Source of the DNA: a virus | Virus record (IMG/VR): IMGVR_UViG_3300008114_000181 | Span: 1-29,033 of that record | Strand: one strand, 5' to 3' | Length of the DNA stretch: 29,033 nucleotides | Shown: positions 1-29,033 of the stretch, piece after piece | Position numbering within the stretch: position 1 is the first letter of the stretch | Layout of the letters: every line of letters starts with the position of its first letter | Notes under the pieces: generated by a model | The model's database searches: none | Told to the model about the DNA's origin: nothing | The model's input: the letters and a program-made list of their open reading frames with translations, nothing else | Program-made: the position numbers and the translations under genes

Positions 1-31
1 GTTCAACTTGTGGGTAGGTAATTTTTCGGGA
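1..31. repeat. Terminal direct repeat, copy 1 (matches 29003-29033)
   Basis: The first 31 bases equal the last 31 bases except at base 22 (T here, C at 29024), a synonymous Asn codon change. The repeat lies inside the capsid gene and keeps its frame. This is what a linearised circular or circularly permuted genome looks like after assembly. A true short terminal repeat is less likely because it would cut the capsid gene. Confidence 0.9.
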
Positions 32-541
32 TCAGTAGGTGGAGCTAGTGGATACACTGCTTTCAATGGTTTGTTGAAGCAAATCTCTGACGCTAAGTCT
101 GGTAGTGCTGACTATGACATCACTGGTGCTTTGACTGCAGGTAACATCATGACCGCTATTGATGGTACTGTAGCTGTTATCCCTGCATCTATCATGGGAT
201 CACCTAACACTAAGTGCTACATGAGCAGAAAGACTTTCCAATTATACATGCAAGCTTGTATGGCTGCTGGTACTGGAGGTCCACTTCAGCCTGCTGACAA
301 CGCTATCTTGAAGCAAGTATATGGATATGAAATCTATGTATGTCCAGGTTTCTCAAATGACTGCTTGTTGTTCGCTCAGCCTGAGAACTTATTCGTAGGT
401 ACTGACTTAGTATCTGACATGAATGAGGTGAAGGTAGTAGACATGAGCTTGACTGATGCATCTGACAATGTGAGAATGGCTATGAGATACCGTTTCGGAA
501 CTCAAGTAGGTTTCGCTGGTGATGTAGCTGTAGCATTCTAA
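1..541 (+). CDS. Major capsid protein, C-terminal part (5' end lies at 28596-29033)
   Basis: This is the 3' part of the major capsid gene. It is open from base 2 (F-N-L-W-V-G-N-F-S-G) to the TAA at 539-541. The same ten residues end the open frame starting at 28596, so joining the window ends gives one 315-aa protein. It would form the icosahedral shell. The length, the neighbouring scaffold and protease, and the general sequence (short Gly/Ala-rich stretches, a C-terminal strand ending DVAVAF) fit an HK97-fold capsid protein of a Bacteroidota phage. The first ATG-like codon inside this fragment is not a real start. A strong terminator follows 20 bases after the stop. The capsid role is inferred from context and family resemblance. 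Confidence 0.85.
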   Translation, partial: FNLWVGNFSGSVGGASGYTAFNGLLKQISDAKSGSADYDITGALTAGNIMTAIDGTVAVIPASIMGSPNTKCYMSRKTFQLYMQACMAAGTGGPLQPADNAILKQVYGYEIYVCPGFSNDCLLFAQPENLFVGTDLVSDMNEVKVVDMSLTDASDNVRMAMRYRFGTQVGFAGDVAVAF

Positions 542-560
542 GACAAACACATCTAACATA

Positions 561-593
561 AAAAGGGGCGGGGTATTTGGCTCCGCCTTTTTT
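561..593 (+). terminator. Rho-independent terminator after the capsid gene
   Basis: A GGCGGGG (567-573) / CTCCGCC (581-587) stem of 7 bp with one G-T pair encloses a TATTTGG loop. Six T follow (588-593) and an A run precedes. It sits between the capsid stop (541) and the next start (624). It would reduce read-through and keep the capsid transcript more abundant than downstream structural genes. Confidence 0.8.
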
Positions 594-623
594 ATAGATA
601 CTAACAAATAAAAAATTAAAGAA

Positions 624-1157
624 ATGGCATGTTTAGCAACAGCGGGTTTTCTAGTAGACTGTAAGAACTATGTAGGTGGTATCAAGGCCTTTTGGATTGG
701 TCCATACGCTACTATTACTGATTCAGCTACAATAGATCCCACAACAGAACAAATCACTGCACTCCCAGCAGCTACTTGGGAGACCTACAACATGAAGCCT
801 CACACTGGTAACTTTGTGGAGGCAGCAACTGTATCAAAAGAAAACAACACTATTTTCTACACTCAGACCTTAACTGCTCAGTTCACTAAGCTTTCTGCAG
901 CTCGCAGATTACAGCTTGACACTTTCAGCAGAGGCCGTCATGTGATCATTGTACAAGACAACAATGATAACTACTGGCTAATGGGTTACAAGGATGGTGC
1001 AGAGGTAGCTACTGAGTCTACTGAGACTGGTACTACTAAGATTGATTTCAACGGATACAAAATCACTTTCACTGCTGAGGAGATACACAAAGCTTACCGC
1101 TTAGCTGACTCTATCGTGAATGACTTCGATGGTACAATAGACTCTCCTACTCTCTAA
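624..1157 (+). CDS. Virion structural protein, possible tail-tube protein
   Basis: A 177-aa protein directly downstream of the capsid gene and its terminator. The start is supported by an A-rich leader (AAATAAAAAATTAAAGAA before ATG), the Bacteroidota pattern. It looks beta-rich with no membrane segment. A central stretch (VSKENNTIFYTQTLTAQF, about residues 70-87) and a C-terminal stretch (FNGYKITFTAEE) resemble a family that commonly follows the capsid gene in Bacteroidota phages. No other gene in the window is an obvious major tail protein, and size and position suit a tail-tube subunit. A head decoration protein is the main alternative. The structural role is fairly secure; the exact role is inference. 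Confidence 0.6.
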   Translation: MACLATAGFLVDCKNYVGGIKAFWIGPYATITDSATIDPTTEQITALPAATWETYNMKPHTGNFVEAATVSKENNTIFYTQTLTAQFTKLSAARRLQLDTFSRGRHVIIVQDNNDNYWLMGYKDGAEVATESTETGTTKIDFNGYKITFTAEEIHKAYRLADSIVNDFDGTIDSPTL

Positions 1158-1165
1158 GAGATAGC

Positions 1166-1567
1166 ATGTTCTATGTACAAACTAATACAGCCGCACAGAC
1201 AGCTTACCTCTCTCTAAAAGAGGGGGAGCTGATCTTGGCTGCTACTTATACTCACTACCTTGTCAAGCTCGTACATGAGAACACTGGTAAGGAGTATTTT
1301 TTCATTCCAACAGTACTAAGTGAGAACAACAGAGTTACTCACTTGCAATTTGACACTAATGTCAATGACCCCTTGAATGGGGGTATCTTGCTTGTAGATC
1401 CAGGCAGATATACTTACAATATTTATGCACAAAACAGTGGGACTAATTTAGACCCATCATTATCTTTGGGACTGGTAGAGGAAGGTTTCATGGAAGCTAC
1501 AACGGGAGTGACCTACTATCAGACTCCATCATTTACTACACCATCAGACTATATATACAATGGATAA
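1166..1567 (+). CDS. Conserved phage structural-region protein
   Basis: A 133-aa protein starting 8 bases after the previous stop and overlapping the portal start by 8 bases, so it belongs to the same transcript. It is predicted beta-rich, with motifs such as YTHYLVKLVHENTG near the N-terminus, a PGRYTYNIYAQNSGTNLDP region (about residues 82-100) and GLVEEGF. The sequence type recurs next to portal and capsid genes in Bacteroidota phages. It has no signal peptide, membrane segment or recognisable enzyme motif. A small virion or head-tail joining component is likely, but I cannot assign a precise function. Confidence 0.6.
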   Translation: MFYVQTNTAAQTAYLSLKEGELILAATYTHYLVKLVHENTGKEYFFIPTVLSENNRVTHLQFDTNVNDPLNGGILLVDPGRYTYNIYAQNSGTNLDPSLSLGLVEEGFMEATTGVTYYQTPSFTTPSDYIYNG

Positions 1568-3623
1568 CATCACCAACTTAGCTTTTGCGAAATATATCAA
1601 GGTAGAGGAAGTAGAGAAAGAGACTACAAAGGGGTGGGTTGAATGGGGAGAGGGAAATGCAATGCCTCAGTACTTGATAGACCTCTATCAATCTTCTCCA
1701 GTGCATGGCAGCTTAGTCAATAGTATCTCATTTATGATAGCTGGTAAAGGTTTCAAGAGTGAGAATCCAGCTAGCCAGGTGAACATCGCAAAGCTTGAGC
1801 TAGATAATATATTGGGCTCATCTGCACTAGACTTAAAGCTACAAGGTGGAGTCTATTGGGAGCTTATCTACAGCATGGACCACACTCGCATTGTGCAGGT
1901 CAATCACTTGCCCTATGAGAATGTGAGACTAGCTATATCAGATGAGGAGGATCATGTATGTGGAGTATGGTATAGTAGAGACTGGCAAGACATCAGAAAG
2001 CAAAAGAATAAGCCTGAATATGTACCTCTTTTCAATCCCGAAGATCAATCACCACGACAAGTGCTTTTCTTCCATCTGCATAGTGTGGGATCATTGTACT
2101 ATCCTCGTCCCGATTATATCAGTAGTAAAGATTGGATTGAACTGACTAGACATATCAGTGAGTACCATGTGAACAATATACTCAATGGTTTCTTTCCATC
2201 CTTTCATATTAACTTCCCCAACGGTGAGCCATCACCCGAAGCTCAGAGAATAATCTCTAGAGAGATTGAGAGAAATTTATCAGGCACTCAGAACGCTGGT
2301 AAGTTCCTCATCACATTCACTAAGAGTAAAGATGAGGCACCAGTCATACAGCCATTTCCAGTCACTGATGCTGACAAGCAATATGAGTACCTCTCCAAAG
2401 AGGCTACCTCTCAAATCATTGTAGCCCACAGAGTGACATCACCTCTACTTATGGGAGTGAGAACTGATGGCAATGGACTAGGCTCTAATACAGACGAGAT
2501 AAAGGCTGCTCTATATGTATTCACAAAGCAAGTAATTGAGCCATTTCAGCGTATCATCACAGATGCAGTAGAACAGATACTAGCATTCAATGGAGTACCA
2601 TCACAAGTGATCATTGAAAAGAATGACATCATTGAGATGCAAGCTGAGACTACAGTCATTCAGCAGTCTGAAAAAAAAAAGATAAAACTTGCGGAGGAGG
2701 AGACATCTTTTGCACCCACTAAAGAAATGGCAGCAGAAGCTGAGCTAGGTCTGAAGTGGAGAGAGGAGTACAAGAGAGGAGGAACTGAGGTAGGAGTAGC
2801 AAGAGCTAGAGATATCTCTAACATGCGCAATCTATCACTAGACACTGTCACTCGAATGAACAGCTACTTTGCTAGGCATGAGGTGGACAAGGAAGCTCTA
2901 GGGTGGAATCAGGGAGAAGATGGCTTTCCAACTGCAGGCAGAATAGCATGGCAGTTATGGGGTGGAGATCCAGGAAAAGACTGGGCAGCACGAATACTAG
3001 AGAGAGCCAATGCGCAATCATGTGCAGGTGGATGGAATGACTTTTCAGATGAGCAAGGTGCAGCATTCATTGAGCAACTAAAAGCAAAAGCAGAGTACAT
3101 CAATGATGAGTGGGAGCTACTTAGTGAGGAGAGAGTCACTGATGCACTAGCTGAGGAGGACTTTGTACTCCAGTGCCAGTCACTTGATAGCTATGCTAAG
3201 GGTGATGAGTCAGAGAGAAGTCAGTGGGGTGATGCTGGACTATACAAGCTACGCTATGCATACAGTCAAAATCTATCAGCTAATAGCAGAGACTTCTGTA
3301 TTGAGATGGTAGCAATGAGCAAAGCTGGTGCAGTGTTCAAATATGAGGACATTCAACAGATGAGTGATGATGGAGTGAATGGTGAGTTCGCTCCTGCAGG
3401 GCAGAGTAGTTACGATATCTTCCGTTGGGTCGGGGGAGCCTACTGTCATCATTTTTGGAAGCGTCAGATATACTTTAGAAAACAAGAGAAAGGAAAGTTC
3501 CTACCTAATAAGGGGCTTGACAATGATAAGAGAGTGGGGAATGTACCTTATGTAAAGCCGAAAGGCATTGAGGGCATTGCACCAATTAACAGACCAGGCA
3601 GAGGATCACTAAAATACGGATAA
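1560..3623 (+). CDS. Portal protein with two extra C-terminal phage modules
   Basis: A 687-aa protein. About residues 1-370 look like a phage portal protein: an early SPVHGSLVNSISFMIAGKGF segment, a central clip/stem-like region, and a RVTSPLLMGVRTDGNGLGSN segment followed by a helix. It would form the dodecameric ring at the capsid vertex through which DNA is packaged. Residues about 390-482 carry a module common in phage head proteins (MAAEAELGLKWREEYKRGG, SYFARHEVDK, then AGRIAWQLWGGDPG). Residues about 560-660 form a third module with SRDFC, YDIFRW, GGAYCHHFW and FLPNKGLDNDK. Typical portals are 400-550 aa, so this one is long because of the fused modules. It ends 4 bases before the connector gene. 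The portal call is strong; the roles of the added modules are unknown. Confidence 0.85.
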   Translation: MDNITNLAFAKYIKVEEVEKETTKGWVEWGEGNAMPQYLIDLYQSSPVHGSLVNSISFMIAGKGFKSENPASQVNIAKLELDNILGSSALDLKLQGGVYWELIYSMDHTRIVQVNHLPYENVRLAISDEEDHVCGVWYSRDWQDIRKQKNKPEYVPLFNPEDQSPRQVLFFHLHSVGSLYYPRPDYISSKDWIELTRHISEYHVNNILNGFFPSFHINFPNGEPSPEAQRIISREIERNLSGTQNAGKFLITFTKSKDEAPVIQPFPVTDADKQYEYLSKEATSQIIVAHRVTSPLLMGVRTDGNGLGSNTDEIKAALYVFTKQVIEPFQRIITDAVEQILAFNGVPSQVIIEKNDIIEMQAETTVIQQSEKKKIKLAEEETSFAPTKEMAAEAELGLKWREEYKRGGTEVGVARARDISNMRNLSLDTVTRMNSYFARHEVDKEALGWNQGEDGFPTAGRIAWQLWGGDPGKDWAARILERANAQSCAGGWNDFSDEQGAAFIEQLKAKAEYINDEWELLSEERVTDALAEEDFVLQCQSLDSYAKGDESERSQWGDAGLYKLRYAYSQNLSANSRDFCIEMVAMSKAGAVFKYEDIQQMSDDGVNGEFAPAGQSSYDIFRWVGGAYCHHFWKRQIYFRKQEKGKFLPNKGLDNDKRVGNVPYVKPKGIEGIAPINRPGRGSLKYG

Positions 3624-3627
3624 TAAA

Positions 3628-4200
3628 ATGGCAGTACTACCGGAAATACTTTTAATTGATGAGACATTCATCAAGAAATATACAGCAATCAATGACAGTG
3701 TTGACACTGCCATCATCAGACCATGCATCTATCTAGCTCAAGATAAGTATCTAGTCAACTATCTAGGTACTGATTTGACTAATAAGCTCAAGGCAGATGC
3801 ACAAGCTGGCACCCTTGCAGGGGACTATGAGACACTCATTGACCAATATGTGAGAAAGATGCTAGTGTGGTGGACCATGATTGAGCTATATCCCTTGCTA
3901 GTATACAAGCATGACAATGGTAATATAGTCAGTAGAGACAGTGAGAATGCCACAAGCATCAGCGAGAGTGAACTGCACAAGCTCATGGATGCAGCAAAAG
4001 ACAACGCAAGATATTACACACAGAGAATGCTAGACTACATCCGACAAAATGTATCTTTATTCCCTGAATATAGCAGCAATACATCACCCGATCAGTCACC
4101 CTATACCCAACTGTATACACAGACTGGATTGATGTACTCACAAGGTCTAAAACAATCTACACTACGATGGTCAATAAAAGACTTCCTACCAGTCAAGTAG
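3628..4200 (+). CDS. Putative head-tail connector / neck protein
   Basis: A 190-aa, mainly helical protein immediately after the portal gene (ATAAAATG at the junction). Its N-terminus reads LLIDETFIKKYTAINDSVD, followed by IRPCIYLAQDKYLVNYLGTD. This resembles small adaptor proteins that dock beneath the portal in Bacteroidota phages. The central YVRKMLVWWTMIELYPLL helix is hydrophobic but more likely buried than membrane-spanning. The portal neighbourhood and helical content favour a head-completion or adaptor role. The family match is from memory and not verified. Confidence 0.6.
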   Translation: MAVLPEILLIDETFIKKYTAINDSVDTAIIRPCIYLAQDKYLVNYLGTDLTNKLKADAQAGTLAGDYETLIDQYVRKMLVWWTMIELYPLLVYKHDNGNIVSRDSENATSISESELHKLMDAAKDNARYYTQRMLDYIRQNVSLFPEYSSNTSPDQSPYTQLYTQTGLMYSQGLKQSTLRWSIKDFLPVK

Positions 4201-4292
4201 ACAAGAGGAAAGAGTATGAAATGAAAATGAAATCTTTCTACAACAAGATGATGAATGACTTAAAAAAAAGAGAGAATAATGGTAACAAATAA
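4167..4292 (+). CDS. Candidate 41-aa basic protein bridging connector and holin genes
   Basis: An ATG at 4167 opens a 41-aa frame (MVNKRLPTSQVDKRKEYEMK...) that fills the apparent gap at 4201-4278. It overlaps the connector gene by 34 bases and the next gene by 14 bases. It is rich in Lys, Arg, Met and Asn and predicted helical. Short basic helical proteins of this kind occur in this position in related phages, but at this length chance is possible. A shorter internal start exists at 4221 (23 aa). The function is unknown. Confidence 0.4.
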   Translation: MVNKRLPTSQVDKRKEYEMKMKSFYNKMMNDLKKRENNGNK

Positions 4293-4470
4293 TGACACAC
4301 CGGGTACAATAGGTGCAGTCACATCAATAAGCATGGCATCAGTAGCTAACCTAGAGGAAGTGGAGATCATTGTCAAGATCATTGCTGGTCTGGTCGCTAT
4401 TGTCGTGGGAGTTATGACCATCATCTATTATCATAAGAAAATACAAAAGCTGAATGCTGACAATAAGTAA
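4279..4470 (+). CDS. Small membrane protein, holin candidate
   Basis: A 63-aa protein with one clear membrane segment (IIVKIIAGLVAIVVGVMTII, about residues 30-49). A polar N-terminus precedes it and a Lys-rich tail (HKKIQKLNADNK) follows. It overlaps the downstream putative endolysin by 17 bases. Small size, one hydrophobic helix, a charged tail and an adjacent cell-wall enzyme gene fit a holin that permeabilises the inner membrane. Holins have no reliable sequence signature, and two other small membrane proteins (24929-25141, 27680-27904) are rival candidates. Confidence 0.55.
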   Translation: MVTNNDTPGTIGAVTSISMASVANLEEVEIIVKIIAGLVAIVVGVMTIIYYHKKIQKLNADNK

Positions 4471-4999
4471 CCTATCCTGGATGCAGGAAAAGTTCGCCAT
4501 CAAGGGATATCAGTGGGAGAGGTTTCACCTAGTAGGTATCAGAACGAAAGACTATGTACCCAATACTTTTTGTGACAATATCTTCTTGATTGATGGAGAC
4601 AAGGCCTATTCATTTCATGCCACTACTAGACCAGGTAAGCACTGGCTAAAAAATCTACTCAATCCTAAAGGTACCGCTGTCCTCCAAGAGGGGCAGTACA
4701 AAAATAGCTGGAGGATAGGACTGCATCAGGGCAAATATGAGGCGCTTGTACAGATCATGCCAGTCAATGTGTTCAGAGATGCCAACAGAGATGAGAAAGC
4801 AGATGTAGGGGGAGTGATAGATAGGGGCATGTTTGGTATCAATATACACAGAGCCAATGCTAATTTGATGAGCAAGCTAGTGGACAAGTGGAGTGCAGGG
4901 TGCCAGGTGATAGCTGACCCATCAGATTTCAATTTTTTACTAAAGAAATGCAAGGACAGTGGGAAGGGAGTATTCACCTATACACTAATAAATGAGTAG
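4454..4999 (+). CDS. Putative endolysin with YkuD-like His...SxGC motif
   Basis: A 181-aa protein. Residues around 131-149 read H-R-A-N followed about 15 residues later by S-A-G-C-Q, which matches the spacing of the catalytic His and Ser-x-Gly-Cys of L,D-transpeptidase (YkuD) folds. In a phage such an enzyme could cut or exchange peptidoglycan cross-links. Earlier conserved-looking segments include FHATTRPGKHW and QIMPVNVFRDANRD. It has no signal peptide, so it would need a holin; the overlapping upstream small membrane gene supplies one. An alternative start at Met10 (4481) would remove the overlap. The fold is inferred from the motif. A lysozyme or amidase is not supported because their motifs are absent. 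Confidence 0.55.
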   Translation: MLTISNLSWMQEKFAIKGYQWERFHLVGIRTKDYVPNTFCDNIFLIDGDKAYSFHATTRPGKHWLKNLLNPKGTAVLQEGQYKNSWRIGLHQGKYEALVQIMPVNVFRDANRDEKADVGGVIDRGMFGINIHRANANLMSKLVDKWSAGCQVIADPSDFNFLLKKCKDSGKGVFTYTLINE

Positions 5000-5975
5000 A
5001 CCTAAGACTTTAGCTAGATTGACAGCAGAGGAATACTGCAGAAATCATCAAGACATGCCTCACATGACACTAGCTAAGCTCCTAAAGAAAGAGCATGGAA
5101 AGCTTTACAAGAATACAGAGTCAGCTAGAGATTTGATAAGAATAATTAGGGGACAGAAAGGCTCTAGAAATCATCTAGAAACAACAGACAAGAGTCTGTA
5201 TGTAGCTAAATCACCCTACTTCACACTGCCTAAATCAGCCATTGTCAAGAGGATGCCAGTCAATATCAAGGGTGAAAAGATACTTTTGCTCAAAGATATT
5301 CACTTCCCCTACCATGATGAGGAAGCTTTGAGCATTGCTCTGACCTATGGACTAGAGAAAGGCTGTGATACATTGTATCTCAATGGAGATATACTAGACT
5401 GCCACACGCTATCAAGATGGGAGAAGGATCCCGAATCTAGGTCATTCTCTCAAGAGCTTGAGACAGTGAGGTCATTCCTGAAGATGGTATCCCCACTATT
5501 CAAAAAAGTATACTACAAAGAGGGCAATCATGAGGAGAGGTACTGGAGATACCTATCATCACATGCACCGGAACTGGTAGAGATAGATGCATTCAACTTG
5601 CAGTCTCTTATGTGGCTAGATCAGTATGGAGTAGAGTGGATTGATGGTAGGACATTTGCTAAGTTCAACAGCTTGAATGTAGTACATGGTCACGAATTTG
5701 GGCAGAATGTATTCAGTCCTGTAAACATTGCAAGGGGTCTCTACCTAAGAGCTAAGAGTCATGCAATCTGTGGACACTGGCATCAGACATCTGAACACAA
5801 TGAGAAGGACATCAATGGTAAGATCATCACCACATGGTCTGTTGGTTGTCTCTGTGACTTATCACCTAGATACAGACCAGCTAATCAGTGGAATCATGGC
5901 TTTGCTATCTTGCACAGAGACGGAAAAAATTTCCATGTAGAGAATAAGAAAATATATGAAGGCAAAGTATATTGA
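4992..5975 (+). CDS. Calcineurin-like metallophosphoesterase
   Basis: A 327-aa protein with the full metallophosphoesterase metal-ligand set: D-x-H at residues 102-104 (KDIHFPYHD), GDILD with Asp133, GNHEER with Asn179 and His180, a later VVHGHEFG, and GHWH near the C-terminal third. These bind two metal ions and would hydrolyse a phosphoester; the substrate cannot be read from the sequence. The first roughly 60 residues are basic and look helix-turn-helix-like (MTLAKLLKKEHGKLY). The gene overlaps the putative endolysin by 8 bases and the next membrane protein by 20. Similar phosphoesterases occur in other phages, where nucleic-acid or signalling-nucleotide substrates have been suggested. Confidence 0.85.
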   Translation: MSRPKTLARLTAEEYCRNHQDMPHMTLAKLLKKEHGKLYKNTESARDLIRIIRGQKGSRNHLETTDKSLYVAKSPYFTLPKSAIVKRMPVNIKGEKILLLKDIHFPYHDEEALSIALTYGLEKGCDTLYLNGDILDCHTLSRWEKDPESRSFSQELETVRSFLKMVSPLFKKVYYKEGNHEERYWRYLSSHAPELVEIDAFNLQSLMWLDQYGVEWIDGRTFAKFNSLNVVHGHEFGQNVFSPVNIARGLYLRAKSHAICGHWHQTSEHNEKDINGKIITTWSVGCLCDLSPRYRPANQWNHGFAILHRDGKNFHVENKKIYEGKVY

Positions 5976-6261
5976 TGCAGTGATCATGATAAGCATTGCA
6001 GTACTATTATTGATAGCTGCAATCATTCAGAGCTGTGGCAGAAAGAAAGTGGAAGTAGTGACAGTGAGACATGACTCAATACAAAAAGTAATAGAGCAAA
6101 GAATTGACACACTTGTCAAGACAAGAGTAAAAATCAAAGAGATATACCATGAGAAGATTGATACTATCTATCTGTATGATAGCATTGCCATTGATAGCAG
6201 CTACACAAAAGCTATCAAAAGACTCAGTGAGCTTGAGAAAGCTGGATACTTTAAGGATTGA
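5956..6261 (+). CDS. Membrane-anchored coiled-coil protein, inner-spanin-like
   Basis: A 101-aa protein with an N-terminal hydrophobic helix (AVIMISIAVLLLIAAIIQSC, about residues 8-27). A charged, probably coiled-coil domain follows (RHDSIQKVIEQRID, KRLSELEKAGYF). The architecture matches Rz-like inner-membrane spanins, which act after holin and endolysin to disrupt the outer membrane. The Cys at the end of the hydrophobic stretch (QSC-GRKK) could make it a lipoprotein, although Gln before Ser-Cys is unusual. Its 3' third overlaps a second frame encoding a signal-peptide protein, an arrangement also seen for Rz/Rz1. Function is inferred from topology and neighbours only. Confidence 0.6.
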   Translation: MKAKYIDAVIMISIAVLLLIAAIIQSCGRKKVEVVTVRHDSIQKVIEQRIDTLVKTRVKIKEIYHEKIDTIYLYDSIAIDSSYTKAIKRLSELEKAGYFKD

Positions 6262-6511
6262 GAGGAGACTGGTAGTGATGGGAGTCACTAGGATGGAATA
6301 TCTGCAGGCAGATAATGACAATCTTAGTATGATAAATCACTCACTAAATGAGATAATTAGTCACAATGTGCAATATATTGCACAATTAGAGGGTGATATA
6401 TCGCAAAAAAAGGACATTATCAGTAAAAAAGAGAAACGTATAAGAGGATGGAGAACTGCTGCACTGGTAGAGGGTGGTATATTGGTGATCATTTTAGCTC
6501 TGATCTTATGA
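6149..6511 (+). CDS. Nested envelope protein with signal peptide and C-terminal membrane helix
   Basis: A 120-aa frame starting inside the preceding gene (+1 relative frame, 113-base overlap). The N-terminus (MRRLILSICMIALPLIAATQ) looks like a cleavable signal peptide with Gln after the likely cleavage site. The middle is helical (residues about 49-100) and the C-terminus is a membrane helix (TAALVEGGILVIILALIL). Signal peptide plus C-terminal anchor would span the periplasm, consistent with a spanin partner. The alternative start is ATG 6278, giving 77 aa without the signal peptide and preceded by GAGGAG at 6262-6267. I favour 6149 because the signal peptide is convincing. There is no lipobox Cys. 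Confidence 0.55.
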   Translation: MRRLILSICMIALPLIAATQKLSKDSVSLRKLDTLRIERRLVVMGVTRMEYLQADNDNLSMINHSLNEIISHNVQYIAQLEGDISQKKDIISKKEKRIRGWRTAALVEGGILVIILALIL

Positions 6512-6756
6512 ATAATACCTACATAAAGATGGGCCTATACAAGCCATGTATCTTCATCAATCCTGATGATGATAACGATGAGGAGCTACTGAGTGCAACG
6601 GTCTATATTGATGAGGAAAAAGTGCAAATCTTGAATGAGAATGGTGAGTTCATTGCTCAATTTTTTTATGAGGAACTGAGAGGTATCATGGCTGTCATGG
6701 CAGCACATCAAGAAAAGCAGTCAATCAGAATATCAGCAATAGCTAAAAAGAATTAG
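6508..6756 (+). CDS. Small acidic protein of unknown function
   Basis: An 82-aa protein starting at ATG 6508, which overlaps the previous stop as ATGA. That coupling decides against an in-frame upstream start at 6448. The sequence has a NPDDDNDEELLSATVYIDEE acidic segment and a C-terminal helix (MAVMAAHQEKQ). There is no membrane segment or known motif. It is the last plus-strand gene of its block, and its stop overlaps the terminase large-subunit stop on the other strand by 4 bases. I do not recognise the family. Confidence 0.6.
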   Translation: MNNTYIKMGLYKPCIFINPDDDNDEELLSATVYIDEEKVQILNENGEFIAQFFYEELRGIMAVMAAHQEKQSIRISAIAKKN

Positions 6757-8060
6757 ACAGCTACTCCTCCAACAAAGTACCTACCGTCTCTCTTATTGAC
6801 TTCAAAGTAGGCACGCATCATGATACTATCTGCAATGTCAGGGGAGAGTCCTCCAGCTTTGGCTGCAATAGTTTCCTTATCAGTTACCATCAGCTTACCA
6901 TCACTGCCTACATTGGCTCTCCTTACTAGCTCTAGCTCCTTTGTGATTTGATCTTTATACTTGCTGTTGAATGTGATCTCATTCTTGTCTATCATATCAC
7001 CTAGCTTGAAGTAGCAGTCAGCTTTTAAATTCTTGTAGTTAGGTCTGAAAGCTTTTGATCCATTGACAAATCCTGGGCAACGGAGATAATCTACCGCACC
7101 TCCCCCGATACCATCCTCGTCACAGATAACATTGGAGAGCTTTACCTGATACTCCTCCATCAGTCTCTTGATGATGTCCACTATCTCATTGACTCTCTTG
7201 TGAAGATGTAGATCCATCCTCTCCAGGTGCAATCCGTTCCATACACAAATGACAGTCCTATCCTTACCCAAACGCGCAATATCAGCTGTGATGTAGCAAT
7301 CAGTGAGACTGTCTGACTTATCTCTGAAACATCTGAGCAGCTCAGAATAAGAGTACAGTCTATCATCACTGCTATCAAAGTCCCAGTCTCCCAATAATAG
7401 TCTTTTCCTATCCACTTCCGGCAATGTGTTAAGGATGCCCATGTATGATGAGGGTAGCATGTAATTATCTGCACTGAGAGACTGGATGAAAGCTTTATCA
7501 GGACTCAATCTGCCCTCGCGATGGGGATGGTAGAACTCATTGTATAGGTATCCCTTAGAGGGGTTGCATGTCATGAGCAGCTTAGGTACCAGGTTGTACT
7601 CATTGAGCTTATATCTTATCCTACTTAGCACAGTAGTGATAGCTCTCTCATGTACCTCTGCTGCCTCATCTATGAATGCATCAGTCAGCTCCAGTCCTCC
7701 CAAGTCTTGATAGTGGGGATCTGAGGGCTTGTAAGCTAAGTCTGCAAGCACTATCTGACTATCATTGTAGAATGTGATAGTATTGCTCTGTTGGTTGTAA
7801 TTGTAGTGAGTGTGGGGCTGTAGTCCCATCAGTCTAGTAGTCTCAAAGAATGACGCTATGGTAGTCTTTTTTAGGGTATCTAGCTTAGACCTCCCAATGA
7901 GAGACTTAGTGCCTGCATACTTGAGTCTCCTCTGTATCTGCCAAATACAGCCCAGTCTTGTCTTGCCTCCTCCTGCTGCACCTCCATACAAGATCATGTT
8001 GGCAGGATGGTTATTGCGTAGATAGACCAGTGCTTCTTTCTGCTTGTCTAGTAGTTCCAT
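6753..8060 (-). CDS. terL: Terminase large subunit
   Basis: A 435-aa DNA-packaging motor. The ATPase half has Walker A (GGAAGGGKT, residues 26-34), Walker B (AFIDEAAE, Asp131-Glu132) and the coupling motif MTCNPSKG (about 163-170). The nuclease half has Asp260 (ITADIARLGKDR), Asp314/Asp316 (VICDEDGIGGG) and Asp408/Asp411 (SPDIADSIMM), the RNase-H-like acidic residues. I chose ATG 8060 over 8096 because the upstream small gene ends there as TGATG. The gene closes the long minus-strand operon and faces the plus-strand block tail to tail. The small subunit is encoded elsewhere on the opposite strand (16502-16930), which is unusual. Confidence 0.93.
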   Translation of the reverse strand: MELLDKQKEALVYLRNNHPANMILYGGAAGGGKTRLGCIWQIQRRLKYAGTKSLIGRSKLDTLKKTTIASFFETTRLMGLQPHTHYNYNQQSNTITFYNDSQIVLADLAYKPSDPHYQDLGGLELTDAFIDEAAEVHERAITTVLSRIRYKLNEYNLVPKLLMTCNPSKGYLYNEFYHPHREGRLSPDKAFIQSLSADNYMLPSSYMGILNTLPEVDRKRLLLGDWDFDSSDDRLYSYSELLRCFRDKSDSLTDCYITADIARLGKDRTVICVWNGLHLERMDLHLHKRVNEIVDIIKRLMEEYQVKLSNVICDEDGIGGGAVDYLRCPGFVNGSKAFRPNYKNLKADCYFKLGDMIDKNEITFNSKYKDQITKELELVRRANVGSDGKLMVTDKETIAAKAGGLSPDIADSIMMRAYFEVNKRDGRYFVGGVAV

Positions 8061-8209
8061 CACTTTTCTTTGCTCATGATGAGCTGAGCTTTGCACACTG
8101 CATACCTCTGCTGGTAGTCAGTGAACTCGGAGTTCATGACTTCATCATTCATGCATCTGCCAATGAATTGCTCATCAGACTCATTTTGTTTTTTTTTAGG
8201 TAGTGGCAT
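8060..8209 (-). CDS. Small 49-aa protein coupled to terminase large subunit
   Basis: A 49-aa protein (MPLPKKKQNESDEQFIGRCM...), too short for common length cutoffs. The motif Pro-x-Pro-Lys... Glu-Ser-x-x-x-Phe-(x)-x-Arg-Cys-Met... Phe...Gln-Arg-x-Ala-Val-Cys recurs in small phage proteins and at the N-termini of some head proteins. The stop TGA overlaps the terminase start (TGATG), pointing to translational coupling. An A-rich stretch encodes KKK near the N-terminus. A DNA-packaging or head-assembly role is a guess from this position. Confidence 0.75.
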   Translation of the reverse strand: MPLPKKKQNESDEQFIGRCMNDEVMNSEFTDYQQRYAVCKAQLIMSKEK

Positions 8210-8211
8210 AT

Positions 8212-8448
8212 TTAATTTATTAGTTCTATTGATAGTCCTTTCTCTGTGAGTAGTTCTCTGATGTATTCTCTTAGATCACAATAAGCTTGCTTGTACTCCT
8301 CACTTTTAGTCTCGTCATACTTCACTGCCCTTCGCATGTACTCATCAATCTCCCACAATACAAATGTGATTTCATCTATGTGAGTGATCAGCTTGTGCTT
8401 TGCTCTATCTTCGGGATCATTCATGTCAAAGGTGATGGTAGCTTTCAT
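8212..8448 (-). CDS. Small conserved phage protein, unknown function
   Basis: A 78-aa protein, acidic and helical (KLITHIDEITFVLWEIDEYM, then EEYKQAYCDLREYIRELL). It overlaps the upstream gene by 4 bases (ATGA) and ends 2 bases before the next start, so it is part of the same operon. A region of the type FVLWEID-YMR recurs in small proteins of phages from several phyla; I know no function for it. No membrane segment or metal motif is seen. Confidence 0.7.
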   Translation of the reverse strand: MKATITFDMNDPEDRAKHKLITHIDEITFVLWEIDEYMRRAVKYDETKSEEYKQAYCDLREYIRELLTEKGLSIELIN

Positions 8449-8672
8449 TCTTGTCCTCCAAATGTTTCTTTGTATATCATTTTTGTTATGTTTTCTAACT
8501 CTATCTCTGTGAGTTCTAAATAAAATAATTTATTATGATAATGCTCAATAATCATTTTCATCTCCTCCTTATGCATTGCTTTGGCTTGTTCAAATTCTTC
8601 AACAGTTATATTGCCGCGATGCTCATACATTTTACTATACAACCATTCAACACTGCTTTGTTTTTTGCTCAT
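8445..8672 (-). CDS. Small helical phage protein, unknown function
   Basis: A 75-aa protein beginning MSKKQSSVEWLYSKMYEHRG, with a mid-section VEEFEQAKAMHKEEMKMIIE. The pattern (xxAVEWLxxxx...EQAKxMxKEQ) is frequent in small early-region genes of Bacteroidota phages. Both ends overlap neighbours by 4 bases, giving strong support for expression in the operon. It is helical throughout and has no known motif. Confidence 0.7.
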   Translation of the reverse strand: MSKKQSSVEWLYSKMYEHRGNITVEEFEQAKAMHKEEMKMIIEHYHNKLFYLELTEIELENITKMIYKETFGGQE

Positions 8673-8896
8673 AGTTCTTTGATATGTTTTTTTACTCTTG
8701 TCCAGTACTTGATAGCTTGCTGTTCTCCAGTCTTATCTTCTACTGGAGCTGCAAGTATCTTATCTACAGCTAACATAACTGACTCTTTGACTCTATCTCT
8801 AGTCAGCTGCTCTAGTTTCATTTCTTTCACTACAGCTAGCGCATGCTTAAGCATGAACTTTGCTTGTGCTTTTGGAGATGCTAGGAGCTTGCTCAT
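8669..8896 (-). CDS. Small basic helical protein, unknown function
   Basis: A 75-aa Lys-rich protein (MSKLLASPKAQAKFMLKHAL... RVKKHIKEL). It overlaps the genes on both sides by 4 bases. Predicted all-helical with net positive charge, so nucleic-acid binding is possible but not shown. I do not recognise the family. Confidence 0.65.
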   Translation of the reverse strand: MSKLLASPKAQAKFMLKHALAVVKEMKLEQLTRDRVKESVMLAVDKILAAPVEDKTGEQQAIKYWTRVKKHIKEL

Positions 8897-9129
8897 TTAT
8901 TGTATCTTTTATTCATTAAGTCTGAGGGATCATACTCGCGGTACAGCTGTCCCATTTCACAGCATAGATCAAAGTGATCTCTCTCGTCAAAGATAAGCTT
9001 TTCAATCAGCTCCTCTAGATCATGGAGTGCTTGTACATAGCCACTATTGTAAGTGTTCAAAGCCCTATTGAGCTTTGCCTCTATGAGATTATCTACCTCA
9101 TCCTTAAAGATTTGCGCTGGTGTTTTCAT
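8893..9129 (-). CDS. Small helical protein, unknown function
   Basis: A 78-aa protein starting at ATG 9129 (MKTPAQIFKDEVDNLIEAKL), with an acidic middle and YREYDPSDLMNKRYNK at the end. An in-frame ATG at 9156 would add nine residues (MKKIIYLYQ) but doubles the overlap with the upstream gene, so 9129 is preferred; even so the overlap is 26 bases. No motif is recognised. Confidence 0.65.
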   Translation of the reverse strand: MKTPAQIFKDEVDNLIEAKLNRALNTYNSGYVQALHDLEELIEKLIFDERDHFDLCCEMGQLYREYDPSDLMNKRYNK

Positions 9130-9373
9130 TTGATAAAGATATATTATTTTTTTCAACTAGCTGATACTCACCTCTATTATCTAGTGGAATAAAGCCTGAG
9201 CCATTGCCATGTACTACCTTCATGAAGTCTACCTCTACCTTTGCAGAGTTCACTATCACTTGTGCTACATCTGAGATAGTCTGTGCTTTCTCAATGTCTA
9301 TGTCTCCATCCTTTAGCATTTCGATTACTTCAAATAGATGGTTTCTTAAATCCTCAATCTTGTTTCGTGCCAT
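9104..9373 (-). CDS. Conserved small phage protein, unknown function
   Basis: An 89-aa protein, MARNKIEDLRNHLFEVIEML..., followed by AQTISDVAQVIVNSAKVEVD and a Gly-rich GNGSGF stretch. This arrangement recurs in small phage and prophage proteins that I have seen annotated only as hypothetical. It overlaps the HNH gene by 20 bases upstream and the next gene by 26 bases downstream. The predicted helical hairpin suggests a small oligomer. No catalytic motif is visible. Confidence 0.7.
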   Translation of the reverse strand: MARNKIEDLRNHLFEVIEMLKDGDIDIEKAQTISDVAQVIVNSAKVEVDFMKVVHGNGSGFIPLDNRGEYQLVEKNNISLSNENTSANL

Positions 9374-9968
9374 GATTTCTTATTGTTTTTTTTAGTTTTG
9401 ATATTGTCTTAATTGCTTGTACTATTTCTGTTGGATAACGGTGGATAGTGTTTCTTGCCATAGCTTCCTCATAGGTCAGCAGCAGCAGATTATCTATTGA
9501 TATATTCAACTTGTTGTTATCCTTAAAAACTAGTTTATGTCGGGGTGGTATTGGTCCATTGACTTCCTCCCATACTATGTGATGTACTGCTTTCCATTTC
9601 TTGGGATCCGCTACCTTCCTCTCCAGGTATCCATCCACAGTGATTCTCTCACTGCCTACTGGTTTATAGTTATGAGGCTTGTGTCCTTTCTTGAACTCAG
9701 TAGCGACACTCACCCTCATGTACTTACCTTTATTCCATGTGATATCTCCTTTCTTATACCGGTGAGCTTTGCCATACTTAAAAAGATTCTCATTAGTCCT
9801 AGCTAGCATCTGCTTCATGTACTCAGGATCCTTTTTTATTTTTCTACTGCACGCTATACCATGTACCTTACTCTCTGTCAATCCATACTTGAGTGCTACT
9901 TCTCTTGTACTCATGTGTGGGTAGTCGGCTAGTATTTGATTGAGGAAGTCTTGACTATACTTTTTCAT
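9354..9968 (-). CDS. HNH endonuclease with N-terminal helix-turn-helix
   Basis: A 204-aa protein. Residues about 10-40 look like a helix-turn-helix (STREVALKYGLTESKVHGIA). A linker with WNKGKY and FKKGHKPHNYKP motifs follows, then an HNH core with His-His (KWKAVHHIVWEE, about 124-135), LVFKDNNKLN and ISIDNLLLLT. This resembles free-standing phage HNH homing-type nucleases that cut double-stranded DNA with a metal ion. It overlaps the preceding gene by ATGA and the next by 20 bases, so it is integrated into the operon, not a recent insertion between genes. It could act as a homing enzyme or in DNA processing. Confidence 0.85.
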   Translation of the reverse strand: MKKYSQDFLNQILADYPHMSTREVALKYGLTESKVHGIACSRKIKKDPEYMKQMLARTNENLFKYGKAHRYKKGDITWNKGKYMRVSVATEFKKGHKPHNYKPVGSERITVDGYLERKVADPKKWKAVHHIVWEEVNGPIPPRHKLVFKDNNKLNISIDNLLLLTYEEAMARNTIHRYPTEIVQAIKTISKLKKTIRNHGTKQD

Positions 9969-10741
9969 AGGTCAGCTTTGATATTGTTCATGATAGTAGT
10001 GAATAGCTCCTCATTCTTTATGATATGCTTATAGACCTCACACTTGACCTGGTTAATCTGCTCAGTCTTAACCATTGACTTCCATTCCTCACTGCTGTAC
10101 TTAGCTCTATCCCATTCACCCATGACTTGAAACATATTGCTTTTCACTTTGAGCTTGACATCACTTAGCCACTCATCAGAGATATACTCATCTTTGAAGT
10201 ACCCTCTCTTGATTAGTGACTGCATGATAAGGGGTGCAGTATACCTCAATTTCTTTTCAAAGAATGCATCTTGCTGGTCAGCTATTAGCATGTCATGGAG
10301 TGCTTGTATATTCACCCTCTCCTCAATCTGAAGCTGCTTTCTTGTCTCTTTCTTGCTGATGTCTTGCATGGCCTTTCTGCTATACTCAATATACCTGGTA
10401 AGTACATCACTGACATACTGCACGCTGAACATATTGTAGTGTTCTATCCTGGTCCACTCGGTACCCAATGCATTAAGGTCAAAAGCTAACTGCATCTCGC
10501 CTAGTGTGATGTTGCCATACTTCTCTACTATCAGCTGAGATAGGATAGTGAACTCCTCTTGTGATGGCAGCTGCTTGATGCCTGAGATAGTGATGGGCTT
10601 CACCATACTCATCTTGAACTGCTGAGGAGTGAGTGCATTGATTCTAACAGTGGTCTGTGCCTGGATGAGGGATTGCTCACTCTTTGTCAATCCACTCGTA
10701 TAGGTCTTGCCTGCTAATTCTACCGATTTTGCTTGAGTCAT
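9965..10741 (-). CDS. Replication-region protein of unknown function
   Basis: A 258-aa protein from ATG 10741, which is preceded by a run of A-rich bases (CAACAATCAAAACTTAAAAA upstream). A longer in-frame start at 10789 would extend the overlap with the upstream gene from 65 to 113 bases. The middle contains EKYGNITLGEMQLAFDLNAL followed by IEHYNMFSVQYVSDVLTRYI, a pattern seen in proteins beside replication genes of Bacteroidota phages. The C-terminal half is helical and basic. No P-loop, polymerase or nuclease motif is visible. A role next to the initiator proteins, such as helicase loading, is possible but only from position. Confidence 0.6.
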   Translation of the reverse strand: MTQAKSVELAGKTYTSGLTKSEQSLIQAQTTVRINALTPQQFKMSMVKPITISGIKQLPSQEEFTILSQLIVEKYGNITLGEMQLAFDLNALGTEWTRIEHYNMFSVQYVSDVLTRYIEYSRKAMQDISKKETRKQLQIEERVNIQALHDMLIADQQDAFFEKKLRYTAPLIMQSLIKRGYFKDEYISDEWLSDVKLKVKSNMFQVMGEWDRAKYSSEEWKSMVKTEQINQVKCEVYKHIIKNEELFTTIMNNIKADL

Positions 10742-11279
10742 TTGATTGGTTTTTAAGTTTTGATTGTTGTTCCAAATATACATCAACATTAAATCCTACC
10801 CACTGCCTACCTATGGCATTCACAATAACTTGCTGAGCTAAGTCATGGTCATTATTGCAGTCTCTCATCAGTGTGCTATATGCCATGTATTCACTCTTTG
10901 CAGATTTGTAGGGAGTCTTGGATACATTTGTCTTGTACTCTATCCATTCATCCCAATATCCATCCAACTTTCCTACTAAATCTTTATTTCTTGGCTCTTT
11001 GTACAGCTCATGCACTACTATCTGATCTACCTCATACTTGACTAGATTAGCTTTCTCTAGTGATGTGAATGCGACATCTAGAGCAAGAGCTTCCTGCTGG
11101 ATCTTTGCCTCTCTCATAGATATGCCTGGATTGATAAAGATAGATGCAATGTGGAGAGCTATATTGTCACTCATTATCTCAGCTACTTGATTATCCTTGC
11201 ATAAGTAGTAGAGCTTGAAGTATACACCCACATGATGTGAATGCATACCTCTTAGCTTATTGATTGCATCTTTCTTCAT
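10677..11279 (-). CDS. DnaD/primosome-like replication protein
   Basis: A 200-aa protein. The N-terminus (KLRGMHSHHVGVYFKLYYLC, about residues 8-27) resembles winged-helix domains of phage replication initiators. The C-terminal part (DLAQQVIVNAIGRQWVGFNVDVY, about 145-167, split by the family pattern AxxxIxxAIxxxWxGF) is typical of DnaD-like or phage O-type proteins. A DPF-like polar tail follows. It overlaps the DnaA-like gene by 4 bases. It probably helps load the host helicase at the phage origin. The assignment rests on family pattern and neighbours. Confidence 0.6.
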   Translation of the reverse strand: MKKDAINKLRGMHSHHVGVYFKLYYLCKDNQVAEIMSDNIALHIASIFINPGISMREAKIQQEALALDVAFTSLEKANLVKYEVDQIVVHELYKEPRNKDLVGKLDGYWDEWIEYKTNVSKTPYKSAKSEYMAYSTLMRDCNNDHDLAQQVIVNAIGRQWVGFNVDVYLEQQSKLKNQSNDSSKIGRISRQDLYEWIDKE

Positions 11280-11806
11280 TTCAATATCTTTATATGTGAG
11301 ATTGCCTTGAAGTGATCAGTGGCATCTATCCCTTTGCTCTGTAAATGTAATAAGATATTTTCTAAGTCTTGTCTAAAATTACGATCTACTGAGTACAGAC
11401 TATCAATCCTTTTAATACCATTGAGTACTGTTGCATGGTCTCTGTTATAGTAGGAGCCAATGACATTGAGAGAGAAGTACTCTTTCAGATATCTTGATAC
11501 CCACATGCATACTTGCCTCGTGAAGTTTATGTCAGCTACTCTATTGCGAGCCATGACATCAGTAACAGATATTCTGTGATACTTGCAGACAAGCTCTCTT
11601 ACAGTCAATAGGGGATCCATTTTCGGATTGCCATCCTCATCTTTAGGCTTACCTTCATCCAGCTGTATCTTCATTTCATCAATCTGCTGCTGTATCATGG
11701 TCTCAAATAGATCAATGAGCTTTTGATGTACATAGTTTTTCTTATCCTCGACAACACAAGACATGATGTCATTGTACTTCTGCTTGAGTGGTATGAAAGT
11801 TCTCAT
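11276..11806 (-). CDS. DnaA domain-IV-like DNA-binding initiator
   Basis: A 176-aa protein lacking the AAA+ ATPase domain of true DnaA. Residues about 64-150 match the DnaA C-terminal helix-turn-helix domain: LLTVRELVCKYHRISVTDVM, then RVADINFTRQVCMWVSRYL, then the signature-like YNRDHATVLNGIKRI. The signature block in DnaA reads roughly GGRDHTTVLHA and contacts DnaA boxes. The N-terminal 60 residues are helical and charged. It could mark the phage origin or compete with host DnaA. I found no clear DnaA-box cluster by eye. Its start overlaps the preceding small gene by ATGA. Confidence 0.8.
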   Translation of the reverse strand: MRTFIPLKQKYNDIMSCVVEDKKNYVHQKLIDLFETMIQQQIDEMKIQLDEGKPKDEDGNPKMDPLLTVRELVCKYHRISVTDVMARNRVADINFTRQVCMWVSRYLKEYFSLNVIGSYYNRDHATVLNGIKRIDSLYSVDRNFRQDLENILLHLQSKGIDATDHFKAISHIKILK

Positions 11807-11955
11807 GTGCCTGGAGTGTTAAGTAGTTTCAGCATATACATACAACCAGCCTCAAAAGCCATCAGTCTAGTGCCATCACACTGACCATCCTCATTCATTC
11901 CGGCATACTGCTCGGATGCTGCTTTGATTGCAGTCATTATCTCAAATGCGTTCAT
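11803..11955 (-). CDS. Small 50-aa protein between HTH and DnaA-like genes
   Basis: A 50-aa protein (MNAFEIMTAIKAASEQYAGM...LKLLNTPGT), too short for common cutoffs. Both ends show 4-base ATGA overlaps: with the HTH gene stop (11952-11955) and with the DnaA-like start (11803-11806). Such double coupling is strong evidence of a real gene. It has two Cys and is mostly helical. Function unknown. Confidence 0.75.
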   Translation of the reverse strand: MNAFEIMTAIKAASEQYAGMNEDGQCDGTRLMAFEAGCMYMLKLLNTPGT

Positions 11956-12242
11956 AGGTCTGACTCTTGTGTAGGTGGAACTGATTTGTACTGGCAGTCA
12001 TAGATGAACTGAGCCATGTCTTTTACTGACATCTTGCAATGCTGAGCTAGTGTGAAGATGTCTCCTATTGTCATCATGCCTGGATATTTCTCCCATCTCC
12101 TAGCTGTTGGCCAGCTGATGTTAAGGACTTTTGCCATCTCATAGGTAGAGACAAAGTGCTGTCTCATTTTAGCCACAAATGGTCTATTGATTAAGTTGCT
12201 TTCATCTGCCCTACTTAGGTAGATTTTGTCTATCTGATTCAT
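11952..12242 (-). CDS. Helix-turn-helix DNA-binding protein
   Basis: A 96-aa protein with an HTH at about residues 32-52 (VSTYEMAKVLNISWPTARRW), followed by a helical core (MTIGDIFTLAQHCKMSVKDM). This resembles Cro/CI-type regulators, although here it lies within the replication operon and not next to a divergent promoter. It may regulate its own operon or take part in origin recognition with the DnaA-like protein. Both ends overlap neighbouring genes by 4 bases. Confidence 0.7.
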   Translation of the reverse strand: MNQIDKIYLSRADESNLINRPFVAKMRQHFVSTYEMAKVLNISWPTARRWEKYPGMMTIGDIFTLAQHCKMSVKDMAQFIYDCQYKSVPPTQESDL

Positions 12243-12757
12243 TGAAATAAGTTTTTGATTTTTGCAAATATAGATTTTTTCTTTTGTAGTTCAGCTATCA
12301 TCTTATCTTTTGTTTTGATAGTGAACTCTAGGGTAGATATTCTAGCCTCTTGTCTATTGAGTTCAGATTGTAGATTCCTTATCTCATTCTTGTAGATAGC
12401 ATCTTGAGCTATCCCTTTCATGTGAGCTGGTAGTTCTACCTCGCATGTCACTAGATCAGAGGGGGTATCTTTCTTGCTGTACTCAGCCTCATACCTTGAC
12501 ATCACATAGTCTAGAATATAGTCAGTGCTGTGGTTTTTTGGGTTAGTGTATAGCACTGTCCTATCCTTAGTGTCAATTATTTCTAGCTCTCTGAGGTACT
12601 TCATGAACTGATGGCCTAGTCTATAGGTCTTAGCCACTTCATTAGTGATGCCTGGTAGAGACTGGAGGAGGTGCAGGTCATTGATTAGACCTGCTACCTT
12701 CACTCTTGTTTTTTGCTGTATGTTCATTCCTTTCTTAGTTTTAGCGTATCTATCCAT
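12239..12757 (-). CDS. Coiled-coil protein of the replication operon
   Basis: A 172-aa protein. The N-terminal half (residues about 15-95) looks like a small winged-helix-type fold (KTRVKVAGLINDLHLLQSL, RLGHQFMKYLRELEII). The C-terminal third is a strong predicted coiled coil (IRNLQSELNRQEARISTLEF) ending in basic residues and a KIKNLFQ tail. It overlaps the HTH gene by ATGA and lies 11 bases after the SSB gene. An alternative start is Met11 (12727). A DNA-binding regulatory role is plausible but not demonstrated. Confidence 0.6.
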   Translation of the reverse strand: MDRYAKTKKGMNIQQKTRVKVAGLINDLHLLQSLPGITNEVAKTYRLGHQFMKYLRELEIIDTKDRTVLYTNPKNHSTDYILDYVMSRYEAEYSKKDTPSDLVTCEVELPAHMKGIAQDAIYKNEIRNLQSELNRQEARISTLEFTIKTKDKMIAELQKKKSIFAKIKNLFQ

Positions 12758-12768
12758 AGCTTTGGTAT

Positions 12769-13404
12769 TCAGAAGGGTAAGTCATTTTCATCTATAGATG
12801 CATCCATCTTACGATCATTCAATGCATTATCTACAGCATCTTGATTAGCTTGCTTGCCAGTGAGTAGGTAGTGTTCAAAGTAGAGAGCCATGTTCACATA
12901 GACCTCAGCTTTCTCTCCAGCTCCAATAGCGTCAATAGCTGCCTTCAAGGCCACTGATCTAGCAATGTTCTCCTGCTGACTTGGTGCCTGGTTAGTCCCT
13001 ACTTGGTGGGTACTTGGTCGGTACTGTTGGTCGGGTGCTTTCTCAAGCTTGATAGAGTACTGAGTCTTGCCCTTGAACTGACCCTTACTTTCGATGCTGT
13101 AGTAGATTTCTGCTCCAGTGCAGATCTTTGATGGCATCTTTTCTTTGGTGCCTACTGATCCCTCGTCTCCATTGTCTAGAGTGATGTTGTGATAGTAGAT
13201 TTTGCCTGATGGTCCCTCCCACTCCCGAGAGTAGACACATGATGTAACTTTTGCGTTTTTCATTTTCTTTTTATTATTTGATTGTTGTTGACTTTTGAGG
13301 AAGCCTTCATGCTCCACTGCTCTTTTGATATTATCCAACTGATTCTCCGGAGAGTCCTCAGCTACTAGGATGGGTGCGCCATCCTCATCTTTGATCCAGG
13401 GCAT
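12769..13404 (-). CDS. Single-stranded DNA-binding-like protein
   Basis: A 211-aa frame. About residues 48-125 form an OB-fold-like region (KVTSCVYSREWEGPSGKIYY, then ITLDNGDEGSVG, then QYSIKLEKAP). A Gln/Ser/Pro-rich linker and a helix follow, and the protein ends D-E-N-D-L-P-F, the acidic tip by which SSB proteins recruit replication partners. It would coat single-stranded phage DNA. Two starts compete. ATG 13404 overlaps the upstream stop as TAATG. ATG 13263 lies after an A-rich leader (AATCAAATAATAAAAAGAAA) that would otherwise encode the low-complexity SNNKKK stretch, and gives 164 aa. Both forms may be made. Confidence 0.75.
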   Translation of the reverse strand: MPWIKDEDGAPILVAEDSPENQLDNIKRAVEHEGFLKSQQQSNNKKKMKNAKVTSCVYSREWEGPSGKIYYHNITLDNGDEGSVGTKEKMPSKICTGAEIYYSIESKGQFKGKTQYSIKLEKAPDQQYRPSTHQVGTNQAPSQQENIARSVALKAAIDAIGAGEKAEVYVNMALYFEHYLLTGKQANQDAVDNALNDRKMDASIDENDLPF

Positions 13405-13574
13405 TACTTCTGATAGGTTTTTTCGGTTAGTAGTTCCTCCATCCTTTCGAGTGGTGTTCTCTTAGTCCCTGCAGCTATGTGCTGGGCTATCTGATTGAAG
13501 TCTAGCTTTTCTTTGGGATAGCTTGCAGACTGTACACAGATGTACTTCTTGGGGTAGGTTAGATTGACTTTCAT
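13404..13574 (-). CDS. Small 56-aa protein upstream of SSB
   Basis: A 56-aa protein (MKVNLTYPKKYICVQSASYP..., ending LLTEKTYQK), below the usual length threshold. Its start overlaps the upstream stop as ATGA (13571-13574) and its stop overlaps the SSB-frame ATG as TAATG, so it is embedded in the operon. It has mixed beta and helical character. No known motif. Confidence 0.75.
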   Translation of the reverse strand: MKVNLTYPKKYICVQSASYPKEKLDFNQIAQHIAAGTKRTPLERMEELLTEKTYQK

Positions 13575-13777
13575 ATCTCTTGATTATTTAATTTTGCTAT
13601 ACTTATTAACTGATGTATATACTTGTAGGAAAATAGTTCATCACGAGTGCTTGCAAGCTCCTCTTTGGTAAATACCTCACCTTCATATGTTGATGCGAAC
13701 TTTTCTAATGCTACTTGTAGGATAGTAAGTTCAGCACTAGTGAGGTCTAGCTTCCATGTTTTTATATTGCGACTCAT
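13571..13777 (-). CDS. Small protein of the early operon, unknown function
   Basis: A 68-aa protein, MSRNIKTWKLDLTSAELTIL..., with a helical C-terminal half. It starts 3 bases after the preceding gene's stop and overlaps the next start by ATGA. The ELTILQVALEKFA segment suggests a helical packing unit. No family is recognised. Confidence 0.7.
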   Translation of the reverse strand: MSRNIKTWKLDLTSAELTILQVALEKFASTYEGEVFTKEELASTRDELFSYKYIHQLISIAKLNNQEI

Positions 13778-13780
13778 AGC

Positions 13781-13981
13781 TTAGATGATTTGAAAGATGA
13801 ATGCATAGATATTGATGTACGGATTTTGTCCGGCATGCGCATAAGCAAAGCCATCTTGATCATACTTGTAGTTCCATCCATTGTGACTTGCAATGTCAAT
13901 GATGGTACTGTTAGCATTCTGCAATGAGTCGCATGAGATACACTCCCTATCCATGCCTCTAAAAATGTGTACTTGATACAT
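13781..13981 (-). CDS. First gene of the minus-strand operon, unknown function
   Basis: A 66-aa protein (MYQVHIFRGMDRECISCDSL...) starting at 13981. The leader is A-rich (AATCAAAAACAAAAAACT before ATG), and a TAnnTTTG promoter element lies 23-30 bases upstream. A competing frame (13774-14073) covers the same bases but would start upstream of the promoter element and has odd composition, so it is rejected. The CISC motif (two Cys) is notable. As the first gene after the promoter it is expected to be expressed early. Function unknown. Confidence 0.7.
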   Translation of the reverse strand: MYQVHIFRGMDRECISCDSLQNANSTIIDIASHNGWNYKYDQDGFAYAHAGQNPYINIYAFIFQII

Positions 13982-14003
13982 AGTTTTTTGTTTTTGATTT
14001 CAG

Positions 14004-14011
14004 CAAAGATA
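14004..14011 (-). promoter_or_regulatory. Minus-strand promoter -7 element (TATCTTTG)
   Basis: Read on the minus strand this is TATCTTTG, a full match to the Bacteroidota -7 consensus TAnnTTTG. A TTCG, one mismatch from the -33 TTTG element, lies about 20 bases upstream. Transcription would start near 13998, giving a leader of about 17 bases before the ATG at 13981. It should drive the replication operon. Confidence 0.6.
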
Positions 14012-14051
14012 TGAATACTTTTGAATATAGACGAAAAAAGTATCAATTCTT

Positions 14052-14075
14052 TTATTAACATAGTTATTAACATAG
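14052..14075. repeat. 12-bp tandem direct repeat in the divergent control region
   Basis: TTATTAACATAG occurs twice in perfect tandem (14052-14063 and 14064-14075). It lies where the upstream element of the plus-strand promoter should be, so a bound protein would compete with RNA polymerase. A related ATTAAC core recurs before the gene at 15990. Probable operator; the binding protein is unknown, with the HTH protein at 11952-12242 a candidate. Confidence 0.6.
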
Positions 14076-14086
14076 CAAAAGAGTAG

Positions 14087-14094
14087 TACCTTTG
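14087..14094 (+). promoter_or_regulatory. Plus-strand promoter -7 element (TACCTTTG)
   Basis: TACCTTTG matches TAnnTTTG. It ends only 5 bases before the ATG at 14100, so transcription would begin at or next to the start codon, giving a leaderless message. No good TTTG -33 element is seen; the expected place is occupied by the tandem repeat. Confidence 0.55.
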
Positions 14095-14099
14095 ATGTC

Positions 14100-14447
14100 A
14101 TGCTAGAGTCAGATATTCAAGAGGCAGTAGTCAAGTTCATTGATATTAACTATCCAGGCACCTTGTATTGTGCATCAGCTGGAGGGATGAGGACTAGCAT
14201 GAGACAAGCTATCAAGATGAAACGCACTGGCTATAAGAAAGGATTCCCTGACTTACAGATCATGCATCCCACAAAGCTACATCATGGCTTATTCATTGAG
14301 ATTAAGACAAGTAAGGGTCAAGCATCACCAGAGCAGAAAGCTTGGAGGGATGAGTTGAATAAGAGAGGATACAGAGCTGTGATATGCAAGGGCCTTGATG
14401 CTTGTATTCTCGAGATCATTACCTACATGAATGAGAGACTTGAATAA
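14100..14447 (+). CDS. VRR-NUC family nuclease
   Basis: A 115-aa single-domain protein with the PD-(D/E)xK layout of VRR-NUC enzymes: Glu3 in the first helix, a basic loop (RTSMRQAIKMKRTGYKKG), Asp51 in GFPDLQI, Glu67-x-Lys69 in FIEIKTSKG, and a Gln-containing helix (SPEQKAW). VRR-NUC proteins act on branched or duplex DNA, and phage versions are taken to be Holliday-junction or repair nucleases. It could resolve recombination or packaging intermediates. It is the first gene of the rightward block and overlaps the sigma-like gene by 17 bases. The start at 14100 fits a leaderless transcript. Confidence 0.9.
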   Translation: MLESDIQEAVVKFIDINYPGTLYCASAGGMRTSMRQAIKMKRTGYKKGFPDLQIMHPTKLHHGLFIEIKTSKGQASPEQKAWRDELNKRGYRAVICKGLDACILEIITYMNERLE

Positions 14448-14964
14448 TGCCATAGAACTGCACTACAAAGATTTCTTAGCACTGGCTAAGATTCTGTCTA
14501 GAGGCAAGAGCTTTGATCCCTATGACCTCCTCCATGATACCATTGCTAGACTCTATGAGAGAGAAGCTGATTTCATTGACGATATTATCAAGAGAGGCAA
14601 GTTCAAGGCATACATGGACTGCTCATTGAGGTTAGCAGCTAATAGCTCTACCAGTAGATTCTACTACACTCATCGCAAGTTCACCAATGACATGAGTGAG
14701 ATCACTGAGGATGCCTTACAGACAAAAGTTCCGGATATTGCAAGTTTTGTCAATAGGGAGAACATTGACATCATCATCAGTAGGCTCCCTGAATTTGAGA
14801 GCAAAGCACTGGAGCTGTATCTCATGGGCTTCAAGTACAAGGAGATCAGTGATGCCACAGATATACCTCTCACCTATGTGTTTAGGGCAGTCAATACAGC
14901 TAAGCAATTACTAATAGATCATATATGTTATTTACAACAGCACAGCAAAGAAAAGAAAGACTAG
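14431..14964 (+). CDS. RNA polymerase sigma-factor-like protein
   Basis: A 177-aa protein. Residues about 8-75 resemble sigma region 2 (HYKDFLALAKILSRGKSFDP, then YDLLHDTIARLYER). Residues about 115-170 resemble region 4 with a helix-turn-helix (FESKALELYLMGFKYKEISD, IPLTYVFRAVNTAK). This is the two-domain layout of ECF-type sigma factors; small sigma-like proteins are common in Bacteroidota phages. It would redirect host RNA polymerase to phage promoters, probably late ones. The Cys-rich protein downstream overlaps it by 40 bases and could be a partner. No promoter specificity can be read directly. Confidence 0.7.
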   Translation: MRDLNNAIELHYKDFLALAKILSRGKSFDPYDLLHDTIARLYEREADFIDDIIKRGKFKAYMDCSLRLAANSSTSRFYYTHRKFTNDMSEITEDALQTKVPDIASFVNRENIDIIISRLPEFESKALELYLMGFKYKEISDATDIPLTYVFRAVNTAKQLLIDHICYLQQHSKEKKD

Positions 14965-15425
14965 ACATCTGCATGGCATGTCCTGTCTATGTAGCGAAAA
15001 GCACCTCATGTGGTAAGTTCATGGACCTCTTTCAAGACCTGGTCACTATTGATGGTGTGACCTTCAAGCCATGTGGATGCCATCTTAGAGCAAAGGCATC
15101 ACTCAAACACTTTGATTGTCCAGCAGGGAAGTGGCCTACTATATTCAGCAAGAAACAACTGTCTATATTGAAAGACATAGCAGAGAGAGCTACTAAGCAG
15201 AAGTTCATAGTTAAGGAGGACAGAGATATGCTCAATCAAATCTTTCAGACTGAGGACCCCAACTTCCGAGGATTCTCCTGCAGTTCATGTGGAAGTCAGA
15301 TATTCAGTACACTAGATCAGCTTTTGCAAGATATGCATAATGGTACTGTAGTAGTCGATAACCCCCCAAGTAACCCCTCAGATATTCCTGCAAGGATCAA
15401 GAGGAGTAGAAAAAAGAAGGAGTGA
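14925..15425 (+). CDS. Cysteine-rich zinc-binding protein
   Basis: A 166-aa protein with two Cys clusters. The first is CMACPVY...SCGKFM, then KPCGCHLRAK and FDCPAG (about residues 16-67). The second is SCSSCG (about 118-123). Together they can bind zinc. The tail is basic (RIKRSRKKKE). The N-terminal pattern is frequent in Bacteroidota phage proteins of unknown role. It overlaps the sigma-like gene by 40 bases and ends the operon about 58 bases before a terminator. It may bind nucleic acid or modulate the sigma factor; both are inference. Confidence 0.7.
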   Translation: MLFTTAQQRKERLDICMACPVYVAKSTSCGKFMDLFQDLVTIDGVTFKPCGCHLRAKASLKHFDCPAGKWPTIFSKKQLSILKDIAERATKQKFIVKEDRDMLNQIFQTEDPNFRGFSCSSCGSQIFSTLDQLLQDMHNGTVVVDNPPSNPSDIPARIKRSRKKKE

Positions 15426-15482
15426 GATATACTAAGAGCAGCTATCTATCCTTTATAGTTTAAGTTTTTGATTTCTCAAGAG

Positions 15483-15505
15483 AGCTCACAACGGTGGGCT
15501 TTTTT
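15483..15505 (+). terminator. Rho-independent terminator ending the nuclease-sigma operon
   Basis: AGCTCAC (15483-15489) pairs with GTGGGCT (15494-15500), with one G-T pair, around an AACG tetraloop. A run of six T follows. It lies 58 bases after the stop at 15425 and separates the operon from the non-coding stretch that follows. Confidence 0.75.
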
Positions 15506-15550
15506 GTTTTATGACTTTTCAACAATATGACAGCTGTAACAAATTGATTC

Positions 15551-15558
15551 TATATTTG
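15551..15558 (+). promoter_or_regulatory. Promoter -7 element in the gene-free stretch (TATATTTG)
   Basis: TATATTTG matches the Bacteroidota -7 consensus. I see no good -33 TTTG at the expected distance. It lies just after the terminator and before the structured stretch, so transcription would start near 15564 and give a leader of about 425 bases, or a separate RNA, ahead of the gene at 15990. Confidence 0.4.
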
Positions 15559-15607
15559 TCACATGCATCACACACATAGGTTTTTAATTTTGGTTGAAAG
15601 TTTTGAA

Positions 15608-15906
15608 GTCCCCTTGAGTCTGGTGCATGGCTCTTGGGGACATTCTTTTGTTGGCGGTGCGAATACGCTAGGGCAGAGGAATTAGGCACTACTAGGGGAT
15701 GATAGCACAGTGCAGCGGTGGCATCAAGGAGAGAGCCGCAAGACTATCACAGAGGTCAGACACTCTGTTAAAGTAGACTCCAGACCATAGATCACTGATG
15801 ATACTATGGGACTTGAAAGCGAGGGACTCATTCGACAGATTGAGACTTAATGCTTGAGAGGTGAGTGACAACTGATGTCAAGTCAGTAGGATATTCTCAT
15901 GCTCTC
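15608..15906 (+). ncRNA. Candidate structured RNA in the 564-bp gene-free stretch
   Basis: No convincing gene exists between 15426 and 15989. The stretch can form several helices: GTCCCC/GGGGAC (15608-15613 with 15636-15641), GCACT/AGTGC (15686/15709), ACAGAG/CTCTGT (15749-15768), CCATAG/CTATGG (15785-15809), and a 10-bp stem with one bulge, GAGAGGTGAG (15856-15865) with CTCATGCTCTC (15896-15906), enclosing an ACTGA/TCAGT hairpin (15871-15887). Base composition is also less AT-rich than the leader after it. It could be a phage RNA or a long 5' regulatory leader. It matches no tRNA, hammerhead or intron core I can recognise. The short helices could arise by chance. Confidence 0.4.
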
Positions 15907-15925
15907 TTAGCTCAGGATCTATTCT

Positions 15926-15956
15926 CTAGATTAAGTATTAACTACTACTTATCTAG
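15926..15956 (+). repeat. Inverted repeat (11-bp stem, one bulge) before the gene at 15990
   Basis: CTAGATTAAGTA (15926-15937) pairs with TACTTATCTAG (15946-15956) with a single bulged T and an 8-base loop. TTAAGT within the left arm can pair instead with ACTTAA at 15963-15968, so two structures compete. It lies 33 bases before the ATG. It may be a protein operator or a leader hairpin controlling the small-terminase and tail operon. Confidence 0.5.
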
Positions 15957-15989
15957 TAATTAACTTAATAGATATACTAATAGATAGAT

Positions 15990-16346
15990 ATGATATTGAT
16001 ACCAGGACAAATTGAGTCAATTAAGTCAAGAAAAGACAAGACAACTGCTATAGTCTTGGGTAGTCAAGAGATGTCACCCTCAACAGCTGGTCAGCTTTTT
16101 GCTTTACAAAACAGCTTCGTCTATGTAGCTATAAAAGAGGAAAGTTTCATGCAGCAAGAGATTGAAGTCATGGAGGACCTAAAAGCTGATTTTGAGCTAG
16201 AAAAGAAAAGCAATGGTCAGAGACTAAGGAATGTACTCTATAAGCTATATGAGCAAGATAAAGAGGGATTTATTACCTTTACAAAGTACTATGATCATCA
16301 GATGGAAAGATTGATAAATCACTTTAAGAATAAATTGAATGACTAA
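15990..16346 (+). CDS. Conserved phage protein of unknown function
   Basis: A 118-aa protein that opens the small-terminase and tail block. An ATATACTAATAGATA leader precedes the ATG. The N-terminal half looks like a beta barrel or strand set (GQIESIKSRKDKTTAIVLGS) containing AGQLFALQNSFVYVAIKEE. The C-terminal half is helical (QRLRNVLYKLYEQDKEGF, YYDHQMERLINHFKNKL). The QRLRNVLYxLxxQxxEGF pattern is common in phages of several phyla, mostly annotated hypothetical. It has no catalytic motif. First position after the long leader suggests regulation. Confidence 0.7.
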   Translation: MILIPGQIESIKSRKDKTTAIVLGSQEMSPSTAGQLFALQNSFVYVAIKEESFMQQEIEVMEDLKADFELEKKSNGQRLRNVLYKLYEQDKEGFITFTKYYDHQMERLINHFKNKLND

Positions 16347-16515
16347 GTGTGGGTGTGATGTACCAAAAAAAGAGATACACCAGTGCAGTAAGTGTGCTGA
16401 GTATTTTTGTGGTAGGCATATCTACTATTATATTGATGAGGCTAACATATCTATAACTAGAAATTCTAAGCCTCACTGTGAACAATGCTATATTGAGAAG
16501 TATGGGAAAAGATAA
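16339..16515 (+). CDS. Small 58-aa zinc-finger-like protein
   Basis: A 58-aa protein missed by usual cutoffs. It has Cys/His pairs arranged as zinc ligands: C-G-C near the N-terminus, C-S-K-C, then FCGRH, then HCEQC. The spacing suggests one or two zinc sites of treble-clef or AN1/B-box-like type. It overlaps the gene before by 8 bases and the small terminase start by 14 bases. A small nucleic-acid- or protein-binding adaptor is plausible. Confidence 0.75.
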   Translation: MTKCGCDVPKKEIHQCSKCAEYFCGRHIYYYIDEANISITRNSKPHCEQCYIEKYGKR

Positions 16516-16930
16516 ATTTGAAAAGTCACTAGAGACAAGGCTTGACAAAACTAACAACAAAAAAGAGTTAATGATCCAATGTCTCAAGCAGTCAATGGGT
16601 ATAGTCTCTCAAGCTTGTGAGAAAGCTGATTTGAGTAGGACTACTCACTATGAATGGTACAAAGAGGACCCCGACTACGCTGCTCAAGTAGATGCTATCC
16701 AAGAGTCATGTATTGACTTTGCTGAGAGCAAGCTCATGGAACTCATCAATGGAGCCAAGCATGAGGTAGCAACAGCTAAGGGTGAAGTACTGACAGTCCA
16801 GGATGGACCTAACCCAACAGCTTGTATATTCTATCTCAAGACTAAAGGAAAGAAAAGAGGATATGTAGAGAAGTCTGAGCTGGAGGTAGGTGGCAATGGT
16901 ATCAATATCACAATAGACAGTCTTATATGA
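16502..16930 (+). CDS. terS: Terminase small subunit
   Basis: A 142-aa protein from ATG 16502; an in-frame start at 16478 lies further inside the previous gene. A helix-turn-helix-like region at about residues 30-55 (SMGIVSQACEKADLSRTTHY, then EWYKEDPDYAAQV) is followed by a helix (CIDFAESKLMELI) and the C-terminal FYLKTKGKKRGYVEKSEL block. This order is typical of small terminases that recognise the packaging site and stimulate the large subunit. Its stop overlaps the next start by ATGA. The large subunit is on the other strand about 8.4 kb away. Confidence 0.8.
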   Translation: MGKDKFEKSLETRLDKTNNKKELMIQCLKQSMGIVSQACEKADLSRTTHYEWYKEDPDYAAQVDAIQESCIDFAESKLMELINGAKHEVATAKGEVLTVQDGPNPTACIFYLKTKGKKRGYVEKSELEVGGNGINITIDSLI

Positions 16931-17511
16931 TTACACTGGGTAAGTACATAGACTTTAAGAATGCCGGAGAGAATGTATTCCTGCAAGCTCAAGTGGTGAC
17001 TGGATACACAAAGGATGAGCTGAGAGAGAAGTCAATGGATGATATATCTCCCTTAATCAATAAGTTCATTGAGGAATGCCAGGGCTACAATGAGAACAAG
17101 CTACAGAAGTACATCAAGATGGGTGGCAAGACAATGGGCTTTCATCCCAATCTAGAGGCTATGAGCTTTGGTGAATATCTTGACCTCAATGAGCTAGTGA
17201 GGTCTGACTTTACTAACAACTTACCAAAGATCATGAGTATCTTGTATAGGCCAGTAGTGAGTGAGTTCATGCATAACTATGAGATTGAGAAGTATGATAG
17301 TGCTGTCCACATCAAGAATGCTGACTTATTCAGAGATGTAGATATGGCCTATGTGAATGGTGCTATTGTTTTTTTTTGTCTGCTCAGGGAAGATTTGCTG
17401 AGCAGTTCCCTCAGATTATTAGATCAACAGATGCTGACACAGATGGAGGAGAGCCTGACTCTGATAGAGGAGGAGCTACACTCTCATCTCAATATGGGTG
17501 GTGGCATATAA
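16927..17511 (+). CDS. Tail assembly chaperone (short form, G-like)
   Basis: A 194-aa protein. Early MITLGKYIDF, a middle LPKIMSILYRPVVSEF segment and IEKYDSAVHIKNADLFRDVD resemble tail assembly chaperones of Bacteroidota phages. Such proteins bind the tape measure and help tail-tube polymerisation. Near residue 147 the gene runs through nine T (17369-17377), where ribosomes can slip back one base into the -1 frame and make a longer protein. In this frame translation continues for about 44 residues to the TAA-independent stop at 17509-17511. The family role is inferred from position, pattern and the frameshift. Confidence 0.75.
   Translation: MITLGKYIDFKNAGENVFLQAQVVTGYTKDELREKSMDDISPLINKFIEECQGYNENKLQKYIKMGGKTMGFHPNLEAMSFGEYLDLNELVRSDFTNNLPKIMSILYRPVVSEFMHNYEIEKYDSAVHIKNADLFRDVDMAYVNGAIVFFCLLREDLLSSSLRLLDQQMLTQMEESLTLIEEELHSHLNMGGGI
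17369..17377 (+). promoter_or_regulatory. Slippery nine-T run, probable -1 frameshift site
   Basis: In the zero frame the codons are GTT TTT TTT TGT. The T-TTT-TTT heptamer at 17370-17376 allows both tRNAs to slip back one base and re-pair perfectly. After slippage reading continues TTG TCT GCT CAG in the frame that stays open to 17639. This is the classic signature of tail chaperone frameshifting (lambda G/GT). Confidence 0.8.
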
Positions 17512-17639
17512 TTGAGGAGCTAACAGATAGAGACATCACTAAGTTCAACATGATCACTGACCTACCAGCTGCTCAAATCTTCGCTCACATCAGCTACATG
17601 AAGTCATATAACAATGTCAAATATCCCTTGAGCCTTTAA
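17376..17639 (+). CDS. Frameshift extension of the tail assembly chaperone (T-like)
   Basis: An 87-codon frame, -1 relative to the gene at 16927, with no ATG before its key region. The only initiator-like codon is the TTG at 17376, inside the slippery run. It reads LSAQGRFAEQFPQIIRSTDA..., then QYGWWHIIEELTDRDITKFN, then LPAAQIFAHISYMKS. The GW-HIIxxLxxxDITK pattern is typical of the second domain of these chaperones. Slippage at 17370-17376 would yield a fusion of about 237 aa made of 150 residues of the first frame plus 87 of this one. It is unlikely to be translated alone. Confidence 0.75.
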   Translation: MSAQGRFAEQFPQIIRSTDADTDGGEPDSDRGGATLSSQYGWWHIIEELTDRDITKFNMITDLPAAQIFAHISYMKSYNNVKYPLSL

Positions 17640-17652
17640 TATACTAATAGAT

Positions 17653-19005
17653 ATGAGTACAAGTACGACAACATACAATGTCATCATAAAAAGATTTGAG
17701 GACTTTGCCACTGCTCACCCTTTAATCAATCGTTTCACTTATGGCACGATCCAAGAGGGAGACATCGGCAAGTCATGTACCTATCCCTGGATGCATGTCG
17801 CTCCATCATCTACCAACTATGATGATGGTCAGAGAGGTATGTCCTTTGACATTCTCTTTGCTGACTTAGTCAGAGACAAAGATGATAAGCCCGAAAATGA
17901 GAAAGAGATCATCAGTGACTGCTCACAGCTATTTGAGGACTTGCTTGCCACCATTGAAAACAATACATTGTTTGGTGACAATGCACTATTGCAAAAGCCT
18001 ATCACTATCACTCCCTTCCTTAACTCGTTCACTAACAACTTGACTGGAGTAGAGGGTACTGTCACCATTGAGCTTGACTACACTTTTGACTTTTGCTCAG
18101 TTCCGGTAGACTTCAACTTGAACATTCCTACCAGTGGAGGGCAAGGTGGTGGAGTGCTGACCTTTGACGATAGCTTGAACTTATCAGGTACATCAGTCAC
18201 GCTTGACAATGATGTAGATACACCAGGCAATGACTACTACTATGGTACAGATGCAACTGGTACAAAGGGGTGGTATACACTTCCTACCGGAGGAGGTACA
18301 CCTAGCGGTCCAGCTGGAGGAGATCTAACTGGCACCTATCCTGATCCAACAGTACACCGAGTACATGGAGTAGACTTTCAATCAGGCACTCCATCAGATA
18401 ATGAAGTGTGGATATACAAAGGTAGTGCAGCTAAGTGGCAGCATCAGCATATTCACGCATCAGAGGTAACAAATGATAGTCAAGTGACTGGTACCAATGT
18501 AGATGATGCACTAGATCATTTGCATACTACCAAAGAGCCAACTATCACAGCTGGTACTACAAGTCAGTACTGGAGAGGTGATAAGAGCTGGCAGACACTC
18601 TATAATACGAGTATTCAAAGTAGCATAATAGGTACGACAATCACAGTGCAGGCATCACCCATCACACGCTATCACGCAATAGCAGGGGCGGTGACATCTT
18701 CTACAGTGGCATATCAAGTGCCTTTACCAATGGCTTGCACAATTAGTAACTTTCATTTCCGCACATATGGAACGCAACCTAACAACGGAAGTTTTGTTGC
18801 AACTATTCAAAAGAATGGGGTAGATACTGCCATCACAATAACAATAGCAGCAGGATCAGCAGCCAATACATTTCTTGATACAACCAATAGCGCGACATTT
18901 GCAGCTAATGATACTTGGCAATTAAAGGTTATTCAAAATGCAATAACAGGTGCTTCACCAACAGCTAGTTCACTCGGTACTTATTCATTTAAGATCACTA
19001 TGTAA
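17653..19005 (+). CDS. Tail-terminator-like domain fused to a tail fibre
   Basis: A 450-aa protein with two parts. Residues about 1-155 resemble a small tail terminator or completion protein (YNVIIKRFEDFATAHPLINR, then WMHVAPSSTNYDDG, then ITITPFLNSFTNNL). After a Gly-rich linker (GGQGGG, about residue 164) come repeat-like fibre segments (GGDLTGTYPDPTVHRVHGV, NEVWIYKGSAAKWQHQH, SQYWRGDKSWQTL). A C-terminal beta-rich domain follows from about residue 340 (PLPMACTISNFHF, ITITIAAGSAANTF). That last domain resembles the end of the next protein. ATG 17653 follows the ATATACTAATAGATA leader. It probably sits at the tail and carries a receptor-contact domain. Confidence 0.7.
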   Translation: MSTSTTTYNVIIKRFEDFATAHPLINRFTYGTIQEGDIGKSCTYPWMHVAPSSTNYDDGQRGMSFDILFADLVRDKDDKPENEKEIISDCSQLFEDLLATIENNTLFGDNALLQKPITITPFLNSFTNNLTGVEGTVTIELDYTFDFCSVPVDFNLNIPTSGGQGGGVLTFDDSLNLSGTSVTLDNDVDTPGNDYYYGTDATGTKGWYTLPTGGGTPSGPAGGDLTGTYPDPTVHRVHGVDFQSGTPSDNEVWIYKGSAAKWQHQHIHASEVTNDSQVTGTNVDDALDHLHTTKEPTITAGTTSQYWRGDKSWQTLYNTSIQSSIIGTTITVQASPITRYHAIAGAVTSSTVAYQVPLPMACTISNFHFRTYGTQPNNGSFVATIQKNGVDTAITITIAAGSAANTFLDTTNSATFAANDTWQLKVIQNAITGASPTASSLGTYSFKITM

Positions 19006-19724
19006 TGGCAAAGAAACTAGTATTTACAACTAACATACCTGGAGCTACTACTGACTATGCAGCAGCTGATGGTACATGGAAAACAATACCAGGTGGAGGA
19101 GGGGGAGGTAGTGGTACAGTCACATCAGTGGCTACAACTGCACCCATAACTGGAGGCACAATCACTACAAGTGGTACCATTGGCATCACTCAGGCAACTG
19201 GATCTACTGATGGATACTTATCATCCGCTAACTGGAACACATTCAATAACAAGCAAGATGCTATCACACTGACTACTACTGGAAGTGGTGGCTCAGCAAC
19301 TTTAGTGGGTAGCACTCTGAACATTCCTCAATATACTAGCTTGGCTGTTTTACAAGCTGTTTATGGAGGTACTACATTATCAACAGGTCAAATAGCTTAT
19401 GCTGCATTTGAAAATATAGGTGGCGTCCTTACCAATGAAAATACTCGCAGAGTGATTATGCCAGTAGCCTGCACAATGAGTAAATTCTACACCGTTTCAG
19501 GTAGTACTCAACCTGCAACTGGATCATTGACATTGACAATTAGAAAAAACATAGCAGATACTATTTTAGTTATTACTATTGCCGCAGGTAGTATTGCAGG
19601 GATTTATTCAAACACATCTAGTATAGTATCATTTGCGGCTGGCGATGCAATGGCTATCAAATTTGTCAATAATGCAACATCAACAAGTGCATCAATAATA
19701 TCAGTATCATCACTTTTATCTTAA
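19005..19724 (+). CDS. Second tail fibre / receptor-binding-type protein
   Basis: A 239-aa protein that starts at TAATG, overlapping the previous stop by one base. A short N-terminal domain ends in a glycine run (GGGGGGSGTVTSV, about residue 35), followed by repeats of fibre type (SVATTAPITGGTITTSGTIG, STDGYLSSANWNTFNNKQDA). The final 115 residues (RVIMPVACTMSKFYTVSGST, then ILVITIAAGSIAGI) mirror the C-terminal domain of the preceding protein, so the two share a duplicated domain. It probably takes part in host recognition. Confidence 0.65.
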   Translation: MAKKLVFTTNIPGATTDYAAADGTWKTIPGGGGGGSGTVTSVATTAPITGGTITTSGTIGITQATGSTDGYLSSANWNTFNNKQDAITLTTTGSGGSATLVGSTLNIPQYTSLAVLQAVYGGTTLSTGQIAYAAFENIGGVLTNENTRRVIMPVACTMSKFYTVSGSTQPATGSLTLTIRKNIADTILVITIAAGSIAGIYSNTSSIVSFAAGDAMAIKFVNNATSTSASIISVSSLLS

Positions 19725-19728
19725 TGAA

Positions 19729-19932
19729 ATGAATTATACACTTACTCAAAAGGATGGCGGTATCAATGAGCTGACCATACCAACAGATGGACAATGGGGA
19801 ACTATCTGCTTTGCATGGGAGGACTCTAACACTGAGTTCACCACAGCACTGGCAGCCAAAGGTATAGATGCCTTTATAGCTTTACTCATTGCAGATCCTA
19901 ACACTGCCTATACAATTTTCTGTGGAGCTTAA
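19729..19932 (+). CDS. Small tail-region protein, unknown function
   Basis: A 67-aa protein (MNYTLTQKDGGINELTIPTD...) 4 bases after the fibre gene, with a hydrophobic C-terminal helix (ALAAKGIDAFIALLIADP). The helix is probably too short and too polar at its ends for a membrane segment. A fibre chaperone or small virion component is possible given the position, but there is no diagnostic motif. Confidence 0.5.
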   Translation: MNYTLTQKDGGINELTIPTDGQWGTICFAWEDSNTEFTTALAAKGIDAFIALLIADPNTAYTIFCGA

Positions 19933-20521
19933 CAATCTCAAAGCACTGCTGCAAGAGTTCGTCACTGAGGTAGTACAAGAAGCTCAGAGGAATATTGGTG
20001 CCACTCAAAAGGTATCAAAGTTCAAGGTGAGCAAGACTATCTCAAAGAACTTCGTAGCTAGTGGTAAGCTCAGGGATGGACTAAGGGGGAAAGTCAATAA
20101 GGACATGACTCTCTCATTCTTTGTGGTGGGTGCAGCTAAGCAGTACGCAATGGCAATAGAGCATGGACAGAAAGGAACTAAGGGAATGCCCACTGATGAT
20201 CCATACTACATGCCATCCAAGAATGCGACAACTGCCAAGATGCCTCCCTCAAAAATGATATTCAAGTGGATGGAGAGAAAGAATATAAAGTTCCGGGATG
20301 AGAATGGTAAGTTCATCAGCAAGCCATCAAAGAGCAAGAGAGAGGGCATAGCATACGCAATAGCAAAAGCAATACAAGAGAGAGGTAGAGTAGGCTTGCA
20401 CTACTTTGAATATGCCTACTTAGATACACTCAAGGCAATGGGTCCTGATATACTTAATAGTGTAGGAAAGGACATTGAAGTAGAGCTACTCAATACTTTC
20501 AGACTAGTTAAAAAAGCATAA
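19922..20521 (+). CDS. HK97 gp10-like tail completion / minor tail protein
   Basis: A 199-aa protein from GTG 19922 (VELNNLKALLQEFVTEVV), overlapping the previous stop by 11 bases; an in-frame ATG at 19889 would add 11 residues of unlikely sequence. A motif FVASGKLRDGLRGKV (about residues 43-57), followed by a beta segment and AAKQYAMAIEHGQKG, resembles gp10-like head-tail or tail-completion proteins. The C-terminal half is basic and helical. It ends 3 bases before the next gene. A role in joining tail tube and head is inferred from the family. Confidence 0.6.
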   Translation: MELNNLKALLQEFVTEVVQEAQRNIGATQKVSKFKVSKTISKNFVASGKLRDGLRGKVNKDMTLSFFVVGAAKQYAMAIEHGQKGTKGMPTDDPYYMPSKNATTAKMPPSKMIFKWMERKNIKFRDENGKFISKPSKSKREGIAYAIAKAIQERGRVGLHYFEYAYLDTLKAMGPDILNSVGKDIEVELLNTFRLVKKA

Positions 20522-20524
20522 GCA

Positions 20525-20899
20525 ATGGCACTAACATTACAAAGGACATCACAGACACTTATCACCTATGACAATGTCAGCAAGGGTGGTATTGATAATG
20601 TGGTCACAGCACTCAGCACTGAATATACTCAACCTGGTTTTAGGTATGTTGTCACTATATCTGTGCAAGATTTTTATAGCAATTTCGTAGACACTTATTT
20701 ATATGTCCATCCCAATCCATTTGGTAGGGGCATCATCAATCTTAGACCTCATCTTATCAATGCTCTGTACTACAGAGCGATAGTAGATGAGTTATTGACC
20801 TTTCCATATATTCACAATACTAAATCAACATCTTTGATCAGATCCCGATGGTATTGGTCCCCAATATATAGAGCTCATGGCATTTTGGGGATGGGATAA
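20525..20899 (+). CDS. Distal tail protein, N-terminal fragment (probable frameshift)
   Basis: A 124-aa frame (MALTLQRTSQTLITYDNVSK...) containing NPFGRGIINLRPHLINAL (about residues 63-80), a segment type found in the N-terminal domain of long distal-tail-like proteins of Bacteroidota phages. The last 20 residues (RSRWYWSPIYRAHGILGMG) look out of frame. The other frame reads S-D-P-D-G-I-G-P-Q-Y-I-E-L before the ATG of the next ORF. One extra base between about 20835 and 20899 would explain the break. Removing one base gives a fused protein of about 432 aa. Confidence 0.6.
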   Translation: MALTLQRTSQTLITYDNVSKGGIDNVVTALSTEYTQPGFRYVVTISVQDFYSNFVDTYLYVHPNPFGRGIINLRPHLINALYYRAIVDELLTFPYIHNTKSTSLIRSRWYWSPIYRAHGILGMG

Positions 20900-21827
20900 T
20901 GCTTTCTCATTCAATCAGAATAATAGCGCAAGCTCACCTGGACCAGGTTTCAATGACCTGACATCTAGTACTTACTATAAGAGACTAGCATCAAAGGTGC
21001 CTCCCTCATTCAGATCAGGAGTGACATTTGTACCTACTCTGCCCTATAACATGGGTAGCTTTTGTATCAATTCAGATGATGGTACATTTAGCTCTGAGCA
21101 AGATGCCAATAATAAATATATTGAGCTAAATTTCTACACAAGCTCAGGCACATTGATAACCACAGACACTACATCATTCACAATCAAAGTAGAGCCTGGT
21201 GCTGTGGCACTCGTTCCGGCATTCGCTGGAAATATAACATACTTGAGAAGTGGTGGCATACCAGCTAATACTGCATTCTATACATTGCAAATTAAGGATA
21301 TTGTGACTAATGCAATATGCAGTACCAAGTGGCTATTTGTGATTGAAGATATAGACTGTGATCACAATCCAATAGAACTTGGATGGATAGGAAAGAAAGG
21401 AGGATGGAACTACTACAACTTCATCAAGACTAATCAGAACAGCATAGACATTCAAAGGACTGAATACAAAAAGCCCTTTGGAAACTATGGTAGACTGGGT
21501 GATGGTTTAGAGACTCCAGGCATGCTGACTACAGACTGGTCAGACAATAGGCAATATGTGAGCAGAGAAAACATGGTCACTAAGTATTTGACAGTGACAA
21601 GTGACTGGATCACAGAGGAGGAGTTCGTATATCTTGAAAGCTTAATGGTATCAGAGGTAGTGCATTGGGTGAACTATGATGGCAGAGGTGACTACATCCC
21701 AATGATAGTGACTGATAATAGTTACATAATGAGAAGGGAACGCAATAGCACTAAGTACAATCTGACACTTAAGCTCAAGTATGCACAAGACTATCAAGCA
21801 ATAAACTACAATACAAGCTATGAATGA
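20877..21827 (+). CDS. Distal tail protein, C-terminal fragment
   Basis: A 316-aa frame from ATG 20877; the open frame extends back to 20838. Its C-terminal half has IELGWIGKKGGWNYYNFIKT, then ITEEEFVYLESLMVSEVV and IPMIVTDNSYIMRRERNS. This block is typical of Bacteroidota distal-tail-like proteins that form the hub at the tail tip. Its N-terminal domain is largely encoded in the preceding frame, consistent with one broken gene. It overlaps the following gene by 8 bases. Confidence 0.65.
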   Translation: MAFWGWDNAFSFNQNNSASSPGPGFNDLTSSTYYKRLASKVPPSFRSGVTFVPTLPYNMGSFCINSDDGTFSSEQDANNKYIELNFYTSSGTLITTDTTSFTIKVEPGAVALVPAFAGNITYLRSGGIPANTAFYTLQIKDIVTNAICSTKWLFVIEDIDCDHNPIELGWIGKKGGWNYYNFIKTNQNSIDIQRTEYKKPFGNYGRLGDGLETPGMLTTDWSDNRQYVSRENMVTKYLTVTSDWITEEEFVYLESLMVSEVVHWVNYDGRGDYIPMIVTDNSYIMRRERNSTKYNLTLKLKYAQDYQAINYNTSYE

Positions 21828-22113
21828 TGTGATACTCACTGTCTATGATCAGCAGAACAATGGCTTTATAGTCGATCTGTATGGTCAGGACACAATCTCT
21901 ATGAACTTCAACTTCAATAGCATCACTACGCTAGAGGCTGGTGATGTCTATAGTCAAGAGTTCAGGATACCAGCTACTCAAAACAACTGTAATCTATTCG
22001 GCTTGCAGAGTGACTTCAATATAGTACTGTCGATACTATACCAGTGTCGGAAGGTTTTGTCCAGTTCAAAAAGTCATTTATCAAGAATGGTAAGATGGCT
22101 GATTTTTCTATAG
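21820..22113 (+). CDS. Tail-tip protein, N-terminal fragment (frameshifted)
   Basis: A 97-aa frame. Residues 1-67 (MNDVILTVYDQQ..., VDLYGQDTISMNFNFNSIT, YSQEFRIPATQNNCNLFG) match the N-terminal domain of long Bacteroidota tail proteins. The last 30 residues (ILYQCRKVLSSSKSHLSRMV) look like out-of-frame translation. The true continuation, ...VDTIPVSEGFVQFKKSF, lies in the -1 frame of the next ORF. Insertion of one base near 22020 would restore a single gene of about 1,030 codons. Confidence 0.65.
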   Translation: MNDVILTVYDQQNNGFIVDLYGQDTISMNFNFNSITTLEAGDVYSQEFRIPATQNNCNLFGLQSDFNIVLSILYQCRKVLSSSKSHLSRMVRWLIFL

Positions 22114-24932
22114 TCTTTTATGGTGATGCGGTAGACTTAGGTACTAACTTGAAAGACCTTGATTTCACTGTGCTAGATTATACGGATGCTGAGCATGTAG
22201 TAAGATTTGCCAACTGCAAGACAGTCAATGATGGTGGTACTATAGGTCTTAATGACTACAGTGATCATAAGCTGATGTGGGCAATGATAGACAAAGGTCA
22301 GCAGTTTATGACATGGCCTTCCAATCTGCAGGGTACTTTTGTAGACGCTCCATATTCTTATGGCAGTGGTGCTACTGCATTCTTTAGACCTGACAATACT
22401 ATAACAGTTCAAGATTTAACTCCATGTTTCAAGGCTAGCTATCTCATTGACAAAATAAATAACTTTTTAGCTGGCAATAATAATAGACAGATAGAGTTAA
22501 GCACAGCTGTACAAGATGAACTAGATAAGATATGTCTACCTTTCATGGGTAAGGATGGCAGTATCAAGTATACTGATGATACAGAGAATGGTATTCAATT
22601 CAAAAGCAATCAGCTTACTGATGAGACTTTGTCATTTTCTGTACTAAGTGGCAATGTCTATGCAGCTGTATGTACTACCAGCTTCAATGAGGTTATAGAT
22701 TTAGGTAGTAATTTCAGTGCCTTAACAAATACTTACACCATACCTACTGATGGATACTATCAATTTAGCTTTAGAGGAACTCTCAGAGCAGAAGTAGGTG
22801 GAGTGCTTACCACTCCTGATGCAACGGTAGTACCTGGCTTTCTTATCAATGGTACTAATTTCGTAGCTGCATGGAATAGTGGTATATCAGGGACTATCAA
22901 TACCAATGGTCCAGCTCTACCAAGTACATCATCTGACTATCCTATACAGCCTCAACTCAGTGCCAATATTCCATGGGCAATGGGTATGACTGGAGATACT
23001 GCTATTGGTTTCACTACTTACACTGCTCAGACCACAAGTGTCAATAATGGAGAGATACAGATACCTGCATTCAACAATGTGACTGGAGTGAATACTTTAA
23101 ATAGCTATTCATTTGATGCAGGAGATACCATTGAGCCATGTTTCGCTGCTTATGGAGACCCTACCAATGGAGGTGCAATAGATATTATCTGCAATATCAC
23201 AAGCTTTGATTTTCAAAAGTTCGATCTACTTGTGACAAGTAGTTTTTCTGCAGTAAAAATGGCACCCGAAAAGTATCAGCTACTTGATTTCTTACGAGAC
23301 ATCATGAAGCTTACCAACGCAGTAGCCATCCCTAACTATAGCAACTATGGAGTGATTGACATCATGACCATGAATGAGTACTTAGGAGGTGGAGGTACAA
23401 TAGACTGGACTACTAAGATAGATGAGATGGGTGAAATGATTATAGTGCCATCATCAGACTATCAAACGCGCAAGCAAAAGTTCACCTATAGTGAGGGTAG
23501 TGATGCAGCCAATCAAGCCTACAAGACAGTAGGTAGGTTATATGGTACACTTGAGCTATATGATACAGCTAGTGATTTCACAGCGGGCGAAAATGTCATA
23601 GAACTAGAGGCATGTTCTACACCTAATCAGATGCTCAATGGTAGTAGTACTTGGAACTTACCTAAGTTTGTAGATAGTGAGTATCAGTTCAGCTATCCAG
23701 GTGCTAGATTATTGTACTTTAATTTTACTGATGTATACAATATTTGGCCTGATGGAGGTGGATGGGTGGTAGGTGGACCTGAAGGAATGAATGTACCTTA
23801 TGTGGGTCACTATGATGTACTCTTACCGGATTTATCTAGCAATGACTTGAACTTTGCACAAGAAATACCTCTACATCCAATCATATCAGCTCCAGCCAAT
23901 ACAGCATATTTGAAATATTACAACAATTATTTACAAGAGCTGTATAGTGAGGAGAGCAAAGTATTGACTGCTCAGTTCAATCTTGATGTGACAGATATCT
24001 TGAACTTGAACTTCAATGACAGTGTATTCTTATTCAACAGCTACTGGCGAGTATTGTCAGTGGATGGATACAATATGGGCATGAATCAAAGTACCTCTGT
24101 GACATTGATTAAGAAATTGAGTGGGGTAGACTTACCAGGTGTATGTAATGACACTGCCATAGCAATCGAGAAGGATGGCTCAGTGCAGTGGCTCAATGGA
24201 GGAAATCAAGTCTGCTGTGAGCAGATAGGTTACTATTGGAATGCAGGTCTTAATCTTTGTTATAGATCACAGAATCAAGGAGGTATCAAGCCTAGACCTA
24301 CATCACCTTTATCATCACTGAGCAGTGGCTTTGATAATCTATTCAATGAACAGACAATTAAAGTAGATCCAACAGCTACCGGAACTATCGTAATAGGTAA
24401 AAGCTTGACTGTGACTGGAGCTGCAAAGAATAGCATAGTAGGTGGTGAGGACTTGCTTGTACAGAATAAGGGAGTGTGGTATGGTGGTGGTAGTGATGGA
24501 GTTCTAGTCAATAGATCAGCGAGTGGTCAAATGGTATGGCATGCTAAAGATGTATTCACATCAGCAGCTATGACTACTGTAGTAGGCTCATTCTTGACTT
24601 TAGAGAATGCTATCTACACTGCAGAGGTAGTACTTACTTGTACTACTTTGACAAGTGTACCAGGATCAGGACTAGAGCCAACAGAATACTACAGTATTCG
24701 TACATATAGCTTTGCGTACAATAAAGGAGGCATAGCAGCAGGAGACAATCCGCACAATGTTATCATAGATATAGATACCAATTTGGGAACTTTTGAGCTA
24801 GGATGGAATACCAACGCTGTGAACAATGCAATACTTGACCTAGAAGTCAAGAATACTGGAGCTCCGTCTTATCCCACTCCTCAAATTTACATGACAGCAC
24901 AAGTGATACTCACGCAAATAGGAACAGAATGA
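22044..24932 (+). CDS. Large tail-tip / baseplate-hub protein, main part
   Basis: A 962-aa frame read from GTG 22044; the open frame begins after a stop at 22011-22013. The start (SEGFVQFKKSFIKNGKMADF) continues a domain whose N-terminus is in the preceding frame, so GTG 22044 is probably not a natural start. The body is beta-rich. A C-terminal domain from about residue 790 (ATGTIVIGKSLTVTGAAKNS, VWYGGGSDGVLVNRSASG) could contact the host. It most likely forms the tail tip and adsorption apparatus. It is the largest frame in the window and overlaps the next gene by ATGA. Confidence 0.7.
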   Translation: MSEGFVQFKKSFIKNGKMADFSIVFYGDAVDLGTNLKDLDFTVLDYTDAEHVVRFANCKTVNDGGTIGLNDYSDHKLMWAMIDKGQQFMTWPSNLQGTFVDAPYSYGSGATAFFRPDNTITVQDLTPCFKASYLIDKINNFLAGNNNRQIELSTAVQDELDKICLPFMGKDGSIKYTDDTENGIQFKSNQLTDETLSFSVLSGNVYAAVCTTSFNEVIDLGSNFSALTNTYTIPTDGYYQFSFRGTLRAEVGGVLTTPDATVVPGFLINGTNFVAAWNSGISGTINTNGPALPSTSSDYPIQPQLSANIPWAMGMTGDTAIGFTTYTAQTTSVNNGEIQIPAFNNVTGVNTLNSYSFDAGDTIEPCFAAYGDPTNGGAIDIICNITSFDFQKFDLLVTSSFSAVKMAPEKYQLLDFLRDIMKLTNAVAIPNYSNYGVIDIMTMNEYLGGGGTIDWTTKIDEMGEMIIVPSSDYQTRKQKFTYSEGSDAANQAYKTVGRLYGTLELYDTASDFTAGENVIELEACSTPNQMLNGSSTWNLPKFVDSEYQFSYPGARLLYFNFTDVYNIWPDGGGWVVGGPEGMNVPYVGHYDVLLPDLSSNDLNFAQEIPLHPIISAPANTAYLKYYNNYLQELYSEESKVLTAQFNLDVTDILNLNFNDSVFLFNSYWRVLSVDGYNMGMNQSTSVTLIKKLSGVDLPGVCNDTAIAIEKDGSVQWLNGGNQVCCEQIGYYWNAGLNLCYRSQNQGGIKPRPTSPLSSLSSGFDNLFNEQTIKVDPTATGTIVIGKSLTVTGAAKNSIVGGEDLLVQNKGVWYGGGSDGVLVNRSASGQMVWHAKDVFTSAAMTTVVGSFLTLENAIYTAEVVLTCTTLTSVPGSGLEPTEYYSIRTYSFAYNKGGIAAGDNPHNVIIDIDTNLGTFELGWNTNAVNNAILDLEVKNTGAPSYPTPQIYMTAQVILTQIGTE

Positions 24933-25141
24933 CAATAGACAAGATAGATCCTGCACAAATAGCAGAGGCACTAGCACTACTACAACAGAAACTACCAACG
25001 GAGTCTGAGGTGGGTGCTATCGCCAAAGGTAAGTACAAGAATAAGATGAGCAAGTACATCACTAAGATCATCAATTACTCAATAGTGTTTATACTAATAG
25101 GTACAATAGTAAGCGGAGCAATATGGCTGATGAGATATTAA
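24929..25141 (+). CDS. Small single-pass membrane protein before the tape measure
   Basis: A 70-aa protein with a helical, charged N-terminus (AQIAEALALLQQKLPTESEV) and one C-terminal membrane helix (IINYSIVFILIGTIVSGAIW, about residues 46-65). It overlaps both neighbours (ATGA upstream, 19 bases with the tape measure). A role in tail assembly or DNA entry through the inner membrane is possible. A holin-like role cannot be excluded. Confidence 0.6.
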   Translation: MTIDKIDPAQIAEALALLQQKLPTESEVGAIAKGKYKNKMSKYITKIINYSIVFILIGTIVSGAIWLMRY

Positions 25142-27051
25142 GTGGCCTTAAAGGCATAAAGCAAGAGTTAAGGGCGGTACAAGATCAGATGGCTGGTCTA
25201 GATGCTGGCTCAGATGAATTTATCAAGTTATCTCAGAAAGCTGGAGAGCTGAGAGATAGAATGAAAGATGTCAAGGAGGCTGTAAATTCACAAGCTGGTC
25301 CAGCAATAAGCAACTTTGGTAACAATTTATCTATAGCAAGAGGTCAGCTCATGGAGCTAGATCTTGAGGGTTTTAGTGAGTCAATCAAAAGGATGGGGGT
25401 CAATGTAGCCTCAATCAATTTTGGAATGTTGAAAGATGGTCTATCTGCTGCAGGTAGTGCTTTAGTAGATATAGGTGCAACCATTATCACTAATCCTATC
25501 ATGTTACTGGGAGGAGTTTTGGCTGGTGTGGTAATGTACTGGGATGAGATAACAGCTGCCATCTTCAAAACTAATCAAGCACAAAAGCTCAATGCAGAGA
25601 TAACAGCTGAAATGAATAAAGCTATCAGTGGTGAGCTGGTATCTTTAGAAAAGAATAAAGCTTTATTGAATGATGCTAATCTATCACAAGAGAAAAGAGT
25701 AGCAATCATCAATGAGTTAAAAAAGACTTATCCTGATTATCTAGGTAATATCAATGCAGAGACTATAAGTAATGATAAACTAAGTGCAGCTCTTAGTAAT
25801 GTAAACAAAGCTCTCTTTTTAAAGTATGAGATACAAGCTAGAGAGAAAACTTTACAGCCATTATTTGAAAAAAGACTACAACTTGAAAATGATTTAGCAG
25901 CAGCTGAACAAGCAAGAGTAGAAAATCAGAACAAGATAGCAAAAGCTCAACAAGAAGCAAGGAATGCTGGAGCTGCTGCTGCCTATGCTAACTATCAAGA
26001 GATTGAAAAAATAGGCAACTTAGAGACTGGTCAAGTAGAAAAGATTAAAGCAGATATTGATGCTACCAGTAAACTGATCAATGACTCTATAGCTAAGATA
26101 TCATCCACTCAATTAGAGCTAGATAAGTTCACTGTCAAATCAAATGAAAAGACAAAAGAAAGCACTGTCAAAACTCAGAAAGAGACTACCAAAAAAGTAG
26201 TAGATGAAAAAATTGATAGGAATAAAATCCTAGCTCAGTACAATCAGGAGCAAGCAGAAGATGATATTGCACTAGCTGCAGAGGTAGCTGATAAGAATGC
26301 TGCCATGTCTCAAGCCCTGACAGATAAAGAAAGAGAGAGAGCAATAGAAAAGACTGAGATAGCTAAGACTGCCTACCAAGAGTTATCTAAAATTGATCAA
26401 GAATATGTTAGTGACTTATTAGAGACCTCCGATAAAGCTACTCAGCATCAAATCGAGAATGCTAAAAAATTAAGAGATGCAGAATTTGAGAAGAGAGATA
26501 AGATATTAAAACTAGCACAAGAGGGAGAGGCAGCTATACAAGCTGTAGGTGATGCATATTTTGCCAATAAGATGGCAAAGATTGACAGAGAGACAGTAGC
26601 TGGAGCTGCTGCTTATGATGCCCTCGCTAGAAAGCAATTTGAGTTTAATAAAAAGATGCAGTTAGCTGGAGCAATTATTGATGGAGCAAAAGCAGTCAAT
26701 GCATCTTTGGCATCATCACCAGTAGCCATTGGTGTAGTTCCCAATCCAGTAGGTATTGCATCTTTGGCATTTGTTGCAGCAACTAGCATAGCTAACATAG
26801 CAAAGATTGCATCTACTCAATATCAATCATCATTACAAAGTGGAGGAGGAGGTAGTACTCCCTCTGTACCATCGGGTGGTGCAATGTCATCACCTTCAGG
26901 TCAATCTCCAGCAGCACTCAATCTAAGTGGATTGCAAGGCAATGTCAATACTGCACCCTTACAGACTTATGTACTAGCTGGTCAAGTGAGCAATGCACAG
27001 CAGGCTGAATTTAAAATAAAGAATACTGCATCTATACTAGGAGGTGGATAA
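25123..27051 (+). CDS. Tape measure protein
   Basis: A 642-aa, largely helical protein. The N-terminal coiled coil (LKGIKQELRAVQDQMAGLDA, then DEFIKLSQKAGELRDRMKDV) is typical of Bacteroidota tape measures. Two hydrophobic segments follow, near residues 120-140 (IITNPIMLLGGVLAGVVMYW) and 530-560. Long coiled coils fill residues 150-500. A Gly/Ser-rich linker precedes the C-terminal YVLAGQVSNAQQAEFKIKNT segment. It sets tail length; at about 1.5 angstrom per residue it predicts a tail of roughly 95 nm. It overlaps the small membrane gene by 19 bases and lies about 7.5 kb after the chaperone gene, farther than usual. Confidence 0.85.
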   Translation: MADEILSGLKGIKQELRAVQDQMAGLDAGSDEFIKLSQKAGELRDRMKDVKEAVNSQAGPAISNFGNNLSIARGQLMELDLEGFSESIKRMGVNVASINFGMLKDGLSAAGSALVDIGATIITNPIMLLGGVLAGVVMYWDEITAAIFKTNQAQKLNAEITAEMNKAISGELVSLEKNKALLNDANLSQEKRVAIINELKKTYPDYLGNINAETISNDKLSAALSNVNKALFLKYEIQAREKTLQPLFEKRLQLENDLAAAEQARVENQNKIAKAQQEARNAGAAAAYANYQEIEKIGNLETGQVEKIKADIDATSKLINDSIAKISSTQLELDKFTVKSNEKTKESTVKTQKETTKKVVDEKIDRNKILAQYNQEQAEDDIALAAEVADKNAAMSQALTDKERERAIEKTEIAKTAYQELSKIDQEYVSDLLETSDKATQHQIENAKKLRDAEFEKRDKILKLAQEGEAAIQAVGDAYFANKMAKIDRETVAGAAAYDALARKQFEFNKKMQLAGAIIDGAKAVNASLASSPVAIGVVPNPVGIASLAFVAATSIANIAKIASTQYQSSLQSGGGGSTPSVPSGGAMSSPSGQSPAALNLSGLQGNVNTAPLQTYVLAGQVSNAQQAEFKIKNTASILGGG

Positions 27052-27053
27052 TT

Positions 27054-27683
27054 ATGGAAAAAGATAAAAAGAAAATGAAGATCATTGAGTATGTTATCAA
27101 TGATGATGATCAAAAGACTGGAGTCTATTGCATGTCACTTGTAGAGAATCCTGCCATCCTGGTCAACTGGATAGCACTATCTGCTCAAGAGAAGGTAGAG
27201 GAGCTAAAGTTCGCAGCAGTGGAGAGTGGAGAGCAGAGAATGCTGTATGGTCCAGTGATGATCCCTGACCAACTTATCTACCGCTACAATGACAAGACTA
27301 AGGAGGAGTGGATGGCTACCTACAAAGCAGAGACTATCAAAGCCATTGCACAGAAGTACATGAGAAACAGCATGCACCAATACACAAATGTAGAGCATGC
27401 CATACCGGTACAAGGAGTGAACATAGTAGAGACATGGATACAAGCAGATGCAGAGAAAGACAAGTCAGCTGCATTGGGTTTCACTACACCTATCGGCACA
27501 TGGTATATTGGAGGTCATGTGGAGGATGATGGCTTGTGGCAAGATGTCAAGAATGGAGTCTTTAAAGGATGGTCATTAGAGGGGTACTTTTTAGAGAATG
27601 AGGAGAAGATGATGGATGAGTACGAGGTAGAGAAGATACTAGATCAGATGATTGAGGAACTGAACATCTTAGAGCATCCATGA
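27054..27683 (+). CDS. XkdF-like prohead protease
   Basis: A 209-aa protein with the segments of the XkdF family of putative phage serine proteases: VYCMSLVENPAILVNW (about residues 24-39), LYGPVMIPDQLIYRYND, VEHAIPVQGVNIVETWI, and GTWYIGGHVEDDGLWQDVKN followed by FKGWSLEGYF. These enzymes process scaffold and capsid during head maturation. The catalytic residues are not firmly established from sequence alone; conserved His, Ser and Asp in these blocks are candidates. It lies upstream of scaffold and capsid genes, as expected for a protease. Confidence 0.85.
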   Translation: MEKDKKKMKIIEYVINDDDQKTGVYCMSLVENPAILVNWIALSAQEKVEELKFAAVESGEQRMLYGPVMIPDQLIYRYNDKTKEEWMATYKAETIKAIAQKYMRNSMHQYTNVEHAIPVQGVNIVETWIQADAEKDKSAALGFTTPIGTWYIGGHVEDDGLWQDVKNGVFKGWSLEGYFLENEEKMMDEYEVEKILDQMIEELNILEHP

Positions 27684-27904
27684 GAGACTTCATGAAAAAG
27701 CTTATCAGTGCCAATGATGATATGAGCTCGAAGAGATTTGCAGCTCTTATCTGTACTGCAACTGTGATAGTCCTTGCATTTATTGCAACAACTGCTGATG
27801 AGGACAAAATCTGTCCAGAGTTCATGTATGATGCACTGTGCTTAATAGCAGGGGGAGGACTAGGCTTGTCAGTGATTGAGAAGATATTTGAAAAAAGAAA
27901 ATAG
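27680..27904 (+). CDS. Small two-helix membrane protein, holin-like
   Basis: A 74-aa protein with two hydrophobic segments (FAALICTATVIVLAFIATTA, about 21-40, and DALCLIAGGGLGLSVIEKIF, about 51-70) and a basic C-terminus (EKRK). It resembles small membrane proteins between protease and capsid genes of Bacteroidota phages that are sometimes annotated as holins. It starts at an ATGA overlap. If it is a holin, its placement in the head cassette is unusual; a scaffold-associated membrane anchor is an alternative. Confidence 0.55.
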   Translation: MRDFMKKLISANDDMSSKRFAALICTATVIVLAFIATTADEDKICPEFMYDALCLIAGGGLGLSVIEKIFEKRK

Positions 27905-27922
27905 ACATTTATACTAAGACAC

Positions 27923-28576
27923 ATGGAAGTAAAAGACCGCATTTATCAGATTATTGCTAAAGCTCAGGAGAAGCTTTCAGCACATAACATAAAGCTCTCA
28001 GTAGATGAGTCTGCTGAGGTAACAAAAGAGGAGACTGCAGAGGCTCTAAAGTTCATGGTAGAAACAGCACTAGAAGATGGCACTATCGTATTCACACCGG
28101 CTGAGAGCTGGGATCTTGGGGTTGAAATTTACACTAAGGATGCTGATGGCAATCCTGTGGCTGTTGCTGACGGTGACTATATTGTGGCCGATGGCACTGT
28201 GCTTTCAGTACTTGAGGGCAAAGTATCAGCTATTACTCCCAAAGAGGATGAAGTAGAAGTAGAGGTGACAGTAGAGGCTGAGCAATCAGAACAAGCTGAG
28301 GTATTGACCAAGCAGTATGTAGATGATGCATTGACTGCAATCACCGAACAAATCACCGAACTAAAGGCCGAATTTCAAAAGATACTTTCTAGCAAAGAGA
28401 TTGAGATGTCTGAGGTAGCTAAAGAGCTTGACACAGTGAAAGCTGCATACTCTGCATTATCAAATCAAGCAGCAGCTGTATCTGTTAAGCAGACAGCAGT
28501 AAAAAAAGAAATCAAGCCAATGATCGAGTACAAAAGTGCTGCAGATCGCATCAAGGCAATTATCGCAAATAAATAA
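27923..28576 (+). CDS. Putative scaffold protein
   Basis: A 217-aa protein, acidic, with a helical N-terminus (DRIYQIIAKAQEKLSAHNIK), a beta-like middle (VEIYTKDADGNPVAVADGDY), a long coiled-coil region (VDDALTAITEQITELKAEFQ) and a Lys-rich C-terminus (AVKKEIKPMIEYKSAADRIK). The charge pattern, the coiled coil and the position between protease and capsid fit a head scaffold that the protease later degrades. It starts after an ATACTAA leader and ends 19 bases before the capsid start. Confidence 0.7.
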   Translation: MEVKDRIYQIIAKAQEKLSAHNIKLSVDESAEVTKEETAEALKFMVETALEDGTIVFTPAESWDLGVEIYTKDADGNPVAVADGDYIVADGTVLSVLEGKVSAITPKEDEVEVEVTVEAEQSEQAEVLTKQYVDDALTAITEQITELKAEFQKILSSKEIEMSEVAKELDTVKAAYSALSNQAAAVSVKQTAVKKEIKPMIEYKSAADRIKAIIANK

Positions 28577-28595
28577 ATTTAATAAATAGAAAAAA

Positions 28596-29033
28596 ATGGC
28601 AAGTACATTAACAATCTCTAGCAGCACATACGCAGGTGAATTAGCCTTACCGTGTATCCACGCTGCTCTTTTGACTGGAGATACCATCGCTAACCGCTAT
28701 GTGACCGTCAAAGAAAATGTAAAATTCAAGGCAGTATTGAAGAAATTATCTTCTGCTAACTTGGTACAATCTACATCACCTTTCCCATGTGATTTCAGTG
28801 TAGGATCATCTGCATTGACATTGGCTGAGGCTGTATTGACTGTAACTGATTTGAAAACTAACATCGAAGTATGTAAAGAGCAATTCGCTAATGACTGGGA
28901 AGCTATGCAGACTGGTAGAGGTTTCATCAATGATGTTATCCCTGCTAACTTCGCTGACTTCTTATTGACTTACTTAGCTGGCAAAATCTCTGAGCAGATT
29001 GAGTTCAACTTGTGGGTAGGTAACTTTTCGGGA
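28596..29033 (+). CDS. Major capsid protein, N-terminal part (continues at 1-541)
   Basis: The 5' part of the capsid gene, 146 codons to the window end. The ATG follows an A-rich leader (TTTAATAAATAGAAAAAA), the typical Bacteroidota pattern. It begins MASTLTISSSTYAGELALPC. The region after it is consistent with an HK97-fold N-arm (CKEQFANDWEAMQTGRG, about 93-109) and a helix. Its last ten codons equal codons at bases 2-31 apart from one silent change. Joined to the segment ending at 541 it encodes 315 aa. Confidence 0.85.
   Translation, partial: MASTLTISSSTYAGELALPCIHAALLTGDTIANRYVTVKENVKFKAVLKKLSSANLVQSTSPFPCDFSVGSSALTLAEAVLTVTDLKTNIEVCKEQFANDWEAMQTGRGFINDVIPANFADFLLTYLAGKISEQIEFNLWVGNFSG
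29003..29033. repeat. Terminal direct repeat, copy 2 (matches 1-31)
   Basis: Identical to bases 1-31 except C at 29024 versus T at base 22. It marks the overlap of a circular molecule; the unique length would be 29,002 bp. Confidence 0.9.

Follow-up and report, generated by a model that had tools for sequence, protein, structure and literature searches.

A virus record of 29,033 bases, referred to here as the window, contains a gap of 564 bp (15426-15989) between two genes, and the question raised by this locus is what such a stretch provides to the phage that carries it. The gap was initially described as gene-free and it indeed holds no plausible gene: the upstream gene on the plus strand stops at 15425, the next begins at 15990, and the only ORFs in between are located on the minus strand, encode 56 and 59 amino acids, and were judged to be spurious. 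A structured RNA of roughly 300-400 nt was among the functions proposed in that preliminary description, and this proposal is now supported by strong covariation and by a held-out copy. An RNA that spans the whole gap is not what we find, as the conserved element (RNA A) occupies 15642-15934 and is preceded by a second, short RNA (RNA S) at ~15560-15649. RNA A is a previously unnamed noncoding RNA whose pseudoknotted fold is preserved by matching mutations in ~40 related phages.

The large terminase encoded in the window is nearest to those of Flavobacterium phage 11b (44% identity) and Cellulophaga phage phi10:1, which makes a Bacteroidota host likely. The two terminase subunits, large and small, are encoded on opposite strands ~8 kb apart, an unusual arrangement that is only partly kept in the relatives examined. 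An HNH endonuclease gene (9354-9968, minus strand) occurs in only some of the relatives, which suggests a mobile gene of the homing type. No tRNA or tmRNA was found in a search of the window. The terminator noted earlier for the start of the gap is located at 15477-15506. The coordinates of all features are collected in Table 1.

Table 1. Features in and around the gap, with positions in the window
Feature	Position	Strand	Remarks
Large terminase	6753-8096	minus	Pfam Terminase_3
Sigma-70 region 4-like protein	14431-14964		before the gap
Cysteine-containing protein	14925-15425		before the gap; zinc-finger-like by its sequence only
Intrinsic terminator of upstream operon	15477-15506	+	13-pair stem and T run; conserved in close relatives
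TATATTTG	15551-15558	+	matches TAnnTTTG; putative promoter of RNA S
RNA S	15562-15649	+	H-type pseudoknot; terminator 15608-15641, U tail 15642-15649
RNA A	15642-15934	+	conserved structured noncoding RNA, ~293-296 nt
P1	15642-15651 with 15673-15682	+	compensatory change in 8/10 pairs
P1b	15653-15656 with 15666-15669	+	within the P1 region 15642-15682
P2	15686-15690 with 15709-15713	+	100% paired; G-C to A-U change
P3	15715-15719 with 15735-15739	+	2 pairs with compensatory change
P4	15700-15705 with 15744-15749	+	100% paired; compensatory change in 3/6 pairs
P5	15750-15754 with 15763-15767	+	compensatory change in 4/5 pairs
P6/P6b	15785-15794 with 15799-15809	+	bulged A; compensatory change in 6/10 pairs
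P7 (less certain)	15828-15833 with 15838-15843	+	84.9% paired; one mismatch in most copies
P8, bulged stem (outer part less certain)	15855-15909	+	outer part 78% paired on an alignment not fitted to P8
P8b, inner hairpin	15871-15875 with 15883-15887	+	98.7% paired
P9, weak 3' hairpin	15917-15931	+	92.9% paired; no compensatory change
118-aa protein	15990-16346	+	usual, not constant, gene after RNA A
Terminase small subunit	16478-16930		after the 118-aa gene

Distribution of RNA A

Relatives of the locus were identified by using the 118-aa protein as a query, which yielded 32 viral loci, and comparison by blastn revealed a sharply bounded block (~15640-15935) that retains ~80% identity where the flanking DNA of the relatives no longer aligns. 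After four pattern scans of IMG/VR, the total reached 42 contigs with RNA A besides the window. Matches outside this group were sought in several ways. The region gave no blastn match among 50,697 phage records and 72,556 plasmids, and a scan of 84,980 genomes with a motif pattern returned 14 matches that all appeared on inspection to be due to chance. When 395 genomes, sampled from the phylum to which a Bacteroidota genome belongs, were searched with a covariance model of the 5' domain, nothing was found; this search was run without a positive control. One viral locus (L040) with a weak model match of 17.5 bits was discarded, as the match is inside a coding region and lacks an Rfam match. At the gathering threshold, no Rfam family matched. 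RNA A is carried by a group of uncultivated phages that probably have Bacteroidota hosts.

Structure of RNA A

Comparative evidence, rather than folding energy, is decisive for this locus. The whole gap folds better than shuffled sequences on both strands (z-scores of -2.97 for plus and -3.57 for minus), and given that the minus strand scores as well, we did not take folding energy alone as evidence; by themselves, these scores are ambiguous. For the conserved element alone, the values are -1.9 (plus) and 0.09 (minus).

The structural model, which was derived by hand, comprises 72 base pairs and was evaluated on 31 distinct copies, in which 93.6% of the cells are standard pairs. Covariation among relatives had been named beforehand as a check on the locus, and compensatory changes are indeed observed in 28 pairs, compared to 18.0 +/- 1.7 in shuffles (none of 500 reached 28) and to 4-7 when the structure is slid along the alignment, although these statistics are flattered because the model was derived from the same 31 sequences on which it was counted. 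The corresponding covariation score is 0.292, versus 0.140 for shuffles and no more than 0.103 for slid structures. A copy found afterwards (L226) retains 56 of the 56 pairs tested and contributes a new U-A pair type to helix P4. In addition, P1, P3, P5, P6 and P8b are recovered independently by RNAalifold, which does not handle pseudoknots. It is close to certain that RNA A is a real, conserved structured RNA of ~296 nt.

The pseudoknot is formed by P4, which crosses P2 with P3 inside, and both of the crossing helices carry compensatory changes. Farther downstream, the bulged stem that had been pointed out at 15856-15906, together with the hairpin it encloses, is real and corresponds to P8 and P8b. 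Two other proposed pairings were dropped: a long-range helix between 15691-15703 and the 3' end, which was predicted from energy and whose variable positions do not covary, and a pairing of UCC (15779-15781) with GGA, which is broken in L226.

Judged from its base pairs, the transcribed sense of RNA A is the plus strand, because P2 and P3 contain U-G pairs, which on the minus strand would turn into A-C mismatches. The element is not coding, since copies of 15639-15934 range from 296 to 303 nt and fall into all three length classes modulo 3, stops are present in all six frames, and substitutions show no three-base periodicity. We find no promoter or terminator that clearly belongs to RNA A itself.

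A short RNA directly upstream

The promoter-like element reported at 15551 is also present, and a TAnnTTTG-type box is retained in nearly all divergent relatives and in both divergent clades; this sequence is the Bacteroidota -7 consensus. The box belongs, as a putative promoter, to a separate short RNA with its own terminator just before RNA A. The 5' segment of this RNA S (15562-15570) pairs with the loop of the terminator (15621-15629), and by the aligned sequences RNA S is a covarying pseudoknot: among 22 relatives, 98.6% of the cells are paired and 5 pairs exhibit double changes, versus at most 2 for slid structures. The sequences from the window's own clade agree, with fewer members and weaker statistics.

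The U tail of this terminator is also the 5' arm of P1, so that a transcript would either end there or read on and fold RNA A. The RNA S unit (15551-15649 in the window, including the box) precedes RNA A in some phages and an unrelated element, described below, in others.

Genomic setting and alternation with element B

Wherever sufficient flanking sequence is available, RNA A follows the sigma-like and zinc-finger-like genes and precedes the late operon. Twelve unrelated families are represented among the genes that come next in 29 loci, without the consistency expected downstream of a gene-specific leader of the riboswitch type. A leader for the late (packaging/tail) operon, as initially suggested, would agree with the constant position at the operon head, but not as the leader of any single gene. 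For an origin or packaging site, likewise suggested, we find no support: the conservation concerns RNA base pairs, among them G-U pairs specific to one strand, and an unrelated sequence can take the place of the element while the neighbouring genes remain 90-99% identical.

This exchange is evident in close relatives such as L085 and L088 and in a distant clade, which carry at this site a noncoding element unrelated to A. This element, B, consists of ~110 conserved bases that look structured and, after these, a pyrimidine tract of ~60 bases that hardly varies. Element B, which has no Rfam match, was found in 39 contigs (for example, L088:3768-3955, L091:3756-3945 and L012:2655-2845). A divergent form (L015:3625-3812) differs in its first part but shares the pyrimidine tract, and it has a hairpin with compensated changes (GCTTC/GAAGC), which suggests that B, too, is an RNA under structural selection.

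No record tested, many being fragments, contains A and B together, and all 29 loci whose 118-aa gene was used to build a tree carry one or the other, never both. On that tree, ~6 changes between A and B are needed, at least 3 of which are forced by well-supported branches. Most of the flanking proteins of a B-carrying genome (G376) share 90-99% identity with those of the window, and its few more diverged proteins are either similarly diverged in the A-carrying genome G388 or located in the tail region. Because A and B switch without any partner protein switching with them, the partner would reside in the host, or else the action would be on the transcript itself.

A tRNA-like sequence (36.9-38.2 bits with the Rfam tRNA model) lies immediately before A or B in several relatives. 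These sequences have regular acceptor, D and T arms and an irregular, variable middle that lacks a clear anticodon arm, and ARAGORN does not accept them. They are positioned between the S terminator and A or B (L091:3654-3745, L097:3189-3280, L094:3503-3589 and L116:5619-5724).

Candidate functions

Our best explanation, to which we would assign about an even chance, is that RNA A is a stand-alone phage RNA that acts in trans on a host component and is made at the head of the late transcript. Transcription would start at the TAnnTTTG box (15551), some transcripts could stop at the pseudoknotted S terminator (15649), and polymerases that read through would produce A as the first part of the late transcript. 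There it would fold as a unit, with P1 making use of the terminator's U tail, and would act alone on a host component such as translation, a tRNA-directed defence or RNA polymerase, while B may have the same function, or an equivalent one, in other phages. A host partner is suggested by the mutual exclusivity of A and B, by the repeated switches between them, and by the lack of a partner protein that switches with them, and the 12 unrelated following genes argue against control of one gene. The tRNA-like sequences beside A or B in several relatives also favour a stand-alone RNA, as similar neighbours are observed for the RNAs ROOL and GOLLD (PMC12286853). Two features count against this explanation, namely that A lacks a clear promoter or terminator of its own, which would also fit a leader acting in cis, and that its constant place before the late operon is not needed for an RNA that acts in trans.

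Those same features bring us to the main rival, in which A (or B) would be a cis-acting antitermination or leader RNA that folds on the nascent late transcript and either allows the polymerase to ignore later terminators or lends stability to the late mRNA. Such an RNA would be expected to look much as A does in its setting: always present as a single copy in the same orientation, heading the late operon, indifferent to which gene comes next, lacking its own terminator, and represented by exactly one of two forms in 29 of 29 loci. However, A is much larger and more complex than the phage antitermination RNA put, the S terminator is upstream of A and therefore out of its reach, and the tRNA-like neighbours suggest processing into separate RNAs. 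We regard this rival as possible, if doubtful. Also on the doubtful side, and a little more so, is the proposal that A and B are unrelated noncoding RNAs that fulfil one and the same required function at one locus, where they replace each other in the manner of alleles. They would then form an RNA-only host-takeover module of Bacteroidota phages, produced on readthrough of the pseudoknotted S terminator, and might, for example, inhibit different host defence or transcription factors or serve as decoys for them.

The size and pseudoknotted architecture of A, and the presence of the HNH gene in this genome, also bring to mind the guide scaffold of an RNA-guided nuclease or a ribozyme such as a degenerate self-splicing intron. 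There is precedent in RAGATH-18, a motif first listed by a bioinformatic survey and later shown to belong to RNA-guided nucleases (PMC11061315). Yet several records that carry A lack the HNH gene, the place of A is fixed, and no intron or HEARO model of Rfam matches it at E values up to 10. The order of its helices includes no counterpart to the P4-P6 region of group I introns, neither an Rfam match to this class nor a P3-P9 core with a P4-P6 domain was found, and the two 5' strands of the pseudoknot are separated by only ~10 nt. We consider a guide or ribozyme very unlikely. We give still less credence to a DNA site for packaging, replication origin or recombination with incidental inverted repeats: A precedes the gene for the terminase small subunit and alternates with B at the same place, as such a site might, but RNA accounts better than duplex DNA for the compensatory changes spread over many helices as well as a pseudoknot and for the G-U pairs, which would be mismatches on the other strand, and A and B switch while the flanking genes stay nearly identical.

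Few large structured RNAs are known from phages and most of these lack a known function, and to this group RNA A adds a consensus fold and a defined place in the genome. Near-identical phages that carry either A or the unrelated B at the same site constitute a natural experiment, which, along with this fold and place, makes function testable through the question of what feature of the host, or what step in transcription, requires one of these elements and only one.

Comparison with known RNAs

The only notable Rfam match is to RF02932 (Betaproteobacteria-1), whose full model covers the first 90 nt, or the 5' third, of RNA A. The scores, 32.6 bits in the window, 34.8 bits for the best copy and 26.5-34.8 bits in four divergent copies, for which no other family scores higher, are below the gathering score of 49.4; the best chance match of this model in one 3.8-Mb genome is 21.7 bits. 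Although sub-threshold, the alignment includes model positions 1-120 with no broken pairs in the window, and it adopts the same register in the four divergent copies. In this alignment, RNA A and the model would share a long P1 with a structured inner loop, a short linker, a P2 with a G-rich loop, and the sequence GGUGGC. In contrast, the 120-nt model lacks the P2/P4 pseudoknot and P5-P9 of the ~296-nt RNA A, which is found in probable Bacteroidota phages. Searches with RF02932 found no usable relative in 369 genomes of a gammaproteobacterial class sample (including Burkholderiales in GTDB), nor did its consensus find one in phages, plasmids and viral contigs. On the basis of the aligned features, we consider a distant relationship to be probable, rather than membership, and the Rfam model may prove to be a fragment of a larger RNA architecture.

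ROOL and GOLLD are large structured noncoding RNAs of phages and prophages that often occur near tRNAs and whose functions are unknown, and GOLLD is often more than 800 nt in length (PMC12286853). RNA A resembles them as a large structured phage RNA with tRNA-like neighbours, and differs in that it has only ~296 nt and that its neighbours are irregular tRNA-like sequences present in some relatives only. ROOL is likewise much longer than RNA A, and the Rfam models for ROOL and GOLLD did not match RNA A at the gathering score or at E values up to 10.

Other parallels concern position and organization. The put RNA of phage HK022 and the EAR element are structured RNAs at the heads of operons that render the polymerase resistant to terminators, whatever gene follows. 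RNA A similarly heads an operon and is independent of the following gene, whereas its size, fold and phylum are different. In the late switch of phage lambda (pR'-6S RNA-tR'), a promoter, a short RNA and a terminator are located directly before the late operon. RNA S differs from 6S RNA by its conserved pseudoknot between the 5' end and the terminator loop, and no Q-like antiterminator was identified, but its cassette presents the same series of promoter, short RNA, terminator and late operon (with the terminase small subunit), a layout that appears to resemble the lambda late switch.
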